Positions 1-64,000 of a stretch of DNA of 64,000 nucleotides are shown here, piece after piece. This stretch comes from Candidatus Aenigmatarchaeota archaeon. GTDB taxonomy: Archaea > Aenigmatarchaeota > Aenigmatarchaeia > GW2011-AR5. A model generated the notes under the pieces. The model searched no databases and was not told the origin of the DNA. It worked only from the letters and a program-made list of their open reading frames with translations. The stretch lies in the NCBI GenBank assembly GCA_016193585.1, contig JACPRW010000010.1:40962-104961 (forward strand), given 5' to 3'. How positions within the stretch are numbered: the stretch's first letter is position 1; every line of letters starts with the position of its first letter. Position numbers and translations under genes: made by a program.

Positions 1-762
1 GAGAAAAACTGGGGAGCCCGGCACATGTTCCGCGCACCGTACAGCTTGAACGAAAAGACATGGCTCGTGTCGCTGCCGCTTACATTCGGCAAACTTCAGC
101 ATTTTTCTCCTGAGAGAGCGAAACCGGAGTCAGTTTCAGTGGAAACGCCGTTTTTTAGCGGCTCTGAGAACGAAGCTGAGCAACTGCTGCTCGAGGCGCT
201 CGACTGGCACGCCATGCGGAAAAAAGAGGAGAAGAAGAGCACTGCCAAGCCTGTTCCTAGAAACGTGTACGAGGGAAGGATACCCGAAGAGCTGTTCCCG
301 CCGTGCATCAAGCTTATTCTTGCTGGCTTGAACGACGGAAGGAAGCGGAGCATCTTCACCCTCGTCAACTTCCTGCGCATGGCGAACTGGAACTGGCAGG
401 AAATAGAAGAACGGTTATTCGCGTGGAACGAAAAAAATACAAGCCCGCTGCCGCGCAACATAGTCATCATGCACCTGCGGAGGGCGCAAACAATCTCTTA
501 TACAACGCCGAACTGCGACAACGACCAGTTCTACGGCAGCATCGGCATCTGCAGACCGGACGCGACGTGTACGCTCAACGGCAATGGAACGATAACGGTC
601 AAGAATCCTGTCAACTACCCGTTCAGAAAAATGCGGCAGGCGAGGAAAGAAAGAAAAGAACTAAAGCCTCCCGAATACAAGTGCATGCATTGCGACAGGG
701 GATTCAAGAGCATGCAGTCGCTTTCGATGCATAAATCAAGGACGCACGACGTGGTCGATTAG
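1..762 (+). CDS. DNA primase, C-terminal part (PriS/PriL-like fusion) with C2H2 zinc finger; 5' truncated
   Basis: The reading frame is open to the left window edge, so the start lies outside; the Met at base 25 is internal. The residues around RAPYSLNEKT resemble the end of the archaeal primase catalytic subunit. A following domain with PPC, PNC, GIC and a fourth Cys before KNPVNYPF resembles the Fe-S C-terminal domain of the large primase subunit, so this looks like a fused primase that makes RNA/DNA primers at replication forks. The last 30 residues form a C2H2 finger (CMHC...H...H), an unusual addition. Assignment is from motif memory; the catalytic Asp residues are outside the window. 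Confidence 0.72.
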   Translation, partial: EKNWGARHMFRAPYSLNEKTWLVSLPLTFGKLQHFSPERAKPESVSVETPFFSGSENEAEQLLLEALDWHAMRKKEEKKSTAKPVPRNVYEGRIPEELFPPCIKLILAGLNDGRKRSIFTLVNFLRMANWNWQEIEERLFAWNEKNTSPLPRNIVIMHLRRAQTISYTTPNCDNDQFYGSIGICRPDATCTLNGNGTITVKNPVNYPFRKMRQARKERKELKPPEYKCMHCDRGFKSMQSLSMHKSRTHDVVD

Positions 763-781
763 CTACCGGTTCCTGGAATTT

Positions 782-1360
782 CTACGAAAAGCATCGCTTT
801 TTGCAATTTTGGCGCGTATCCGTCGCCGCAGCCTTCTCATTGTCCAGTACATACGAAATAATCTTTTCTGCGCATGCCTGTAGCGGCAATTCGGATGTAT
901 CGACCGTAACGTCGTACCGTTTTCTCTCGTGAACCCTGCCGAATTGATAGCGGGCTGTCCCTGGTTTCCTGTCCCCTCGCTCCTGCTCTCTCGTTTCCAC
1001 GACTGCAAGGGGGCAATGGACGCCGACCAGCGTTACATCGTACGCCGCAAGCGCTTCCGCAAGGGAAAGAGACCACCGGAACTCCTCAAGCACATGGTCC
1101 ACGATTACGTTGGCGCCTTCTGCAGCAAGCGCTGCTATAGCATCATGGAATCGTGCAATTTCATAGTCCAGCACATGCGGTGGCGGCTTTCCCCGAAGAG
1201 TGGGATAGCGGCTCCGCCGCAACTCATCCCCGAACTCGTCGAGGGAGATGCGGCAGTATGCTCCGTCGAATGCCTTCTCGAGAGCCCGCGCAATGGTTGA
1301 CTTTCCCGAGCTCGAAGTGCCGTTAAGAACAATGATTTTGCCATAGTCGTTCGTTGCCAT
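782..1360 (-). CDS. Chloramphenicol phosphotransferase-like P-loop kinase
   Basis: 192 residues. A Walker A motif GTSSSGKST lies at residues 14-22, followed by a VHCPL segment and the ERGDRKPG...VH...YDVTVDTS block typical of the CPT-like family, which phosphorylates small hydroxylated substrates. Full length for the family. The C-terminal tail (after about residue 175) is basic and not conserved in my memory of the family. In archaea the substrate is unknown; resistance is not implied. Convergent with the primase gene, and it has its own promoter just upstream. Confidence 0.75.
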   Translation of the reverse strand: MATNDYGKIIVLNGTSSSGKSTIARALEKAFDGAYCRISLDEFGDELRRSRYPTLRGKPPPHVLDYEIARFHDAIAALAAEGANVIVDHVLEEFRWSLSLAEALAAYDVTLVGVHCPLAVVETREQERGDRKPGTARYQFGRVHERKRYDVTVDTSELPLQACAEKIISYVLDNEKAAATDTRQNCKKRCFS

Positions 1361-1379
1361 AAGTATGGGATGAGGGTAA

Positions 1380-1391
1380 TTTTTTTAAATC
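1380..1391 (-). promoter_or_regulatory. TATA box for the CPT-like kinase gene
   Basis: Reads GATTTAAAAAA on the minus strand, about 20-30 bases before the ATG at 1360. That is the usual distance for an archaeal TATA box driving a nearly leaderless transcript. Confidence 0.5.
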
Positions 1392-1453
1392 TTTGTGCCG
1401 CTGTCGCTTCGCCAATGATAACTGAAGCCGAATGGCTCGGAAGACGTGCGTGT

Positions 1454-2869
1454 CTACTTCGGCTTGAATCCCATCTTTTCTGCCATCCGCTCCCATGACG
1501 TTTTCGGCTTCTCGCCTGCATAACCGGGAGGTTGTTCCATCTGATAAGGCGACTTCGCCGCGTACTGGTTTGCCATGCGGTACTCGTGCGAAAGCGAAAC
1601 ATGATCAGCAAAAACCGTGCTTCTGGTTTCAGGTTTCCATAGCCTGTAGATGCGCCTGTTCATCTCGTTGATCTGGTCAATGACTGTAGGAAGGGGAGTT
1701 GAAAGCTGCGATTCGTATTTGGCGCCGGTTCTGAAATTCCATACAGGCTTGCGCGTGTGCAATGAGAGGGCGTAGAGGTTGCAGTCCCAGGACCCGAAAT
1801 AGACGGTATCGTTCCATACGGTAGCTGCTGCACTGATGTAGCCGCCGGTGCGGAATTTCCACTGCTCCTTGCCGTCAAGAGAAACTGCATGGAGGCAACT
1901 GTCGACAGAGCCGACGTAGATCGTTTCATGGCATACGAGCGGGTCTGCGGTAACGGCGCCGCCGGTGCGGAATCGCCATTTCAGTGTGCCTGTTTGTGTA
2001 TCCAGCGCGTACAGGTGCTGGTCAAAAGATCCTACGTAGAGGATGCCTTTGTATACGGTGGGAGAAGAAAAGATGATCGGCCCGTCGGTCCTGTACCTCC
2101 ATTGCTCCTTACCGTCCAATGTCAGCGCATACACGTGGTTGTCCCATGAACCGAAATAAAGCATTCCATTGGTGACCGTGGGAATGTGCAGCGTCTGCGT
2201 ATGCACGCTCCATACTTCGTCACCGTTGCTGTTGGTTATTGCCGGAATCGAATCAATGCCATCGCTGGTCATGAATTTCCACTTGAGCGAGCCTGTTGCT
2301 GCATCGAGCGCGTACATGCATTTGTCTCCGCAGCCGAAAAAGAGGGTGTTGTTCGCAAGGGAAGGCGTCTGCACAGGACCGTTTGCTTTGAACGTCCACT
2401 GTATGTTCCCTGATCGCGCATCAAATGCGTACATGGTGTCGACGCCGCTGCCAGTGCCCACGTACAGCGCGCCGTTGGCAACAACCGGCGAACCGCCAAA
2501 CGGTGCCCCGACGCGCTGCTTCCAGATGAGCGAACCGTCTGCTGCAGAAAGCGCATAGACATACATGTCCCTAGAGCGCAGATAAATGATGCCGTCAGCA
2601 GCGGCAGCGTAGTGCCAGATAAGGTCTCCTGTCTTAAACTTCCAGAGCAGCAGGCCGCTCGCTGCATCGAGCGCATACAGGTAGGTATCGTTGGCACCGA
2701 GATAGAGCACGCCATCGTAGACCAGCGGCCGGGTCACGATGCTGCCGCCAACCTTGATATCGAACTGTGATAAGAGCGCCTCTCGTATAGAGCCGCTCCC
2801 GCCTGCAGGCGCTTGGCTCTTTTTCTCGATATAGGTGATGTATTCCTTTTCCCCCGCCTTCTCATACAT
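1454..2869 (-). CDS. PQQ-like beta-propeller repeat protein
   Basis: 471 residues built of about nine repeats of the form LYALDxxTGxLKWxF with G-x-V/I-YxG turns, the PQQ-like/BamB-type propeller blade. No signal peptide or membrane segment is visible; the N-terminus is charged (YEKAGEKEYITYIEKK), so it is probably cytoplasmic or non-classically exported. The last 60 residues leave the repeat pattern and are proline- and charge-rich. Likely a scaffold or ligand-binding protein; no enzymatic residues are evident. Divergent from the GINS gene. Confidence 0.75.
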   Translation of the reverse strand: MYEKAGEKEYITYIEKKSQAPAGGSGSIREALLSQFDIKVGGSIVTRPLVYDGVLYLGANDTYLYALDAASGLLLWKFKTGDLIWHYAAAADGIIYLRSRDMYVYALSAADGSLIWKQRVGAPFGGSPVVANGALYVGTGSGVDTMYAFDARSGNIQWTFKANGPVQTPSLANNTLFFGCGDKCMYALDAATGSLKWKFMTSDGIDSIPAITNSNGDEVWSVHTQTLHIPTVTNGMLYFGSWDNHVYALTLDGKEQWRYRTDGPIIFSSPTVYKGILYVGSFDQHLYALDTQTGTLKWRFRTGGAVTADPLVCHETIYVGSVDSCLHAVSLDGKEQWKFRTGGYISAAATVWNDTVYFGSWDCNLYALSLHTRKPVWNFRTGAKYESQLSTPLPTVIDQINEMNRRIYRLWKPETRSTVFADHVSLSHEYRMANQYAAKSPYQMEQPPGYAGEKPKTSWERMAEKMGFKPK

Positions 2870-2935
2870 GTTGAGTAATTAGATGGGGAAACGGTTAAAA
2901 ACAAGCGTTTTAAGTTTTCCCTGAATGCTAATAGC

Positions 2936-3457
2936 ATGCTGACGTTCGAGAAGATTCGCGACATCGAACGGGCAGAACGCGAGGCGAAGCAGCTGCAGCG
3001 GCTTCCGGAGCAGTTTTTCGACGAATTGCGCGACTACATCCACAAGAAGGGGAACGCGAAGGACAAGACGTCCATCGACGTTCTCGAACTGGAGAACGTG
3101 AGGAATACCATCAAGCGCTTCCTGGAAGCACGGGAAAGGAAACTGGTCGAGCTGGCGCTCTCCACCGCGCGTGGCGGTCTGCCGCCTGACAACCTGACGG
3201 CGCTTGAGGAACGGTATTTCACCCGCATCGCCGGCCTGCTGAAGGCATTCAGGGGCGAGTTTTTTGACGAGATCGGCAGGGAACCTGCGCAGAAGGCGGA
3301 GAAGAAGACGGTCTTCCGCGTGAAGAAAACGCTGCCGGCATTCGTCGGCCCGGACATGAAAACGTACGAACTCAGGGAAGGCGATGTGATCGAGCTGCCA
3401 AAGACTTTAAATGATTTGTTGCTGAAAGAGGGAATAATCGAAAGGACCGAAGTGTGA
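2936..3457 (+). CDS. GINS complex subunit (archaeal Gins15/Gins51 type)
   Basis: 173 residues. The N-terminal helical A domain (about residues 1-115) is followed by a B domain with the diagnostic block PAFVGPDMKTYELREGDV.ELP and a terminal LLKEGIIE. GINS binds MCM and GAN/RecJ to form the replicative CMG-like helicase. Followed after 7 bases by L44e, so replication and translation genes are co-transcribed here. Confidence 0.82.
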   Translation: MLTFEKIRDIERAEREAKQLQRLPEQFFDELRDYIHKKGNAKDKTSIDVLELENVRNTIKRFLEARERKLVELALSTARGGLPPDNLTALEERYFTRIAGLLKAFRGEFFDEIGREPAQKAEKKTVFRVKKTLPAFVGPDMKTYELREGDVIELPKTLNDLLLKEGIIERTEV

Positions 3458-3464
3458 TTCTGTC

Positions 3465-3746
3465 GTGATTATCCCGAAGACCCAGAAGCGGTATTGCCCG
3501 TTCTGCAAGAAGCATACCGAGCATACGGTCGAGGAGGCGAAGCGCAAGCCGCGAAGGACGCTGAGCCGCGGCCAGCGCCGGTTCCTGCGCAAGATGTCCG
3601 GATACGGCTCGTTCCCCAAGGAAAATCCGAAAGGCAGGGAAAAGCCGACCCGCAAGCTGGATTTCCGTTACGTCTGCAAGGAATGCAAGAAGAAGCATTC
3701 TGTCGGCAGGGGATTCAGGCTGAAGAAGACAGAATTCCAGAAGTGA
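3465..3746 (+). CDS. rpl44e: Ribosomal protein L44e (eL42)
   Basis: 93 residues, full length, GTG start. Shows CPFCKKHTEHTV at the N-terminus and YVCKECKKKH near the end, the two halves of the zinc knuckle, with the basic KPRRTLSRGQRRF segment and the SYGSFP-like SGYGSFP motif near the E-site tRNA end. L44e is usually next to S27e; here it is separated and linked to GINS. Confidence 0.95.
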   Translation: MIIPKTQKRYCPFCKKHTEHTVEEAKRKPRRTLSRGQRRFLRKMSGYGSFPKENPKGREKPTRKLDFRYVCKECKKKHSVGRGFRLKKTEFQK

Positions 3747-3750
3747 GCGC

Positions 3751-4389
3751 ATGGGCATTCTAACGTCGCTGCTTCCGTTCCATCCGGCGATGTCGCTGCT
3801 CGTTGTTTCGTGCGTGGTGCTGTTCCTTATCAACTTGTCCTACAAGCTCCTCATAAACCAGGGGGAAGCGAAGCGCATCAAGGCGAGGATGAACGACCTC
3901 AGGAAGAAGCTCGACGAGTCGAAGGACGACAAGAAGAAGACAAGCGAAATTTTCTCAGAGATAATGCGTGAAAATGGCACGCTCATGCGCATGTCGCTGA
4001 AGCCCATGATCTTTTCCGGCGTTATCGTTCTGCTTATCATACCGTTTGTTACCGAAGATTTCGGCGACAGGTTCGCCGAGCTCAGGGATGGCAGGGGCAA
4101 CGTGACCCTTAGCGGCAGCACATATCAGGTCGGGCTTGTGGGCGGCACGCTCGAGGTGAGCGACGGCACGCCGTTTGACTGCGTGCTCCCGTGCAGGCAC
4201 GCGTTTGCCGGCGGCTTGTGGAATGTCGAGAAGGAAGGCGACGCCAAAATAAAGTTCGCCCGCATCGTTGCGTTCCCGCCGTTCAGCCTGCCATTTACCG
4301 GCGAGGATATCGGCTGGGTGGGCTGGTACCTTATGGCTTCCATTCCGCTTGCGCTGCTCATGAGGAAGCTGCTCAAGATTTACGTGTGA
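3751..4389 (+). CDS. EMC3/TMCO1-family (DUF106) membrane protein
   Basis: 212 residues with three hydrophobic segments (about 12-32, 88-105, 190-208). A charged coiled-coil follows TM1 (KRIKARMNDLRKKLDESKDDKKKTSEIFSEI is the region, residues 40-70), the layout of archaeal DUF106, a relative of Oxa1/YidC/EMC3 membrane-protein insertases. The loop between TM2 and TM3 contains two Cys (FDCVLPC) and is extracytoplasmic by prediction. Follows L44e by 4 bases and is probably in the same operon. Confidence 0.8.
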   Translation: MGILTSLLPFHPAMSLLVVSCVVLFLINLSYKLLINQGEAKRIKARMNDLRKKLDESKDDKKKTSEIFSEIMRENGTLMRMSLKPMIFSGVIVLLIIPFVTEDFGDRFAELRDGRGNVTLSGSTYQVGLVGGTLEVSDGTPFDCVLPCRHAFAGGLWNVEKEGDAKIKFARIVAFPPFSLPFTGEDIGWVGWYLMASIPLALLMRKLLKIYV

Positions 4390-4394
4390 CACGC

Positions 4395-4886
4395 ATGGAC
4401 GAAACGATACGCATTTTCGTGACCGGCGGCACGTTCGACAAGGAGTACAATGATTTGGACGGGCAGCTCTTCTTCAAGGATACGCATCTGCCCGAAATAC
4501 TCGAACTCGGGCGCTCGCGCGTTGACGTCGACATCCGCACGCTGATGATGGTTGACAGCCTTCACATGACCGAGGAAGATAGGGAAACGATTGTCAGAAA
4601 CTGCCTTGCAACAAAGGAAAACAAAATCGTAATCACCCACGGCACGGATACCATGGTGGAGACTGCCAGGGCGCTCGCCGGGAAAGTGAAGAACAAGACA
4701 ATAGTCATGACAGGCGCAATGGTTCCGTATGTTTTTCGGAGCTCTGACGGCCTCTTCAATCTCGGCAGCGCGCTTGCGTTTGTCCAGACGCTCCCACCAG
4801 GCGTCTACATCGCCATGAACGGGCAGTTCCTCCCATGGGACAAGGTGCGCAAGAACAAGAAGACAGGAAGATTCGAATCGATCTAA
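4395..4886 (+). CDS. Asparaginase N-terminal-domain protein
   Basis: 163 residues from the ATG at 4395, 5 bases after the preceding stop; the frame extends further upstream but that part overlaps DUF106. Contains both threonine signatures of the L-asparaginase family: FVTGGTFDKEY near the N-terminus and ITHGTDTMVETA in the middle. The usual C-terminal domain (total about 330 residues) is missing. Such single-domain forms exist; whether it deamidates asparagine or another substrate is unknown. The stop overlaps the convergent gene. Confidence 0.75.
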   Translation: MDETIRIFVTGGTFDKEYNDLDGQLFFKDTHLPEILELGRSRVDVDIRTLMMVDSLHMTEEDRETIVRNCLATKENKIVITHGTDTMVETARALAGKVKNKTIVMTGAMVPYVFRSSDGLFNLGSALAFVQTLPPGVYIAMNGQFLPWDKVRKNKKTGRFESI

Positions 4887-5158
4887 TTCTGGGCCCGCTG
4901 CCTGTTCCGTTTCCAGACGCGCTTGAAGAACGGCAGCGTCAGCGTTGAGAGCATGAACGCGAACGCAGGCACGATGGCGTGCAGCCACGCGTCCCTGACG
5001 CCGATGGCATGCAGGTAGGCGCCGACCGCGACGTACGTAAAGAGCACGAGCAGCGCCCGCCGGGAATAGCTTGTTTCCCACGCCTTGTCCGATTCGACTT
5101 TCCTGTTCCGCTCCTCGATATGCGCTATCCGTTCTTCCAGTTTCCTGAGGGATGCCAT
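4883..5158 (-). CDS. Small two-TM membrane protein, conserved type
   Basis: 91 residues: a coiled-coil N-terminus (LRKLEERIAHIEERNRKVE), the ADKAWETS-like block SDKAWETSYSRR, then two hydrophobic segments separated by AWLHAIVPAFAF, ending in a basic tail. I recall similar small proteins in other microbes but no function. Its stop codon overlaps the asparaginase-like gene tail to tail by a few bases. Confidence 0.6.
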   Translation of the reverse strand: MASLRKLEERIAHIEERNRKVESDKAWETSYSRRALLVLFTYVAVGAYLHAIGVRDAWLHAIVPAFAFMLSTLTLPFFKRVWKRNRQRAQN

Positions 5159-5221
5159 ATGTGTATCCCTTATTTTACAAATTTACAAATCATCTCAGTT
5201 GGTTTTGTCACAAATTCCAGC

Positions 5222-5340
5222 TATAGTCTGGATCACATCAAAACTTCCGTCTTCGGAAGTATGTGTTCCAGACTATTCATAATTCTGCACAGTCCTCTGA
5301 ACCAAGATATAATACCTGATTATTTACTTGGTTCACTATA
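5222..5340. repeat. Dispersed hairpin element E1
   Basis: Two hairpins. The first spans 5223-5276 (stem ATAGTCTGGA/TCCAGACTAT, with an inner ACTTCCG/CGGAAGT stem). The second spans 5299-5340 (stem GAACCAAG/CTTGGTTC, ending ACTATA). The second is, inverted, almost identical to the first hairpin of element E2 at 8616-8660. Lies between two divergent genes. Confidence 0.8.
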
Positions 5341-5366
5341 AAAGCGTGCGGACTTAAACGTTGCGT

Positions 5367-6299
5367 ATGGAGGATTCTGACTGGATTGTGAAATCTGCTG
5401 ACGAGCCTGCCCGCGGAAGAAAACCTGAAGAGCGCAGCGTCGAGGAACTGCTCGCCAACGGCATTGTCATCCTTGACAAGTGGCAGGGACCGACGTCGCA
5501 TGACGCCGTCGCAACGGTCAAGAAAGTGCTCGGCCTGAAAAAAGTCGGCCACGCAGGCACGCTCGACCCCGCGGTGTCCGGAGTGCTGCCGCTGACGCTG
5601 GAGAGCGCGTGCAAAGCCATCCCCGCGCTGCAGAAGGTCGATAAGGAGTACGTCGGCATCATGCACACGCACAAAGACGTCGATGAAGCGGCGCTCAGGG
5701 GAATTATGCAGGCCTTCACCGGCACTATACGCCAGCTGCCGCCGGTGCGGAGCGCCGTGGCGCGGAAAGAGCGCCAGCGACGCGTGCATGCGTTCGAGCT
5801 GCTCGAGCTGAAGGGCCGCGATGCCCTTTTCAGGATCGAGTGCGAAGCAGGAACGTACGTGCGGAAGATTGTCCATGATGTCGGGAGGCAAATAGGCGGC
5901 GCGCACATGCAGGAACTCAGAAGGACGCGGGCAGGGCCCTTTGCGGAGGATGCGGCAGTAAAAATGCACGACCTTGCGGACGCGTACCTGCAATGGAAGC
6001 AGGACGGCGATGAGCGTATCAGGAAATACGTGCTGCCGGTCGAGGCAGCCGCCAGCCATCTGGGAAAAATAATTGTCAAGGATTCGGCAGTCCGTTCCCT
6101 GACGAACGGCTCGCCGCTGTACATCTCCGGCGCAAGCAGGGTACAGAAGGGGATACGGCAGGGTGACCTGGTCGCATTGGTGACCTTGAAAGGCGAGCTC
6201 GTCGCGCTCGGACGCGCGGAGGCAGACAGCGAGCGCATGACCAAAAGCCGCATCGCGAAGACCGACAGGGTTGTTATGATACAAAAGACTGCAGCGTAG
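5367..6299 (+). CDS. cbf5: tRNA/rRNA pseudouridine synthase Cbf5 (TruB family, box H/ACA RNP)
   Basis: 310 residues from ATG 5367 (a TTG lies two codons earlier). Catalytic motif GHAGTLDP at residues 61-68 with the nucleophile Asp67, then the KEYVG and AGTYVRKI motifs. The C-terminal PUA domain begins about residue 225 (LPVEAAASHLGKIIVKDSAVRSLTNG region). Cbf5 isomerises uridines in rRNA guided by H/ACA RNAs together with Nop10 (also in this window, 53773-53940), Gar1 and L7Ae (52250-52573). Confidence 0.92.
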   Translation: MEDSDWIVKSADEPARGRKPEERSVEELLANGIVILDKWQGPTSHDAVATVKKVLGLKKVGHAGTLDPAVSGVLPLTLESACKAIPALQKVDKEYVGIMHTHKDVDEAALRGIMQAFTGTIRQLPPVRSAVARKERQRRVHAFELLELKGRDALFRIECEAGTYVRKIVHDVGRQIGGAHMQELRRTRAGPFAEDAAVKMHDLADAYLQWKQDGDERIRKYVLPVEAAASHLGKIIVKDSAVRSLTNGSPLYISGASRVQKGIRQGDLVALVTLKGELVALGRAEADSERMTKSRIAKTDRVVMIQKTAA

Positions 6300-6350
6300 G
6301 CTGTGCGTTTTCTCTCGTTGCTTTTTAACATTTGCAAGGGAAGAATTTTT

Positions 6351-6989
6351 GTGGACATTGAAAAACTGCTTGCCGGCTACCCCGGGCGCGGCATATTTCT
6401 CGGCCTGACGGGAACGAGCCCCTGTTTTGCCTATTTCGTCACCGGCAGAAGCACTGCAAGCATGGAGAGGAGGGCTGTCGTCGACGGCAGTCACGTGCGC
6501 ATCGAGCCTCTGCAAGGCAGGAGGAGCGATGCGCTGCGCCATTACGAATGCATCCGGACCAGCAGCAGGTCGGCGTTCATCACAAACGGCAGCCATATCG
6601 CTGCAATTGCAAGACCGTTTATGAACAAAGTACTTCTCGCCGAGGCATTGCGCAAAGCCGGTCATGAGAAGGACGGGCTGAAAACGCCGCGCATCGCCGG
6701 CGCCATCCTTCCGGGAAACAGGATGTATCTCGGCATCGTGTCCTCGCATCCGGTTGTACGCAAGCTGGAAACGAAGACAGGTAGCATGTCGGGCATCGTG
6801 ACGTACAATGGTGATGTCAGCAGGCCGGAGCCGTTCGATGCTGCTGCGCTGTCGGTGCCGATACGGGCAGAAACTCCTGAAACGCTCGCCCGCTTTTTCT
6901 TCGACATGCTGAACAAGGATCTCCGTGTCTGCGCTGTTGCAGGCGTGCTGAAGGAGCAGTGGCACCTTCACGCCGTGAACAGAAATTAA
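6351..6989 (+). CDS. purO: IMP cyclohydrolase, PurO-like
   Basis: Begins with VDIEKLLAGYPGRGIFLGLTG and continues with FAYFVTGRSTAS, the N-terminal signature of the archaeal/bacterial PurO-type IMP cyclohydrolase, which closes the purine ring (FAICAR to IMP). GTG 6351 is preferred because the family starts shortly before YPGRG; the frame opens at GTG 6303, which would add 16 hydrophobic residues. Directly upstream of the AICAR formyltransferase gene, so the two steps are adjacent. Confidence 0.8.
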   Translation: MDIEKLLAGYPGRGIFLGLTGTSPCFAYFVTGRSTASMERRAVVDGSHVRIEPLQGRRSDALRHYECIRTSSRSAFITNGSHIAAIARPFMNKVLLAEALRKAGHEKDGLKTPRIAGAILPGNRMYLGIVSSHPVVRKLETKTGSMSGIVTYNGDVSRPEPFDAAALSVPIRAETPETLARFFFDMLNKDLRVCAVAGVLKEQWHLHAVNRN

Positions 6990-6993
6990 ATAG
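6984..6993 (+). promoter_or_regulatory. TATA box before the AICAR formyltransferase gene
   Basis: AATTAAATAG about 28 bases before ATG 7021, fitting a leaderless archaeal transcript. It overlaps the end of the PurO-like gene. Confidence 0.45.
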
Positions 6994-7020
6994 ATTTCCC
7001 TCCAAGTAAATGGGGATGAG

Positions 7021-8121
7021 ATGCTCAGGGACGTATACGCCACAAAAACAAAAGGCGACTTTCCTGAAAAGATGACGCTCGTTCTCGAATCCGCCGGAAA
7101 GAAGACGGAACACGTGTTTCTGCCGTTGTACGAGCTGCGGTACGGCACGAACCCGCACCAGCCTGGAATGCTCTACATTAACGAATCGTACAACTTCCGC
7201 ATCGCCGAGGTGAAGTCCGGGAAGAGCGGGCTGTCGCTTGGCAACGCGGAGGACATTTTCAGGGCATCGAATCTCCTCAAGTACTTCTCTCTGCCCGCAT
7301 GCGCGGTCATGAAGCACTGCAACCCGACCGGTGTTGCAGTTTCTGCGACGGCAGGCGATGCCTTCGCTAAGGCGTGGCACTGCGACCCGGTCGCGGCATA
7401 CGGAAGCGTGGTTGCGTTCAACGTCGCGGTGACAAAAGAACTTGCCGAAACGCTGGCGCGTAAAGACTATTTTGTCGAAGTTGTTGCGGCACCGGCGTTC
7501 GAGGAGCGCGCACTCGATGTTTTCGCGGCAAAAAAAAATCTCCGCGTGGTTGTGCTGGAAGGGCTGGGCACGTTGCCAAAATTCGCCGGCGATGACGCAA
7601 CACCGTGGATCAAGAGCCTCGGCAGCTTCAGGGGAATCATTGTCCTCGAGGAGCCGTTCCTGACGCACTTCAGGAAGCCGGAAGACCTGCTTGCTGCGGA
7701 GGGCGGTGGCGTGGTGACGAAACGGGAGCCGGCGAAAAGGGAGCTCGAGAATCTGCTCTTTGCGTGGTACGTATGCTCGTCGCTCCGCTCGAATGCGATA
7801 GCGATTGCACGGGACTTATACACGGTCGCGTGCGGAACCGGCCAACCTGACCGCGTGCGTGCCGTGTACCAGTCGGTGCAGCGGACAGCATGGCTGGACA
7901 AGAGGCTGGGGAATCGGGAGGATTACCGTCTTGAAGGCTCGGTGCTCGCGTCAGACGGCTATTTCCCGTTCGCTGATTCTATCGAGGCATGCGCCGAGTC
8001 CGGCATCACCGCCATCGTGCAGCCCGGAGGATCGATAAGGGACAAGGAAATCATCGAGGCCGCGGACAAGGCAAACATCTCGATGGTTTTCACCGGTGAG
8101 CGCTGCTTCTCGCACCATTAG
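7021..8121 (+). CDS. purH: AICAR formyltransferase (stand-alone PurH C-terminal domain)
   Basis: 366 residues. Carries LRYGTNPHQ, the catalytic KHCNPTGVA block, AAYGSVVAFN and the terminal QPGGSIRDKEI, all hallmarks of the formyltransferase domain that transfers a formyl group from 10-formyl-THF to AICAR. The N-terminal MGS-like cyclohydrolase domain of bifunctional PurH is absent; its role is presumably taken by the PurO-like gene just upstream. Confidence 0.9.
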   Translation: MLRDVYATKTKGDFPEKMTLVLESAGKKTEHVFLPLYELRYGTNPHQPGMLYINESYNFRIAEVKSGKSGLSLGNAEDIFRASNLLKYFSLPACAVMKHCNPTGVAVSATAGDAFAKAWHCDPVAAYGSVVAFNVAVTKELAETLARKDYFVEVVAAPAFEERALDVFAAKKNLRVVVLEGLGTLPKFAGDDATPWIKSLGSFRGIIVLEEPFLTHFRKPEDLLAAEGGGVVTKREPAKRELENLLFAWYVCSSLRSNAIAIARDLYTVACGTGQPDRVRAVYQSVQRTAWLDKRLGNREDYRLEGSVLASDGYFPFADSIEACAESGITAIVQPGGSIRDKEIIEAADKANISMVFTGERCFSHH

Positions 8122-8149
8122 CTCCGTGGAAGCTCTGGAAGCATAACAA

Positions 8150-8158
8150 TATTTAAAT
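8150..8158 (+). promoter_or_regulatory. TATA box before the small-protein cluster
   Basis: TATTTAAAT about 25 bases before ATG 8182; would drive the three small genes 8182-8599. Confidence 0.5.
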
Positions 8159-8181
8159 CTTCAGAATGCATTACAGTAACC

Positions 8182-8331
8182 ATGCTCAACAATCCAGCAG
8201 ACCTTTTTTTCGCCGCCGTACAGATTATTGCAGCGTTGCTGCTCTGGCTCAAGATAGCAGCGCCGGATGCGGTGGTCATGTTCATGGCGTTCATGCTGGT
8301 GCTTTCCGCAATTATTGATATTTTTACGTAG
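8182..8331 (+). CDS. Small membrane protein (49 aa)
   Basis: Starts MLNNPADLFF. Two hydrophobic stretches (about residues 8-26 and 29-48) separated by APD, so a two-TM hairpin. Below usual length cut-offs, but supported by an upstream TATA box at leaderless distance and by 8-base spacing to the next gene. Function unknown. Confidence 0.55.
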   Translation: MLNNPADLFFAAVQIIAALLLWLKIAAPDAVVMFMAFMLVLSAIIDIFT

Positions 8332-8339
8332 GTGGTTGT

Positions 8340-8507
8340 ATGCTCAAGAAAGATCTGCTCGAGATTCTGGCATGCCCGAAGTGCAAGGGCGACCTTGTGT
8401 ACAATAAAAAGAGGAATACCCTCGCCTGCAACGCATGCAGGCTCAGGTACGGCGTGCTCGACGGCGACATCCCGAACATGCTCATAGAGGAGGCTGCGCG
8501 GTTTTGA
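8340..8507 (+). CDS. Trm112/YcaR-like zinc-ribbon protein
   Basis: 55 residues: MLKKDLLEILACPKCKGDLVY, then ACNACRLRYGVLDGDIPNML. Two CxxC pairs and the DGIP-like DGDIPNML ending are diagnostic of the Trm112 family, small zinc proteins that activate methyltransferases modifying tRNA, rRNA or release factors. Which methyltransferase it serves cannot be told from the context. Confidence 0.85.
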   Translation: MLKKDLLEILACPKCKGDLVYNKKRNTLACNACRLRYGVLDGDIPNMLIEEAARF

Positions 8508-8599
8508 GAGGAGTAGCAACGGTCATATGGTCTCTCCTCGCCCTGCTCATCCTTGGTATCCTTGGCGTCGTGTTCTTTTTCCTGCTGGGAAACGTGTAA
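8504..8599 (+). CDS. Single-TM micropeptide (31 aa), translationally coupled
   Basis: TTG start overlaps the stop of the Trm112-like gene (ttTGA context). Encodes a short basic/neutral N-terminus and one long hydrophobic helix (WSLLALLILGILGVVFFFLL). The overlap and clean TM composition support a real gene; function unknown. Confidence 0.45.
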   Translation: MRGVATVIWSLLALLILGILGVVFFFLLGNV

Positions 8600-8615
8600 G
8601 CTACGAATGCCTATA

Positions 8616-8764
8616 TATAGTGAACCAAGTAAACAATCAGGTATTATATCTTGGTTCACTTACACGCAAAAAGCAAAGCTTTTTGGTGCACCGGAAAACC
8701 TTGTTTTCCGCGTGTAGCGGACAACAAAAGTAATATGTTGGTATTCTTTTGTTGGTCCACTATA
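8616..8764. repeat. Dispersed hairpin element E2
   Basis: Starts TATAGTG and ends CACTATA. Outer hairpins: GAACCAAG/CTTGGTTC (8616-8660) and GGACAACAAAAG/CTTTTGTTGGTCC (8719-8758, one bulge). Between them TACACGC/GCGTGTA (8661-8717) encloses AAAAAGC-AAA-GCTTTTT and GGAAAACC-TT-GTTTTCC. The AAAAAGC hairpin recurs inside both rRNA genes. Confidence 0.82.
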
Positions 8765-8803
8765 AACCTTGCAAAAAGAATGCTTTTTTGCGCCGCGGGC
8801 GCT

Positions 8804-8945
8804 GCTGGGGTAGCCAAGTTTGGTTCAAGGCGCAGGTCTGGAAAACCTGTGAGCGAAAGCTCGCGTGGGTTCAAATGACCTTTTCTTGAAAAGGAAATCT
8901 CAGCCAAAAGAAGAGAGAAAAGGCCGGAAAGTCCCACCCCCAGCG
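8804..8945 (+). tRNA. tRNA-Ser(GGA) with an intron in the T-loop
   Basis: Acceptor GCTGGGG/CCCCAGC with discriminator G, D-arm TAGCCAAG...GGTTCAAGGC, anticodon arm CAGGT-CTGGAAA-ACCTG (GGA), long variable arm GAGCGAAAGCTC. The T-stem GTGGG and loop TTCAAAT are followed by 56 extra bases (about 8877-8932) before CCCAC. The intron therefore sits at the 3' side of the T-loop (about position 59-61), a non-canonical place. Boundaries may shift by one base because a T occurs at both ends. Confidence 0.88.
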
Positions 8946-9009
8946 CTTTTTTCCACCGCACATTTAAGCATTGCTTGCCAGAGTACTGACATAGACAGCA
9001 GGAACCAAA

Positions 9010-9175
9010 GGGCCGGTAGTCTAGTAAGCTTTTTGGGAAAAAGCTTAACCAAAAACTTGGAATATGGTTATCTGCAAAGACCCGGGATCTTTGAGATCTT
9101 GGTTGCAGAATTGCAACCACAGATGACGCCACGCTTACAACGTGGAGACCGGCAGTTCGATTCTGCCCTGGCCCA
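9010..9175 (+). tRNA. tRNA-Val(TAC) with two introns in the D-arm
   Basis: Acceptor GGGCCGG/CTGGCCC, anticodon arm CCACG-CTTACAA-CGTGG (TAC = Val), T-arm GGCAG-TTCGATT-CTGCC. The D-region is split: TAGTCTAGT, about 40 extra bases (9026-9065), GGTTAT, about 50 extra bases (9072-9121), GATGACGCC. Removing both gives a normal archaeal D-arm. The first intron contains CTTTTTGGGAAAAAG, shared with a 23S insertion. Exact splice sites are provisional. Confidence 0.8.
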
Positions 9176-9180
9176 TTCAT

Positions 9181-9189
9181 TTTTATAAT
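9181..9189 (+). promoter_or_regulatory. TATA box of the phosphate-uptake operon
   Basis: TTTTATAAT about 25 bases before ATG 9209, immediately after tRNA-Val. Confidence 0.5.
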
Positions 9190-9208
9190 TACCCGCTAAG
9201 AATCCTTC

Positions 9209-9850
9209 ATGGGCATTTCAGACCTGTTCATCCCCCGCGAGGAAAAGTTCTTTGAATTGCTCAAGCAGCAATCGGGGCATCTCGTTCTCAGCGCCAGAAA
9301 ATTCGGCGACTTGATAGAGAACTACGGGAAACTCGCGCCTGAAGAGCGCGGCGGGCGCGTCAAGGAACTGAAAGAGCTTGAAGAAGCCGGCGACCGGATG
9401 GTGCACAACCTTATCACCGCGCTCCACAGAACCTTCATAACGCCTATCGACCGCGAGGACATCCACCGGCTCGCCTGCGAGCTCGACGACGTCCTTGATT
9501 TCATAAACGGAACTTCGGTGAGGCTGCTCCTTTTTCGCATCGAGCGCCTGACGCCGCATGCCCGTGATATGGCAGCGCTCATCGTGAAAGCTGCAGTACA
9601 GATGGATATGGCGGTGGCAAAACTGAGCGGAAACAGCAATAACGTGCACGAGCACATAGCTGAGATACACATGCTTGAACATGCGTCGGACACCGTGTTT
9701 CATCGCGCGCTGCTCGACCTGTTCGACGGCACTGACGACGCAAAGGAAATCATAAAGCTGCGCGAAATCTACGATTTTCTCAAGGCTGTCATGAACGAAG
9801 CAGAGGGCGTTTCGGACACTATAGAGGCAATCGTGGTCAAGCATGGCTGA
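9209..9850 (+). CDS. PhoU-like DUF47 protein, partner of PiT transporter
   Basis: 213 residues, all-helical, with the ExxxD metal-binding pattern of PhoU/DUF47 proteins (ELEEAGDRMVHNLI...FITPIDREDIHRLACELDDVLDFI). DUF47 proteins are encoded next to PiT phosphate carriers and are thought to control them. The stop overlaps the PiT start by 8 bases, indicating translational coupling. Confidence 0.85.
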   Translation: MGISDLFIPREEKFFELLKQQSGHLVLSARKFGDLIENYGKLAPEERGGRVKELKELEEAGDRMVHNLITALHRTFITPIDREDIHRLACELDDVLDFINGTSVRLLLFRIERLTPHARDMAALIVKAAVQMDMAVAKLSGNSNNVHEHIAEIHMLEHASDTVFHRALLDLFDGTDDAKEIIKLREIYDFLKAVMNEAEGVSDTIEAIVVKHG

Positions 9851-10832
9851 CCTCGTGCTTATAGGGTTCATCATCGCCATCGCGCTCATATTCGATTTCA
9901 TCAACGGCTTCCACGACGCGGCTAATGCGATTTCGACCGTTGTCGCGACCAACGTGCTCACCCCGCGGCAGGCGGTGCTGCTTGCGGCGTTCTGGAACTT
10001 CGTCGGCATGTTTTTCTTTGGCGTGGCAGTGGCAACGACCATCGGCAAGGGGATTATCAGCCCTTCGGCGTCGACTGTTGCGGTCATCTTTTCAGGACTG
10101 GTAGGCGCCATCGCGTGGAATATTATCACATGGTATTTCGGCCTGCCGACGTCAAGCAGCCACGCGCTTATCGGCGGTTTCGCCGGCGCTGCGGTCGCAT
10201 CTGCAGGGTTCGGCGTGCTGCTCTGGGAAGGCATCACCAAGACGCTCACGTTCATGGCGCTTGCGCCGCTCATCGGGTTCGCCGTCGCCGGGCTCTTCAG
10301 CATCGCGGTGCTCAACCTGTCGAGGAATGCGGTGCCGCTCAGGGCGAACGCGCGCTTCAGGAAGCTGCAACTGCTCTCATCAAGCCTCTACAGCCTGGGT
10401 CACGGCACGAACGACGCGCAGAAAACCATGGGCATCATCGCGATTCTGCTGTTTAGCAGCGGCATCACATCGGAATTCCATGTGCCGTTGTGGGTGATTT
10501 TCCTAAGTCACGCCGCCATAGCGCTCGGCACGTACGCAGGCGGCTGGCGTATCGTCAAGACGATGGGCAAGCGGATAACGAAACTCAAGCCGGTGGACGG
10601 GTTCTGTGCAGAGTCTGCCGGAAGCACGGTCCTCATCGGCACTGCCGTCACCGGCATTCCGGTGAGCACCACGCATGTCATCTCAGGCTCGATAATGGGT
10701 GTCGGGACGGTGAAACGCGTCACGTCAGTCCGCTGGACAGTGGCGCGGACTATGTTTGTCGCATGGGTGCTCACCATCCCTGTCGCGGCGCTCATCGGCG
10801 CAGGGGCATACCTGCTCGTTTCGTTGCTCTAG
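9843..10832 (+). CDS. pit: PiT family inorganic phosphate transporter
   Basis: 329 residues, about ten TM segments. Both copies of the PiT signature are visible: GFHDAANAISTVVATNVLTP near the N-terminus and LGHGTNDAQKTMGIIA in the second half. Couples phosphate or metal-phosphate entry to an ion gradient. Co-expressed with the DUF47 protein. Confidence 0.93.
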   Translation: MADLVLIGFIIAIALIFDFINGFHDAANAISTVVATNVLTPRQAVLLAAFWNFVGMFFFGVAVATTIGKGIISPSASTVAVIFSGLVGAIAWNIITWYFGLPTSSSHALIGGFAGAAVASAGFGVLLWEGITKTLTFMALAPLIGFAVAGLFSIAVLNLSRNAVPLRANARFRKLQLLSSSLYSLGHGTNDAQKTMGIIAILLFSSGITSEFHVPLWVIFLSHAAIALGTYAGGWRIVKTMGKRITKLKPVDGFCAESAGSTVLIGTAVTGIPVSTTHVISGSIMGVGTVKRVTSVRWTVARTMFVAWVLTIPVAALIGAGAYLLVSLL

Positions 10833-10862
10833 GATGGTAGCGTTTATAAGGTTCCTCGCTCT

Positions 10863-11258
10863 ATGAAGCTTATGGCACAGAATTTCGAGGAGGCGGCGAA
10901 GAAGCTCGACATACGGGCGCTCCTCGTCTCGTCTGTCATAACTGCCCTTGCGTTCGTCGTGGGCCTGACGTGGAACGAAGCCATCAAGCAGACGATTGCG
11001 CAGATAGTGCCCACAGGCGAGAGCTTGTTCTACAGCTATCTCGCTGCCGTTGCTGTCACGTTCATGGCGGTCACCGTCGCCTATTTCCTCTACAGGAGCC
11101 AGGAAGTAAAGATACACAATCTGGAGCGGCTGCTGAGGAACAGGCAACTGGAGCGGTTCGCCAATCAGCAGACGCTGCTGAGGAGCATCGAGCTCATGAG
11201 GGTGGCGAAGAAGGAAAAGGAACGCCTCAGGCGCGCCCTTATCAAGGACGAGCTGTAA
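10863..11258 (+). CDS. DUF5654-like two-TM protein
   Basis: 131 residues. TM1 contains ALAFVVGLTWNEAIK (the A.AF..GL.WN.AI block I associate with DUF5654), TM2 follows an extracytoplasmic loop, then a basic amphipathic tail of about 60 residues rich in Arg/Lys/Glu. An in-frame ATG three codons in (10872) is an alternative start. A TATA-like TTTATAAGG lies immediately upstream. Function unknown. Confidence 0.6.
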   Translation: MKLMAQNFEEAAKKLDIRALLVSSVITALAFVVGLTWNEAIKQTIAQIVPTGESLFYSYLAAVAVTFMAVTVAYFLYRSQEVKIHNLERLLRNRQLERFANQQTLLRSIELMRVAKKEKERLRRALIKDEL

Positions 11259-11300
11259 CATGCTTGCTATTAAAAGCTTGCCGGCAACAATTCCTTTTTC

Positions 11301-11420
11301 GCTCCGTTAGTCTAGCCCGGTCAAGGATGGTGGCCTTTCGACGACCTTTTTTGGAAAAAAAGCTCGACCAAAAAAGCGGGAGCAAAGCCGCAGACACGGG
11401 TTCGAATCCCGTACGGAGCA
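11301..11420 (+). tRNA. tRNA-Glu(TTC) with an intron at the canonical site
   Basis: Acceptor GCTCCGT/ACGGAGC, D-arm TAGTCTAGCCCGGTCAAGGA, anticodon stem GTGGC/GCCGC around CTTTCGA (TTC), T-arm ACGGG-TTCGAAT-CCCGT. About 45 extra bases (11341-11385) follow anticodon-plus-one, the canonical 37/38 archaeal intron position. The intron begins with a CCTTTTTTGGAAAAAA hairpin resembling the tRNA-Val intron hairpin. Confidence 0.9.
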
Positions 11421-11456
11421 TGCAGACTATCAAAATAATTTATACATGAGGAGTGA

Positions 11457-12692
11457 ATGAATACTATGGCACTTGAGCCCTTCAGCCTGCTCGTTCTTTT
11501 TGCGATTACCATCGTCGTCGGCTACATCGGCTCGCTGGTCTTTGAAAAGACGCACATCCCTGACATCATCTGGCTGATGCTGTTCGGGCTTCTCGTGTCC
11601 TCGCTGAACCTCGTGGACCGGAACGTGTTCGTTGTCATATCGCCGTTCCTTTCCGCGATTGCAATCCTCATCATCCTCTTCGACGCCGGCCTGAACATGG
11701 ATTTCTACCAGATGGTGCGCGGCGTGCCGCGCGGCATGTTCCTTGCGCTCATCGGCGCCGTCGTCGACACGCTCGTTGTCACTGCGGTGGGCGTGCTGGT
11801 CATTGGCATGAACCTGCTCCATGCGCTCCTGCTCGGCATCATCCTGGTAGGCACGAGCTCGGCAATAGTTTTGTCGGTTGCCTCCCGGCTGCGGGCGCGG
11901 GAAAAGATAAAGATGACGCTCGAGCTCGAATCGATATTCACCGACCCGCTCGTTATCGTCGTTGCCATTGTCCTGCTCAACATCATGGTGCAGCCCGGCG
12001 CGCAGCTGAGCACCGTCTCCGTGGCGGGGAGCAGCGTCATGAGCGCGTTCTCCATAGGCGCGGTGGTGGGGATGATAACGGGCCTCATATGGCTGTTCGC
12101 GCTCGACAAGCTCAAGGGAAAGCCGTTCGACTATATGCTCTCGCTCGCAATCCTGCTGCTCGTCTACGTGTTCGTCGAGGCGGTGGGCGGCTCGGGAGCT
12201 ATAGGCGCGCTGTTCTTCGGTCTCGTGCTGGGCAACGGCGCCGCCTTCTCGCGCATGCTCAAGTTCGAGAAGCAGTTCACGATAGACCACCTGTTCAAGC
12301 GGTTCCAGAACGAGGTGAGCTTCTTCATCCGCTCCTTCTTCTTCGTGTATCTGGGGCTCATCGTCAGCATACAGGCGCAGTACGTGCTCTACGGCATCGT
12401 GATAACCTTCGTCATTGCGGTGAGCCGCTTCGTGGTGGTGAAGCTCGGCACCGCCGGCCTGCAGCTCCCGGCCTCAGAGAAGCGGGTGATGAGCATCATG
12501 ATACCGCGCGGCCTTGCCCCCGCCGTCCTTGCGCAGCTGCCGGTTGTCTACGGCATCGAGGGCGCTGACATATACACCAACGTGATTTTCGTGGTCATCC
12601 TCGCGAGCGTGCTGTACACGACCGTCGCGATAAAGTTCGTTGACGGCAGGAAGCATGAAATTGCACCGCACGTTCCGAAAAAAGATAAGTGA
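11457..12692 (+). CDS. Cation:proton antiporter (CPA family, NhaP/KefB type)
   Basis: 411 residues with about 11-12 TM helices. Contains FEKTHIPDIIWLMLFGLL in TM1-2, ILFDAGLNMDF and GTSSAIVL...ELESIFTDPLVIV, where the acidic FTDP site corresponds to the ion-binding region of the family. Exchanges Na+ or K+ for H+. Preceded by TATA-like ATTTATAC. Confidence 0.88.
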   Translation: MNTMALEPFSLLVLFAITIVVGYIGSLVFEKTHIPDIIWLMLFGLLVSSLNLVDRNVFVVISPFLSAIAILIILFDAGLNMDFYQMVRGVPRGMFLALIGAVVDTLVVTAVGVLVIGMNLLHALLLGIILVGTSSAIVLSVASRLRAREKIKMTLELESIFTDPLVIVVAIVLLNIMVQPGAQLSTVSVAGSSVMSAFSIGAVVGMITGLIWLFALDKLKGKPFDYMLSLAILLLVYVFVEAVGGSGAIGALFFGLVLGNGAAFSRMLKFEKQFTIDHLFKRFQNEVSFFIRSFFFVYLGLIVSIQAQYVLYGIVITFVIAVSRFVVVKLGTAGLQLPASEKRVMSIMIPRGLAPAVLAQLPVVYGIEGADIYTNVIFVVILASVLYTTVAIKFVDGRKHEIAPHVPKKDK

Positions 12693-12733
12693 AACTCTTA
12701 AGAGCATTTCATTGCAATGCTAGCCGGATATAT

Positions 12734-13006
12734 ATGAACACCGTCCACTGTGCCCACATCCTCGTGAAGACCGAGCAGGAAGCGAGCGAGGTGCTGAAGG
12801 CGCTCCGGGCTGGCTCGAGCTTCGCGAAGCTTGCACAGGAGAAGTCGCTGTGCCCGTCGCGCAAGCAGGGCGGCGATCTCGGCACGTTCGGCAGGGGTCA
12901 GATGGTCCGTCCCTTTGAGCAGGCAGCGTTCGCGCTCGAAAAAGGCCAGCTGTCGCCGCCGGTGAAGACCGAGTTCGGCTGGCACGTCATCAGGCGGCTC
13001 GGGTAA
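12734..13006 (+). CDS. Parvulin-type peptidyl-prolyl isomerase
   Basis: 90 residues from ATG 12734, right after TATATATG. HCAHILVKT at the start, GGDLGTFGRGQMVRPFEQAAFAL in the middle and TEFGWHVI at the end are the parvulin/rotamase signatures. A single catalytic domain without signal peptide, like the cytoplasmic archaeal parvulins; speeds proline isomerisation. Confidence 0.93.
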   Translation: MNTVHCAHILVKTEQEASEVLKALRAGSSFAKLAQEKSLCPSRKQGGDLGTFGRGQMVRPFEQAAFALEKGQLSPPVKTEFGWHVIRRLG

Positions 13007-13038
13007 TTTGCGCGTCCTTCTTGAAAATCTATTAATGC

Positions 13039-13302
13039 ATGCGGAGAAAATATAGTATAAGTGATATTGTGGCGTTCGACCTTGCGGTAAATGTTCAGTC
13101 GTTCCCGAAGTGCAACGTGTGCGGCCATGAGATGGCGCTCGTCAAGGTGTACGAGCTCGAGATGGAGAGCGACAAGGAGGAGGGTGGCAGTCCGCACGGC
13201 CACAGCTTCAGGCCGGGTCTCGAGAAATCAAACAGCGACGCCGCCTACTTCACGTGGAAGTGCAGCTGCGGGAACATTATCAGCGCGCACGCGGGCGACT
13301 AA
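13039..13302 (+). CDS. Zinc-ribbon protein of unknown function
   Basis: 87 residues with CNVCGHEMAL and WKCSCGNI, probably one zinc site built from four Cys, plus a histidine-containing loop. Start is uncertain: ATG 13039 or GTG 13070 (MAFDLAVNV), the latter being at leaderless distance from CTATTAAT at 13027. The stop overlaps the convergent GH57 gene by 4 bases. Confidence 0.55.
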   Translation: MRRKYSISDIVAFDLAVNVQSFPKCNVCGHEMALVKVYELEMESDKEEGGSPHGHSFRPGLEKSNSDAAYFTWKCSCGNIISAHAGD

Positions 13303-14516
13303 GCGGCTGGAGAGGGCGCATGGCGCCGCTCCCCTGCAAGCAGCAGTTCGCTGTCATGTGCATACCGCGCCGGCTGCTCGGTCCACCAACTGGGATAGTC
13401 GTGGGTGACCGCCCATGTAAAGCAGCTTGCCTGGCTGCGGAGCGCGTTGCGCTCCAGCCTGTTGAGAACTTCGGGAGGCGTCCCGTTCCGTAGTCCGCCT
13501 TGGTACAGTTGCCATACCCTGTCTATATTCTCCCAGAGTTTGTTGTGCCGTTCATTGCCGTCCCAGATGACAAAGCCGCCGGGATAGTATGACGTTGGTG
13601 GTATAACGGCATCGGTGTGCACCGGACTTCGCAACGATGCGAATTCTGGAAGGTGTGTCGTTCTGACGCCGTGCCGCTCGACGACGCTGTACAGCTCGTC
13701 AAGGTACCGTTCTGCCTTGTCGTGGGGCACGCCGGCAAGGAGCGCGTGGTGGAAAAATGCCTCGCCGTCGAGGTCGGTCAGCATGAATGGTGATTGTAAA
13801 AGCTGCTGTGCAAACTCTTCGGCAGCATCGCGGGGGTCGCCTCCGTAATCCCTGAACCACGTGAAATAATTCCTGCCGTAGTGGTCCATGCCGCTCAGGA
13901 GGTTTGACAACCCGTCATCGCGGCAGAGGAGTACAAGGTTTCCTTTTTTGTAGGGAACGCCGTACTGAAGGCCTGCGGCAGCGTACGTCACGCCGCTGAG
14001 GAGCGCAATATCGTGGTATTCCCCCACCAGAGCAAGCGTTCTTTCGTCAACCGCGTACTCGGGGAACCTGAATGCTTTCGGCATCGTGCCGAACAGCGCG
14101 CGTTTGCGCTCGATGTCCTTCTCGATATGGAGCCGTGCCGCAGCATCGCCATAACGATTGCAGACGAGCGGCAGGATGGCGTGGCAATCTGCCGTTCCGG
14201 TGAGATGTATCTGGCCGCGGTCGCTGCCGTTTCGTATGCGGTCAATGAACTCGGGGTTGTATCGCTCCATCAGCTCGAGCAGCGTGCCGGTGACGTTGAG
14301 ATTCACCATGATGCCCGGGTGCGCCTCAAGCACGTCCAGATGGTGCCGGTACGAGCGCTCGGCGCACTCATCGTAGTAGTGCCGCGTCGCCGCATCATAT
14401 GGCGGCTGGTGCCAGTGGAAGACAGGGCACCAGACCGGATTGGATGATCCATGTGTTTGTTGCGGGTAGAGAAATTTGGCTGCACTGGGACCGGGAGAAT
14501 TGTGCACAACCCGCAC
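13299..14516 (-). CDS. Glycoside hydrolase family 57-like protein
   Basis: 405 residues. Begins close to motif 1 of GH57, VFHWHQPPY, followed by VNLNVTGTLLELMERYNPEF and later CRDDGLSNLLSG, SPFMLTDLDGEAFFHH and SQASCFTWA, which match GH57 spacing. These enzymes act on alpha-glucans. GTG start chosen; a TATA-like TTTTATAG lies about 25 bases upstream. The substrate cannot be told. Confidence 0.75.
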   Translation of the reverse strand: MRVVHNSPGPSAAKFLYPQQTHGSSNPVWCPVFHWHQPPYDAATRHYYDECAERSYRHHLDVLEAHPGIMVNLNVTGTLLELMERYNPEFIDRIRNGSDRGQIHLTGTADCHAILPLVCNRYGDAAARLHIEKDIERKRALFGTMPKAFRFPEYAVDERTLALVGEYHDIALLSGVTYAAAGLQYGVPYKKGNLVLLCRDDGLSNLLSGMDHYGRNYFTWFRDYGGDPRDAAEEFAQQLLQSPFMLTDLDGEAFFHHALLAGVPHDKAERYLDELYSVVERHGVRTTHLPEFASLRSPVHTDAVIPPTSYYPGGFVIWDGNERHNKLWENIDRVWQLYQGGLRNGTPPEVLNRLERNALRSQASCFTWAVTHDYPSWWTEQPARYAHDSELLLAGERRHAPSPAA

Positions 14517-14588
14517 AAAAGATTATTATCCGTCATCTATAAAATCCTTTGGTTCGATGTATACTGAAGGACACAAGTAATCGTGAGA

Positions 14589-14744
14589 GCGGGGGTCTCC
14601 TAGCCAGTTCGGTTGCAAAGCAACAGTAGCCTAGAGTGGTCAAACGCAGGGACCTTTGGAGCAAGATTGCAGCATGATGCTGCAAGGCGAAGTTGAGGGC
14701 CTTGTGCGTTAGTCGCTTCGAGAGTTCAAATCTCTCCCCCCGCA
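14589..14744 (+). tRNA. tRNA-Leu(GAG) with two non-canonical introns
   Basis: Acceptor GCGGGGG/CCCCCGC, discriminator A, T-arm GAGAG-TTCAAAT-CTCTC, variable arm TGCGTTAGTCGCTTC. Intron A, about 14596-14626, lies right after the acceptor 5' strand (position 7/8), before TAGCCTAGAGTGGTCAAAC. Intron B, 14652-14692, separates anticodon-stem half CAGGG from loop TTGAGGG (GAG) and CCTTG, about position 31/32. The D-arm boundary is the least certain part; another reading would place intron A inside the D-loop. Confidence 0.82.
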
Positions 14745-14779
14745 TTTTCTTTCTTAAGCTTTTGCATCGTAGTTCGCGC

Positions 14780-15049
14780 ATGAAACGACGCGCTGCGATT
14801 GAGGAAAGTGCCTGCGACCATCCGTTCGTCTACGTGAACGGCAGTGCAACAGATGGCGGATACAGGGACGCGCACTGCACGGCGTGCGGCGGAGGGTACC
14901 CGTTCTCGGCATCACGCACCATGAACGGCGTGCGGTACGATGGCACAGCATTGAAACTTCGTGTGCGCGGTCGGAAAGATGATGAACAGTATCCTCTTTT
15001 TGTGCGGGCGGACGTCATGGAGCGCGTCGCCGAAGCGGTAGGAACTTGA
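14780..15049 (+). CDS. Small zinc-binding protein, unknown
   Basis: 89 residues from ATG 14780. A histidine/cysteine cluster ACDHPFVYVNG...HCTACGG suggests one zinc site; the rest is soluble with an acidic C-terminus. No family recognised. Follows tRNA-Leu by 35 bases with a TTAAGCTTTT promoter-like stretch between. Confidence 0.5.
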   Translation: MKRRAAIEESACDHPFVYVNGSATDGGYRDAHCTACGGGYPFSASRTMNGVRYDGTALKLRVRGRKDDEQYPLFVRADVMERVAEAVGT

Positions 15050-15075
15050 CTGTTATTTTCTTTGAGCGCATGGCT

Positions 15076-15171
15076 TATAGCAGATTGTAATAATAATGGA
15101 ACTTTTTACCACAATCTGCTATAGGGAAAGAACATTGTAAAATGTTCCAAAATCAATGTTCTTTACTATTA
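15076..15171. repeat. Dispersed hairpin element E3
   Basis: Hairpin A: TATAGCAGATTGT/ACAATCTGCTATA (15076-15123), loop containing GGAAC (15098-15102). Hairpin B: GAACATT/AATGTTC (15130-15161), loop containing GTTCC (15144-15148), ending CTTTACTATTA. The two loops are complementary. Both hairpins recur almost unchanged at the ends of the element at 63673-63863. Lies between convergent genes. Confidence 0.85.
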
Positions 15172-15199
15172 CATTCCTCGCCCTCTCTACGTATTTTTC

Positions 15200-15517
15200 T
15201 TATCCCTGCAGGAAGTGTCGTGCGCTGTCAATATTCTCGTAGAAGTGGTTCGTCAGCCAGCCGTCGTAGCAAAAGCCGGTGTTCCGCAGCGCGATGTCCG
15301 CCGCCGTGCGCAGGTGATCGAGCGTGCCGCCGACATCGGTGCCAAGTGCGTGGCTTATGCGCTGGCGTTCGTGGAGCAGCGTGTTCAGCTCAATGCCCGA
15401 AAAGAAATGAGTAGCCGGCATCCGCTTCTCGATGGAAACGCGCCTGATGAGTTCGGCGTCCTTGACGACCTCGTCCGGCATGCCGTGGTGATAGATGAAA
15501 CAGAGGGCGAGTTGCAT
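15200..15517 (-). CDS. Hypothetical protein (105 aa)
   Basis: Not recognised. Begins MQLALCFIYHHGMPDEVV and contains KRMPATHFFSGIELNTLLHE, vaguely like the N-terminal region of polysaccharide deacetylase or GH57 folds (H-H then FFSG). At 105 residues it could be a truncated remnant whose 3' part was lost near element E3, 30 bases downstream. It is divergent from the pentapeptide gene and has a plausible codon pattern. Confidence 0.45.
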   Translation of the reverse strand: MQLALCFIYHHGMPDEVVKDAELIRRVSIEKRMPATHFFSGIELNTLLHERQRISHALGTDVGGTLDHLRTAADIALRNTGFCYDGWLTNHFYENIDSARHFLQG

Positions 15518-15571
15518 ACGCGGTCACATGTACAATTGGTGAAATTTAAATGTTGGAGAAAGATAAATAGC

Positions 15572-16288
15572 ATGAGAAGCCGCCGCCCGATGCCCGCCCA
15601 CGAAATCCTCGCGCGGTACAAGAAGGGCGAGCGCAGCTTCGACAACGTCATGTGCACGGGCGCGCAGTTCGACGGCGTGACGCTCGCCGGCATCTCGTTC
15701 AGGAACGCGGATTTAAGCTTCTCCTCGTTCGACACCGCCGACCTCACCGGCGCCGATTTCTCGGAGGCGTTCCTCGACTGGTCGTCGTTCCGGCGCACGG
15801 TTGTGCGCAGGACAAAATTCGACGGCGCGTCGATGAAGTGGTGCGCGCTCAACGAGGCAATTGTCGACAAGACGAGCTTCAGGAAAGCGGACATGAGCTG
15901 GTCCATCATGTTCAGCACCAACCGCAACAACGCGGACTGGACGGACGCCAACTTCATTACCTGCGCGTTCGACCCGTCGGAAATCACGGCAAAGGGCATC
16001 GCCCTGCATCCTGACCAGATCGAGAAGCTCAAATCGAGGATACCGTACGAGATATGGCTGCGCATAAAATTCAGCCTCCAAACCGTCGCGATGCGGTTCG
16101 AGCGGCGAGCGGAGCTGGACGTGAGCAGGAGTTCGTATGCAACGTCGCTCGTGAAGGCGGGCTACGGCGCAGGCGCTGGTATGGTCGTGCGGCAGCCGAA
16201 AGCGGGCGCGTACACGCCGGGCGCTGCGTACACGATTACCAACCCGTACCAGACCGAGCGGAAAAAGACAGGGTCATATTGGGGATAG
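15572..16288 (+). CDS. Pentapeptide-repeat protein
   Basis: 238 residues. About residues 27-125 follow the A(D/N)LxF pentapeptide rule: AQFDGVTLAGISFRNADLSFSSF is the beginning, then TADLTGADFSEAFL and further degenerate repeats, forming a right-handed quadrilateral helix. The C-terminal 100 residues are not repetitive and end in a Gly/Tyr/Pro-rich tail. Start ATG 15572 is just after an AATTTAAAT promoter element. Binding partner unknown. Confidence 0.8.
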   Translation: MRSRRPMPAHEILARYKKGERSFDNVMCTGAQFDGVTLAGISFRNADLSFSSFDTADLTGADFSEAFLDWSSFRRTVVRRTKFDGASMKWCALNEAIVDKTSFRKADMSWSIMFSTNRNNADWTDANFITCAFDPSEITAKGIALHPDQIEKLKSRIPYEIWLRIKFSLQTVAMRFERRAELDVSRSSYATSLVKAGYGAGAGMVVRQPKAGAYTPGAAYTITNPYQTERKKTGSYWG

Positions 16289-16319
16289 TATGGTTCACGG
16301 GTTGCCAGAAGCTGGACTG

Positions 16320-16589
16320 ATGCAGTATCACACTATTGCATACGGCCTCGTGCAGGGCGTGTTCTTCCGCGACTTCGTGCGGCAGAGCGCTCTGGAGCTC
16401 GGCGTCACCGGCTGGGCGAAGAACCTGCCCGACGGCTCTGTTGAGATTCTGGCAGAAGGCGACAAAGAGCAGCTCGAAAAACTCTTGGAAAAGGTCCGCG
16501 TCGGCCCGGACCGCGCGCGCGTCGAGCGGCTTGAAATAGAAAAAGCGAAATGCGACAAAAGGCAGTACGCGGGATTTGCACTATACTGA
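16320..16589 (+). CDS. acyP: Acylphosphatase
   Basis: 89 residues from ATG 16320 (an in-frame ATG at 16290 adds ten residues). Shows YGLVQGVFFRDFV, with the catalytic Arg, and GWAKNLPDGSVEILAEGD with the catalytic Asn: the complete acylphosphatase signature. Hydrolyses acyl phosphates such as carbamoyl phosphate. Immediately follows the pentapeptide gene. Confidence 0.92.
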   Translation: MQYHTIAYGLVQGVFFRDFVRQSALELGVTGWAKNLPDGSVEILAEGDKEQLEKLLEKVRVGPDRARVERLEIEKAKCDKRQYAGFALY

Positions 16590-16608
16590 AGGACATCAGA
16601 GAAACATG

Positions 16609-17061
16609 TTACTGAGCTATGTCAGCTACGTCGAGGTGGGGCAGGACATCTTTCAGATACTGTACTGGAAAATAAATAGTCTTCGTATTGTCATCGGGGT
16701 GGCAGTTGATTTCTTTTAGCTTCAGCACACCGTTATCGGCAATCACTTCAGGGCAGGAAAAAAGGTTTACCGCCCCCACATCCACGCCTGTCTGTGTCTT
16801 GACTTCTTCAGGAGTAGCCATCCTCACCCTTTTGGTCCTGCGAAAATCCCGTATCTTGTCAAAATCGCACCTTGTATCCCCGCACAGCACAATCAGGAAA
16901 AAGCCTTTCTCGTCTTTCATCAAAATATTCTTGACCACCTTACTTGGATGTATGCCCTCCGCTTCGCTTGCCTCTGCGATGTTGTAAACAGGTTTATGGC
17001 TGGCGACCTTAAAGGGTATATGGTGCTCCGATAGGAATTTTGCCATCATCTCCTCGTTCAT
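16609..17061 (-). CDS. YbaK/ProX-type aminoacyl-tRNA deacylase domain protein
   Basis: 150 residues from ATG 17061 (MNEEMMAKFL); the frame extends upstream but that part overlaps another gene. The VASHKPVYNIAEASEAEGIHPSKVVKN region, FFLIVLCGDTRCD with the conserved lysine block nearby, and VDVGAVNLFS mark the YbaK fold that hydrolyses mischarged Cys/Ala-tRNA-Pro. Second gene of a two-gene operon with the small membrane protein. Confidence 0.82.
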   Translation of the reverse strand: MNEEMMAKFLSEHHIPFKVASHKPVYNIAEASEAEGIHPSKVVKNILMKDEKGFFLIVLCGDTRCDFDKIRDFRRTKRVRMATPEEVKTQTGVDVGAVNLFSCPEVIADNGVLKLKEINCHPDDNTKTIYFPVQYLKDVLPHLDVADIAQ

Positions 17062-17069
17062 GTGCGCAC

Positions 17070-17228
17070 CTAGAACTTGAAGGCGAACCAGAGCACCGAC
17101 AGCAGCAGGTACAGCACCGCAAGAATCATGCCAATGGTCGACGCAGGCTCCTTCGCGAGCCACAGGCGGATAAGCTCTCCTGCCAGCAGAATGCCGGTGA
17201 AAAAGCGCAGGTAGCTGCCGAATGCCAT
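17070..17228 (-). CDS. Small two-TM membrane protein (52 aa)
   Basis: Starts MAFGSYLRFF at ATG 17228 on the minus strand, about 20 bases after an archaeal TATA box (AGTATTAAAAGA). Two hydrophobic helices separated by WLAKEPAS. Stops 8 bases before the YbaK-like gene. The longer upstream frame is rejected because it runs through the promoter. Function unknown. Confidence 0.5.
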   Translation of the reverse strand: MAFGSYLRFFTGILLAGELIRLWLAKEPASTIGMILAVLYLLLSVLWFAFKF

Positions 17229-17249
17229 CAGATACGTCGGTGAACAGTC

Positions 17250-17650
17250 TTTTAATACTTTAAGCACGGATAGTAGTTGGGTTTTCAGCGGCGTGAACGT
17301 CCGTTCACGTCGAAGGGCGGCTTGGTTTGGCAACTGTTGCTCACAGGATTTTGATACGCAGAGGGCGCACTGTCCTTTGGTAATCAGCAATTAGCAGAAC
17401 CAACCGTTTCTCTGTTTCATAATCACGAGCTCTTCGGAGCGATGAATCACGCTGCGCGCCTCGGTAATGGCGTTGTTTTCGAGTGTATGCAAAAAAGAAA
17501 CGGCGGACGCACGGCGTCCGTCCCGCATGCGATGAAAAAACAGTTCACGCGCAGCTCAGGTGAAGGCATTATGCAGTCATAATGTCGGATAGAGGTATGA
17601 GCAGGCCAAACACTATTAGAAAAATTTGCAGGGTAAGTGTTTTCCCTACA
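17250..17650 (+). other. 16S rRNA leader with processing helix 5' strand
   Basis: No convincing gene. Contains hairpins GTGAACG/CGTTCAC (about 17300) and GGACGC/GCGTCC (about 17505). Bases 17587-17603 (GGATAGAGGTATGAGCA) pair with 21441-21457 beyond the 16S 3' end to make the precursor processing stem, the site of the archaeal splicing-endonuclease cut. TTTTCCCTA at 17640-17648 also pairs with TAGGGAAAA after the 3' end. Confidence 0.7.
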
Positions 17651-17976
17651 ATTCCGGTTGATCCCGCCGGAGACTACCTTTATCAGGATTCGGCTAAGCC
17701 ATGCGAGTCACTGCCGCAAGGCAGGGCGAACTGCTCAGTAACACGTAGCTAATCTGCCCTCAGGAAGGGGATAACGCCGCGAAAGTGGCGATAATACCCT
17801 ATAGGCGATAGAGGCTGGAAGGCGCTTTCGCCAAAAGCCGCAAGGCACCTGAGGATGAGGCTGCGGCGGATTAAGCTGTTGTTAGGATAAATGCCTAACA
17901 AACTTATAATCCGTACGGGTCGTGAGAGCGATAGCCCGGAGAGAGGTGGTTAACTTTAAATTTTCCCTGAGGCAAG

Positions 17977-18916
17977 TACCTGTATGCATGTGAATGAAAG
18001 ACGCATGTCAAGATTTATAGGGTATCTGTTCAGTGATGGGAGTTTAAGACGCAAAAAGAATAAAATGGGAATAGAACAAGTAGAAGTTTCGATAGAGTGT
18101 GCAGATCTAGCGATAGTGCAGGATTTTCGGCAACTTTGTAGCGACATTTTAGGAAGAAACGTTGGGAAAATAACCAAGAGAAAACGTGATAAAAACTGGA
18201 GAGCCAGCTACAGCTTTTATTGCAAGTTAAATAAAGAGTGGAGAAAGTTTTTGTTTAGCATGTCACCAACTTTTAGAACTTCTCCATGCCTGGTTAACCT
18301 CCACGGCGGTAAGCTGTGTCAGAAATGTTTAACAAAACACTATAAAGACACGACGTACCCGGGGATTAAAATCCCAAGATTCGTTTATAAAAGCAATAAC
18401 AACATAAAGGATTTTCTTCAGGCATTCACAAATTCAGAAGGAAGTGTTCAGTTAAGAGCAAATAGACATGGCAAATGGCTTGAGTTTTCAAGACATATAA
18501 AGATTTCAACTGAACATCCGCTGCTATTAAAAGGAATTTCTAGGATGCTGAAAACCCTTAAAATAAATCATAGATTTGTGCCGAAAACAAACCCAAATTC
18601 AGTGATAATACAACAAAAAGAATCGATCAAAAAATTTCGAAAATTAATTGGATTCATGGGTGGCATCAGAATAACCCCAACGGGTATCTGGGGAAACTAT
18701 GAAAAAACAAAAATTCTAGATGCAATAATAAAGACATTCGATTTTGATCGAGGATTTCTGCAAACATTTTTAGATGATAATGAAATATACTCTTTCATAA
18801 AAGTTAACCACCTCCCGGATATGGCTTCTGAGATTTGCAGAATAGAATCTCTGAAGTAAGAATGCTCTCATTGAGCCGCATTCTTAGGCTTGCTGTTCTG
18901 CGAACAGAAAACATAA
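17977..18916 (+). other. 16S intron 1, LAGLIDADG-encoding
   Basis: Interrupts the helix-11/12 region between CTGAGGCAAG and AGCCAGGCTCTACGG. Base composition inside is much more AT-rich than the flanking rRNA. Probably an archaeal bulge-helix-bulge intron; ends are approximate. Confidence 0.82.
17984..18859 (+). CDS. LAGLIDADG-type homing endonuclease in 16S intron
   Basis: 291 residues. Motif 1 is RFIGYLFSDGSLRR (about residues 6-19), motif 2 FLQAFTNSEGSVQLR (about 145-160), so a two-motif monomer. The acidic residues are D (FSDG) and E (NSEG). Would cut an intron-less 16S allele and spread the intron. AT-rich coding sequence unlike the neighbouring genes, consistent with mobility. Begins 7 bases inside the intron. 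Confidence 0.88.
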   Translation: MHVNERRMSRFIGYLFSDGSLRRKKNKMGIEQVEVSIECADLAIVQDFRQLCSDILGRNVGKITKRKRDKNWRASYSFYCKLNKEWRKFLFSMSPTFRTSPCLVNLHGGKLCQKCLTKHYKDTTYPGIKIPRFVYKSNNNIKDFLQAFTNSEGSVQLRANRHGKWLEFSRHIKISTEHPLLLKGISRMLKTLKINHRFVPKTNPNSVIIQQKESIKKFRKLIGFMGGIRITPTGIWGNYEKTKILDAIIKTFDFDRGFLQTFLDDNEIYSFIKVNHLPDMASEICRIESLK

Positions 18917-19075
18917 AGCCAGGCTCTACGGAGCGCAGCAGGCGCGAAACCTTTCCAATGCGCGAAAGCGTGAGAAGGGAATCCTGAGTGATTTCGCGCG
19001 AGCGAAATCTTTTCTCTAGTCTAAACAGCTGGAGGAATAAGTGGTGGGTAAGACGGTTGCCAGCCGCCGCGGTAA

Positions 19076-19157
19076 TTTGCAGAATCGACGCACGATTCAG
19101 TCTGGCATCGCATGGATTTCAGGCGATTCTGAAATTTCCGGTTCTGCGAACCGTAAA
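19076..19157 (+). other. 16S insertion 2 (about 80 bases)
   Basis: Lies after CCGCGGTAA and before ATAACCGCGCCACGAG, in the 530 loop region. Contains hairpins GAATCG/CGATTC and GGTTC-TGC-GAACC. No ORF. Probably a short spliced intron; location at the decoding site makes retention unlikely. Confidence 0.75.
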
Positions 19158-19234
19158 TAACCGCGCCACGAGAGGTAGTCACGATTATTGGGCCTGAAGC
19201 GCCCGTAGCCGGGCTGGTGTGTCTCTGGTGAAAT

Positions 19235-19300
19235 TCGCAAAAAGCAGAGCTTTTTGGAATTTGCTGTTCGCAACTTCCGATGCTTCATTTGCGAACACCA
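19235..19300 (+). other. 16S insertion 3 with AAAAAGC hairpin
   Basis: Between TCTCTGGTGAAAT and ATCCGGCAGCAAAC (helix 22-23 region). Contains AAAAAGC-AGA-GCTTTTT, followed by a GTTCGCAA...TTGCGAAC hairpin. The first hairpin is the same as in intergenic element E2 and in a 23S insertion. Confidence 0.78.
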
Positions 19301-19896
19301 AATCCGGCAGCAAACTGTCGGGCTTGCTGGAGATACTACCAGTCTTGGGACCGGGAGAGGCCGATGGTACGTTACGGGTAAGGGTAAAATCTTTTAATCC
19401 GTAACGGACCACCTGTGGCGAAGGCGATCGGCTGGAACGGGTTCGACGGTGAGGGGCGAAAGCTAGGGGAGCGATCGGGATTAGATACCCCGGTAGTCCT
19501 AGCTGTTAACGATGCCCGCTTGGTGTTGCATGTCCTTCGTGGACATGCAGTGTCGTAGCGAAGGCGATAAGCGGGCCGCCTGGGGAGTACGACCGCAAGG
19601 TTGAAACTTAAGGGAATTGGCGGGGGAGCACTACCAGGGGTGGAGGCTGCGGTTCAATTGGATTCAACGCCAGGAACCTGACCCGGGAAGACAGCAGAAT
19701 GAGGGTCACTCTGAAGGGGTTACCTGACAAGCTGAGAGGTGCTGCATGGCCGTCGTCAGTTCGTGCTGTGAAGTGTCATGTTAAGTCATGAAACGAACGA
19801 GACCCGTGCCGCTAGTTGCCACTCCCTTCTTCGGAAGGGAAGCACTCTATCGGGACCGCTGGTGCTAAACCAGAGGAAGGGACGGTCGACGGCAGA

Positions 19897-20725
19897 TAGG
19901 GGAAGGTGAATCTACAAATACTAGCCTAAACAAGGTTAGTATATGCCTCCAACGTCAGTATCTTTACATCAAATTAGAAAGATGTTCAGAGACGTTAAGA
20001 AACTGACAAAAGATTTCAGAGAAATAAAGCCAGAATTGATTGAAAATGATGCATCCAAAATACTAATCTTGCGCTTGGCTCTCCAAATGTCGCAAAATAA
20101 TTTTGAAACATTTGTCGGGGCTGAAAACAACAAGAATATCAGCAAGTATGAAAGGGGCATCATAAAGAAAATGAAAGCGAAAACTGCAGAAAAGTACATA
20201 GAAAAGATTAAAGGAAAACTAAAAGAAAATGTAACAGAAGAAAATGTACTTCTGGCTTACAAAAGAATGGCTTCTGAATCAAATGGTTTCTTCAAAGCAA
20301 ACCAAGGGACTAAAAAAGTTCTCTTGGCCCAAAGAAAAGGTGCAATAAATTCATTGCGTCTCAGATCGACTGAACAGGAAATGTCTGTGATGGCTTTTCT
20401 CGAGTCTAACGGACTTAATCCAGAGATAAATTTTCCATTAGACGAAAACAAAGGCATCATAACCGACATCTTTCTACGAGATCATCATATAGCAATTGAA
20501 TGTAAGGATATCAAAACAAAAAGCTACAAAGAGCACAAAAATAACATACGGCTTCTTGCATATCAAGGTTATAGAATAAAATTTAATTTCAAAACACTAA
20601 AACTTGCTGCATTCGTGAAATCTAACTTCGCAGTAAGTCAGAGAGACCTTGAAGAATTGAAAGGACCTTATGATTTTGTTTTTACTGACGTTGGAGAGCT
20701 GAAGCATATCATCGTCCCCTAGCCG
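19897..20725 (+). other. 16S intron 4 with non-LAGLIDADG ORF
   Basis: Between GGTCGACGGCAGAT and GTCAGTATGGCCCGAA (near E. coli 1200-1220). A GAT is present at both junctions, so ends are uncertain by three bases. AT-rich inside. Confidence 0.82.
19943..20722 (+). CDS. Putative PD-(D/E)XK-type homing endonuclease with helix-turn-helix, in 16S intron
   Basis: 259 residues. No LAGLIDADG motif. Residues about 45-75 (RLALQMSQNNFETFVGAENNKNISKYERG region) look like an XRE-type helix-turn-helix. Residues about 140-185 give RSTEQEMSVMAFLESNGL, then the spaced acidic motif TDIFLRDHHIAIECKD: D...E-C-K as in PD-(D/E)XK/Vsr-like nucleases. Such nucleases are known as homing endonucleases in some bacterial and phage introns. 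Inference from motif only. Confidence 0.7.
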   Translation: MPPTSVSLHQIRKMFRDVKKLTKDFREIKPELIENDASKILILRLALQMSQNNFETFVGAENNKNISKYERGIIKKMKAKTAEKYIEKIKGKLKENVTEENVLLAYKRMASESNGFFKANQGTKKVLLAQRKGAINSLRLRSTEQEMSVMAFLESNGLNPEINFPLDENKGIITDIFLRDHHIAIECKDIKTKSYKEHKNNIRLLAYQGYRIKFNFKTLKLAAFVKSNFAVSQRDLEELKGPYDFVFTDVGELKHIIVP

Positions 20726-20894
20726 ATGTCAGTATGGCCCGAATTCCCTGGGGTTACACGCGGCCTACAATGCGTAGGACAATGGGATGCGATGCCGTGA
20801 GGCAAAGCCAATCTCCTAAACCTACGCTTAGTTCGGATCGGGGGCTGCAACCCGCCCCCGTGAAGCCGGAATCCCTAGTAAGCGAAGGTCATCA

Positions 20895-20990
20895 TGAATG
20901 CGCGTTCGCAGGATGATTGGTCGTGCATGCGGCGGAGTGTAACGCTGCGTGCAGTGCAGCACAATGACATGTTCGCGCGTCCGTGAACTC
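20895..20990 (+). other. 16S insertion 5 (helix 43)
   Basis: Extra bases between TCCCTAGTAAGCGAA and TTCGCTGAATGCGTCC, which themselves close helix 43. Contains several GC-rich hairpins, no ORF. Could be an intron or a lineage-specific expansion. Confidence 0.65.
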
Positions 20991-21002
20991 TTTCGCTGAA
21001 TG

Positions 21003-21034
<32 letters not shown>

Positions 21035-21105
21035 GCCATCCGAGTGGGAACTTGGTGAGGCGTGCGTTGAGCACGTCGAATCAAGTTTCTGCAAGGAGGG
21101 CTAAG

Positions 21106-21270
21106 AGCTCTTCTGTTCGCGCAAAAGAGCGAGCATTCGTAAAGTAACGAATGGGCGATTTGATTTGCTGGGTATGTAGATTACAAGGCTTGACCCTGAA
21201 CCAGCAGAGATGACAGGACTGAAGCGGCAGTGACGACGTGTTCGTCACTCAGTATCCAGTCGTTGCTCGG
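21106..21270 (+). other. 16S insertion 6 near the 3' end
   Basis: Separates AGGAGGGCTAAG from ACAAGGTAGCCGTACGG, normally joined by TCGTA in archaeal 16S. About 165 bases, hairpin-rich, no ORF. It interrupts the helix 44/45 junction, so it must be spliced if the gene is functional. Could be two adjacent introns. Confidence 0.72.
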
Positions 21271-21317
21271 CAAACAAGGTAGCCGTACGGGAACGTGCGG
21301 CTGGATCACCTCCTTTA

Positions 21318-21467
21318 TTTTTTCTCGAAAGAGCTTCGGCTCGAGTAGGGAAAAAGAAACGTGTGCGTTCTGATAGTAAGCCAAATCACCGGAAGCTGCG
21401 GCTTCCGTGATTTCCCGGAAAGTTCTGCTTTCCGAGGAAATGCTCATACCTCTGTCCTTAACCTTTT
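21318..21467 (+). other. 16S trailer with processing helix 3' strand
   Basis: Bases 21441-21457 (TGCTCATACCTCTGTCC) pair with 17587-17603. Inside lie hairpins CGGAAGC/GCTTCCG within AAATCAC/GTGATTT and CGGAAAG/CTTTCCG within ATTTCC/GGAAAT. Confidence 0.8.
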
Positions 21468-22481
21468 CTATCTGGAAAACCTCGCCTCGTTATTCTTCCA
21501 CAATAATCGTTCACGTATTTTTCGTGGTGCAGCCCTGACGCTTTCCCTCATTAAAGCATATTCATCTTCTGACAACTGACCTGCCCGCATGCGTGCCGTG
21601 GCTGCTGCCTGCTCCCATTCTCGTAAATCTGACAGAAATCTCTGATAGACGGCGACGCCATCCTCAAGGCGGGATATACTGTTTGCCTTGCTGCTATCGG
21701 AATAGTATCTCTGCCGTAGATGCGCCATTCTCCGCTGCATCTCAGCTGCAAGCCGGTCAATAGGCATGAGAAGTGCATCAGAATATACAGCATGTAAAAA
21801 TACACGACGCAACAGATCGTCTAATGCCAGTATGTTGTTGGGAGACGGAGACGTGTATGGCCTGTCAACGCCGTATACTCTGAATATTTCTGAAAAATTC
21901 AACTGGTGATTTACGTTTGTATCAGTTCCCGACAAATATGCAGGATCCAGTCCCTTGACGCCTTGTATATCGAAGGGATGATAACCTCTTCGTGAAACTT
22001 CGTCCATGACAGTATCCCGATTCTGGTGTGCAATAACTGTTGTTGAATCGGGAAGGAAGATTTTTCCAAGAACGACCGTATCATGTGTAAATACGCAAGT
22101 AACCTGATCAATTATATCACGTAGGGGGATAAGGTAAGCGTATCGTTTGCCTTTCCATGAATAGCTTCGTTCTCGCATATCACCCCCTGTGTGGTCCGCA
22201 ACAACCCCGTTCAGGGTAAAGCTGAGTGTTTCTCTGGGGAAAAACCACTGTTCCCCGTCCTCAACAGCCGGCGAATACGAATGTGGTTTTAATGCGCCGT
22301 CTCTAACGTCCTGGTCCGTTAGGTGCACCGCTATCAGTTCATCCAACGGTACGGGATGATACGTTGGCGGTTTCCACCCGATATTCGGCGTGTACGGCAT
22401 TTCTTCTATGCTGCGTCCTAAAAAATCCCGGTCGCTGTATCTCCGGTCTCTGACTGGCTCTCCGATTTTGTAGTTTGCCAT
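21468..22481 (-). CDS. Hypothetical protein, 337 aa, inserted antisense in the rRNA region
   Basis: No family recognised. Start taken at ATG 22481 (MANYKIGEPV); an in-frame ATG 17 codons upstream at 22532 is less likely because it approaches tRNA-Ala. The protein is soluble, with WKPPTYHPVPLDELIAVHLTD, a His-containing FTHDTVVLGKIFLPDSTTVIAHQ stretch and a charged helical C-terminus (residues about 235-337). Placed between 16S and tRNA-Ala on the opposite strand, it splits the usual 16S-tRNA-23S arrangement. Confidence 0.6.
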   Translation of the reverse strand: MANYKIGEPVRDRRYSDRDFLGRSIEEMPYTPNIGWKPPTYHPVPLDELIAVHLTDQDVRDGALKPHSYSPAVEDGEQWFFPRETLSFTLNGVVADHTGGDMRERSYSWKGKRYAYLIPLRDIIDQVTCVFTHDTVVLGKIFLPDSTTVIAHQNRDTVMDEVSRRGYHPFDIQGVKGLDPAYLSGTDTNVNHQLNFSEIFRVYGVDRPYTSPSPNNILALDDLLRRVFLHAVYSDALLMPIDRLAAEMQRRMAHLRQRYYSDSSKANSISRLEDGVAVYQRFLSDLREWEQAAATARMRAGQLSEDEYALMRESVRAAPRKIRERLLWKNNEARFSR

Positions 22482-22549
22482 GGTACCACGAAGCGGTATG
22501 TGGTATGCATGTAACCTTATTAAATCTGCCATCCGAAAGAATTAGACAC

Positions 22550-22696
22550 GGGCTGGTAGATCAGCTGGAACACGTGCGGCAAAGATCGCCTGCTTTGCAA
22601 ATGCCCCGCAGCCTGCGGCTGCGTTGCATCCCATTTTACGATGAGAGGGGCAATCAAACCAGCAGGAGGCCATGGGTTCAAATCCCATCCAGTCCA
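22550..22696 (+). tRNA. tRNA-Ala(TGC) with an anticodon-loop intron and an enlarged D-loop
   Basis: Acceptor GGGCTGG/CCAGTCC, anticodon arm CCTGC-TTTGCAA-GCAGG (TGC), T-arm ATGGG-TTCAAAT-CCCAT. A 61-base intron (about 22600-22660) is at the canonical 37/38 position. The D-arm TAGATC...GATC contains about 12 surplus bases (near 22571-22582), either a tiny second intron or an unusual loop. tRNA-Ala between 16S and 23S is the classic archaeal rRNA-operon arrangement. Confidence 0.9.
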
Positions 22697-22698
22697 TT

Positions 22699-22918
22699 AT
22701 GAGCTACCGATGGGAACCGCAGCGCATCGAGCTGCCGCTCGACGTCAGGTGGCCGCAGTTGCGGGAAGTCTATGAGCGTCTCGACAGGAAGGGGAAAAAG
22801 TCTCGGTATCGAGACGCATCCGACCTACCTCATTGTCGTTGCCGTACCGCTTGATCCTCGGGACATGAGCGACATCCGGCGGGTGAACGGACCGGAAGGC
22901 TACCATGCAGGGGATTGA
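22699..22918 (+). pseudogene. Frameshifted small gene after tRNA-Ala
   Basis: ATG 22699 opens MSYRWEPQRIELPLDVRW and continues to RKGKK; shortly after, around 22800-22810, the sensible sequence moves to another frame that reads GIETHPTYLIVVAVPLDPRD and ends at TGA 22916-22918. The two parts together would give a soluble protein of about 72 residues. Either a real frameshift (decay), programmed shift, or a sequence error. No family recognised. Confidence 0.4.
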
Positions 22919-23239
22919 ATCGCGGCTCCCGCACTCGTCATCTTTATATACTTTTATCCGGTATTAGTGCTGGTTGCAGGGTCAGCAATCCTGCGTTTGT
23001 TTTACAGTACCATACGAGAAAACTACCGAGGCTGTTCAGAGTCGGTACAAGCTTTGTGGCAGAAGCGTGTGTCGTCAGCGGGTAGCGGCGTGAATCAGAA
23101 CGTCACTATGCATGCGTTGCTTCTGGACTTCTTCGGTGCACTACCTGCAATGGCAGCACGCTGTGCGAGTCAGCTGTTGTCGGTTGACATGTGGCCGGCC
23201 AGCGCCGCTGGTTTGGTTGAATGCTGATGTTCTTGATGA
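22919..23239 (+). other. Gap before 23S; probable rRNA leader
   Basis: Contains a TATA-like TTTATATACTTTT at 22943-22955 and a hairpin GCAGG/CCTGC at 22977-22996. No convincing ORF; probably the 23S promoter and leader. Confidence 0.4.
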
Positions 23240-23258
23240 GGCAGTCATAGTCCAGGAC
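23240..23258 (+). promoter_or_regulatory. 23S processing helix, 5' strand
   Basis: GGCAGTCATAGTCCAGGAC pairs with GTCCTGAGACTATGACTGCC at 30009-30028, enclosing the whole 23S gene. The unpaired base on each side is the kind of bulge cut by the splicing endonuclease. Confidence 0.8.
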
Positions 23259-24035
23259 GAAGATAGCTAGCTCCCACGCTGTCAGGTGGATAGCTCGGTT
23301 CGCGAGGCGACGAAGGAGGTGGCAAGCTGCCGTAAGGTGCGGCAAGGCGCATGCAGCCTTTGAACCGCACATCTCCGAATGGCACATAGCCGACAACTCG
23401 CGGAAGACAAATCGACGCACCCTCAGGTGCGTCAAGTCGCTTTCTGCGAGAGCGAACGCAGAGAATTAAAACATTTTAGTACCTGCAGAAAGAGAAAGCA
23501 ACAGCGATCTCCCCAGTAATGGCGAATGAAAAGGAGACAGAACAAACCGAAGCTCCCTGGAAACAGGGTAGCGATGTGGAGAGGGCAGGGGCCGTTCTTC
23601 GTTTGCCGACCCGAAGTGTGCTGGAACGCACTGGTACAAAGCGTGATACCCGCGTAGGGGAAGGCAAAAAAGAATATGCCCTGCTGCACGAGTATGGCCG
23701 GCCGGATAGCCGGTCAGAATACGGGTCTCATCTAGACCCAATTCTAAACACTCCGCGAAACCGATAGTGAAGTAGTACGGTGACGGAACGATGAAAAGAA
23801 GGGGTAACACCCGATGAAAAAAGCTTGAAACCTGGCAGCTATCGTTTGTTGGGTAAGGCTCCCGCAAGGGAGAAGAATCCAACGTCCGTTTTGAATAACG
23901 GGGCAGGGAGTTCATGGCAGTGGCGAGGCTAAGCGCTTCACGCGCGGAGCCGGAGCGAAAGCGAATGCGCGCAGGCAACAAGGCGCACCGTATGAAAGTG
24001 CGGAAGTCACTGCCCTGAGACCTGAAAATTTGGGA

Positions 24036-24867
24036 GTGAGTGAAGGTTTGCTGGCTCGATGGGCTTATTTTTCTTTTGCTGAAGCGAAATTAAGATAAGC
24101 CCATCTTGCCCAATAAGTCTATGGAAGCGAGAGATACGTTGATGGCTCGGCTCATAGCTTTGTTGCTTACCGATGGCGGACTTTGTGGAATAGGTAAAAG
24201 GTGGCGGATTCATTTCACGTCAAATTCAGAACAATTGGTAAGTGAATTCCAAGCACTGGTAAAGAATCTTTTCGATCTCAAAATGGTAAAAGACTATCGG
24301 AAAGGTGCATGGAGAATTCAGACATGGGTGAGCAATAAAGTGAAAGAAGAGCTTTTAGCATATTCCAAAACGTATAGAACGCTTTCTATAGAGGAAAAAG
24401 AGACGGAAGCTGAAATACCGGCTTTTATCAGAAACGACAAAGAACTTGCACGCGAATTCCTAAAATATGCATTCACGGCAGACGGGACAGTAATTTTCAA
24501 CATCGGAAAAGCACGGTATGGCTTTAGGTTCGATAGATGCGTGAAATTATATTCCGAGCACGCCCGTCTGAGAAACCAGTATTTCGAACTTTTGCAGAAA
24601 CTTGGTTATAGACCGGTCATGCTTAAAGATGCGGTGCTGCTAAGAAAGCCAACCAACATGACTAAGTTTGCAAACGAAATTGGTTTTGTAGAAGGTGTAA
24701 AAATTTCAGGCAAAGGTTTATGGAAAGGTATTACAAAAGACCGATTAACGGAATTCGCCGCAAATTCGTACAGTTTGAAGCCGAAAAAATTGGGGAAATC
24801 AAAAGCTGACATTCATGCGAACCTTGTAAATCTCATTCTCAAATCAGGAGACCAGATGATCTAGCCC
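24036..24867 (+). other. 23S intron a, LAGLIDADG-encoding
   Basis: AT-rich segment carrying a GATGGGCTTAT/ATAAGCCCATC hairpin just before the ORF. Flanked by CGATGGGC and CCTGGGCAAGGCGACG. Ends approximate. Confidence 0.75.
24121..24864 (+). CDS. LAGLIDADG homing endonuclease, 23S intron a
   Basis: 247 residues from ATG 24121 (a TTG five codons earlier is possible). Motifs RLIALLLTDGGLC (about residues 9-21) and FLKYAFTADGTVIF (about 115-128), two-motif type; both catalytic acids are Asp. AT-rich codon use compared with the host genes. Confidence 0.87.
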   Translation: MEARDTLMARLIALLLTDGGLCGIGKRWRIHFTSNSEQLVSEFQALVKNLFDLKMVKDYRKGAWRIQTWVSNKVKEELLAYSKTYRTLSIEEKETEAEIPAFIRNDKELAREFLKYAFTADGTVIFNIGKARYGFRFDRCVKLYSEHARLRNQYFELLQKLGYRPVMLKDAVLLRKPTNMTKFANEIGFVEGVKISGKGLWKGITKDRLTEFAANSYSLKPKKLGKSKADIHANLVNLILKSGDQMI

Positions 24868-24957
24868 TGGGCAAGGCGACGCTGGGCGAAAGCTCAGTAG
24901 AAGCCTGCTACCGAACATAGTACAAACTTGTCGGGTGACCTGGGGTTAGGGGTGAAA

Positions 24958-25280
24958 TTCAGGGAGAAGAAGACTTAAGAAGATGTCCGTGAAAATGCGA
25001 GGAATGGGAACATGTGAGTATTGCAAACGTCCTGTATCGCCATTCGGCGATATGTCACGAGGGATACCGGGCCCATCGTATGCACTGCTGGAAGATGGTA
25101 AAGAAATAGCATTTTGCGGGGTTCCTTGTGAAATGTTCTATGTGCTGGAAACGGGCACTTCGCTCAGAAAAACTGATGGAAGACCGAATGAAGCATTTCC
25201 AAGCGATATTGGAAGTGAAGGCATCGCGGATCCTAAACATCCTGGATATAGCAAGAACTAGTTCTCTCTGAACACCAAAA
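24958..25280 (+). other. 23S insertion b with small zinc-finger ORF
   Basis: Between GGTTAGGGGTGAAA and AGCCAATCGAATC. A CAGGGAGAAG...CTCTCTG inverted pair is near the two ends. Position corresponds to the conserved GGTGAAAGGCCAATC stretch. Confidence 0.75.
24983..25261 (+). CDS. Intron-encoded small zinc-binding protein (92 aa), not LAGLIDADG
   Basis: MSVKMRGMGTCEYCKRPVSP, then IAFCGVPCEMFYVLE: two CxxC-type pairs (CEYC, CGVPC) forming a likely treble-clef/zinc-ribbon, followed by a Gly/Pro/Ser-rich tail ending HPGYSKN. Treble-clef zinc sites occur in HNH nucleases, but the HNH catalytic residues are not evident. Possibly a remnant or novel intron-associated protein. Confidence 0.5.
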   Translation: MSVKMRGMGTCEYCKRPVSPFGDMSRGIPGPSYALLEDGKEIAFCGVPCEMFYVLETGTSLRKTDGRPNEAFPSDIGSEGIADPKHPGYSKN

Positions 25281-25629
25281 GCCAATCGAATCTGGTTATA
25301 GCGGGTTCCTTCCGAAATGTATCTCAGTACAGCCTCGTCTTGGGTAGATAGTGGGGTAGAGCACTGATTAGGCAGTCAAGGAGGGAGACTTCCACCTGTC
25401 TTGTCAAACTCCGAATCCATTATCGCGCAGACGGGAGTGAGCATGCCGGAGTAATTTTGGCATGCGAGAGGGAAACAACCCAGACCATGGTTAAGGTCCC
25501 TAAGTAGCTGTTAAGTACACCGAAGGTAGTCCTGAATCTCAGACAACGGGAAGGTTGTCTTAGAAGTAGACATCCTATAATCAACGTGTAATAACGGACC
25601 CGCCGAGATTCAGGGCGCTGAAAATAAAC

Positions 25630-25677
25630 TTTTTGGGAAAAAGTTTAATCAAAAACCCAGAATGTTTGTCAGCAAAA
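25630..25677 (+). other. 23S insertion c: CTTTTTGGGAAAAAG hairpin module
   Basis: Lies between GGCGCTGAAAA and AATGGACGGGG. About 48 bases with hairpin AAACTTTTT-GGG-AAAAAGTTT, then TAATCAAAAAC and GAATGTTTG. Same module as intron 1 of tRNA-Val (9026-9065), with G-C replaced by A-T in the stem. Confidence 0.78.
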
Positions 25678-25857
25678 TGGACGGGGTTAAACAGCTCACC
25701 GATACCATGGGCACTGCACCCGCAGTGTGGTAGGGAGGCGTGCTGCGAGGGCAGAAGCTTCTCCGTGAGGAGGGGTGGACCTTGCAGCAATGAAGATCCT
25801 GCCGGGAGTAGCAATCAAGTCGGGCGAGAAATGGCAGGAGAAGGTATATGAAAGTTT

Positions 25858-26175
25858 CTGATAGAGTAAATAGTACTGATAAATAGACTTGAAATAAGGT
25901 TTTCCACATGCATCAGTATAGGCTTAGTCTAAAAAGATGGAAAATTTCAAGTGAATTGCCGCGTATAGCAGGCGAGTTTTATGAAGCAGTACACAAACGG
26001 CAACTCTGGGATAATTTAAGACCCGAATTATCAATTAAACCTGATGGGCCTTATGTCAATACGTGCCATCTTAGAGTCAGGAAAGGATTATACCCAGCTA
26101 TTTATTCTATGGCAGATTCTTACGATTTAGAAATAGAAGATACAACATCTTTGTTTCTACGACTTAAGTTTTGGT
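25858..26175 (+). other. 23S insertion d with 89-aa ORF
   Basis: AT-rich stretch between AGGTATATGAAAGTTTC and CGACCGCCTGAGGGGCC. The right boundary could extend to about 26200. Confidence 0.6.
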
Positions 26176-26177
26176 AA
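25908..26177 (+). CDS. Intron-encoded hypothetical protein (89 aa)
   Basis: Begins MHQYRLSLKRWKISSEL; basic, with LSIKPDGPYVNTCHLRVRKG in the middle. No LAGLIDADG, HNH or GIY-YIG motif seen. The fragment ADSYDLEIEDTTSLFLRLKFW closes it. May be a degraded homing endonuclease or a new small intron protein. Confidence 0.42.
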   Translation: MHQYRLSLKRWKISSELPRIAGEFYEAVHKRQLWDNLRPELSIKPDGPYVNTCHLRVRKGLYPAIYSMADSYDLEIEDTTSLFLRLKFW

Positions 26178-27016
26178 TTCTTTCTCCTCCACTCAATTCC
26201 CGACCGCCTGAGGGGCCAGGGTTTCCGCTTAAAGCTTATCTGAGCGGAGTTAGCCGGTCCTAACCGCGCTCTTACGAAGACGCGTGGGAAAGGGAAACAG
26301 GTTAACATTCCTGTGCCATCCAGTGTTCGTCAATCCTGCGGTAAACGCTTCAGGATAGTCCGAGTATGGTCGTCGCCATATCCAAGCCTCGAAGCCGGGG
26401 GAGTGTAGTAACTGCGAGAACCCGGTGAAAGGGTGACGGGACTGATGTATGTCGGTTTTGGACGACTCCCGGAGCCCATGAAAATACTGCAGAGTAGAAT
26501 GCTGGGTGCCCGTACCCAGAACCGACTGTTTAGTTGATGTACTCAACTAAATCGGGAAACAGGTGCCCCTCGCTGAGAACTGAAAAGAGAAGTGTAAACG
26601 CACAGGCAAGAAGTACTCTGAAACCAGCGATCCAGAGCGGTCGATAAACTATGTAGCCAAGCCTGCCAGTGCACGAAACTGGAACTTCTTTTCTTTTCAC
26701 TCAATGGCGAAGGTGTTCGGGAGAATCCGCCTTAGGGAATTCGGCACGAATTGTTTGTTCATGCAAACATTCCCGTAAAATTAGCCGGGTATCTTTGGTA
26801 GAACCGGTGCCTAGTCAGGGATGACTAGGTCGCAGTGACAAGAGGGGTCCGACTGTTTAACAAAAACATAACTGACCGACAAGCCGAAAGGCCTTTTATG
26901 GTCAGCGAGTCGTGGCCACTAGCGGTGTGTGAAACCCCATTCCAATGGGTCTATGCCCCGCTGTAGGCCGGCCCTAACTCTGAGGGTCTTAAGGTGACAA
27001 CGTTGCCTTAGTAAAA

Positions 27017-27291
27017 TTTGGCTATATGCGGGAACATCTTGGTGAAGCTTCAGTAGGCAACTGCTGTGGCGACACGGCAACAAAACCTAACAATCTGAAG
27101 CCAAGAGACAATCCGCAGGAAAGGCTTCTCTTTTGGAGAAGAATCCCCAGAGACTGTACGCCAGACTCTTCAATCGGAAGAGAAGATACAGTCCGAACCT
27201 CACGGTGACGTGAGGAGGCGCCAGCGAGTGCCCGCCTTTCACGATAATTATCCGAACCAATGTGAAAGGTTCCCAAGCAACAGAATTGAGC
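27017..27291 (+). other. Group I intron in 23S rRNA
   Basis: Contains the group I core: GACAATCCGCAGGA (27110-27122; P3/P4 region), GAGACTGTACGCC (P7 5' strand), P8 hairpin CTCTTC-AATC-GGAAGAG and AAGATACAGTCCGAACC (P7 3' strand, G-binding site), ACTGTA pairing with TACAGT. Inserted after CTTAAGGT, at the conserved helix 68-71 region near E. coli 1920-1931. No ORF. Self-splicing type, distinct from the protein-spliced introns in the same gene. Ends are approximate. Confidence 0.82.
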
Positions 27292-27312
27292 GTAATCCCT
27301 TGCCAACTAAAT

Positions 27313-27366
27313 TGCAAAAAGCAAAGCTTTTTGGGATCCCCGAAAAGCCATGCTTTTCGTAGATAT
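27313..27366 (+). other. 23S insertion f: AAAAAGC double-hairpin module
   Basis: Between CCAACTAAATT and ATTGGCCTGCATGAT. Two hairpins: AAAAAGC-AAA-GCTTTTT and CGAAAAGC-CAT-GCTTTTCG. The first is identical to that of intergenic element E2. Confidence 0.78.
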
Positions 27367-27626
27367 TGGCCTGCATGATAGATTCACGAGATCCCTGCTG
27401 TCCCGAGGCGGAACCCGGCGAAACCATTTTTCTGGTGAGTAGGCCAGAGACCTCTAGTGGGAAGAGTAGACCCCGTGGAGCTTTACTGTAGTCTGATGTT
27501 GTGGTATGCGTATGAGTGTATAGCGTAGGTAGGAGGCGTCGAAGCCCTGCTGTAAGGTGGGGTGGAGCCGGCGATGTAACACTACCCATTCAAACGCATA
27601 TCGCTCACTTCGCGAGAAGGACACCA

Positions 27627-28280
27627 TCAGATGGACAGTTTGGCTGGGAATTCAAGAGAGGCTAACGAGTTTTTGGCAATCCCAAATTTAGGCGAGTTGC
27701 TATCAGACACAAGGCTCTCATCCAAGAACCCTGAAACTGAAAGAAAGCGCTTGCAGTTGTCAAATCCGGTGATGAGCACAGCCCTGCCGGTCAACCGGCA
27801 CTGTATGTCAAGCGTGGCAAGGCATTCGGCGAGGTGCGTTCTGAGATGCGGATAGTAGCAAGTAATTTCAACTCTGAGTATGCTGTATTTTTTGTTGGCA
27901 TACACTGAACCGTCGCCAGAAGCAAACCCCCTGAGAAAAGCTGCCGCAAAGCTCCTGTCGGTGCGTATAGCAACAGGAACGTTGCAGGTACCTTTTCTAT
28001 AGTGGGGATGCTTTGCTTCCACGCCGTTTCCGGGGATTGATAAGGAAATCAAGGCTCTAGCAATTGGTGAGGAAAAGAACCTCACCGAAACCGCATTGGT
28101 GCATTTGTTTTCGTGAAACCTGCTGATACCGAAACAGTCATGCGCAAGTTTCATGAAAACGTGCCTCAAGCCTTGAAGCTTATTGGTAAATTGGATGCAA
28201 TACGTGCGTTTCGATTTGTCATAATAAATTGAGCCGTCTGATAACAACAAACCGAGAAAAGTTGCCATCTTTTCGTCCAT
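27627..28280 (-). CDS. LAGLIDADG homing endonuclease encoded antisense to 23S rRNA
   Basis: 217 residues from ATG 28280 (MDEKMATFLG). Motifs ATFLGLLLSDGSIYY (residues 6-20) and FLRGFASGDGSVYA (about 115-128). The frame stays open 65 codons upstream, but that part lies over exon and intron end. The last eight codons, down to 27627, run into the rRNA exon. It needs its own promoter because rRNA transcription gives the antisense strand. Confidence 0.84.
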   Translation of the reverse strand: MDEKMATFLGLLLSDGSIYYDKSKRTYCIQFTNKLQGLRHVFMKLAHDCFGISRFHENKCTNAVSVRFFSSPIARALISLSIPGNGVEAKHPHYRKGTCNVPVAIRTDRSFAAAFLRGFASGDGSVYANKKYSILRVEITCYYPHLRTHLAECLATLDIQCRLTGRAVLITGFDNCKRFLSVSGFLDESLVSDSNSPKFGIAKNSLASLEFPAKLSI

Positions 28281-28365
28281 GATGCTTGTTTGCTCCCTGT
28301 GTTTATAGGTGCTTGCCGAGCACATGAAGACTGAAAAGTCGATGAGTTTACTCTCTTGGGTCAGC
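27652..28365 (+). other. 23S intron g carrying an antisense ORF
   Basis: Between CAGTTTGGCTGGG and GGCGGTACGCTTTTGAAAGG (near E. coli 2250). The only long ORF is on the minus strand. Confidence 0.8.
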
Positions 28366-28576
28366 AGGCGGTACGCTTTTGAAAGGATATCAAAAGCCCC
28401 CAAAGTTCGGCTTGGCAGGGTCAGAAATCCTGCGGTCAAGTGCAAGCGCAAATGCCGGATTGACTGGACTCCCAACAGTACGGTGTCCAGCGTCGAAAGA
28501 CTGGGCTAGCGATACGCTGGTTGGCCTAGATGGCTGCCAGTGACATGAGAAAAGCTACCCCGGGGATAGATTTATA

Positions 28577-29165
28577 CGTCGGTGTGCACAAGTTAAGCGA
28601 ATGCAAGAAAAAGGTTTCATCTTGGGTGCAACTGAAGACGGTATACTCTACTACAGAGAGAATAAGAATGAATATGGCCTAGAAATCGAACAAAAAGTAA
28701 TGGAATGGCTGTTAGTTGTCCAGGAAGCGCTGAAAATTGCCTATAACAAGCAATCCAGAATAAGGAAAATGAAAAAGGGCTATTATAGGTTGAATGTGTA
28801 TTCAAAATCGCTCTATCATGAGCTGGTTGGATTACGAAACAACCCACAGCGCATTCTTGAGCAACCAGAAGCATTCCAGACTGGCTTCCTTCAAGGTATT
28901 TTTGATGCAGAAGGAAGCGTTCGATTAGATAGAAACCATATAAGCGTCAGCTCAAATAGGGAAAGTCTGATAAGCCTAGTTACTTTCCTGTTAGTCAAAA
29001 GGGATATAATTGCAGGAAAACCATGGCAAGATTCAGCTGGCGTGATATCTCTGTCAATATATGGCATAGATGATATCAAGAAGTTCTCTGATTTAGTAGG
29101 ATTCAGGCACCCTGAAAAAAAGCATAGACTTCAACTTTTAGTGAATGGTGTATAAATCCCCTATA
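28577..29165 (+). other. 23S intron h, LAGLIDADG-encoding
   Basis: Between GCTACCCCGGGGATA and ATGGTGTCGTAGCGGG, in the peptidyl-transferase region (near E. coli 2450). ATTTATA and TATAAAT flank its two ends. Confidence 0.8.
28601..29155 (+). CDS. LAGLIDADG homing endonuclease, 23S intron h
   Basis: 184 residues, small. Clear second motif FLQGIFDAEGSVRLD (about residues 104-118); the first motif is weak (KGFILGATEDGILYY, about 4-18), so this may be a diverged two-motif protein. AT-rich. Preceded by TTTATACG 25 bases upstream. Confidence 0.82.
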   Translation: MQEKGFILGATEDGILYYRENKNEYGLEIEQKVMEWLLVVQEALKIAYNKQSRIRKMKKGYYRLNVYSKSLYHELVGLRNNPQRILEQPEAFQTGFLQGIFDAEGSVRLDRNHISVSSNRESLISLVTFLLVKRDIIAGKPWQDSAGVISLSIYGIDDIKKFSDLVGFRHPEKKHRLQLLVNGV

Positions 29166-29196
29166 ATGGTGTCGTAGCGGGTGAGAGTTCTCATCC

Positions 29197-29456
29197 GCGC
29201 TCTTCTTGAGGAATAACGCTGGTAGTGACGAGAATATACCCGTCCCAGTATGAGCGCCGCTTCGCGGCGCGGTGATTACAGCAGGGTAGCTTCTGAACCA
29301 GGCGAAACGTTGTTCCGCAAACACTAGCTAGATGAAGAGCTCATAGCCTTCGAGCCGTCGAAGGCGCTCAGAGCTGTCGTTAGTAAGCAGAACCGAGAGC
29401 CGTGGAGGTCTCGGAACTGCGAGCGAAGCGAGTGGTTCTGAGTGCGGAGAACAGAT
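29197..29456 (+). other. 23S insertion i (about 260 bases, no ORF)
   Basis: Separates GGTGAGAGTTCTCATC from CGACCCCGCGTG, which are contiguous in ordinary 23S. GC-rich and strongly folded (for example GCGCCGC/GCGGCGC, CCGAGAGCC/GGTCTCGG). Group I core motifs were looked for and not seen. Confidence 0.65.
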
Positions 29457-29508
29457 CGACCCCGCGTGTTGCGGCGTCGCTGTCGGCTGGGCCTCTCCTG
29501 GCTGTGCA

Positions 29509-29626
29509 GCAAAGAAATAAGGCGAACATCTTGCTTGCCCTCAACCGTTTGACACGGCGGATAGCCTCGTATGAAGAACGGCGTTACAAGCGGGATAAGA
29601 ATAACGCCTTGTTTCTCTGCATGCAG
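29509..29626 (+). other. 23S insertion j (about 118 bases, no ORF)
   Basis: Between TCCTGGCTGTGCAGC and GCAGCCAAGGGTGACGG, normally adjacent; GCAGC is present at both junctions. Contains GGCGTTA/TAACGCC. Confidence 0.68.
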
Positions 29627-30008
29627 CCAAGGGTGACGGAGTTCACGTATTAAAAGGCCACCTTAGCTGGGTTCAGAACGGCGTGAGCCAGTTTGGTCTA
29701 TATCTGCTAGAGGTGTTACTGCCTGAGGGAAAGGAGGGATAAGTACGAAAGGAACATCCCTTCGTGGCCTCTAGTTTACCTGCTGTCTGACAAGGCATGC
29801 AGGGTAGCCACGCCATACGCTCATTAGGGCTGAAGGCATCTAAGCCTGAAGGAGCTCTCGAAAAGAGGCAGATGGTACGCGCAAGACGACGCGGTATGGG
29901 AGCGGGGTGTACGCACCGAGCTTCGGCGAGGTGTTCAGCCCACGCTTCCCTACACCAATGCTAGCCTTCAAATGGCGCCAGTTGCGGCTGGCGCTTCCTG
30001 GAAACAGG

Positions 30009-30028
30009 GTCCTGAGACTATGACTGCC
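30009..30028 (+). promoter_or_regulatory. 23S processing helix, 3' strand
   Basis: Pairs with 23240-23258. Between the 23S end and this strand lies a short hairpin GCGCCAG/CTGGCGC. No 5S rRNA is recognisable here. Confidence 0.8.
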
Positions 30029-30173
30029 CCACGGGAAACGCAGGAATAGCTACTTTAACCTACATTCTCGGGTATAGAAAGGCTTATATATTAGTCCGTT
30101 ATATAAAGTAGTACGTGTGGTTTGGGTTACTCAGTTAATTCAATACATTACAGGCTAGATTGGGGTGTGGACT

Positions 30174-30278
30174 ATGAAGAAGAAGATTCACTACTGTGGA
30201 GGCGGCTTCAAGGGCCAGGTAGTCAAAGCGCGGGGTATCAGCTTTTGCGGCTTCTGCGGCAAGGAGTTCAGGCTCTGA
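30174..30278 (+). CDS. Zinc-ribbon micropeptide (34 aa)
   Basis: MKKKIHYCGGGFKG...SFCGFCGKEFRL. Three Cys with a clean CGFCG knuckle at the C-terminus and a fourth ligand perhaps His6. A TATA-like TTATATATT lies about 90 bases upstream. Too short for firm assignment, but the zinc pattern argues for a real gene. Confidence 0.5.
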   Translation: MKKKIHYCGGGFKGQVVKARGISFCGFCGKEFRL

Positions 30279-30315
30279 CCAAGGAACCGCTTTTCCTCCT
30301 TCTTGCAAAGCGCCA

Positions 30316-30324
30316 TTTTTATAG
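30316..30324 (+). promoter_or_regulatory. TATA box before the 30346 gene
   Basis: TTTTTATAG, 22-30 bases before ATG 30346. Confidence 0.5.
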
Positions 30325-30345
30325 ATTGCATTCATCCAGGCAGTC

Positions 30346-31017
30346 ATGCCGTTTGACAAAGCAGCCCTTGCACAGTTCCGCGAGCACGCGCCGGACCACT
30401 ATGAGCGGTTTCCCCATGAGACATACATGGATGCTATCAGGGCGCTTGCTGGAGCAGACCCCATAGAGCCATGGTTCCATCAAGAGGTCGGGCTTGCCGC
30501 CTATCGTCCTGCAGACTTCTATCTGGTGAACGGCCGTGAAGGAATCAGCTTTAATCTGATACAGGCGGAACGCGGGAAGCCCGATGCCACGCTCCATACG
30601 CACCACGTAGGGCGTGATCCATACTTTCCTACACGCAACGACATTGAGTACTTTGGCAGAGGACACCACTTTATCCTTTCAAGGCAAGGTGGCATGTATT
30701 TTATTTCCAGATACGGGAGCACAGGATTCGACCTCTTCGATGGCGGCCGCTGCATCTGGCCCGAGAACGAGTCCGGCACAGGCCTTACGATCAGCATGCC
30801 TCCTGCCTTCCTGCTCCACGCGGGTGTGGATGTCATGCCGCTGCGCACTGAGGAGCGGGTTCATGGTCGCATTATGCGGGCGCTGACTGGCTCAAAAAAA
30901 GTCATTTTCGATGTCCTCCCGCTTGAATTGGTCGAGCAGCTGCACATCGCGTACGGTGACGACGTGTTCTACGGTGACATCGACTGGTACACCGAGGGCA
31001 AGCGGCTGCAGCGCTAA
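30346..31017 (+). CDS. Hypothetical protein (223 aa)
   Basis: Not recognised. Soluble; contains a His-rich strand THHVGRDPYFPTRNDIEYFGRGHHFILS and GTGLTISMPPAFLLHAGVDVMPL, reminiscent of a cupin-like beta fold but without the full cupin signature. Leaderless promoter upstream. Followed after 31 bases by RNase P RNA. Confidence 0.6.
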   Translation: MPFDKAALAQFREHAPDHYERFPHETYMDAIRALAGADPIEPWFHQEVGLAAYRPADFYLVNGREGISFNLIQAERGKPDATLHTHHVGRDPYFPTRNDIEYFGRGHHFILSRQGGMYFISRYGSTGFDLFDGGRCIWPENESGTGLTISMPPAFLLHAGVDVMPLRTEERVHGRIMRALTGSKKVIFDVLPLELVEQLHIAYGDDVFYGDIDWYTEGKRLQR

Positions 31018-31048
31018 CCTTTATTAATCATCGCCTCCAACAATAAGC

Positions 31049-31413
31049 GGTGACCTGTCAGGCAACCATCGGTCGGGCCGAGGAAGCTCGATAGCTCCCT
31101 CTCAGAAGGGAGGTATCGGAACCGCAGGTTCTGATTGAGGAAGCTCTGTCCACCCAGCCCCGCTATTACGGCGTGGCTCACGTGCAGAGACGAAGGCATA
31201 TACCCATATGCTGTGCTCGCAGCCGAAATGCTGCTGGGAAGAACAGAAACGATACCGGCCGCAGGCGGATCCGTGATGCCTGCACCGCGCGGAAACGCGC
31301 AGCTGGATGAAACGGCTTCGCATGCATGGGTGTAAGCAAGTAGCGCTTAGACAGATGTTGCACCGCCGTTCCCGCAAGGGCGGCGTACTCAAGACGGGCT
31401 ATGGCAGGTCACC
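31049..31413 (+). ncRNA. rnpB: RNase P RNA
   Basis: Closed by a terminal helix GGTGACCTG/CAGGTCACC (P1). Inside: GAGGAAGCTCTGTCC near 31137 (CR-I-like), AACAGAAACGATACCGGCC (31241-31259; CR-II/III-like), GATGAAACGG and TGTAAGCAAGT, and AAGACGGGCTATGG before P1 (CR-V-like). Cleaves 5' leaders from tRNA precursors. The core matches the archaeal RNA from memory; a covariance search would settle it. Its last 14 bases are copied twice downstream. Confidence 0.75.
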
Positions 31414-31439
31414 ACTTTCTTTATTTCGGGCTAGTCAAA

Positions 31440-31562
31440 GCAGGCTAGCGCCATAATTTTTACAAAGCTACCGCTAAAACTATCCCGAGCGTTAAAACTA
31501 ACGCTAAACCGGCCAAACCCCGTTAGTTTGCTAACACCTTCTAACGACCTGTACCGCTAAAC
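31440..31562. repeat. Cluster of CGCTAAA/GTTAG-like short repeats
   Basis: CGCTAAA or GCGTTAAA occurs four times with several inverted TTAGC/CTAACG copies in about 120 bases, AT-rich. Could be an iteron-like origin or protein-binding array of the inserted element. No ORF here is convincing up to 31866. Confidence 0.4.
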
Positions 31563-31866
31563 TGTGAAACAGCCGTTACATTTGTACCACTCGGCACTTC
31601 TTGATCCTTATCCCCTGTTTTCTAACTATCTGCACGACACAGCTATTACAGGCAAAATTACCTTATCATCAAATACATGCAATACGCCTTCTGCATTCGG
31701 ATGCATCACGCCAACGTGCGATTCGGCGTCTTCTGCTTTAGTGAAATAGCCGCCGCATGCAACGCATGCTATACCTTCTTTCGATATCGTTTCCATTCTG
31801 GTCGGGGCTATGGCGACGAATTAAAAGCTTGCATCTATATGCTGGAGAATAGAAGAAATCAACAGT

Positions 31867-31911
31867 AATTGATAGAAACTGATAGTAATTGATTGTTATT
31901 GATAGTAAATC
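31867..31911. repeat. TTGATAGTAA short direct repeats
   Basis: Four to five imperfect copies of TTGATAG(T/A)AA spaced 10-12 bases, directly at the 3' end of the TspO gene. Possible terminator or binding array. Confidence 0.45.
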
Positions 31912-31914
31912 TGG

Positions 31915-32403
31915 TTATGCAGCATTCAGCAGCCACACTCCGGCATTGAGCGCCGCAGCAACAGTAACCCACAGGATGTAAGGAACAAGGAGCAAGGCCG
32001 CATTCTTTGATATCATATAGAATGCCCTTATCGTCAGGGCAATAGTGATCCATAAAACAATTATCTCAATCAGGGCGAGCAGCGGCGAGCGCAAGCCGAA
32101 AAATAATATTGACCAAACCACGTTAAGGCCCAGCTGCCCGAAGTAGAGCTTCAATGCCGGGTGTGATAGTGTTTTCTTTGCATGCCAAATAAGCCCTGCT
32201 GCAATGCCCATCAACGCGTACAATATTGTCCATACAGGGCCAAAGACCCATGACGGCGGCGTGAACCATGGCTTCACGAGAGAAGCATACCACGCGCCTA
32301 TTACAGGAAAAGTAAAGGCAGAGCCAACAACGCCGGCGAGTTCAGCCACAACAATCATAATGATTATTTTTGTAAGCAAGCTGCGAGAATTTTTCTTTGC
32401 CAT
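31915..32403 (-). CDS. tspO: TspO/MBR family tryptophan-rich membrane protein
   Basis: 162 residues, five TM helices. WYASLVKPWFTPPSWVFGPVWTILYALMGIAAGL is the hallmark block (residues about 37-70), followed by LYFGQLGLNVVWS and FG. TspO proteins bind porphyrins and respond to stress or oxygen. Lies within the segment bounded by copies of the RNase P RNA 3' end. Confidence 0.93.
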   Translation of the reverse strand: MAKKNSRSLLTKIIIMIVVAELAGVVGSAFTFPVIGAWYASLVKPWFTPPSWVFGPVWTILYALMGIAAGLIWHAKKTLSHPALKLYFGQLGLNVVWSILFFGLRSPLLALIEIIVLWITIALTIRAFYMISKNAALLLVPYILWVTVAAALNAGVWLLNAA

Positions 32404-32505
32404 GAAATATACATGCCAGGAGTATAAGATAAAGGTTCATGACGCATGACACCTGTGACGCTTTCTGCCAATTTTGGCATGATTTTTCCACTAGCTTGAT
32501 TTATG

Positions 32506-32542
32506 TAACCCGTAATGCTCCCGTAAGGTATGGCAGGTCACC
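32506..32542 (+). repeat. Copy 1 of extended RNase P RNA 3' end (att-like)
   Basis: A 37-base sequence ending TATGGCAGGTCACC, the last 14 bases of RNase P RNA (31400-31413). Nearly identical (one mismatch) to 33482-33518. Confidence 0.8.
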
Positions 32543-32573
32543 CTCATCTTTACGGAAGGTGATTCCACATTGC

Positions 32574-32699
32574 TCAGAAAGCGTAGCTTTCTGGCATCTG
32601 CGGAGAAGCTTTGCTTCTCCGCATATCCTCCTTTATTATTTCATTTAGCTCTTGCTCTAAGAAGTCGCGGACGTTAGGCCTTTCCATGAGCTTGTCCAT
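32574..32699 (-). CDS. Possible small protein (41 aa)
   Basis: MDKLMERPNVRDFLEQELNE then IIKE, an amphipathic helix as in some small antitoxins or regulators, ending in a hairpin-encoded tail (CAGAAAGC/GCTTTCTG and GAGAAGC/GCTTCTC). No start signal evident; weak. Confidence 0.22.
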   Translation of the reverse strand: MDKLMERPNVRDFLEQELNEIIKEDMRRSKASPQMPESYAF

Positions 32700-32752
32700 G
32701 ATAGTGGCAGTAACCCTTCTCTTTTCTTCTATCTACATATACACTTATATGT

Positions 32753-32764
32753 AACATTTATATA
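32753..32764 (+). promoter_or_regulatory. TATA box of the toxin-antitoxin pair
   Basis: CATTTATATACC about 25 bases before ATG 32787. Confidence 0.55.
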
Positions 32765-32786
32765 CCTTCTTACACAAAAGAACTGC

Positions 32787-33095
32787 ATGCCAACGATTGG
32801 TATGGAAAAGAAGCCTGTAAACATAAGGCTAGGCGAGAATATACATCACTGGCCTACTCTCAAAACTGTTTTGATGGTTGAGAAAGCACTAAAAGACGCG
32901 GACGGCCCTGTTTCCCTTGAGGAACTAAAACGCAAGCTCAGGAAGAAGGTAATGGACCAGACGCTCAGGCTTATTCTTGCTTATCTCGAGGACAAGGGCT
33001 CTATCCTGATAGGCCCCAAAGGCGTATCCTGGATAGAGAACAAGAATGCCAGATTCATGAAATTCATCGAAAGGACTAAAGTGATAGAAGTATGA
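32787..33095 (+). CDS. Winged-helix antitoxin-like protein
   Basis: 102 residues. KTVLMVEKALKDADGPVSLEELKRKL...LRLILAYLEDKGSILIGPKGVSWI reads as a winged helix with wing at the end. Overlaps the following toxin-like gene by 4 bases (ATGA), the usual antitoxin-first order. Confidence 0.68.
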   Translation: MPTIGMEKKPVNIRLGENIHHWPTLKTVLMVEKALKDADGPVSLEELKRKLRKKVMDQTLRLILAYLEDKGSILIGPKGVSWIENKNARFMKFIERTKVIEV

Positions 33096-33451
33096 AACCT
33101 GTCAGGGTGCAGCTTGTGGGGAATGCTGTGGAGGAATTTGAGAAACTGAATAAGGTTGTCGGAGAGGAGCAGGCAGGCGGCATACAGAACTCCGAGCGCC
33201 AGCAGCTACTCAAGTCTATAAAGCAGAAAATAGAGATGATTAAATCTAATCCGCAGTACGGCGCTCCTGTGCCAAAGGCTTTGGTGAAAAGAAGCGGGTA
33301 TCCTGTTGACAACCTGTGGGCCGCTGATCTTGTCGGCTACTGGAGAATGCTTTATACGCTCAAAGGCAGCCAGATAGAGATATTGTGTTTCATCTTGGAA
33401 ATCATCGATCACAAACGTTATGACAAAATTTTCGGGTACAAAAAGAAATGA
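33092..33451 (+). CDS. RelE/ParE-like toxin
   Basis: 119 residues. Ends VGYWRMLYTLKGSQIEILCFILEIIDHKRYDKIFGY, the strand-strand-helix ending of RelE-fold toxins with Arg, His-Lys and Tyr near the active site; the N-terminus has the two-helix hairpin and ALVKRSGYPVDNLWAADLVG. RelE members cut mRNA on the ribosome. The partner upstream is the presumed antitoxin. Confidence 0.72.
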   Translation: MKPVRVQLVGNAVEEFEKLNKVVGEEQAGGIQNSERQQLLKSIKQKIEMIKSNPQYGAPVPKALVKRSGYPVDNLWAADLVGYWRMLYTLKGSQIEILCFILEIIDHKRYDKIFGYKKK

Positions 33452-33481
33452 CGCTTTCGTTTGGATTACCCTCAAAAACGA

Positions 33482-33518
33482 TAACCTGTAATGCTCCCGT
33501 AAGGTATGGCAGGTCACC
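33482..33518 (+). repeat. Copy 2 of extended RNase P RNA 3' end (att-like)
   Basis: Matches 32506-32542 with a single mismatch; together they flank the toxin-antitoxin genes as direct repeats. Confidence 0.8.
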
Positions 33519-33521
33519 GTT

Positions 33522-34040
33522 TTACTTATTTTGGTAAAGATTGCTCTCTATCTCCAGCTTTATCGGGGTTGTCAGGCAGTAAACCCCAGGGCACCTTTCT
33601 GTTGCAAGCATTTCCACCTCGTTCATATCCCCATTTCCAGAAGCAGTTACAGATAACCTCACGTTCTCCACTATCGGCTCGTCACCAAGCCCCAAAGACT
33701 TCGACAGGTTGACCTTGTTCTCTACTGATACTTTCAGCTGCTTCAGTTCCACGCCTTTCTCAGCGGCTATTGAGGCAAACGTCTGCGCATAGCACGCAGC
33801 CAAGCCAAACAAGCAGTACTGGATAGGGTCTGGCTTCACTCCAGAGCCTCCCATGAAAGGCGGGCCGTCTGCTTCTGCTATTGTTTTCCCGCTTGCATGG
33901 TCCAGAATTGCAGTAAATTGCGCGCCTGAGAAATTCCATTCGCCTTCAACACGTTTTGTTTTTATTGCCTTGCTTTTGTCCGCTTTAACTTCTTCCAGGA
34001 AAACGCCAGCTTTGTCCATGTCTATATTGTTCAATTTCAT
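33522..34040 (-). CDS. OsmC/Ohr family peroxide-resistance protein
   Basis: 172 residues. First catalytic region LFGLAACYAQTFASIAAEKGV, second Cys in ATERCPGVYCL, with LKQLKVSVENKVNLS between: OsmC fold. Reduces organic hydroperoxides using the two Cys. Just outside the repeated RNase P end. Confidence 0.86.
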   Translation of the reverse strand: MKLNNIDMDKAGVFLEEVKADKSKAIKTKRVEGEWNFSGAQFTAILDHASGKTIAEADGPPFMGGSGVKPDPIQYCLFGLAACYAQTFASIAAEKGVELKQLKVSVENKVNLSKSLGLGDEPIVENVRLSVTASGNGDMNEVEMLATERCPGVYCLTTPIKLEIESNLYQNK

Positions 34041-34159
34041 ATCGACACCTCAGATATAGTGAAATAGGAAAATAATAGTTTATCAATTATTAATATAGCC
34101 AGCATTAATGGTGCCGCCGCGCCGATGGCTTTTATTGCTGCGGAGGCGAGTATACATCA

Positions 34160-36271
34160 ATGGCAGCTGCTGCCGCAGTGTTCGCGCTTGTTCTGGCAGG
34201 CATAGCTCACGGACTCGTGCTGGATTTTTATGTGACAAACGGCTGGGACGCGAGCAACGGCATCGCGTCGCAGTTTACGACGTCGGATATCAACCGTCTC
34301 AACGAGAGCGACGATTCCAGGATGGCTACGAACGCGTGGTCAGGCCTTGAAACATTCGATGAGTCTCGGTACGTCGAATTTATCTTCTCGCCGAACATAA
34401 CCGGCACCGTGCGGAACGTGAATCTTACGTTCGAATACCGCCGGAATGGCGTTTTGAACGGCACGAAACTTGAGGTATGGGACGGCATAGGGTGGCGGAA
34501 TGAAAGCATCGGCATGCCGAACGCGTCGTCAACAGATGTCGCGTACTGGCTGGACAACCTCAGTTACATCAATGCATCGAACATCAACGGCGCCAAGGTG
34601 CGGTTCCTTGCGTACCGGAACACGACAGGGACGAGCCAGACGACGTCGCACGACCTCGTGAAGATTGCCGTCGACCACAACAGGTACCCTGCCGTAACGC
34701 TCCTCGCTCCTGCAGCTGGCGATAGTATATCGGGCAACAGGACGATTGCATGGAATGCCACTGATGACGAAAGCCTCCTTGTAACCATTGCCTACAACAG
34801 GAACGGGACATTGACTGGCATCGCGGTAAACGAAACAAACGACGGCGCATACGAGATTGACACGACACCTCTCGGTGATGGGCTGTACGAACTGAGGGCA
34901 GCGGCATCTGACGGCGAGCTTGCGGCGGAATCATCCGTCAACGTTACCGTCGACAACACCAAGCCGGTCATTTCCTATGTGCTGATGTCGCCGGAAGTGC
35001 CGCGCCGCGGCCGGAATTTCACGTTCATCGTTGCTCCGGTGGATGCGGCCGTTGCCGGCGTCAATGTTTCATTTGGTAACCAGACGCTTGCGCTCGCTGG
35101 TGCAGGGCACGCATGGACGGCGGCCGTAGTTGCCGCTGACGACGGGAATTTTTCCGCAACTATCCGGGTCGCGGACCGTGCAGGGAACCTGGCGCAGAGC
35201 ATCCATAATTTTACTGTTTCGCCGAACGGTACCGACCTTCACTATTACAATACAACCACTATCGGGCAGTCAAGCCGCATGGTCGCCAACATCTCCGGCA
35301 ATACGTCGGTCGCGCTTAATTTCAGCCTGCACGCTGCCGTCAACGGTACCGTGAGCATTGCAGCGTACAGGTCGGCGCCATCTGTTGCCTCTGTGGGGAA
35401 GCAGTGGCTGCCAGCATTCATAGCTATAAACGTCAGTGATGCCGTGAGGAGGAACCTGTCATCAGCGATACTGACGATACACTACACTGACGCGGATGTT
35501 GCGGGCCTTGACGAAGCGTCGCTGGTCCTGTATGCTTACAACGAAACGTCGCTTGCCTGGCAGCCCGCCCCGAGCACGGTCAATGCAGGCGGCAATGCGA
35601 TTTCTGCGAACGTGAGCCATCTGAGCTGGTGGGGCATTTTCGGTGTCCCGGCGGGCACGACCACGACAGCATCGACGCCGGCCGCAATGATATCGACGGC
35701 GACCACGACAACAGCCCTGCAGCATGCCAATGCAACGCAGCCGTGCACCAACAGCTCAAAGCTCTCGGTGCCTGCTTCGCTGAAAGCCCATGAGAACAGC
35801 ACCGTGACAATTGCGGTGATTGTATCGAACACAGGAACCTGTGAATGGAGCGCGCGGATGAACATGAGCCTTCCCGCAGGATGGGGGTATGAGAAACCCG
35901 GAACAGCACGCGTACCAGGGGGCAAGGCGCATACATGGCAGGTTGCCGTGCGCGTTCCAGCGAATGCCGGAGGAGTGTCCACAATCTACGTCGGGGTCGC
36001 GGCAGGAAACAGAACGGAAACAGGACAGGTGCGCGTGGAAGTGCTGACGGCAGGAAACCAGAACGAACCAGCAACAACGACAACTGAAGTAATTGCCAGG
36101 AAAGAACCTGATAAGCAGGAACAAGCGCCAGTCACCGGACTTTCGGTCTCAGGAAAGGAAGCGGCAGTTGTTGCTGCCGTCGTGCTGGCTGCCCTGCTTC
36201 TTGTCAGGCGCATCCGCGAACGGGATTTCAGGGAGCGGTTCCAGCGGCAGCTTACTGAATCAAGGGAATGA
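34160..36271 (+). CDS. Cell-surface protein with Ig-like/CARDB-like domains and C-terminal anchor
   Basis: 703 residues. N-terminal signal-like helix (AAAAAVFALVLAGIAHG), many N-x-S/T sites, an Ig-like repeat beginning around residue 175 (PAVTLLAPAAGDSISGNRT), a Thr-rich linker about residues 495-530, a CARDB-like domain (SKLSVPASLKAHENSTVTIAV, residues about 540-640), and a C-terminal TM with basic tail (VVAAVVLAALLLVRRIRERD). Probably attached to the membrane outside the cell. Ligand unknown. Confidence 0.72.
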   Translation: MAAAAAVFALVLAGIAHGLVLDFYVTNGWDASNGIASQFTTSDINRLNESDDSRMATNAWSGLETFDESRYVEFIFSPNITGTVRNVNLTFEYRRNGVLNGTKLEVWDGIGWRNESIGMPNASSTDVAYWLDNLSYINASNINGAKVRFLAYRNTTGTSQTTSHDLVKIAVDHNRYPAVTLLAPAAGDSISGNRTIAWNATDDESLLVTIAYNRNGTLTGIAVNETNDGAYEIDTTPLGDGLYELRAAASDGELAAESSVNVTVDNTKPVISYVLMSPEVPRRGRNFTFIVAPVDAAVAGVNVSFGNQTLALAGAGHAWTAAVVAADDGNFSATIRVADRAGNLAQSIHNFTVSPNGTDLHYYNTTTIGQSSRMVANISGNTSVALNFSLHAAVNGTVSIAAYRSAPSVASVGKQWLPAFIAINVSDAVRRNLSSAILTIHYTDADVAGLDEASLVLYAYNETSLAWQPAPSTVNAGGNAISANVSHLSWWGIFGVPAGTTTTASTPAAMISTATTTTALQHANATQPCTNSSKLSVPASLKAHENSTVTIAVIVSNTGTCEWSARMNMSLPAGWGYEKPGTARVPGGKAHTWQVAVRVPANAGGVSTIYVGVAAGNRTETGQVRVEVLTAGNQNEPATTTTEVIARKEPDKQEQAPVTGLSVSGKEAAVVAAVVLAALLLVRRIRERDFRERFQRQLTESRE

Positions 36272-36301
36272 TACGGCAGACAGAAACTGACAGCACTGGA
36301 A

Positions 36302-36309
36302 CTTTTAAT
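36302..36309 (+). promoter_or_regulatory. TATA box before the DUF424 gene
   Basis: CTTTTAAT about 25 bases before ATG 36333. Confidence 0.45.
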
Positions 36310-36332
36310 TCCCAGAAAACCATAGTAGTAGC

Positions 36333-36641
36333 ATGGAAAAGCCTTTTGCATACCGCATATTCAGGCAGGGCGGCGAGACCCTGCTCGCGATTGCCGATGC
36401 CGACATCATCGGCAAGACCTTCGCTGGCGAAGGGATGCAGCTAGAAGTTGCCCCGGAGTTCTACGCCGGGCAGGTGTGCACGACTGAAGACGTTGCCGGC
36501 CTGGTGAGGAGCGCGACCATAGTCAATGCAGCCGGCGAAAGGGTCGTTGAACTGCTCGTCAGAGAAGGCATGGTGAGCAAGGACATGGTGCTTCGTGTCG
36601 GCAACGTACCGCATGCCCAGATCATTATGTTGGGTAAATAA
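36333..36641 (+). CDS. DUF424 family protein
   Basis: 102 residues, full length. LLAIADADIIGKTFAGEGMQLEV and AGLVRSATIVNAAGERVVELLV then GNVPHAQI are the conserved blocks of this archaeal family, often near translation genes and of unknown biochemical role. Confidence 0.82.
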   Translation: MEKPFAYRIFRQGGETLLAIADADIIGKTFAGEGMQLEVAPEFYAGQVCTTEDVAGLVRSATIVNAAGERVVELLVREGMVSKDMVLRVGNVPHAQIIMLGK

Positions 36642-36666
36642 GGCTGCGATTCATCGAGGAATAGCT

Positions 36667-37077
36667 ATGAAAGGGCAGTGGTTCCTGATATCTGCCGTCG
36701 TTGCGTCCGGTGCATTTCTTGCCATATCGCTATTCTTCAGGGGATATTTCTCGGCGTCCCCTGAAAAGGTGGCGCTTGCGGACGAGGACTATTATCTCTG
36801 GATGATCAAAGACGGCATGAAAAAAACGATAGACATATCATGCAGCCAGGGAGGGCTGACGCTCACCGAACGGCAGAATGCCGAGCGGAACCTGAACGAG
36901 TTTATACAGGAGAGCAAGAACAGCCTGGCGGCGCTGGGATACGTCGTCGAGGTGGTGCTTGACGCCAACCTTGCCGACCTCTGCACCGAGAAGATGCGCA
37001 ATGTCGAGCTTATTCTCGTCAAATCAGAACGCGGAGAGGCATGGGAAGGCGAGCGTCCTGAGGTGGAGATAGGATGA
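36667..37077 (+). CDS. Membrane-anchored protein, pilin/secretion-like context
   Basis: 136 residues from ATG 36667. MKGQWFLISAVVASGAFLAI forms one N-terminal TM or class III-like signal helix, followed by a mixed extracytoplasmic domain with two Cys. Overlaps the start of the large surface protein by 4 bases, so the two are translationally coupled. Family unknown. Confidence 0.58.
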   Translation: MKGQWFLISAVVASGAFLAISLFFRGYFSASPEKVALADEDYYLWMIKDGMKKTIDISCSQGGLTLTERQNAERNLNEFIQESKNSLAALGYVVEVVLDANLADLCTEKMRNVELILVKSERGEAWEGERPEVEIG

Positions 37078-40000
37078 AAGCAGGTATTTTAGTTTTGATC
37101 GTTTTGTTTTCCAGCGTAGCTTATGCTTCATCTGATAGTCCCTTTTTCTTAAAATTATTCGGCCAAAAGAAAGCGACTGAATCCTCTCGAAACATGGTCA
37201 CGGCAAATGAAGTCTACCATGCTGCAGGAGTACTGGTGGACAGGAGCAGCACGCCCAACAAGGTGTACGTCGTCGATACAGGAAACAACAGGATTTTAGG
37301 GTTTAACGGGATTGGTTACTGCACCAACAGCGCGAGCACGCCGTGCACCATCGACAGTGACTGCAGCGCTGGCGGAACGTGTTCTATCGACGGGACCAAG
37401 AATGCAGATATTGTTTTTGGTCAGCCTGACTTTACGTCTGCTGCCTGCAACGGGGATAACAACCTTGGATTCACGAAGCCACCGACTGCATCGACCATGT
37501 GCCTCACAGCATACCCTTTCGGAACGAATGTCGCAGAGCAATGGGCACACAGTAACATCGATGTCGACAGCGAGGGCAATCTGTATATGGTGGACAGGTA
37601 CAATAACCGTGTGCTGAAGTATAATAAGCCTTTCAGCACTGACACTAGTGCCGACTTCGTATGGGGGCAACCTAACTTTATCTCGAACGGAAGAAATCGC
37701 GGCCCTCATTTTGGGACATTAGCTGCTCCCACGAGCAGTTCTCTTGCAACATCATTAGCACCGATTGATGCAGGATCGGCAGTGGGCGTCTCAGTTGACA
37801 ATAAAGGCAATGTCTGGGTTGCTGATACGTTCAACAGCCGTGTGCTCCGGTTTCCTGCCAATTCCGAAACTGCGGACCTAGTTTTGGGCAAGCCGGATTT
37901 TACCACGAACGGCTGTGTTTACGACGGTTCCTTAAACCGCATGTGCGTCCCTATTCTGGCAAGAGTCGACCCTGAAACAGGCAATCTGTACGTTATTGAT
38001 GAATACCCCAGCCCTTTCAAAGCACGGATACTGGTCTTCCGGCCACCGTTCACCAATGGCATGCCAGCATCCAAGAAAATTGTCCCGACGCAGGGGCCGT
38101 TTTGGGGAGAGGGAACAGGGTATTTCTTCCAGGCAAGTGGTTTCGTATTCAACACCTACAAACAGGGAGCATACGCTGCCGGCAAGCTATGGGTCAATGA
38201 ACATGCAGCCTTCCGTACCATTCTGATTGATGACGACGGCAACATCATCAAGGTGATCGGAGCCAAAAATGCGACGGGCAGGGGAGGCGATACGCAATAC
38301 AGTAGCCAATGCGGTTCTATATACGATGGGTTTAAACTGTGGTTTCCAGGAGGGTCAATCGGCATTGACAGCGCTAATAATATTTATCTTGCTGATGAGC
38401 AGTTTCACAGCATTTCCCGGTATGCACTGCCGTACGAAACGCGCACGGTGAGTGGCAGTACATGCCTCCCGCTACCGAACGGCGGGCTCTTTCCTGCGCC
38501 CTCTGCCCAGGAGGGGAGAGGACCCAATCGCTGGAGCGATGAAAAACTGGGCGAATCAGTAGGGCTTGTGGTGTTCCAGAACCAGCTCATTGTGAAGGAC
38601 GAAAAGAGGCTGAAGGTATGGAATAACTACCTTGCGAAGAACAGCGGCGACAAGGCTGATTTTGAAGTTTCTGGGTATGGCATCAGAGACATGAGGGGGC
38701 TGCTCAGCGATGCAGTTGATGACGCAAACAGATTGTGGTTTTTTAATGAGTTCGGCCTACTGAGGGTTGACCAGTTGCCGTATAGGAGCGGCAGCGCTCC
38801 TCTGGCAAATAATCTCAAATTGTATTGGCATGACGATGGCTCTAAAATTACCTACCGCGTTTATGGGAGTGGAATAGCGTTTGACAAGATACACAAAAAA
38901 ATCTATCTTGTTGATGCTCCCAACAACAGGATTCTCCGGATAAGCAACTACAATGATTTTAATTCGGGCAGACTGAACGTTGATATGGTCATCGGCCAGC
39001 CGGACAAAGCAACAACATCGTGCAATCATGGTTCGGGAACGGTGGTTGCTGATGGTTTGTGCGAGCCATACCAGATAAAATTTGATAGATTAGGAAATTT
39101 ATACGTAGTGGAAAATAGTTACGAGTGCCACGGGAATGACAGGATTACCGTGTTCCTGGCAGACGACTTGTGGGATGCACAGGGATTATTTCCTGGATTG
39201 CAGGCGAAAAAGGTTTTTGTAGCAAACAGCCTTACAGAAAAAGGACCGTGCGCTTTTGACACAGTAGACAAGCCCGGGTCTCCGGTGAGCATCGCATTTA
39301 ACAGCCGCAACCAAATGGTCATCGGCAATGACGGCTATTACGGCAATGAGCAAGAACGGCACCGCAAGCAGTTGTGGCTCTACCGCGACCCGCTGCATAA
39401 GCAAACGCCTGATGCAAGTATCAATCTTGTCATGGGAGCTCCTGGAGAGATGACGTTTGATGCCAACGATAATCTCATTGTGCAGGATCACACGTGGAGC
39501 AGGGTGTGGATCATTGATAATCTTGATGCTTTATCATCTACGACCACAACGACTACGATAAGCACTCCTTCCTGCACGCTTTCATCAGCGTCCGTTTCGC
39601 TCAATGATGCAAACGGCAATGGAAAAGCTGACAAAGGGGAAACAGTTTCCATAAGAGAAACGTTCTCTGGTTCCTGCCAGCCTGAAAAAGCCGATATGTA
39701 TTTGCAGATTGATGCTAAAAACTGCAGGGACAATGACAAGAACAATATCTGTGACGGCGCTCCTGACACAACGGTCTGTGACGTCCAGTACACCGGCGGA
39801 GACATGTCCGGCATGACACAAGGGAATGTGGATATAAGTGTAGTGTCGACTTATGAAGGCACCCAGATAGTGTCGACGACCTATATAAGCACGTGGACAG
39901 TGCCGACGGTGCACCCTGACTGCTCAGGCAAAACAGTGTACGGGTGGGCAGCTGCGCTGTGGAGCGGTCCCCCGGGAATAGGGACAAGGATCTCCACTAT

Positions 40001-42161
40001 CCTTGAGGACAGTTCGCCTGCGGACGCACAGCCGGTGAGCGGTTCGCTGGCGTTTCCTGACGTAGACATCACCCCTCCGTCAATCTCTCGTGCAAGCGTT
40101 GAAGGCGACACCGCTTCGCCGTACTACGACACAGTAGCTGATGGCAATACCGATATTATTATCAATGGCGAATCGTTGATGACATGCAGGTTCTACCTGA
40201 CTGATGTAGCGTACTCTGATGCCTCAGGTACGCTCTGCACCACCTCGGGAACGCAGGCGACATGTATAGTGCCAACGACTTCAGGCCTGTATACACGGTA
40301 CATAGGATGCAAGGATTCTGCGGGTAATAGGCAGTCTGCCGCACAGAGTCTCGATGTAACGTGGACTGTGGATACGGGAGCACCAGAAACAACACTCATT
40401 GCATATTCGCCTGACCCGGCAAGCGACCACACGCCCACCTACAGCGGCAGCGCGGTGGATGCATTGTTAGCCATTGAGCATGCTGAGTACCGGTACAAAT
40501 CTTCTACCGGCGAGTGGAGTGGTTGGGCAAGCGTGGATGCATTTGTCCCTGCAAAATCGGTTTCGTTCACGTTCACGATGCCGCCACTTGCTGACGGGAC
40601 TTACGCCATTGAAGTGCGTGCCTATGACGCAGCGGGCAACGTGGACCCGACAGTAGCGAGCGATACGCTGACGATAGCTCCACCTGAAACGACAACCATT
40701 CCTTCCTGCACGCTTTTATATGGAGGCACGGGACTTTTAGATGCAAACAGCAACGGAAAAGCTGACAGGGGGGAAACAGTTGTTATGGATGTGATGGGCT
40801 CTGGTTTCTGCCAGTCTGGAGAGAATGTATACTTCCAGATAGATGCGAAAAATTGCAAAGACGATGACAGGAACAATATCTGCGATGGCACCCCTGACAC
40901 AGTAGTCTGTGATGTCCAGTACACCGGCGGAGACATGTCCGGTGTGACACGACCGAATCCGGATGTTTTTAACAATATATACTATCAAGGTACATGGACA
41001 GTGCCATTCGTGCATCACGACTGCGCAGGCAAAAATGCCTATGTGTGGGCAATTGCGTTGTGGAGCGGCACACCGGGAACAGGGACACGCATCTCCACTG
41101 TCCTAGAGCATAGCTCGTCTATGGCCGCACAACCGGTGACCGGCTCGCTGTTGTTTCATGTCCCAGACCCGTCAGACACGCCTGAGCAGGAAAAAAAACC
41201 CACAAGAAAGACATCTGTTGCAAGCATCGAAAGCATCCCGGTACGGCAGACCGATGGTCTCCCTTTCCCGGTCTATGACGAGGTGAATGATGGCGACACC
41301 AATATTGTTGTCAATATCGAAATGGGGATGACGTGCAGGTTCTACCTATCTGATGTGGCGTACTCTGATGCCTCAGGCACGCTCTGCACCACATCGGGAA
41401 CGCAGGCAACATGCATCGTTCCGACGTCTTCGGGTTCGTATACACGGTACATAGGGTGTAAGGATGCCAGAGGTAGGGGTCAGCCTCCCTCGGAGAATCT
41501 TGACGTAACGTGGGTTGTAGATCTGGCAGCGCCCGAAACCACGATCGAAACATCGTCGTCCCTAATTCAAGGACTAGTACTCGCTACGAACATCGTGACA
41601 AGCGATCACACGCCCACCTATCGCGGCAGCGCGGTGGATGCCCTGTCAGAGATCGTGCGCGTTGAGTACCGGTACAAGTCATCTGCCGGTGAGTGGAGTG
41701 GTTGGGCAAGCGTGGATGCATTTGTCCCTGCAAAATCGGTTTCGTTCACGTTCACGATGCCGCCACTTGCTGACGGGACTTACGCCATTGAAGTGCGTGC
41801 CTATGACGCAGCAGGTTACCGCGACCCGACGCCGGCAACCGATACGCTGACGATAGCTCCACCTGAAACGACGACCAGCACCACGACAACGACCACGACG
41901 ACAACGATACCCGCCCCGTCAGGAGTGGTGAATGAAGTGAAACTGATGATCAAGCCTGTTCCCTACGATTTCAGGGTGAGGCTGGATTTCTACAACAGCA
42001 GCGGCTTTATCGGCTCGGTGCCGGTGACTATCGCTGCGAACACAAGGCAGATTGAGGTTGACGTCAGGAGCCTGAATCTTGACAGGGAAGTGCACAGGAG
42101 CATGTATGTGGTGCTCAACAGCCCGCTCCTTGTAGGACAGATGAAGTTCTACATAGCCTGA
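37074..42161 (+). CDS. Giant secreted NHL-repeat surface protein
   Basis: 1695 residues. Signal peptide MKAGILVLIVLFSSVAYASS. Residues about 40-815 hold NHL-type propeller repeats (PNKVYVVDTGNNRILGF, GNLYMVDRYNNRVLKY, KGNVWVADTFNSRVLRF). Thr linkers (TTTTTTIS) follow, then a module repeated twice (about 830-1205 and 1210-1600) with NDANGNGKADKGE-like motifs and Ig-like YRYKSS.GEWSGWASVDAF strands, a longer Thr linker and a C-terminal beta domain. No terminal TM seen; the anchor is unclear. Likely adhesion or binding at the cell surface. Confidence 0.78.
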   Translation: MKAGILVLIVLFSSVAYASSDSPFFLKLFGQKKATESSRNMVTANEVYHAAGVLVDRSSTPNKVYVVDTGNNRILGFNGIGYCTNSASTPCTIDSDCSAGGTCSIDGTKNADIVFGQPDFTSAACNGDNNLGFTKPPTASTMCLTAYPFGTNVAEQWAHSNIDVDSEGNLYMVDRYNNRVLKYNKPFSTDTSADFVWGQPNFISNGRNRGPHFGTLAAPTSSSLATSLAPIDAGSAVGVSVDNKGNVWVADTFNSRVLRFPANSETADLVLGKPDFTTNGCVYDGSLNRMCVPILARVDPETGNLYVIDEYPSPFKARILVFRPPFTNGMPASKKIVPTQGPFWGEGTGYFFQASGFVFNTYKQGAYAAGKLWVNEHAAFRTILIDDDGNIIKVIGAKNATGRGGDTQYSSQCGSIYDGFKLWFPGGSIGIDSANNIYLADEQFHSISRYALPYETRTVSGSTCLPLPNGGLFPAPSAQEGRGPNRWSDEKLGESVGLVVFQNQLIVKDEKRLKVWNNYLAKNSGDKADFEVSGYGIRDMRGLLSDAVDDANRLWFFNEFGLLRVDQLPYRSGSAPLANNLKLYWHDDGSKITYRVYGSGIAFDKIHKKIYLVDAPNNRILRISNYNDFNSGRLNVDMVIGQPDKATTSCNHGSGTVVADGLCEPYQIKFDRLGNLYVVENSYECHGNDRITVFLADDLWDAQGLFPGLQAKKVFVANSLTEKGPCAFDTVDKPGSPVSIAFNSRNQMVIGNDGYYGNEQERHRKQLWLYRDPLHKQTPDASINLVMGAPGEMTFDANDNLIVQDHTWSRVWIIDNLDALSSTTTTTTISTPSCTLSSASVSLNDANGNGKADKGETVSIRETFSGSCQPEKADMYLQIDAKNCRDNDKNNICDGAPDTTVCDVQYTGGDMSGMTQGNVDISVVSTYEGTQIVSTTYISTWTVPTVHPDCSGKTVYGWAAALWSGPPGIGTRISTILEDSSPADAQPVSGSLAFPDVDITPPSISRASVEGDTASPYYDTVADGNTDIIINGESLMTCRFYLTDVAYSDASGTLCTTSGTQATCIVPTTSGLYTRYIGCKDSAGNRQSAAQSLDVTWTVDTGAPETTLIAYSPDPASDHTPTYSGSAVDALLAIEHAEYRYKSSTGEWSGWASVDAFVPAKSVSFTFTMPPLADGTYAIEVRAYDAAGNVDPTVASDTLTIAPPETTTIPSCTLLYGGTGLLDANSNGKADRGETVVMDVMGSGFCQSGENVYFQIDAKNCKDDDRNNICDGTPDTVVCDVQYTGGDMSGVTRPNPDVFNNIYYQGTWTVPFVHHDCAGKNAYVWAIALWSGTPGTGTRISTVLEHSSSMAAQPVTGSLLFHVPDPSDTPEQEKKPTRKTSVASIESIPVRQTDGLPFPVYDEVNDGDTNIVVNIEMGMTCRFYLSDVAYSDASGTLCTTSGTQATCIVPTSSGSYTRYIGCKDARGRGQPPSENLDVTWVVDLAAPETTIETSSSLIQGLVLATNIVTSDHTPTYRGSAVDALSEIVRVEYRYKSSAGEWSGWASVDAFVPAKSVSFTFTMPPLADGTYAIEVRAYDAAGYRDPTPATDTLTIAPPETTTSTTTTTTTTTIPAPSGVVNEVKLMIKPVPYDFRVRLDFYNSSGFIGSVPVTIAANTRQIEVDVRSLNLDREVHRSMYVVLNSPLLVGQMKFYIA
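40512..40633 (+). repeat. 122-bp perfect direct repeat, copy 1 (inside the giant gene)
   Basis: Base-for-base identical to 41691-41812, whereas the surrounding module copies have diverged. Points to recent gene conversion or unequal exchange. Confidence 0.9.
41691..41812 (+). repeat. 122-bp perfect direct repeat, copy 2
   Basis: See 40512-40633; encodes EWSGWASVDAFVPAKSV and the following strands. Confidence 0.9.
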
Positions 42162-43201
42162 CCGAGCAGCGTCGCGTACGCGGCAAGCTTCCGTGTCGAG
42201 CAGTGCAGCGAGCGCGCCAGTTCCGTGTTGCCGTTGTTCCGGGAGTAGAACCGCGGCGGCTTGTACGAAACGAATGCATTGTTGCGCGCTGTTTTGCTCA
42301 GGGCAATGCCGAACGCCGGCAGCTCTGCAACGTATTTCTGCAGCGACCACGACTGCCGCCTGCGTATGCGCGCGACGAGGATGTCTGCCTTCGAAAGGTA
42401 GTCGTATGACGCGGCAATCGCACCGGGGTCGCGGTACTCCTCGGCGACGTTTTCTTCGAGCCAGAGCAGCATCTCCTCCGGGTCCTTGCCTGACATCTGG
42501 AGCGCTATGCGCGCGTTCTCGATGCTCGATGTTTTGAACAGTATTTTGAGCGCCGTGAACACGCTTTCATCCTGCTCGCGGAAGCCGAGCTGCCGTGTGC
42601 TGCCCATCCTGCAGACGTCGAGGTCGATGAGCGCGGCGCGTATGTCGCCGTTGCACATCTTGGCAAGCTGGTCTGTCGACGATGCCCCGAGCGGTATGCC
42701 TTCGAGCTCGCAGATGCGCCTGAGGAACTTTGAGATGATGTCGTAGCGGACTTTGGTGAACTTCAGTATCGTGCAGTGCTGGCGGATCTGCCTGATGCTC
42801 TCGTACTCGGTGGTGATGAGAATGACGGGAGCGGGGCTCTCTTTGATGAGTTCCACTATCCCCTTGCCCGAATCAACAAGCTCGAAATCATCGATGACAA
42901 GGAGTTTTCTGCTTGACAGGAGGCTTCGCTGCTTCGCGGCGGAGAGCAGCGCCCTGATGTCGGCGAGCCCGCGGTAGTCAGATGCATGGCTCTCAATGGC
43001 CTTGTAGCCCATGGCTTTCGCGGCGAGCGCAGCAAGGAGCGACTTTCCCGTGCCTGGCGGACCGAGCAGCACGAGGGCATTTCCCTGCTTCCACGAGCCG
43101 AGCCATTGCTGCACGGCGCGGGACTGCGCAGCGCACCCCACCGCGTCGCTGAGCTTGTGCGGCCGGTACTTCTCCACGAGCATACGCATCGATTCATTCA
43201 A
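42149..43201 (-). CDS. rfcL: Replication factor C large subunit (clamp loader)
   Basis: 350 residues. LVEKYRPHKLSDAVG at the N-terminus, Walker A LLGPPGTGKS (about residues 45-54), Walker B LLVIDDFE instead of the common DEVD/DEAD, sensor 1 PVILITTE. RFC opens the PCNA ring on DNA. The protein is short (archaeal RfcL is often above 450) and lacks an obvious PIP-box tail. Its 3' end overlaps the giant surface gene by 13 bases, convergent. Confidence 0.88.
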   Translation of the reverse strand: MNESMRMLVEKYRPHKLSDAVGCAAQSRAVQQWLGSWKQGNALVLLGPPGTGKSLLAALAAKAMGYKAIESHASDYRGLADIRALLSAAKQRSLLSSRKLLVIDDFELVDSGKGIVELIKESPAPVILITTEYESIRQIRQHCTILKFTKVRYDIISKFLRRICELEGIPLGASSTDQLAKMCNGDIRAALIDLDVCRMGSTRQLGFREQDESVFTALKILFKTSSIENARIALQMSGKDPEEMLLWLEENVAEEYRDPGAIAASYDYLSKADILVARIRRRQSWSLQKYVAELPAFGIALSKTARNNAFVSYKPPRFYSRNNGNTELARSLHCSTRKLAAYATLLGQAM

Positions 43202-43227
43202 AATCTTTTATAGTTTCAGCGAGTGGT

Positions 43228-43237
43228 ATATATAAAA
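43228..43237 (+). promoter_or_regulatory. TATA box before the C2H2 zinc-finger gene
   Basis: GTATATATAA about 29 bases before ATG 43266. Confidence 0.55.
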
Positions 43238-43265
43238 TGGGATACGACACCAAAGGTGGGGTATT

Positions 43266-43460
43266 ATGGCGAAGCGAAAATTCCGCTGCATGCGCTGCCT
43301 GAAGGAGTTCTCCACGTGGAATGGCCTCGCAGGCCACAGCAGGCAGCATACCGCGAAGCCGGCGCTCGTGGAGATAAAGCTGCTGCAGCAGGGCAAGCGC
43401 CCTGAGCTCAACAAGGTGGGCCAGGAGTTCAAGGGCAAGAACAGGATTATCGTGAGCTAG
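43266..43460 (+). CDS. Single C2H2 zinc-finger protein (64 aa)
   Basis: FRCMRCLKEFSTWNGLAGHSRQH: C-x2-C-x12-H-x3-H, a classical C2H2 finger, preceded by MAKRK and followed by a basic tail. Closely resembles the finger at the end of the primase (residues 217-240 of that partial). Divergent from rfcL, so perhaps a replication-linked DNA-binding protein. Function inferred. Confidence 0.75.
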   Translation: MAKRKFRCMRCLKEFSTWNGLAGHSRQHTAKPALVEIKLLQQGKRPELNKVGQEFKGKNRIIVS

Positions 43461-43504
43461 GCAGCTGCTTCTCAGGGATTTACTGGAGAAACTGGTTGTG
43501 CCGG

Positions 43505-44188
43505 TTAAGCAGCTGCAGGCAATGCGCTGCGTTGTGCTGCGTATTTGTTTGCAAGCGTGGTTATTTTTTCCCCTGCCTTACGAAGTAAGCGTTTGAGCGG
43601 TCCGTACATGCTTGCTTCCCTCTGCACGTCTCCTATCAGTGCGTGGTAGCCCCTGCTGCCGTCGGGGCCGACATATTCCCTGTCAGCCACTTCCCCGATT
43701 GCTCTCGCGAGCGGATACGGATTCTCTTCTTCCAGAATCGTTGTTGCGAGTTCATGATTGCCACGGCTCCTCTCGAACTGTGCCCGTGCATAGGTCGGAA
43801 TCGACTCCATGAGCTGGTTTGACCAGTGATTTCTCATGTCGTCATACGTCGCAAGCGCTGCTGAAAGCACATGGTCGAACTCGTGCTTCGCGACGCGTTT
43901 CGCGCGCCCGAAATAACCCTTCAGCTTTCCTATGCTTGTATTGAGCCCGACGACGGCCGCCTGCATTGTATCCTTTATCCCGTTGTATGTTATCTCCGTC
44001 ACGCCGAGCGTATGCGGATCGTCAAGCGCGTCAACATAGACAGGGACGTGCTTGAGGTTGGGTGTGCCGTCGTTGTCATGGTAAAGCCCCATGAAACGTG
44101 CGAAATCAGGCCCTTCGGCTGCTGCTTCCTTCCTCGCATCCCCGGCTGCACGGTATAATTCCTCGGTCAGACCGTCGGTATCTGCCAT
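43505..44188 (-). CDS. Hypothetical protein with HExxH motif
   Basis: 227 residues, no family recognised. Contains AKHEFDHVLSAA (HEFDH) around residues 100-104, the HExxH pattern of zinc metallopeptidases; a third ligand is not obvious. Otherwise helical and charged. No signal peptide. Downstream of KsgA in the same orientation. Confidence 0.5.
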   Translation of the reverse strand: MADTDGLTEELYRAAGDARKEAAAEGPDFARFMGLYHDNDGTPNLKHVPVYVDALDDPHTLGVTEITYNGIKDTMQAAVVGLNTSIGKLKGYFGRAKRVAKHEFDHVLSAALATYDDMRNHWSNQLMESIPTYARAQFERSRGNHELATTILEEENPYPLARAIGEVADREYVGPDGSRGYHALIGDVQREASMYGPLKRLLRKAGEKITTLANKYAAQRSALPAAA

Positions 44189-44205
44189 ATCGTTATCACT
44201 TGTTC

Positions 44206-44922
44206 TTATAGTAGGTTCGAATTATTCATCTCGTACAATGCTTTTATTTCTTCGTAGGTGAGCTGGTGCACCTTTTTCCTCGCCAATTCTTGTGGGAAAT
44301 CCTTTAAAACGTTTCGGACGTCCCTGTTCCGCTCGCGGTAGATGGGGGAGAGGAATTTCCAGAAGCGCTCGTCCATGGGTTGCTGCTGGTCGATAACGAC
44401 GATGCTCGAGTCGTATGGAGCGGCGGGATAGAAATCCTGCCGGGAAACGTGTGCAGCCACAGCAACCGACGCGCAGCCGCTGAGCAGCATGCCCAGCTTC
44501 GTTGGAGTAATGAGCTTTTCGGCAAACTCTTTCTGGACAATGAGCACTGCCCGCTCCCATTGCATCTTGAGCAGCATGAGAAGGAGCGGCTGGGATAGGG
44601 CATAGGGTATGTTGGAAATGATTTTGTTGAACGCGGGCGCATGGGCAAGCACCTCGAGGGCGTCGCCGTGAATGACCGTCGTGCGCGGTAGTTTTTCGAG
44701 CTGCGGCAGAAACCTCCTGTCCTTCTCGACCGCTATAACGTGGCAGCGCTGGGCGATGAGCCCCGTCAGGTTGCCCGGCCCTGCGCCTATTTCGAGCACC
44801 GTGTCATGTTCCGAAAGCTCTGCAAGCGACAGCTCCGCTGCAAGGGCGCTTTGAGAAACGAGAATGTACTGGCCCAGTTTTCTGTTCGGCTGGACTGCCG
44901 GAAAAAACGGTTTTTTGCTCAT
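44206..44922 (-). CDS. ksgA: 16S rRNA adenine dimethyltransferase (KsgA/Dim1)
   Basis: 238 residues. LEIGAGPGNLT (SAM motif I), VIAVEKDRRF (motif II), VIHGDAL (III) and NIPYALSQP (catalytic motif IV). Dimethylates two adjacent adenines of the helix 45 loop near the 16S 3' end. Follows RpoN by 5 bases, so part of the ribosomal operon. Confidence 0.92.
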   Translation of the reverse strand: MSKKPFFPAVQPNRKLGQYILVSQSALAAELSLAELSEHDTVLEIGAGPGNLTGLIAQRCHVIAVEKDRRFLPQLEKLPRTTVIHGDALEVLAHAPAFNKIISNIPYALSQPLLLMLLKMQWERAVLIVQKEFAEKLITPTKLGMLLSGCASVAVAAHVSRQDFYPAAPYDSSIVVIDQQQPMDERFWKFLSPIYRERNRDVRNVLKDFPQELARKKVHQLTYEEIKALYEMNNSNLL

Positions 44923-44927
44923 GGAAA

Positions 44928-45131
44928 CTATACGGCGAACCGTGATATGTCCCTGTGCGCGTCGTGGTGCGTCAGGAAGAGGGCGCGGCAGCAGTAGCGC
45001 TCGAGTCCCAGTTCATCGAGAACAGCGCCCGGCTTTTCTCCTTTTGCCACGCGCTCGTTGTATTTTTCCCAGAGATGCGCGACAGGCTTCCCGCAACTCA
45101 GGCACCGGACAGGTATGATGATACGAACCAC
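44928..45131 (-). CDS. rpoN: RNA polymerase subunit N (Rpb10)
   Basis: 67 residues. PVRCLSCGKPVAHLWEKY and ERYCCRALFLTH give the CxxC...CC zinc bundle of Rpb10. Full length. A TTTTAAATG element upstream (about 45150) may be an internal promoter. Confidence 0.96.
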   Translation of the reverse strand: MVRIIIPVRCLSCGKPVAHLWEKYNERVAKGEKPGAVLDELGLERYCCRALFLTHHDAHRDISRFAV

Positions 45132-45157
45132 CGCTCTCTTTTCATTGTAAAATACAT

Positions 45158-45352
45158 TTAAAAGCCATAGCGCCAGCTGCTGAGCGATTCAGCGAAGCCG
45201 TCTCCCCAGCCTTCCTGCTTTATCTTTTCCATGATTTTCTCGAGCTCGCCCCTGTCAAGCCATATGCCGTGCTCGTTGCAGACGTCGGTCATGATTCCAC
45301 GTATCTCCCTCGCTTCCATGCGCTTGTTGCAGACAGGACATTCCATGGGCAT
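45158..45352 (-). CDS. TFIIB-type zinc-ribbon (zf-TFIIB) protein
   Basis: 64 residues: MECPVCNKRMEAREIRGIMTDVC, then GIWLDRGELEKIMEKI. CPxC...D.C...GIWLD.GELE is the zf-TFIIB family pattern, small zinc proteins of unknown partner. Located inside the ribosomal operon between S9 and RpoN. Confidence 0.82.
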   Translation of the reverse strand: MPMECPVCNKRMEAREIRGIMTDVCNEHGIWLDRGELEKIMEKIKQEGWGDGFAESLSSWRYGF

Positions 45353-45362
45353 TACCTCTCCG

Positions 45363-45503
45363 TCAGAACGACATCCTCTTTGCTATCTCGGCAACTTCCT
45401 TGTAATGGGCGCCGCACGCAAATAAACTTTTTGTCGAGCCGAAAACTTCCATGAAGGGGAGTGCACGGAGGTTTTCCGTTTTCCCGCATATCTCGCATTG
45501 CAT
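45363..45503 (-). CDS. Small zinc-binding protein (46 aa)
   Basis: MQCEICGKTENLRALPFMEV..., later ACGAHYKEVAEIAKRM. CxxC plus C-x2-H suggests one zinc site. Sits 27 bases after S9 and 10 before the zf-TFIIB gene in the same operon, supporting a real gene. Confidence 0.6.
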   Translation of the reverse strand: MQCEICGKTENLRALPFMEVFGSTKSLFACGAHYKEVAEIAKRMSF

Positions 45504-45530
45504 GATGCCTCACGCCTGAATTCCATTCTA

Positions 45531-45965
45531 TTATCGCTTGCTTTGCTGCTTGCTTCGCCGCGGGCCGGCAGTGCTTCGCGATGGCTTGTGCGGCTCTGTC
45601 CTGCGCGGGTCCGAAATAAGGAGGCTCCTGTCGTATTCGAGGTACATATTCTTAAGGTTCTCATTCTTGTGGAAGTTGACAAGTCCGTTGGCGATAGCGG
45701 TGCGCGCGGCTTCTGCCTGCCCCCACACGCCGCCGCCATGGACGGAAACGCTGATGTCGACTGATTTGGCAAGGTCGCCGGCAAGTATGAGCGCTTCCCT
45801 GATTCGCATCTGCCGGTAGCGGGGGCTGATGTGGTCAAGCGGGATGGAATTCACCCGCACGACGCCTTTCCCCTCGCGCACCGTAGCCCGGGCAATCGCC
45901 CGCTTTCGCTTGCCGACCGTGACCATGGTCTTTTTTCGCTTCTTCTTTTGTTCGGCTTCAGTCAT
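45531..45965 (-). CDS. rpsI: Ribosomal protein S9 (uS9)
   Basis: 144 residues from ATG 45965. GKRKRAIARATVREGKGVVRVN at the start, VSVHGGGVWGQAEAARTAIANGL in the middle and basic tail. The very end is SKQQSKR rather than the usual RKFSKR, and the last 25 residues are Ser/Pro/Arg-rich. Confidence 0.95.
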   Translation of the reverse strand: MTEAEQKKKRKKTMVTVGKRKRAIARATVREGKGVVRVNSIPLDHISPRYRQMRIREALILAGDLAKSVDISVSVHGGGVWGQAEAARTAIANGLVNFHKNENLKNMYLEYDRSLLISDPRRTEPHKPSRSTAGPRRSKQQSKR

Positions 45966-45969
45966 ATGA

Positions 45970-46380
45970 CTAGACCTGTCTTTTCCATCCCAGTGTCTTC
46001 GCAAGGTCTTCCACGTACAGGAAATTTGAGCTGATTTCCTTGGCGGCAACTGTTTGCATCTCGCCCTTGATTTCTCCGGGGAGCGAGACGTACACGCGGA
46101 GCCTCCTGAGAGCATCGCGTCCCTTGTTGGTTTTGTACGGCAGCATCCCGCGCACCGCGCGCTTGACAATCATGTCAGGCCTTGACGGGAAGAAGGGACC
46201 GTGCTGGGGCGAGCCTTTTTTCCGCCGCGCAAGGTATTTTTCTTTTATCTGCTTCTTATTGCCAGTGATGATCACTTTCTCTGCATTGACAAGCATTATT
46301 TCCTCGCCTTTGAGGAGCCGCTGCGCTATGTGCGAAGCCAGCCTCCCGAGCACCGCATTCTTGCCGTCAATTGTTATCAA
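45970..46380 (-). CDS. rplM: Ribosomal protein L13 (uL13)
   Basis: 136 residues: IDGKNAVLGRLASHIAQRLLKGEEI, GPFFPSRPDMIVKRAVRGMLPYKTNKGRDAL, standard archaeal L13. Four bases before S9. Confidence 0.95.
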   Translation of the reverse strand: MITIDGKNAVLGRLASHIAQRLLKGEEIMLVNAEKVIITGNKKQIKEKYLARRKKGSPQHGPFFPSRPDMIVKRAVRGMLPYKTNKGRDALRRLRVYVSLPGEIKGEMQTVAAKEISSNFLYVEDLAKTLGWKRQV

Positions 46381-46386
46381 CGTCCA

Positions 46387-46746
46387 TTACCTTTTCATTT
46401 GATACTGTATTTCATGTTCCGTCAGCTCTCTGAGCGAGTCGCCATCCACCGCCAGCACATTGAAGTCCTCGACAATGACGCCACTCAAAGCGTTGAATTC
46501 TGCCACATCAGGCTTCAATTTTTTGAGCTCCCGGGCAACATTTTTCCCTACAGGATAGGCTTTCAGGACAACTACATTAGGATTCCCGTCATCATATAGA
46601 GGGCTCATGTTTCCTGCGTAACACTTTCCCCCTCTGTAAATTACCACAAGAGCTGAAGGATGCGCGCCCAGTATTTGCTGCAAAGGCCCAAGCGCCTCAT
46701 GCATTGCCACGATGTAGCGGGCTTTCTCCCCGGTTGTCTGTTTCAT
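46387..46746 (-). CDS. Hypothetical protein inside the ribosomal operon (119 aa)
   Basis: Not recognised. Soluble alpha/beta: SALVVIYRGGKCYAGNMSP, NVVVLKAYPVGKNVARELKKL, VIVEDFNVLAVDGDSL. Overlaps L18e by 4 bases and is 6 bases before L13, so it is translated with them. In other archaea L18e and L13 are directly adjacent, making this a lineage-specific insertion. Confidence 0.6.
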   Translation of the reverse strand: MKQTTGEKARYIVAMHEALGPLQQILGAHPSALVVIYRGGKCYAGNMSPLYDDGNPNVVVLKAYPVGKNVARELKKLKPDVAEFNALSGVIVEDFNVLAVDGDSLRELTEHEIQYQMKR

Positions 46747-47072
46747 ACCACTATCCTTGCCTTCTCCTTTGACTTCAGGATTTCTTCAAGCGGCAGCGCC
46801 GCGCCGCCTGCTTGTGCTATCTTCTCCTTTGACCGGTGCGAGAACTGCCATGCAAACACTTTTACCGGCTTGGTAAGCTCTCCTTCTGAGAGAACCTTGC
46901 CCGGGACGACGATGCTCTCGTTGCTCCTGGCCAGCTTGTTTATCTTCCATAAGTTCACGGAGTTCCGCTGCCTGCGGCCAGCAGCGAGCTGGCTGGCGAT
47001 GTCCTTGTATTCGCGTTGCTGCTGCAGTGTCGCGATAAGCTTCCGGAGGCCTGGATTGTCTTTGTGCGGCAT
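46743..47072 (-). CDS. rpl18e: Ribosomal protein L18e (eL18)
   Basis: 109 residues: NPGLRKLIATLQQQREYKDIASQLA, RNSVNLWKINKLARSNESIVVPGKVLSEGEL, VFAWQFSHRSKEKI. Full archaeal length. Confidence 0.94.
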   Translation of the reverse strand: MPHKDNPGLRKLIATLQQQREYKDIASQLAAGRRQRNSVNLWKINKLARSNESIVVPGKVLSEGELTKPVKVFAWQFSHRSKEKIAQAGGAALPLEEILKSKEKARIVV

Positions 47073-47091
47073 AGTGTTCGGTTCTCAGGGA

Positions 47092-47321
47092 TGCGGGGGA
47101 AGGGATTTGAACCCTCGTAGCGAATCGTCAGCGGCGCACGAGCGCCGTCCGCTAACGCACAGGATCTTAAGTATGGCAATCATTAAGCATATACGTTAAA
47201 AAGCTTAATGTTCCTGCCCCTTTTTCCGTAACGCCTTCCGTCAACGCTTGTGCGTGAGCAAAAGGGTCGAGCCAGACTTGGGATGGGGACAGCCGAGCAG
47301 CGCTAGGCCGTTTACCCCCGC
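47092..47321 (-). tRNA. tRNA-Leu(TAA) with several introns (about 230 bases)
   Basis: Acceptor GCGGGGG/CCCCCGC with discriminator A; T-arm GAGGG-TTCAAAT-CCCTT. Anticodon stem CAGGA/TCCTG flanks CTTAAGA (TAA), but about 40 bases separate CAGGA from the loop (intron near position 31/32). About 29 bases (47114-47142) lie in the variable arm between GTGCGTTAG and TCGCTACGAGG; removing them recreates the arm of tRNA-Leu(GAG). Extra sequence also exists between the acceptor and anticodon stem (about 47218-47312), probably one or two more introns. Located between RpoD and L18e as in many archaea. Confidence 0.78.
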
Positions 47322-47410
47322 AACACATGCATGCCGCATGTGGTGTGCCTGGCATGCTCATGTTATGGAACAGTGCTTTAAAATGTATCTGTGCCGGAAA
47401 AGATGAGAAT

Positions 47411-48193
47411 TTACTTGATTGCCTTCTTCGCTTCTTCGGCGAATTCCTGTGCCATGTCCTTGACTGTGGCAAGTGCCATGAGCAGGACCTGCTGGGCGTT
47501 GAGGCCTGATATCGACTCGACGTCGAATGCGAATGAGTTCTCATGAGCCTCTACCCTGACGCCGTCGCTCAGCTCAACGCAGCGCATGCAGAGAATGCAC
47601 TGCTGCTCGTTGACTACCTTTACCTTGCCGTCTTTTTTTTCAAAAACGTGCGTCGGGCACGCGTCCACGATTTTTTCGTCTGCCTTGTCGGGGCTTACCT
47701 TGACGACCGGCGTGTGCCGGTAGCCTGCTATCGACGCTTTCCATTTTGCATGGTCCCTGCCGAAGCCGAGCTGCGCGGTTGCGGAGAATTTGAGCCGCAC
47801 TCCCTCGAGCAGCTCCACGATGGGTATCTCCGTCTCGAGGACGGCGACACCGGCGTCCTGCGATGCGATGTCTCCTGACCTGACGGTGCACGGTCCTGTC
47901 TTCTCGAGGGTCAGGATGGCCTCGCAGTTGGAGCAGCCTTTGCCGTTGCATTTGCAGTCGTCCTTGAGCTTGTACGATTTCGGGTCAAAAACAAGTGGGA
48001 TGAGGCCGAGCCGGTGCGCGATGACCTCGTCGAAGAGCCCGGAGGTGTTCTCCTCCATGTCAACGTATTCTATGGCGAGCACTGGTATTTCGTTCGTCAT
48101 GGTCCTGCGCAGGGCGTTGGCGAACGCTGCATCAGTGCCCTCCAGCACAAACGTAAGTTTCCGGTCTGACTTTTCCAGAATGCGAAAATTCAT
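47411..48193 (-). CDS. rpoD: RNA polymerase subunit D (Rpb3) with Fe-S domain
   Basis: 260 residues. FVLEGTDAAFANALRRTMTNEIPVLAIEYV at the N-terminus, GLIPL motif, then a ferredoxin-like insertion with CPTHVF and CILCMRCVEL plus an upstream CKCNGKGCSNC knuckle. Forms the D-L platform that nucleates polymerase assembly. Upstream ATATTTTAAT at 48224-48234 is a likely promoter. Confidence 0.94.
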   Translation of the reverse strand: MNFRILEKSDRKLTFVLEGTDAAFANALRRTMTNEIPVLAIEYVDMEENTSGLFDEVIAHRLGLIPLVFDPKSYKLKDDCKCNGKGCSNCEAILTLEKTGPCTVRSGDIASQDAGVAVLETEIPIVELLEGVRLKFSATAQLGFGRDHAKWKASIAGYRHTPVVKVSPDKADEKIVDACPTHVFEKKDGKVKVVNEQQCILCMRCVELSDGVRVEAHENSFAFDVESISGLNAQQVLLMALATVKDMAQEFAEEAKKAIK

Positions 48194-48251
48194 AGAATCG
48201 CTCCGTTGTCCTTTTCATCAGCAAAGGATTAAAATATACGTGCAGGTGATG

Positions 48252-48641
48252 CTACACTCTTCTTCCACGCCGCCCTCCCTTTTTCCGTATCGAATCATGG
48301 GAAATCGGCGTGACGTCCTCGATGCTGCCTATCCTGAAGCCTGCGCGCGCCAGTGCACGGATTGCCGGCTGCGCTCCCTGGCCGGGTATCTTGGACTTGT
48401 TTCCTCCCGGGGCGCGTATCTTGATGTGCAGGTTGGTGATGCCTATGGCAACCGCCTTGTCGGCTGCTTTCCGGGCGGCTTTCATCGCAGTGAACGGCTT
48501 TCCCTTGTTCATATCCTTGTCAGAAACCATGCCGCCGCTTGCGACAGCTATGGTTTCGGCGCCGGTCAGGTCGGTTATGTGCACGATGGTATTGTTCATC
48601 GACGAAAAAATATGCGCTATGCCCCACTTTTCTCTTGCCAT
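48252..48641 (-). CDS. rpsK: Ribosomal protein S11 (uS11)
   Basis: 129 residues: [50 protein letters not shown], ending [11 protein letters not shown]. Full length. Thirteen bases after S4. Confidence 0.96.
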
Positions 48642-48654
48642 ACGTCAACACCTG

Positions 48655-49137
48655 CTATGCAGTTTTCGGTTCCCCCGCCGGCACGTGCGCGAGGATTATC
48701 TTTTCCTCCAGCACTTTGGGAACAAGATAGCTCGGCCAGAGTATCTTCCGGCGGTCAACAATCACGTGTCCGTGGACAATGAGCTGGCGTGCATGCTTGA
48801 CTGAATGCGCGTATCCCTTCTTGTACACGAGTGTCTGCAGCCGCCTGTCGAGGATGTCCTCGAGCCCTATGTCGAGGATGTCCTCGAGCTTCGAGCAGCT
48901 GATGCCCAGCTTGTTGAGCTTCTCGAAAAGTATGCGTTCTTTCTGTTCGTCATGTTTTGCCTGCAGCGCGCGCGCCCGCTGCCTGAAATTCCTGAGGATG
49001 GACTGGGTGCGCCACACCTCGCGCTTCCGACGCAGCCCGAACGACTGGAGGAGCTTCTTTTCCTTGTCTATCCTGTCCTTGTCGAAAGGCCTGAGTGGCC
49101 GTTCGTACTTCTTGCGCTGCTTTTTTGGATGGCCCAT
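48655..49137 (-). CDS. rpsD: Ribosomal protein S4 (uS4)
   Basis: 160 residues: MGHPKKQRKKYERPLRPFDKDRI, then LEDILDIGLEDILDRRLQTLVYKKGYAHSVKHARQLIVHGHV with the S4 RNA-binding domain. Slightly short at the C-terminus. Confidence 0.95.
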   Translation of the reverse strand: MGHPKKQRKKYERPLRPFDKDRIDKEKKLLQSFGLRRKREVWRTQSILRNFRQRARALQAKHDEQKERILFEKLNKLGISCSKLEDILDIGLEDILDRRLQTLVYKKGYAHSVKHARQLIVHGHVIVDRRKILWPSYLVPKVLEEKIILAHVPAGEPKTA

Positions 49138-49169
49138 ACTATCTCACAATATCAAGAACGCTGGTGATG

Positions 49170-49655
49170 TTATTTTTTCGCCTCCTGTTTCGGCGCCGAA
49201 GCCGCAGGTTTCTGCGCCGCCCGCGCTGCCTTCTTCATGACGCCGACGGATTTCTGCGTCCTGAACGAGCTGCGTGTCCTTTGGCCGCGCACCGGCTGTC
49301 CCAGCGAGTGCCGCACGCCGCGGTATGCCCTGATTCGCCTGAGCGTGTTGATGTCGTCCCGCTGCCGCAGGTCAAGGATGGAACCAGTGAAGTGCAGGTC
49401 AGTTCCTGTTTCAGGGTCCCTCCGCCTGTTGAGCATCCAGCGGGGAAACGTCGGATTGGTGATAGCTTGCGCGAGTTCCTGCAGTTCGCTGTCGCTCAGA
49501 AGCCCTATCTTCTTCTTCGGGTCGACCTTGCTTGTCAGGCACAAGGCATGCGAGAATGTCTTGCCGATGCCCTTTATTCTCCGTAGCGCCCGCTCGGCCG
49601 CAAGATTCCCCGGCAAGTCAGTTGCCAAAAACCGCACGATTTTTCTAGGCTCCAC
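49170..49655 (-). CDS. rpsM: Ribosomal protein S13 (uS13)
   Basis: 161 residues: KIVRFLATDLPGNLAAERALRRIKGIGKTFSHALC, RRIRAYRGVRHSLGQPVRGQRTRSSFR. The C-terminal 20 residues are an Ala/Lys tail. First gene of the long operon running down to KsgA. Confidence 0.95.
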   Translation of the reverse strand: MEPRKIVRFLATDLPGNLAAERALRRIKGIGKTFSHALCLTSKVDPKKKIGLLSDSELQELAQAITNPTFPRWMLNRRRDPETGTDLHFTGSILDLRQRDDINTLRRIRAYRGVRHSLGQPVRGQRTRSSFRTQKSVGVMKKAARAAQKPAASAPKQEAKK

Positions 49656-49687
49656 AAAAATACCTCTTGCTTCGGGGTCTATTCCAT

Positions 49688-49784
49688 ACTATACCCAGAG
49701 ACATTAATATTTGAACAAATTAATGTCTCTGGCATATCCTGAATGACACTATACAATGTTCAATAATTTATGTCATTCAGTATA
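49688..49784. repeat. Dispersed hairpin element E4
   Basis: Starts ACTATA, ends AGTATA. Hairpin A: CCAGAGACATTAAT/ATTAATGTCTCTGG with loop TTGAACA (49711-49717). Hairpin B: CTGAATGACA/TGTCATTCAG with loop TGTTCAA (49757-49763). The loops are exactly complementary over seven bases. Between the divergent S13 and CBS genes. Confidence 0.85.
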
Positions 49785-49889
49785 ATTGGCACGACCACGC
49801 CAGCATCAGTTTAATATAAGGCAAAGCTTAAAATCTTGTTGTTCGTCAGAGAATCCAAACTTTTTATTGCTGCACGGCAAACTACTACC

Positions 49890-50339
49890 GTGAAAGTTGC
49901 TGACGTGATGTCGCGGCGCGTGGTGGCGCTCAAGCCCTCGCATACGCTGCACGACGCGCTGAAGCTGTTTGCTGCCAACAGGATTTCCGGCTGCCCGGTG
50001 ACGAGCCGCGGGAAGCTCGTAGGCGTGCTGTCCCAGTCCGACATCATCGCCCTGATTGACGTGCATGCGAAAATACAGAAGGAAACGACGTCACTGGTTC
50101 TTGCTGCGCTCGTGTCGGAAAAATACGATGCGCTCAAGCCCGCGATCAGGAAGCTGCTGAACCACGAAGTAAGAAGGTACATGCAAGGGAACGTGGTCAC
50201 CATCAGCTCTGGTGATGACCTCTATGAAGCCGCGAAGCTGATGAACAAGCACAAAATAGAGCGCCTCCCGGTGGTCGATGGCATGAGGCCGGTCGGCATC
50301 ATCTCGAAGAGCGACATCGCCAGAGCTTTGGGGGAGTAA
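49890..50339 (+). CDS. Two-CBS-domain protein
   Basis: 149 residues from GTG 49890, about 25 bases after TTTTTATTG. Two CBS domains: VADVMSRRVVALKPSHTLHDAL...ISGCPVTSRGKLVGVLSQSDI and VRRYMQGNVVTISSGDDLYEAAKLM...RLPVVDG.RPVGIISKSDI, separated by a 35-residue insert. Bind adenine nucleotides as a regulatory module; target unknown. Confidence 0.88.
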   Translation: MKVADVMSRRVVALKPSHTLHDALKLFAANRISGCPVTSRGKLVGVLSQSDIIALIDVHAKIQKETTSLVLAALVSEKYDALKPAIRKLLNHEVRRYMQGNVVTISSGDDLYEAAKLMNKHKIERLPVVDGMRPVGIISKSDIARALGE

Positions 50340-50391
50340 GCTGAACTGTCGGGAGAAACACTGCCTCGATCAGTTCTTCGAACAGCTGTGC

Positions 50392-50769
50392 TTATTCTTC
50401 TGTATCATCTTCAAGAGCTATTCGTTCCCTGCCGAGTCTGTACAATGTTCCTTCGTAATGTTCGAGCAGCCCTGCTTGCAGTAATGCTGTAGTAACAGGA
50501 TAGGGGAAACGTTCCTCGGTTTCGGGCAGGTAGACCGTTTCCTGAGTATCAACGTGACCGCCGGCGTCGGCACGTTTCTCATCCAGCTTCCTGTAAGCGA
50601 TACGTAATAACGCCTCTGCATCCGGCAAAAAGAAAAAAGCAGGGCCTTGATATCCTGGAGGGGGCTCGAAGCCATAAGACGCGTTTCCTCGTAACTGCAA
50701 CGTGCCATCATGCACTTCTCTTCCTGTCTCAGTTGATAACAAAAGTTCTCGCAATCTGTTGCTCGGCAT
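50392..50769 (-). CDS. Hypothetical protein (125 aa)
   Basis: Not recognised. Acidic and soluble; FEPPPGYQGPAFFFLPDAEALLRIAYRKL and ERFPYPVTTALLQAGLLEHYEG resemble a small winged-helix ending. Follows the lipoprotein gene in the same orientation. Confidence 0.5.
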   Translation of the reverse strand: MPSNRLRELLLSTETGREVHDGTLQLRGNASYGFEPPPGYQGPAFFFLPDAEALLRIAYRKLDEKRADAGGHVDTQETVYLPETEERFPYPVTTALLQAGLLEHYEGTLYRLGRERIALEDDTEE

Positions 50770-50812
50770 ACGATTACCTCTTGTGAGAATCTGTCTGACG
50801 TAATGAAAGCAG

Positions 50813-51574
50813 TCAGCAGCTTACATTTCTTGACTTTTCTTCAACAGGGACAAAGGTGTTGCCAGAATGCTCGTATCGTGTAACTCGTACACGGCAACGA
50901 GAGCCATTGTTCTTCTCGACAACTGTTTCAAATCCGTAGAGATAACGGGCGGGATCACCTGGCAGAAACCCATGAAAGCTTCCTGGAGGACCAGGTGGCG
51001 TTATGGTAAGTCCGGAAGTTTCCAGTCTGTCAGGGAAAAAAGGTCCATGAAATTCAAACGAGGCACCTGGTCCGGCTGATTGGGCAAATAGAGTATCCAT
51101 AGTCGCGCCATCAAGGACTTGATAGTTGTAGCGATATTCGTTTCTCTGCGTATCAAAAACAATGTGTCTTGTAAGCAGCTCACCGGTACCGTCTCCGGTT
51201 ACATCAGCGCAGCCTACAACAAGATTTCGTAGAGGGTAGTCTCCTTTTCGTAGAGGGGAGTCTCCTCTGGACGGACCATCGGCCCTTACATACCAAAGGG
51301 GTATCGACGGTATGGCTGCGTTATCACAACCGTATACGCGCGCGTTTATGCGTGACACCCTTCCATCAGTGGCCGGCTCTTCAGGGATTCGCTCGTACCC
51401 TGGTGTTGCTGTTGGTCGTGGCGCCGCTGTTGGCACTGCTGTTGGTGTCGGCGTACCTGTGGTGTACGCGACCGCTGTCTTTGGAATAGCAGACGGCGCA
51501 GGCGAAGCTGCCTGACTGCAGCCAGCAAGCAATGCGGCTAGCACTGCCGGACGCAGGTACGTTCCTATTCGCAT
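50813..51574 (-). CDS. Putative lipoprotein
   Basis: 253 residues. Signal peptide with lipobox LLAGCS (Cys19), then a Thr/Pro/Ala linker (TPTPTAVPTAAPRPTATPG) and an extracellular domain with VVGCADVTGDGTGELLTRH, an FG-GAP-like calcium loop (DVTGDGTGE). Probably membrane-tethered outside the cell. The linker is of low complexity. Confidence 0.65.
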   Translation of the reverse strand: MRIGTYLRPAVLAALLAGCSQAASPAPSAIPKTAVAYTTGTPTPTAVPTAAPRPTATPGYERIPEEPATDGRVSRINARVYGCDNAAIPSIPLWYVRADGPSRGDSPLRKGDYPLRNLVVGCADVTGDGTGELLTRHIVFDTQRNEYRYNYQVLDGATMDTLFAQSAGPGASFEFHGPFFPDRLETSGLTITPPGPPGSFHGFLPGDPARYLYGFETVVEKNNGSRCRVRVTRYEHSGNTFVPVEEKSRNVSC

Positions 51575-51601
51575 GAGAATCGTATAAACCCTCGTAGGAA
51601 A

Positions 51602-51610
51602 GTATTTAAA
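51602..51610 (-). promoter_or_regulatory. TATA box before the lipoprotein gene
   Basis: CTTTAAATACT on the minus strand, about 28 bases before ATG 51574. Confidence 0.55.
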
Positions 51611-51711
51611 GGTTATGTATTTTGCTTCTCTATAGTAATAACAAGTTTACTTTGTATAAAACTCACCACGATATCTATGCAGAGGCTGGACATTCCTGAG
51701 AACGCTGCTCG

Positions 51712-51876
51712 TTACGCAGGTTTCGCCCACTTGAACCTTCTTGGGTCCCTGCCGAGCTTGAGCAGGTTCTTTTCGCATTTCTTGCTGCAGAACCAGCTTA
51801 TCTTGCCTGCCCTGTCGACGACCATGGTACCGGTCCCTGCTTCGAGCGTGCCGCTGCAAAACGAGCATTTCGCCAT
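51712..51876 (-). CDS. rpl24e: Ribosomal protein L24e (eL24)
   Basis: 54 residues: MAKCSFCSGTLEAGTGTMVV, then KISWFCSKKCEKNLLKLGRDPRRFKWAK. CxxC plus C-x3-C zinc site, standard archaeal L24e. Third gene after L7Ae and S28e. Confidence 0.95.
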   Translation of the reverse strand: MAKCSFCSGTLEAGTGTMVVDRAGKISWFCSKKCEKNLLKLGRDPRRFKWAKPA

Positions 51877-51967
51877 TCAGAACCCACCATTATATTCAAA
51901 AATCTTTCAGATTTTTCAGCATCTCCGATGCTGTAATGTAGTCAGTTCCTGACCTCCGAAAGAAGTT

Positions 51968-52177
51968 TTACCTTCTGCCGTAGCTTTCGCTTGACTCCAT
52001 TTCCGTTTCCCTGAGCATGAGCACGTCGCCGAGCCTGACCGGGCCGAGGACGTTGCGCGTAAGGACTTTGCCCTTGTCCCTTCCGTCGGTGAGGCGGCAC
52101 TTGACCGAGACAACGCCCTTGGCTCCGTGCCTTCCGAGTATTGTTATAACTTCAGCCGGTATTGCATCGTCTGCCAT
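51968..52177 (-). CDS. rps28e: Ribosomal protein S28e (eS28)
   Basis: 69 residues: AEVITILGRHGAKGVVSVKCRLTDGRDKGKVLTRNVLGPVRLGDVLML, ending RETEMESSESYGRR. Complete. Confidence 0.95.
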   Translation of the reverse strand: MADDAIPAEVITILGRHGAKGVVSVKCRLTDGRDKGKVLTRNVLGPVRLGDVLMLRETEMESSESYGRR

Positions 52178-52249
52178 ATCGCATCAGTCGCCAGTTTTTA
52201 GGATGTCGTCTGGTGAAGCGGGTATTTTTCAAGTGGTGAATGGGTTCCA

Positions 52250-52573
52250 TTATCCCTTGACCAGGTCATCGAATTTTTTCTTCCCTTCGCCTGCGTCCAC
52301 AATTGCGATAGCTGCCGAACCAACGTCTAAACCAGCAGCCCTGCCGAGCTCGTTTTTGCTCGGGATTTTGACGAACGGTATTTTCTTCTCCTCGCACATG
52401 ACCGGCAGATGCATGATGATTTCAGGGGGGTCGACGTCCTCTGCCGTGATGACCAGTTTTGCTACGTTGCGCTCGACGGCTTTCGTCGCCTCGTTGACGC
52501 CTTTCCGTATCTTGCCGGTGTCTCTGGAGATTTCAATGAGTTCTAGAATGTCGTCCACTTTCATAGGAATCAC
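52250..52573 (-). CDS. rpl7ae: Ribosomal protein L7Ae (eL8), k-turn binder
   Basis: 107 residues: GKIRKGVNEATKAVERNVAKLVITAEDVDPPEIIMHLPVMCEEKKIPFV, then KNELGRAAGL. Binds k-turns in rRNA, box C/D and H/ACA RNAs and RNase P. An in-frame ATG at 52564 is an alternative start. Partner of Cbf5 and Nop10 in this window. Confidence 0.95.
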   Translation of the reverse strand: MIPMKVDDILELIEISRDTGKIRKGVNEATKAVERNVAKLVITAEDVDPPEIIMHLPVMCEEKKIPFVKIPSKNELGRAAGLDVGSAAIAIVDAGEGKKKFDDLVKG

Positions 52574-52763
52574 CTCAAGTCGTGGATTAACCTTATCAGG
52601 GAAAAGTTCTTATAGCAATACAAGGGACAAAAAGGATGCCACCTCATACTGCATAGTGGTTCTTGCATGTCGCATTCCGCGTGCAGTAACCACTGTTTGA
52701 AAACCGTGGAATGTGAGCATTTAAAAGTTGTCATCAAAGTATGCTTCGTCAAATGCCGGGGGG

Positions 52764-52943
52764 ATGCACGTGACAGGAAGCAAGTTTCTCAAGATCAAAT
52801 GCGCGAAGTGCATGAACGAGCAGATTATGTTCAGCAAGCCTTCGATGAGCGTCAAATGCCTCGTGTGCGGCGAACTCCTTGCGACAGCAACAGGCGGCAA
52901 GGGGGCGATAAAGGCGACTGTTGTCGAGGAGCTCGACAGGTGA
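52764..52943 (+). CDS. rps27e: Ribosomal protein S27e (eS27)
   Basis: 59 residues from ATG 52764: [40 protein letters not shown], with the C-x2-C...C-x2-C zinc ribbon. Four bases before eIF2-alpha. Confidence 0.94.
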
Positions 52944-52947
52944 CCAC

Positions 52948-53703
52948 ATGAAAAAAAGGGGATTGCCGTCGCAGGGCGAGCTCGTCATAGGTCGTGTAAC
53001 GAAACTCAACCCCAATTCCGCCTTTATCGAGCTCATCGAATACGAGCACAGCTATGAGGGCATGGTCCATATTTCCGAGATTGCGTCGGGATGGGTCAGG
53101 GATATACGGAATCACCTTCGTGCCGGCCAGCTTGCCGTAGCCCGTGTTATGCGCGTCGAGGACAGGGGCATGAGCCTCTCCATCAAGCGCGTCAGCCAGA
53201 ATGACGCGAACGAGAAGATGAAAGAGTTCAACCTCGAGAAGAAGGCCGACAAGATGCTCGAGATGGTCGCGGTCAAAGCGAAGCTGAGCACCGGCGAAAC
53301 GCAGAAGAAGCTCGGGTTTGTGCTTCAGGAGAATTTCGGGACGCTCTACGAAGGGTTCAAGCGCGCGCTGCAGAACCCCGAATCGCTCAGGAAGCGGGGC
53401 ATAGAGGATAACTGGATAGAGCTGCTCAGGGAGGTCGCTGAAAAGAACATCGAGCAGAAGGAATTCGAATTCAGGGCGCGGCTGCTGGTAAAAACTTATA
53501 AACCGGACGGTGTAAATATTATAAAGAGGGTCCTGAAGGAAGCGGAAAACAGCGACCTGGAAGTCAAGTATATTTCTGCGCCAGAGTACCTTGTTAAATA
53601 CAAGACAAAGGTGGCGAAGAAAGGGGAGAAGGAGTTTCTCGAAAAACTCGAATCCCTCAAGGCAAAGGACGCGGACATTCAGTTCGAGGTCATTAAAGTC
53701 TGA
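52948..53703 (+). CDS. eif2a: Translation initiation factor aIF2 alpha subunit
   Basis: 251 residues from ATG 52948. N-terminal S1 domain (GELVIGRVTKLNPNSAFIELIEYEHSYEGMVHISEIASGW), helical middle, C-terminal alpha-beta domain. Part of the aIF2 trimer that delivers initiator tRNA. Between S27e and Nop10, the conserved archaeal order. Confidence 0.95.
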   Translation: MKKRGLPSQGELVIGRVTKLNPNSAFIELIEYEHSYEGMVHISEIASGWVRDIRNHLRAGQLAVARVMRVEDRGMSLSIKRVSQNDANEKMKEFNLEKKADKMLEMVAVKAKLSTGETQKKLGFVLQENFGTLYEGFKRALQNPESLRKRGIEDNWIELLREVAEKNIEQKEFEFRARLLVKTYKPDGVNIIKRVLKEAENSDLEVKYISAPEYLVKYKTKVAKKGEKEFLEKLESLKAKDADIQFEVIKV

Positions 53704-53772
53704 TGGTCAAAATTATAGAATGGGATAAGCACTCGCATAACATGGGATGCGACACGCGGAGCGTGGGGCATT
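53704..53772 (+). promoter_or_regulatory. Leader of nop10 with a recurrent GATGCGACAC...GGGGCATTATG motif
   Basis: The 69 bases before nop10 contain ATAGAATGGGAT, GGGATGCGACAC and GTGGGGCATTATG. Similar blocks precede the PAC2 gene (about 53958-54003) and the C2H2 gene (43236-43268: AATGGGATACGACAC and GGTGGGGTATTATG). The GGTGGGG part may be a Shine-Dalgarno site; the rest is unexplained. Confidence 0.4.
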
Positions 53773-53940
53773 ATGGCACCGATGCTGAGGCGCTGCGGGG
53801 CATGCGGCCGGTACAGCACTGCTCGGCAGTGCCCGTCATGCAGTTCGCCGACAGTCGGTGCGCATCCGCCGAAATTCTCGTTTCCTGACAAATACGGCGA
53901 ATACAGGCGGAAGGCAAAGCAGCGGACGACGCAGCCATGA
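53773..53940 (+). CDS. nop10: H/ACA RNP protein Nop10
   Basis: 55 residues: RRCGACGRYSTARQCPSCSSPTVGAHPPKFSFPDKYGEYRRK is the region (residues 6-48), with the CxxC...CxxC ribbon and the conserved HPP.FSP-like segment and Y..YRR. Supports Cbf5 in pseudouridylation. An overlapping frame from 53703 is a shadow. Confidence 0.93.
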   Translation: MAPMLRRCGACGRYSTARQCPSCSSPTVGAHPPKFSFPDKYGEYRRKAKQRTTQP

Positions 53941-54000
53941 AACGTAATACGACGTTCATAGAATGGCATGCGACTACGTGCAGCAGCACGGAGGGGCATT

Positions 54001-54768
54001 ATGGAGACGACAATCAAAGTCCTTGAAAAAGTGAAGCTCAGGAAACCGATACTCGTCGAAGGGCTGCCCGGAATCGGCAATGTTGGCCGCGTCGCAGCGG
54101 GCTACCTGGTGAGCGAACTCAAGATGAAGCGGTTCGCCGAGCTCTATTCCCCCCATTTCCTGCCGCTGGTCATCATACACGACGACAGCGTCGCGCAGGT
54201 GCTCAGGTGCGAATTCTATTACTACAAGGGGAAGGAAAACGACATTATCGTTCTGACAGGCGACACGCAGAGCATATCGCCGGAAGGGCACTATGACGTG
54301 TGCGAAAAGGTGCTCGACTTTTGCGAGAAGCTCGGTGTAAAGCGCATCGTCACGCTCGGCGGTTTTGCCGAAGGTAAGATAGTCGAGGAGCCGAAAGTCA
54401 TCGGCGCGGTGACCGACAAGAAGCTCATCAAGACGTACGGTCATCTTGGCATCGATTTCGGCAAGCAGCAGCCTGTAGGAACCATTGTCGGCGCCTCGGG
54501 CCTGCTCATTGGCCTCGGAAAGATACGCGGCATGGATGGCATCTGCCTGATGGGCGAGACACTCGGTTTGCCGCTGCTGACCGACCCGAAAGCGGCGGAC
54601 AAGGTGCTGCAGGCTCTCGCGAAGATGCTCAATCTCAGGATGGACCTGAACAAGCTGGAAAAGATTATCAAGGAAATGGAGGAAAAAATCAAGAAGACGG
54701 AAAAAATACACAAGAAGATTCTCGAGGAGCTCCCGAAATCCAAAGAAGACATCAAGTACATCGGCTGA
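54001..54768 (+). CDS. Proteasome assembly chaperone family 2 (PAC2) protein
   Basis: 255 residues from ATG 54001. RKPILVEGLPGIGNVGRVAAGYLV, VLTGDTQSISPEGHY and GFAEGKIVEEPKVIGAVT are the PAC2/DUF75 blocks; the C-terminal 50 residues form a coiled coil (KLEKIIKEMEEKIKKTEKI). In archaea it regularly follows Nop10. Confidence 0.9.
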   Translation: METTIKVLEKVKLRKPILVEGLPGIGNVGRVAAGYLVSELKMKRFAELYSPHFLPLVIIHDDSVAQVLRCEFYYYKGKENDIIVLTGDTQSISPEGHYDVCEKVLDFCEKLGVKRIVTLGGFAEGKIVEEPKVIGAVTDKKLIKTYGHLGIDFGKQQPVGTIVGASGLLIGLGKIRGMDGICLMGETLGLPLLTDPKAADKVLQALAKMLNLRMDLNKLEKIIKEMEEKIKKTEKIHKKILEELPKSKEDIKYIG

Positions 54769-54836
54769 ATCACGGGGGCGCTGCGCATTATTCGTCCTCG
54801 GCATTATGGTGCTGATTGCTCTGCAATCGCACAATT

Positions 54837-54956
54837 CGTCAGATTCCTTAGAATCTGACGATATAGTGAAACCAGAAAAGAAACGGAACATGTTTCTGGT
54901 TTCACGGTGAGGAGTCCAAGAAAGTCGTACGCCGATTGTTTTCTTGGACGACTATA
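54837..54956. repeat. Dispersed hairpin element E5
   Basis: CGTCAGATTC-CTTA-GAATCTGACG (54837-54860), then TATAGTGAAACCAGAAA/TTTCTGGTTTCAC (54862-54905) with GGAAC in the loop, then GTCCAAGAAA/TTCTTGGAC (54914-54950) ending GACTATA. Loop complementarity between the two is not evident here. Sits between the PAC2 and rpoK genes. Confidence 0.78.
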
Positions 54957-54965
54957 AGGTTAAAA

Positions 54966-54973
54966 ATTTATAG
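54966..54973 (+). promoter_or_regulatory. TATA box before rpoK-rpsB
   Basis: ATTTATAG about 35 bases before the rpoK start, immediately after element E5. Confidence 0.45.
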
Positions 54974-55006
54974 ATTCTATAGAGGGCATACGTTCTGTAG
55001 GTAGAT

Positions 55007-55204
55007 ATGATGTTTTCTTACCCGCGACTGACCAGATTCGAAAAGGCTCGGATTATAGCCGCCCGGGCATTGCAGATATCAATGGGGGCGCCGGTTTTGC
55101 TGAAAACCGAGCTTCACGACCCCAAGGAGATAGCAGTGCACGAATTTGACCTCGGGATCCTGCCGATAACCGTCAAGAGAACGCCGCCCAGGAGGATTGA
55201 GTAG
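55007..55204 (+). CDS. rpoK: RNA polymerase subunit K (Rpb6)
   Basis: 65 residues: [25 protein letters not shown], ending [12 protein letters not shown]. The E.ARI...RALQ.SMGAP motif is diagnostic of Rpb6/omega. ATG at 55007 chosen; the next Met is one codon later. Two bases before S2. Confidence 0.95.
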
Positions 55205-55206
55205 TC

Positions 55207-55812
55207 ATGATGAAGAAAGAGCGCCTGTTGCTGCCGAGGGAAAAGTACCTCTCGGCAGGCGTCCATATAGGCATGACATCGAAGACTGCGGACATGCAGC
55301 GATTTATCTACAAGATACGGCCTTCAGGCCTTGCGGTCATGAACATCGGCCTTCTTGATAAGCGCATCGGCATAGCCGCGAACATGCTCAGCCAGCGGAA
55401 GAAGATACTTGTCGTTTCCAAGAAAGAAAATGGCTTTGAGCCTGCCAGAAAATTTGCCGAAGTGGTGGGAGCGAAGGCGACGACCGGCAGATTCATGCCC
55501 GGTTCGCTCACCAACCCGACCTATAAGGAATTTTTCGAGCCAGACATCTTGATAGTGACCGATCCTGGCATGGACAAGCAGGCGATAAAAGAAGCGGTGC
55601 AGATGCGCATCCCTATCGTCGGTCTTGCAGACACGTTCAACGAGACATCGTACCTTGATTTTATTCTGCCGTGCAACAACAAGGGCAAGAAATCGCTCGC
55701 ACTCATCTACTGGCTCCTGGCAAAGCTTATTGTCGAAAAGCGCGCGGCGGAGAAGGGGGAAAAAGTAGAATTCCAGCTGAAGCCCGAAGACTTCGGGTAT
55801 GAAGGGCAGTAA
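55207..55812 (+). CDS. rpsB: Ribosomal protein S2 (uS2)
   Basis: 201 residues: EKYLSAGVHIGMTSKT, RFIYKIRPSGLAVMNIG, RFMPGSLTNPTYKEFFEPDILIVTDP, DTFNETSYLDFILPCNNKGKKSLALIYWLLA. Typical archaeal S2. Confidence 0.96.
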   Translation: MMKKERLLLPREKYLSAGVHIGMTSKTADMQRFIYKIRPSGLAVMNIGLLDKRIGIAANMLSQRKKILVVSKKENGFEPARKFAEVVGAKATTGRFMPGSLTNPTYKEFFEPDILIVTDPGMDKQAIKEAVQMRIPIVGLADTFNETSYLDFILPCNNKGKKSLALIYWLLAKLIVEKRAAEKGEKVEFQLKPEDFGYEGQ

Positions 55813-55831
55813 AAAGGGAAAAAGAAAGAGC

Positions 55832-56362
55832 TTACGCTTTCTGTGCAACGATTCCAGCGACCTGCTTCACGGTTTCTGCGTTTTCTTCATAGACGCGCGG
55901 TTCCAGAATCCTGTAGAGCTGGTCGTCGTTGCCGACAGGCTTCATGTTCAGGAGATAGTCGCCGAAGATGCCCGAAGCCGTGACGGTGTTGTAGTAGTTT
56001 ATCCGGTGGTGCTGGATGACGAGCTTCAGTGCGCCACTTTCCGAATCGAAGGTTGCGACGAGTGTTCCTGTCTTCTTGTCGAACGTAACGTCGCCTGAAT
56101 CCAGTTCGACTGCCTTGCCGTTGAGCAGCAGGTAGTAGCTTTGGTACGCAAACGTGCCGCCCTCCCTGTCCACGGCAAGGAACACTGCAGAGACCGCCGT
56201 GCTGTCCTTGACCGCCACGCCTTTCATCACGAGCGTTTCGGGATAGTCATTGGTATCGTAGTATGGCATCCCCGGTTCTATTTTCGTGCTGAGTACCTCG
56301 CTTGCAAATGCAAGGCTGGTGACCAGCACGACGGCAACCGCTGCCATGGATATTTTTTTCAT
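55832..56362 (-). CDS. Secreted protein of unknown function
   Basis: 176 residues from ATG 56362: signal peptide MKKISMAAVAVVLVTSLAFA with a cleavage-like ASE. The mature part is beta-rich (YQSYYLLLNGKAVELDSGDVTFD, TLVATFDSESGALKLVIQHH). No family recognised. Divergent gene spacing and a separate promoter are not clear; the membrane-bound regulator next to it may belong with it. Confidence 0.62.
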   Translation of the reverse strand: MKKISMAAVAVVLVTSLAFASEVLSTKIEPGMPYYDTNDYPETLVMKGVAVKDSTAVSAVFLAVDREGGTFAYQSYYLLLNGKAVELDSGDVTFDKKTGTLVATFDSESGALKLVIQHHRINYYNTVTASGIFGDYLLNMKPVGNDDQLYRILEPRVYEENAETVKQVAGIVAQKA

Positions 56363-56460
56363 GGTTATCACCGCACGTATGTGGAGCAGGCGCTTTTTCA
56401 ATACGTGCGAAATGAGAGGGTTTTTGCCCTATTGCCCTGGGGTATAGAGAATTGCGTTGC

Positions 56461-57042
56461 TTATGACCTATGAAAACGCAATTCGCTGGATGAGAAATGC
56501 GCAGCCTCCAAGGGCATATGCTGCGTATTTCTCCATATCTTTTTCTGTTTGAGAATAAGGTAGCTGAAGCCGAGAAGAGCAAACAGAATGAACAGCACGC
56601 CGATGGTTGCGTCCGCTTGGAATCCAGACGTCCCTACGCTCGATGTCGCGTTTACGGCGTCGGCAAGTGTCTTGCCACTTGCTTCCCGCGGCATAGAGGC
56701 AGGCGAAGCGGAAAAGCCCTGAAAGATGCGGGAAATGCCGACGACCAAACTCAGGAGCGACAGCGAAAAGACGATAACCCACGAATAGTACGAGGGCTTG
56801 AAGAGCTTCTCGCCTTTCGGTGTCAGTCCGTAATAGACCCACTTGTTGGTGCTTTCCTTGCGGCTGACGAGGCCCGACTGCTCAAGGACGTTCAGGTGCT
56901 CGGATACCGTGGTCACATGGCGGCGCAGCAGCGTCGCAAGCTCTGAAGCGGTGTAAGGGCGCTTCGCGAGCAGCTTCACGATGTCCTGTCGCGTCTCGGC
57001 GCCGAGAGCTTTGATGGTGTTTTTGTCGAGGATTTCAGGCAT
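56461..57042 (-). CDS. Membrane-anchored ArsR-type transcriptional regulator
   Basis: 193 residues. Winged helix at the N-terminus (LGAETRQDIVKLLAKRPYTASELATLL, HVTTVSEHLNVLEQSGLV, wing KWVYYGLTPKG), residues 10-75. Two TM helices follow (about 88-106 and 144-163) separated by an extracytoplasmic Ser/Ala loop, so the DNA-binding domain is tied to the membrane. Probably senses an outside signal, or the secreted protein encoded just downstream. Confidence 0.82.
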   Translation of the reverse strand: MPEILDKNTIKALGAETRQDIVKLLAKRPYTASELATLLRRHVTTVSEHLNVLEQSGLVSRKESTNKWVYYGLTPKGEKLFKPSYYSWVIVFSLSLLSLVVGISRIFQGFSASPASMPREASGKTLADAVNATSSVGTSGFQADATIGVLFILFALLGFSYLILKQKKIWRNTQHMPLEAAHFSSSELRFHRS

Positions 57043-57061
57043 AAAACCAATTACATGCCGG

Positions 57062-57070
57062 GTATTTATA
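57062..57070 (-). promoter_or_regulatory. TATA box before the membrane-anchored regulator
   Basis: TTATAAATACC on the minus strand, 20-30 bases before ATG 57042. Confidence 0.55.
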
Positions 57071-57106
57071 ACACTTTCCTTTTATGAGGGCAGTGACCAG
57101 AACAAG

Positions 57107-57628
57107 CTATGCATGCTCGACAACGATCTTGCACGGCGTCGGCAGCTTGTGGACTGCCTGGCGCAGCGCTGCCTTGGCTACGTCGGCATGGCCGGCATTC
57201 ACGCGGACCTCGATGATCTTCTGGTTCACCCTGACCTGCGCTGCCGTGCTGACCGGCTTGCCGAAGCTCTGCCGCATGCCCTGCTGGAACCTGTCCGCGC
57301 CGGCGCCTGTTGCGAGCGCGTTCTCGCGGAGCACGTGATGCGGGTAGACGCGTATCTTCATGAAATAGTCGCCTGTTTTGCCGATGCGCTTCTCCAGAAG
57401 CTGCACGCATGCCACGCGTGCGGATTCGAGCGCATTGTGGCGTATCTGGACGCTGTTTTTAGCGGTAAGGAAGAATGTCATATCGTAATCCGTTCGCTTG
57501 CCCATCTCGTATTCGGCTAATTTTGGCTTGGGAACACCTTTAATATAGCCTTTCCGCGGCACCCGGACCGACTGCCGCGTGTACGGCCGGTGCAATCTCC
57601 GGTATGCCCTTCCTGGTCGTAGTGCCAT
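57107..57628 (-). CDS. rpl10e: Ribosomal protein L10e/L16 (uL16)
   Basis: 173 residues: LRPGRAYRRLHRPYTRQSVRVPRKGYIKGVPKPKLAEYEMG, then KIRVYPHHVLREN and GMRQSFGKPVSTAAQV. Full archaeal length. Confidence 0.95.
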   Translation of the reverse strand: MALRPGRAYRRLHRPYTRQSVRVPRKGYIKGVPKPKLAEYEMGKRTDYDMTFFLTAKNSVQIRHNALESARVACVQLLEKRIGKTGDYFMKIRVYPHHVLRENALATGAGADRFQQGMRQSFGKPVSTAAQVRVNQKIIEVRVNAGHADVAKAALRQAVHKLPTPCKIVVEHA

Positions 57629-57697
57629 ATCAATACCCCGCGCTTGGCGAGTATCATACTACAACAATAAGGCTTTAATTCGTTCAGCCTCGTTCGT

Positions 57698-57790
57698 TAT
57701 AGCAGGTTCTGATAATACCGGAACTATTCGAACCTGCTATACGGTATGTTCAGCATAGAATGTTCCAGAATCAACTGAACGTACTATTAC
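57698..57790. repeat. Dispersed hairpin element E6
   Basis: TATAGCAGGTTC/GAACCTGCTATA (57698-57742) with GGAAC in its loop (57720-57724). Second hairpin GTTCAG/CTGAAC (57749-57780) with GTTCC in its loop (57762-57766), ending GTACTATTA. Same plan as E3 with different stems. The last bases contain the stop codon of the antiporter gene. Confidence 0.83.
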
Positions 57791-58953
57791 CAGCTCCGGT
57801 ACCGCTTGCCGTTCGCAAGCCTGAGAAGCGGAGGGGTAATGAGGATGGTGATGATGACGAATGCTATGATGGCGGTGTACAGGTCCTTGGCGATGACCGA
57901 CGATGCGAGCGCTATCTGCGCGATGACGATGCTGTATTCTCCGTGAGGTATCATGCCGATGCCGATGAGCATCTGTTCCCGCAGGTTGTACCCCCAGAAT
58001 CTGCTGATGATTCCTGTCCCGATTATCTTGGCGATGGAGCCGACGAGGACGAGAAGGCCGACAAGGTACCAAGAGCTTGACAGGACGGTGAAGTCAAGTA
58101 TGAGCCCTGAATACGCGAAGAACAGCGGAATGAAGAAGCCGAAGCCCAGTATCTTTATTTTCGGGAATATGATCGGCTCGTTGAGCGACGACCTGCTCAT
58201 CGCAAGCCCTGCGAGGAAGGCGCCGGTGACGCCTGCCACGCCGACGTTCTCGCTGACATAGGCAACGAAAAACAGTATGACCAGTGGTATGCTGACGAGC
58301 ATCTGCTCGTCGGCAAGGCGCTGCACGAGTGAAAGGAACCTGTTCACGTAGCGTGCCCCTGCGGTGATGATGAGGAAAAAGAACCCAAGAACGATGAGGA
58401 AGAGTGTGAAGACGTTAAGAGGGTTCACGCTGCCGTGGGTAAGGAAGGTGACGAGCAGCGACAGCGAAAGTATTGCAAGGACGTCGTCCGCCATGGAGAT
58501 GATGAGCGATATCTGGTACACAGGGCTCTTGAACTCCCCGATGTCCTTGAGTGTGCGGAGCGTTATGGCGGTGCTGGTGGAAAGGATGGCGATGCCGAGA
58601 AACACGCCCACGGTTACGTCGCTGAACATGAAATATCCTATGGCGAAGCCTGCCGCGAATGCGAAAACTGCCCCGAGGACGGCCAGGTATACGCCTGTGT
58701 AGATGTCGCCCTTTATCTCGTCGATCTTCGTTTCAAGCCCTATCAGGAAGAGCAGGAAGAAGATGCCGAGGGATGCTATCTGGAACAGGAGGTCCGACGG
58801 GTGGACCAGGCCGAGTAGAGGCCCTGCGACAATCCCGGCGCACACCTCGCCAATCAGCGCGCCTATCTTGAGCCGCTCGGTTATTTCCCCCAGCAGCTTT
58901 GCGAACAGCAGTATGATGGCTATGTCGAGAAGGATGCTCACTTCGAATGACAT
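57787..58953 (-). CDS. Cation:proton antiporter, KefB/CPA2 type
   Basis: 388 residues, 12-13 TM segments: KLLGEITERLKIGALIGEVCAGIVAGPLLGL, FLLFLIGLETKIDEIKG, STSTAITLRTL...MADDVLAILSLSLL (family motif with two acids), and GMIPHGEYSIVIAQIA. Exchanges K+ or Na+ for H+. No nucleotide-binding tail. Its TAA is inside hairpin element E6. Confidence 0.9.
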   Translation of the reverse strand: MSFEVSILLDIAIILLFAKLLGEITERLKIGALIGEVCAGIVAGPLLGLVHPSDLLFQIASLGIFFLLFLIGLETKIDEIKGDIYTGVYLAVLGAVFAFAAGFAIGYFMFSDVTVGVFLGIAILSTSTAITLRTLKDIGEFKSPVYQISLIISMADDVLAILSLSLLVTFLTHGSVNPLNVFTLFLIVLGFFFLIITAGARYVNRFLSLVQRLADEQMLVSIPLVILFFVAYVSENVGVAGVTGAFLAGLAMSRSSLNEPIIFPKIKILGFGFFIPLFFAYSGLILDFTVLSSSWYLVGLLVLVGSIAKIIGTGIISRFWGYNLREQMLIGIGMIPHGEYSIVIAQIALASSVIAKDLYTAIIAFVIITILITPPLLRLANGKRYRSW

Positions 58954-59023
58954 GCGTGCACCGTGTATTTATTACATGCACAGAAAGAAATAGTTTCGTG
59001 CACGTAGGGTTTGCAGCAAAGAG

Positions 59024-59130
59024 CGCTGGGGGTGGGATTTGAACCCACGCTCCCTTTCGGGAACAGGTTTAGCAAACGAGCGCTTAGCCAAAACTAATCT
59101 GCGCCTTGAGCCAAACTTGGCTACCCCAGC
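59024..59130 (-). tRNA. tRNA-Ser(GCT) with an intron in the anticodon stem
   Basis: Ac-stem GCTGGGG/CCCCAGC, discriminator G, D-arm TAGCCAAG...GGCTCAAGGC, anticodon GCT at 59071-59073, variable arm GTTCCCGAAAGGGAGC, T-arm GTGGG-TTCAAAT-CCCAC. Twenty-one extra bases (59078-59098) lie inside the 5' half of the anticodon stem, between CAG and GT (about position 29/30). Removing them restores CAGGT/ACCTG. Exact junction to be confirmed. Confidence 0.85.
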
Positions 59131-59208
59131 TTTAAATGCGGCGAGAACAATATATTCGTGTCAGCTTTAAATGTTTTGAAAGCGCTATAACAACGCAAGT
59201 GGTTTCGC

Positions 59209-59508
59209 ATGTCTATTTCGGTCAAGAGCTTTTCGGAAATGACGAAGAAAGACGTGTTCACCAGCAAGGGACTGTACTGCGGGAAGGTCACGGACATCGG
59301 CCTCGACCTGGAAAAATTCCGCGTCAAGTCGCTCGTCGTCGATGCCGTGCGCGGCTCGTTTCTCGCGTCGCTGGTAGGCGACAAGCGTGGTGTCGTTGTG
59401 CCGTACACGCTCGTACAGAGCGTCGGTGACATCGTCATCATCAAGCACATATCGCCGACAGCGGTCGAGCCCGAAGAGCAGCCGATGGAAGAGCCTCTCA
59501 GGATATAG
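59209..59508 (+). CDS. PRC-barrel domain protein
   Basis: 99 residues: VFTSKGLYCGKVTDIGLDLEKFRVKSLVVDAVRGSF, then RGVVVPYTLVQSVGDIVII, a single PRC barrel. Archaeal stand-alone PRC-barrel proteins have been linked to cell division and RNA handling. TATA-like CTTTAAATG lies about 45 bases upstream. Confidence 0.88.
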   Translation: MSISVKSFSEMTKKDVFTSKGLYCGKVTDIGLDLEKFRVKSLVVDAVRGSFLASLVGDKRGVVVPYTLVQSVGDIVIIKHISPTAVEPEEQPMEEPLRI

Positions 59509-59631
59509 GCGTGGCGCCTGTCTCTTGCAGCATAGAAAGGCTCCTTATTATCCTACTTATCCTACTTCGGGCGCTTCCTTTGCCAATAATTGCCATACCT
59601 TTAAATCGACGCGGCAGAAAATAGTATGGGA
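59509..59631. other. Short intergenic region
   Basis: No gene. Includes two TCCTACTTATCCTACTT direct repeats near 59555 and a TATA-like CTTTAAATC near 59600. Confidence 0.3.
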
Positions 59632-59885
59632 TATACTAAACTGCGAAACTTATATGACGCAGATTCGCAGTTTGTATACAGATATAGCAATACAAGGAAA
59701 TAAACACGATACGAGGAGAATCGAAGATTCTCCTGTACAGGTGGATTCATGGAATCCACCTTGTATGACTTCCTTGTTTGCTATACATGGTGAAACAACG
59801 TTTCACCTGTACAGGTAAAGCTTTGCTTTACCATGTATGTGAAACAAGAAGTAATATGTCGGTATTATTTTCTTGTTTCACTATA
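59632..59885. repeat. Compound hairpin element E7
   Basis: Four units: TATACTAAACTGCGAA/TTCGCAGTTTGTATA (59632-59678); TATAGCAA...TTGCTATA (59683-59785) enclosing GAGAATC-GAA-GATTCTC and GGTGGATTC-ATG-GAATCCACC; ACATGG/CCATGT (59786-59836) enclosing GGTGAAAC-AAC-GTTTCACC and GGTAAAGC-TTT-GCTTTACC; and GTGAAACAAGAA/TTCTTGTTTCAC ending CTATA (59839-59885). Inner hairpins are joined by CTGTACAG palindromes. Confidence 0.85.
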
Positions 59886-59969
59886 ACTGCTCATAATATG
59901 TCATAGCGTTCCATCATGTTCCGCGAAAGTGCTGCGCGGAAGTGCGGGTAGCGAAGGTGGAGCAGTACG

Positions 59970-60458
59970 ATTGGCATCAGAATCCATGGCAATGGCCTCC
60001 AGAACGTGGAAACAGCGTGCACCATCCTATCCAAGGCAATCTTCTCTTCAGGCTTGTACGTGACCTCGTTTACGGCACCGGCGCTCGAACGAACGCCACT
60101 CAGGGTGGTGTGCCATATCAGCTGCGATAAGAAACAGTTCTGGAGCAGGGAGCCGGTTGCCGAGGCTGACATAGCGCTCGTGTGCGATCCGGCAGCGAAC
60201 ACTGCAGACGTGGCGAAAACCGTGAAAGACAGCGGCATCCTGATATGCAATGCGTCTGAAAAGCCGAAACTGACGACCAAAAGAAATATCCAGCTGCATT
60301 ACGTCGAGTCGGCAGACGGGTGCGGCCCGCTGCTCGGTGCCTGCGCTAAATTTTTCAACCGCATCACGCTCAGGAACGTGAAGACCGCGGCAGCTGAACT
60401 GAGCAGGGAAAAGGACATGTCGGCTGCTATTGAAGCAGGCTACAAGAATGCCCGGTGA
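59970..60458 (+). CDS. porC: 2-oxoacid:ferredoxin oxidoreductase gamma subunit
   Basis: From ATT 59970 the frame reads IGIRIHGNGLQNVETACTILSKAIF, the family N-terminus (normally IRIHGRGGQG..TA..IL..A). The first ordinary start, GTG 60006, would delete the glycine-rich strand. GGTGGAG at 59956-59962 is well placed for a start at 59970, so a rare ATT start is proposed. The stop before it is TAG 59949. The rest (ALVCDPAANTADVAKTV, LHYVESADG) fits the gamma subunit. Part of the enzyme that converts pyruvate or a related 2-oxoacid to an acyl-CoA, reducing ferredoxin. Confidence 0.74.
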   Translation: MGIRIHGNGLQNVETACTILSKAIFSSGLYVTSFTAPALERTPLRVVCHISCDKKQFWSREPVAEADIALVCDPAANTADVAKTVKDSGILICNASEKPKLTTKRNIQLHYVESADGCGPLLGACAKFFNRITLRNVKTAAAELSREKDMSAAIEAGYKNAR

Positions 60459-60462
60459 GCCT

Positions 60463-60720
60463 ATGGACCTCCTTGCGCCGACGATGAAGAAAACGACCAT
60501 CTGCTCATTTTTTTTCACCGTCCTCATGTTCAGCTTTGTGGAAAGCTGCGTTGGCACCTTCGCCCTCGGCATCGCGGCCAGCTGCAACGCACAGTTCTAC
60601 TTGTTGTATACCGCACTCTTCTTCATCGTGTCGTATCTCGGGGCGTGCATGCTCGTCTCCTATTACGAAAAGATTGGTGAAACACGTGGTTCCGGAAGAA
60701 TCCATAAAGCCCGCCGATAA
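60463..60720 (+). CDS. Two-TM membrane protein inside the por operon
   Basis: 85 residues from ATG 60463, 4 bases after porC. Helices about 10-35 (ICSFFFTVLMFSFVESCVGTFALGI) and 42-62 (FYLLYTALFFIVSYLGACMLV), with two Cys (CSFFF, SCVG) and a basic tail. No family known. Overlaps the start of porD, implying coupling. May anchor the complex or be an unrelated insertion. Confidence 0.6.
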   Translation: MDLLAPTMKKTTICSFFFTVLMFSFVESCVGTFALGIAASCNAQFYLLYTALFFIVSYLGACMLVSYYEKIGETRGSGRIHKARR

Positions 60721-60952
60721 GAAAGACCAGATGAAGCCCGCCGGAGAAAATGCGAACTGGAGGGTGTTCAGGCCGGTCATCGACGTGAAGAAATGCAAGA
60801 AAACGTACGGCTGCTACGCGTTCTGTCCTGAGAATGCGATACAGATAGACAAGAACGGATTTCCTTTTATAGATGCCAACCTGTGCACCGGCTGCCTTAT
60901 ATGCCTGCGGGAATGCCCGTGCGGCGCTATCAGTGAGGTCAAGGAAAAATGA
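60686..60952 (+). CDS. porD: 2-oxoacid:ferredoxin oxidoreductase delta subunit (ferredoxin)
   Basis: 88 residues from GTG 60686; ATG 60731 is another choice. RPVIDVKKCKKTYGCYAFCPENAI, then LCTGCLICLRECPCGAI. The second cluster site is complete (C-x2-C-x2-C-x3-CP). In the first, the second Cys is replaced by Thr (C-KKTYG-C-YAF-CP), so it may hold a 3Fe-4S or altered cluster. Carries electrons from the TPP site. Confidence 0.87.
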   Translation: MVPEESIKPADKKDQMKPAGENANWRVFRPVIDVKKCKKTYGCYAFCPENAIQIDKNGFPFIDANLCTGCLICLRECPCGAISEVKEK

Positions 60953-61004
60953 ACTGCCCGTACAGTGTTTTTGAGCATTTCTTTCGAACACGAGGGTATG
61001 TGCA

Positions 61005-62084
61005 ATGAAGCAGGAGCTTCTTTCCCAGACTGAAGCAGCGGCGCGCGCAGCATATGCCGCCCGGGTGCAGTCTGTTCCTCACTTCCCTGCGCCGCTCAGC
61101 GCGCCTATAGGCACGCATTTCTCTGCGCTTGCACAGCCTTCAGCCGATTATTATGAAGTTGAATCACAGTCAGCGGCGCTGTCCGCTGCCATGGGATCGG
61201 TAGCTGCGGGAAAGCGGACGTTTCTCCCGATGTCGATTCCGCATGTCATGCAGGACTTCTGGGCGGCATCAGCATTGCGCCTTCCGGTTGTTGCTGCAAA
61301 TGTCTCCCGTGTGCCAGGGCTGTTTTCAGTGGCATCAGACCACAACGATGTGCTGGGCCTGCGGGATGCCGGCTGGCTGGTATTTGCTGCGGCCGGTAGC
61401 CAGGAAGTGCTCGACAGCATCATACAGGCATATCGCGTGTGCGAGGACCAGCGCGTCCTGCTGCCGGCAGTGGTGAACATAGACGGCATCGCCAACTGGA
61501 GGGAACCGGTAACCGTGCCAAGCGAGCAATCGGTTGCAAAGCTGCTGCCGGCGCCCAAGGTGCGATGGGACGGGAAAAGGCAATCGGTGTATGCGGAACA
61601 CGACTACGTAGAAACACGGATGCAGCAGCAACGGGCGATGTCCCAGGCACTCAAGGCGCTTGAAATGGTTCATGAGGACTGGAAGAAGCGGTTCAAGCAG
61701 GATTATGGGCTGGTTGAAAAATACCGCCTTGATGATGCTGAAACGGTGCTGGTGATGGCAGGCTTCCACACGGCAACGGCAAAAGCGGCAGTCGATGCGC
61801 TGAGGGAAAAGGGGGAAAAGGTTGGCCTGCTGAGGCTCCGCGTGCTGCGCCCGTTCCCGGCACACGACATCAGGGAGTCGCTGAGTGTCGCGAAGAAGAT
61901 AGGCGTGCTTGACCAGAATATATCTGTAGGGCATGCGGGCATCCTCCACACCGAGGTGCAGGCAGCTCTGTGCAGGCCGTGCAGCGGTTTCATCATGCTC
62001 GGCAAGCACCCGGCGCAGCGTGATATAAGCGACGTGTTCGGCCATCTCAAAAAATCGGAAAAGGATGAACGTATATGGCTGTAG
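61005..62084 (+). CDS. porA: 2-oxoacid:ferredoxin oxidoreductase alpha subunit
   Basis: 359 residues. ALSAAMGSVAAGKRTFLPMSIPHV, PVVAANVSRVPGLFSVASDHNDVLGLRDAGW (substrate/CoA region), VLVMAGFHTATAKAAVDAL and KKIGVLDQNISVGHAGILHTEVQAAL. Somewhat shorter than typical (about 380-400). Its stop overlaps the following HTH gene by ten bases. Confidence 0.9.
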   Translation: MKQELLSQTEAAARAAYAARVQSVPHFPAPLSAPIGTHFSALAQPSADYYEVESQSAALSAAMGSVAAGKRTFLPMSIPHVMQDFWAASALRLPVVAANVSRVPGLFSVASDHNDVLGLRDAGWLVFAAAGSQEVLDSIIQAYRVCEDQRVLLPAVVNIDGIANWREPVTVPSEQSVAKLLPAPKVRWDGKRQSVYAEHDYVETRMQQQRAMSQALKALEMVHEDWKKRFKQDYGLVEKYRLDDAETVLVMAGFHTATAKAAVDALREKGEKVGLLRLRVLRPFPAHDIRESLSVAKKIGVLDQNISVGHAGILHTEVQAALCRPCSGFIMLGKHPAQRDISDVFGHLKKSEKDERIWL

Positions 62085-62515
62085 CAGTGCGGCGGGGAAG
62101 GGAATTTTATTCGGAGACCTACACGAGGTCACTCGAGCTGTGCCGGAAGGGAAAAAGCGTTAGCGACATAGCACAGGAGCTCGGTATATCGTATTCGTGT
62201 GCATACCACTGGACGAAAGGCTTGCGGAAGCCTGACGCGGGCAAGCTGAACGAATTCAGGGGGTTCCTCGAGGAACATGGCCCGACGCCGGCAATCGATA
62301 TAAAGGAGAAGTTTCCGAAGCACAACGAGCTTTTCCTGACGGCAAGCAAGCGGGAGTTGCCGGTCAGGCGTCTGGTGCTCAAGAGAAAATTCGGCGAGTA
62401 CGCGACGTGGTATTTTGTTGACGGTCAGGAAGCCGAGCTCGAAACGCGGGTGGAGGATCTCTTTGCGAAAGTGAAAGAACTCCAGTCGCGGATCAAGCAC
62501 GCGCTCCTTCAATGA
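62075..62515 (+). CDS. Helix-turn-helix protein between porA and porB
   Basis: 146 residues. LCRKGKSVSDIAQELGISYSCAYHWTKGLRKP (about 22-53) is an HTH like those of resolvases or sigma-type regulators. The second half, FPKHNELFLTASKRELPVRRLVLKRKFGEYATWYF then a coiled tail, looks like a small winged or effector domain. Overlaps porA and lies 13 bases before porB. May regulate this operon or be an inserted gene. Confidence 0.7.
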   Translation: MAVAVRRGREFYSETYTRSLELCRKGKSVSDIAQELGISYSCAYHWTKGLRKPDAGKLNEFRGFLEEHGPTPAIDIKEKFPKHNELFLTASKRELPVRRLVLKRKFGEYATWYFVDGQEAELETRVEDLFAKVKELQSRIKHALLQ

Positions 62516-62528
62516 ATAAGGTGTTACG

Positions 62529-63335
62529 ATGGTGGACGAAGAAGGTCATGCAGAGGAAAAGGACCCTGACGTGGACCCGGTACTCAAGGAGCTTGCGGCG
62601 CGGAACAAGGTAGTCCTTGCCGGCAATCCGTGCTGCCCTGGCTGCGGATGCTTGCTCGGGCTCAAACTGGCGCTCCAGTCCCTCGACGGCTATGCACTGG
62701 TGCTTTCGCAGGGCTGCATCGGGCTGTTGCCGAACTTCCAACCAAGGGTACCGATGGTGCGGCTCGGCATGAATGCGGCCGGCGTCGCGACCGGGCTGGC
62801 GCGCTCGCTGCCGGCGCCGATACTCGTGTACGCAGGTGACGGCATGACGAGGATGCATTTCCAGACCGTCGCTGCCTGCGCCGAACGGAACGAGCGCATG
62901 CTGTACCTATGCTATAACAACCTCGGCTACTGCAACGCAGGCAGCAACTTCGTCTCAAGTTTCGCGTCTTCGCTCAATGCGCACTATGCTGCAACTGCCT
63001 CCATCGCCAACGTGGAAGATTATGTCAGGAAACTGAGGAAGGCTGCGCAAATGACGGGCTTCCGCTTCCTGGAAGTGCTGTGCCCGTGCCCTGCGTCGTC
63101 AGGTTTCGACGCATCGAACACAATCGAGGTCGCGCGGGTTGCCGTTGAAAGCGGGTTCTGGCCGCTCTATGAGGTGCAGAACAGAAGAATAGAGGTGACG
63201 TACAAGCCGTCGCGCCTCGAAACGATAGACAGGTTTTTCAGCATGCAGCAACATTTCGTGGCAATGAAACCGAAGGAGAAGGAAACGATTAAGAACTGGG
63301 TCGCAGGCAACTGGAAAATGCTCAGATGGGTGTGA
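62529..63335 (+). CDS. porB: 2-oxoacid:ferredoxin oxidoreductase beta subunit (TPP-binding)
   Basis: 268 residues. NPCCPGCGCLLGLKLAL (cluster Cys pair), TPP-binding YAGDGMTRMHFQTVAACAERNERMLYLCYNN, where the usual GDG..D..L....R.N.....YDN has D to N/other changes, then GYCNAGSNF and LEVLCPCPASSGFD. The GDGM lacks the normal second G and the metal-ligand region is altered (YNN), so activity on pyruvate is likely but not certain. Confidence 0.88.
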   Translation: MVDEEGHAEEKDPDVDPVLKELAARNKVVLAGNPCCPGCGCLLGLKLALQSLDGYALVLSQGCIGLLPNFQPRVPMVRLGMNAAGVATGLARSLPAPILVYAGDGMTRMHFQTVAACAERNERMLYLCYNNLGYCNAGSNFVSSFASSLNAHYAATASIANVEDYVRKLRKAAQMTGFRFLEVLCPCPASSGFDASNTIEVARVAVESGFWPLYEVQNRRIEVTYKPSRLETIDRFFSMQQHFVAMKPKEKETIKNWVAGNWKMLRWV

Positions 63336-63453
63336 GAAGAGAAATAAAACGAGAATCAGAAATGCGCTGCCTCAGAAACCTGTTTATCGTTTTCTTTTTT
63401 TTGCCGCCATCATCATCACCCGGAAATGTTTATGTGATTATTGTTCCGCGATT

Positions 63454-63655
63454 GATATAAATAAATATTGCAATTACGCCACTCATTTCCGGTGGAAAAT
63501 GCGAGCGCGGAAGAACCCATAAGCTTTGCACGTAAAGTACCCACACCATTCATGATGGTAGTGGGTTACCAGTTAGCCTACGCCGAAACAGATAGACGCA
63601 CCGTAGGTGCGTCAGTTCAACACACGTAGGCGACTTTACATGCAAAGCCTTTGAG
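63454..63655 (+). ncRNA. Candidate structured RNA or cruciform DNA with multi-way junction
   Basis: A TATA-like GATATAAATA (63454-63463) is followed by a 130-base region (63521-63650) closed by AAGCTTTGCACGTAAAGT/ACTTTACATGCAAAGC, which encloses ACCCAC-ACCAT...ATGGT-A-GTGGGT and GCCTACG...CGTAGGC around GACGCACC-GTA-GGTGCGTC. A CATTTCC/GGAAAATG hairpin lies near 63484. No ORF. Function unknown. Confidence 0.5.
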
Positions 63656-63672
63656 AGAAAAAACCCATGTAT

Positions 63673-63863
63673 TATAGCAGATTGTAATAATAATGGAACT
63701 TTTAGCCGCAATCTGCTATAGATAATTGCGCAGCTTATGTCGTATTAACGCGCAATTTTCTATAGGTGAATTGCAAATAATATCAGGACATAACCAGTGC
63801 AATTCACCATATATGGAAAGAACATTGTAAAATGTTCCAAAATCAATGTTCTTTACTATTATA
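63673..63863. repeat. Dispersed hairpin element E3-long
   Basis: Ends are almost identical to element E3 (hairpin TATAGCAGATTGT/...; hairpin GAACATT/AATGTTC), but two extra hairpins lie between: AATTGCGC/GCGCAATT (63724-63757) and GTGAATTGC/GCAATTCAC (63767-63809). Their loops contain TTATGTC (63735-63741) and GACATAA (63787-63793), exactly complementary over seven bases. Outer loops GGAAC (63695-63699) and GTTCC (63834-63838) are complementary too. Confidence 0.85.
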
Positions 63864-64000
63864 TCATGCAGCGGGGCGTGCGGTCGAAGGTCGCTGAAAC
63901 ACCGCCGCAGTTCGTGGTGACGATTACCTTGGAGAAATCGTCAGGGCACGTGTTGCCAGACCAGCCGTCATTCGCCTGGTAGCCGGTTGAGTTCACCACG
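63859..64000 (-). CDS. C-terminal end of a probable secreted protein; right-edge partial
   Basis: The minus-strand frame is open to the window edge and ends VVNSTGYQANDGWSGNTCPDDF, then KVIVTTNCGGVSATFDRTPRCMI. Cys- and Gly-rich, with an N-x-S/T site, so probably extracellular. The TAA lies inside the end of the hairpin element. Family cannot be told from 47 codons. Confidence 0.45.
   Translation of the reverse strand, partial: VVNSTGYQANDGWSGNTCPDDFSKVIVTTNCGGVSATFDRTPRCMI

Follow-up and report, generated by a model that had tools for sequence, protein, structure and literature searches.

The AAAAAGC-ARA-GCTTTTT hairpin that occurs in intergenic DNA and in the 16S and 23S rRNA genes of this archaeon is half of a module of about 52 bases, made of two inverted triloop hairpins about 25 nt apart. 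Comparison of sequences indicates, with good confidence, that it is a building unit of a mobile, non-autonomous DNA element of about 52 bp (the doublet), for which a scheme of insertion, array formation and tolerance can be proposed. This reading draws on the structure of the doublet, its copy number, empty and filled sites, alleles that carry it in frame, and its spread over several archaeal lineages. The window analyzed here is a stretch of 64,000 nucleotides from the draft genome of an archaeon (1.17 Mb, 10 contigs), and all genomes compared are drafts.

Recurrence of the hairpin

The preliminary description reported one hairpin shared by an intergenic repeat (E2), the 16S gene, and the 23S gene. 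This was confirmed at 8667-8685, 19238-19256, and 27315-27333, one or two bases from the coordinates first given. The E2 and 23S hairpins (hpA, forward strand) are identical, CAAAAAGC-AAA-GCTTTTTG, and the 16S hairpin on the same strand reads CAAAAAGC-AGA-GCTTTTTG, with a single loop base different. A second hairpin had been reported to follow in all three places, and it does, but it is of the same type only in E2 (hpB, CGGAAAAC-CTT-GTTTTCCG, 8692-8710, forward strand) and in 23S (CGAAAAGC-CAT-GCTTTTCG, 27341-27359, forward strand). Both have an 8-bp stem and a triloop, and the two hairpins of each pair are 25-26 nt apart from start to start. The second hairpin in 16S is unrelated and has a longer loop.

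The pattern AAAAGC-N1..10-GCTTTT has five matches in the window, compared with 0.05 in shuffled sequence. Genome-wide, the exact AAAAAGC-ARA-GCTTTTT hairpin occurs 33 times, while the control (the pattern read backwards) has no occurrence; these two comparisons rule out a simple chance hairpin. Allowing a wider loop added only one site in the genome. Thirty-one of the 33 exact hairpins lie within a dispersed intergenic repeat of about 150 bp (E2 type), and the remaining two are the 16S and 23S copies. An origin by chance or as a metagenome assembly artefact is therefore extremely improbable. The draft is in 10 contigs and repeats favor misassembly, but the 23S copy comes with a second hairpin of its own and with exact flanks, and an independent genome (G062) carries an orthologous 16S insert.

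Architecture of the doublet

The E2 doublet (8661-8716, forward strand) reads TA-CAC-g-(hpA)-GTG-CAC-(hpB)-c-GTG-TA and has 31 near-identical copies in the genome. It lies in a composite intergenic repeat, TATAGTG...CACTATA (8616-8764, about 31 copies in the genome), which consists of a flank hairpin, the doublet, and another flank hairpin. In the E2 fold the outer stems are 3-4 bp long, and a one-base bulge lies on the 5' side in the first hairpin and on the 3' side in the second. Because the bulges are on opposite sides, the two halves are mirror images, and a model of the doublet matches both strands of each copy. Seventy perfect hairpins were found by scanning the window, compared with 13-20 in five shuffles. 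Five hairpin pairs, with starts at 8667 and 8692, 27315 and 27341, 32575 and 32599, 59714 and 59739, and 59789 and 59814, have stems of 8-11 bp, triloops, and starts 24-26 nt apart.

In an alignment of 11 doublets of equal length, 98.8% of cells are paired, partly by construction because the stems served as the selection criterion; the outer stems and the bulge did not, and they provide independent evidence. Nineteen of 22 pairs change on both sides, and there are only two G-U cells. The scarcity of G-U pairs fits palindromic DNA better than a constraint on RNA, and together with the changes on both sides it suggests selection or copying as DNA.

A covariance model (CM) was built from one alignment whose rows were checked against genomic DNA, and it locates the module six times in the window. 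E2 (73.4 bits, E 4e-16, CM R1) and the doublet at 59783-59838 (67.8 bits) were training rows; the 23S copy, with 50.2 bits, was not. The 59783-59838 doublet, ATACAT(GGTGAAAC-aac)TGTACA(GGTAAAGC-ttt)ATGTAT, joins two larger hairpins, and 12 further copies of this type were read. An intergenic doublet at 32569-32625 (CAGAAAGC-gta / GGAGAAGC-ttt) scores 50.7 bits, a divergent doublet in the 16S-23S spacer (21384-21440) scores 32.0 bits, and the hpA copy in 16S scores 27.7 bits over 19232-19275. Another doublet, at 59710-59765 (TA + 52 nt + TA), interrupts the loop of a larger hairpin. The doublets read in the host genome are mostly inside or between larger TATAG...CTATA hairpins, forming intergenic mosaics.

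Insertions in rRNA genes and introns

The rRNA genes of the host are very long (16S 17651-21143, as matched; 23S 23262-29969). The 23S insertion is in helix 71 at 27311-27364 (forward strand, AT + 50 nt + AT). Relatives read CCAACTAAATATTGG or similar at this site, and the host reads CCAACTAA-AT-(50 nt)-AT-ATTGG. Without 52 nt, the host sequence equals that of G058 exactly (26/26), with a 2-bp AT duplication. In 16S helix 21 the host reads GGTG-AAAT-(65 nt)-AAAT-CCGGCAG (19231-19303, forward strand, net 69 nt), and empty sites read GGTTAAATCC in G069, GGTGAAATCT in G073, and GGTGAAACCC in G060. The 16S insert is common to the host and G062, and it is absent from G069, G058, G060, G073, and G078. 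In the G062 ortholog, CAGAAAGC/GCTTTCTG replaces CAAAAAGC/GCTTTTTG, and a further doublet lies inside the insert. The 16S insert is the older one and occurs in another genus too, and the near-identity of its hairpin to hpA is partly the general consensus of the unit, given the G062 reading. The rRNA genes of G062 and G064 also hold doublet copies.

Since the sites are filled in some relatives and empty in others, E2 and the 23S insert are best read as copies of one mobile, non-autonomous element. The link between the intergenic hairpin family and the rRNA insertions, as first drawn, holds in full for E2 and 23S, which are complete copies of one element recovered by the CM; in 16S only the first hairpin fits. 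The sites are linked by the 52-bp doublet and not by the complete intergenic repeat, which is about 150 bp long.

It is a serious possibility, though one we lean against, that the hairpin is instead intron content and that the intergenic copies are secondary. At the 16S site, a predicted bulge-helix-bulge (BHB)-like fold pairs exon GGTG with intron CACC (4 bp); each strand has an AAA bulge next to this pairing, and the intron forms a 7-bp helix (TTCGCAA/TTGCGAA). Cuts at AA|A on both sides would restore GGTGAAATCC, and the enforced fold, at -40.2 kcal/mol, is within 1.4 of the minimum free energy of -41.6 kcal/mol. The helix is kept in G062, with a C to U change that gives a G-U pair. A copy also lies in a tRNA intron, and the 23S site holds homologous inserts of greater length in other genomes of the order. 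However, the host 23S insert does not have the ends of the longer inserts. Its BHB-like pairing has a 3-bp center, and symmetrical cuts do not restore the 7-base loop. The predicted folds thus make a weaker BHB case for the 23S copy than for the 16S insert, and on this pairing BHB splicing of the 23S copy was set aside as improbable. Splicing would also leave the in-frame 54- and 108-nt copies in protein genes and the intergenic copies unexplained.

The longer helix-71 inserts, AUAAGCC...GGCUGUAA, resemble BHB introns. They were seen in three genera, at loci L109, L110, L111, and L119 (genomes G064, G063, G062, and G073, respectively), and are absent from G058, G061, G069, and G079. The G064 insert contains its own doublet. 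The 23S copy is preceded, at a short distance, by a group I intron (26965-27215). Within the 16S and 23S inserts, ORFs at 17984-18859, 24106-24864, 27627-28475, and 28601-29155 resemble intron-encoded homing endonucleases (putative), and another ORF is at 19943-20722. A second recurrent module (9011-9175, 25625-25690, 11301-11420) consists of a hairpin, CTTTTTGGGAAAAAG, followed by a CAAAAAC-type segment. It is found in a tRNA-Val-like intron and a 23S insert, and a tRNA-Glu intron has it as CTTTTTTGGAAAAAAAG.

Insertion polymorphism and protein genes

A survey of insertion sites in related genomes had been proposed as a check. In addition to the empty sites at 23S helix 71 and 16S helix 21, it revealed presence/absence differences between G062 and G063, and the host genome holds an empty site of its own. 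The doublet starting at 59714 in the window reads GATA-(52 nt)-TA-TGACTT, and the empty site elsewhere in the same genome (L026) reads GATATGACTT (30/30 match), giving a 54-nt copy with a TA duplication. Genomes G062 and G063 are about 96% identical in the stretches compared. Several 54-nt doublets, and forms of 107-108 nt with four hairpins, are present in one of the two and missing in the other, and copies occur in either orientation. The AT duplication in 23S and the TA duplication at 59714 are clear two-base duplications. Duplications of ATC and AAAT also occur, and three G063 cases have an ambiguous junction or AC as the right-hand repeat.

Four of the G062/G063 polymorphic copies are in frame in protein genes, so that an in-frame insertion exists together with an allele lacking it, which is a feature of the Rickettsia type of element; all such cases seen are in these two genomes and none in the host genome. 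In an MFS transporter the insert reads PPMKDAD-LGRSEASPRSQKAALFED-IVQKEV, the protein has 413 aa with the insert and 395 aa without it, and the Pfam MFS_1 match spans the insert. The other in-frame inserts are SHPR-(18 aa)-LTDIG, AFKKGG-(36 aa)-GSILERMGYA, and MGEY-(18 aa)-VTLPEPP. The last of these genes has a separate one-base deletion in G063, and it may be inactive there. Another gene, which carries a 36-aa insert, matches DNA_alkylation in two stretches, and solved AlkD chains have about 33 residues fewer at that place. Of the six frames, four or five are open in the G062/G063 elements and all six in E2; random doublets of the same shape reach at least five in about 8% of cases. Not every insertion is neutral, since at least one polymorphic copy (L159, near 1008) would end or alter a reading frame.

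Other polymorphic elements were seen in the same two genomes. Elements of 119 bp with two hairpins and ACCGACT...AGTCGGT-type cores (L180/L170 and L152/L186) distinguish G062 from G063, show an exact AT duplication, and apparently form a separate family. At L191 (6816-6909), G063 carries a 92-bp TATAG...CTATA double hairpin that G062 lacks; it seems to have entered a TTAA target and duplicated TA.

These data also bear on a functional RNA motif under selection, such as a protein-binding site, a terminator, or an rRNA expansion element. The sequence of hpA is conserved in several archaeal lineages and the 16S copy shows a compensatory change, as such a motif would predict. However, the doublets matched no Rfam family at the gathering score, which removes known RNA families as candidates. 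Of two near-identical genomes, one can have a doublet that the other lacks, and doublets lie in either orientation and inside protein genes. We therefore regard this explanation as very unlikely.

Distribution among genomes

The preliminary description had named a simple element widespread in unrelated genomes as the finding that would speak against its view. Searching 84,980 species genomes for an exact 20-mer gave 25 places, 20 of them archaeal, mostly with the full module, and five elsewhere. Nearly all the archaeal records carry DPANN lineage labels (Nanoarchaeota, Pacearchaeota, Woesearchaeota, Micrarchaeota, or DPANN group), and four are from SM23-78, which NCBI lists as unclassified Methanobacteriota. 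Archaeal matches continue into a second hairpin (not obviously in L055), and most score at least 33 bits with the CM; L056 and a contig-end copy in L048 score 26-28 bits. The five matches outside archaea score 21-28 bits and lack the second hairpin. One archaeal copy (L040) is in the anticodon-loop intron of a tRNA gene. In L058 (about 2700-2830) the 3' end of a 16S gene is present as a tandem duplicate, and a doublet interrupts the second copy.

In the phylum, the exact stem with any loop was found in 10 of 156 genomes, eight of them in the family of the host. CM matches were found in 18 of the 19 family genomes, with 139 in G000, 124 in G062, 113 in G063, 85 in G060, 74 in G064, and none in G069; these counts are rough, as both strands were counted and at most 150 candidates per genome were scored. 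G069 has no match though its 23S gene is the most similar to that of the host (92% identical in the stretch compared).

Candidate mobilizing enzymes

Two mobilizer families, Y1 (PF01797) and DDE_3 (PF13358), were searched. REP/REPIN elements consist of two inverted bulged hairpins and occur in many copies and arrays. The doublet likewise is an inverted pair of bulged hairpins with many copies and arrays, and Y1 genes are present in seven of the 19 family genomes, including G062 and G063, so a REPIN-like element moved by a Y1 (HUH) transposase was considered. It is unlikely. The Y1 profile search gave no match in G000, G060, G064, and G066, which carry 18 to 139 CM matches; G064 (74 matches) is in two contigs and is 90% complete. 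In addition, doublet copies are found inside genes and with a short duplication, and Y1 elements are described as inserting without target duplication. Y1 transposase was thus rejected as the mobilizer. IS630-type DDE_3 was also rejected, being present in two of the 19 genomes only, the copy-poor G070 and G071. Viral contigs in IMG/VR had no exact 20-mer match, and a viral vector was likewise set aside. At three contig ends of G062 (C2 6-98, C3 117685-117783, C4 548760-548858) there is a Y1 transposase fragment, which suggests a multicopy IS that breaks the assembly.

Discussion

In the mobile-element scheme, the element would be two inverted triloop hairpins, each with a one-base bulge above an outer stem of 3-4 bp. 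It would insert into DNA with duplication of usually two A/T-rich bases, with a net gain of 52 or 54 bp. Two to four hairpins of about 27 nt, arranged in an array, would then give forms of about 54, 81, and 108 nt. Insertions in RNA loops, introns, and protein genes of relatives may be tolerated because each hairpin folds on itself and the sequence is open in most frames and usually has a length divisible by three. In the host genome, one doublet lineage would have been amplified inside the larger intergenic hairpin elements of the E2 family, with single copies placed in 23S helix 71 and the rRNA spacer and an older related insert in 16S helix 21. We infer that transposition occurs at the DNA level, that tolerance accounts for the spread, and that an enzyme mobilizes the element in trans.

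A broader proposal is doubtful and is offered tentatively. The doublet might represent an element class across several archaeal lineages, mostly DPANN, with a nearly unchanged hairpin. It might move via folded DNA or RNA (endonuclease-primed or RNA-mediated insertion) and be tolerated in every kind of gene product as self-contained, mostly stop-free hairpins of about 27 nt.

By analogy, the doublet seems to work like Rickettsia palindromic elements (RPEs) and the GC clusters of fungal mitochondria, and to differ from them in size, modular triloop units, host group, and sites in rRNA genes and tRNA introns. RPEs are palindromic and non-autonomous, and their many copies sit in frame within protein genes that are unrelated to one another (PMC10969869; Ogata et al., 2000, cited there). 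The doublet shares these features, in a comparison of descriptions rather than of sequence. However, RPEs are about 150 bp and bacterial, whereas the doublet is 52-54 bp (modules of about 27 nt), archaeal, and also found in rRNA genes and tRNA introns. Fungal mitochondrial GC clusters and double-hairpin elements are described as short hairpins, flanked by AG or ACT repeats in yeast, whose units merge and shuffle and whose mobilizer is not established (PMC4478555; Paquin et al., 2000, cited there). The doublet is also a short hairpin element with short flanking direct repeats and with merging and shuffling of units. The clusters are organellar and GC-rich, whereas the inverted triloop pair with the conserved CAAAAAGC stem is specific to the doublet.

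REP, REPIN, and BIME sequences are small multicopy palindromes in composite intergenic mosaics, and REPs are extragenic and linked to Y1 (RAYT) transposases (PMC2817692, PMC3733652). The doublet is a small palindrome of this kind, but it is also intragenic (G062/G063), and Y1 is absent from copy-rich genomes. Archaeal MITEs are non-autonomous inverted-repeat elements with a short target duplication (PMC10969869). The doublet is likewise non-autonomous and built of inverted repeats, and the duplications at its target sites vary (AT, TA, ATC, or AAAT) and are absent or mutated in some G063 cases; it differs in that no autonomous partner was found among Y1 and DDE_3 proteins and in that its outer ends vary while the internal hairpin is conserved. 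Archaeal rRNA genes also carry BHB and group I introns (PMC6125680). The doublet occupies the same rRNA neighborhood, with a group I intron upstream of the 23S copy, but it has no intron catalytic core and occurs also outside RNA genes. No description of palindromic elements in DPANN archaea was found in the open literature, which is weak evidence as much literature lies outside that search.

With the doublet, archaea have an element comparable to the palindromes in Rickettsia protein genes and to the hairpin elements in the mitochondria of fungi; each of these belongs to a small genome or an organelle. Because insertions are polymorphic in sister genomes, the boundaries of the element, its choice of target, and the tolerance of proteins are directly accessible. 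In these archaea the doublet is a further origin of insertions in rRNA and tRNA genes, with consequences for rRNA annotation and for surveys that rely on primers.
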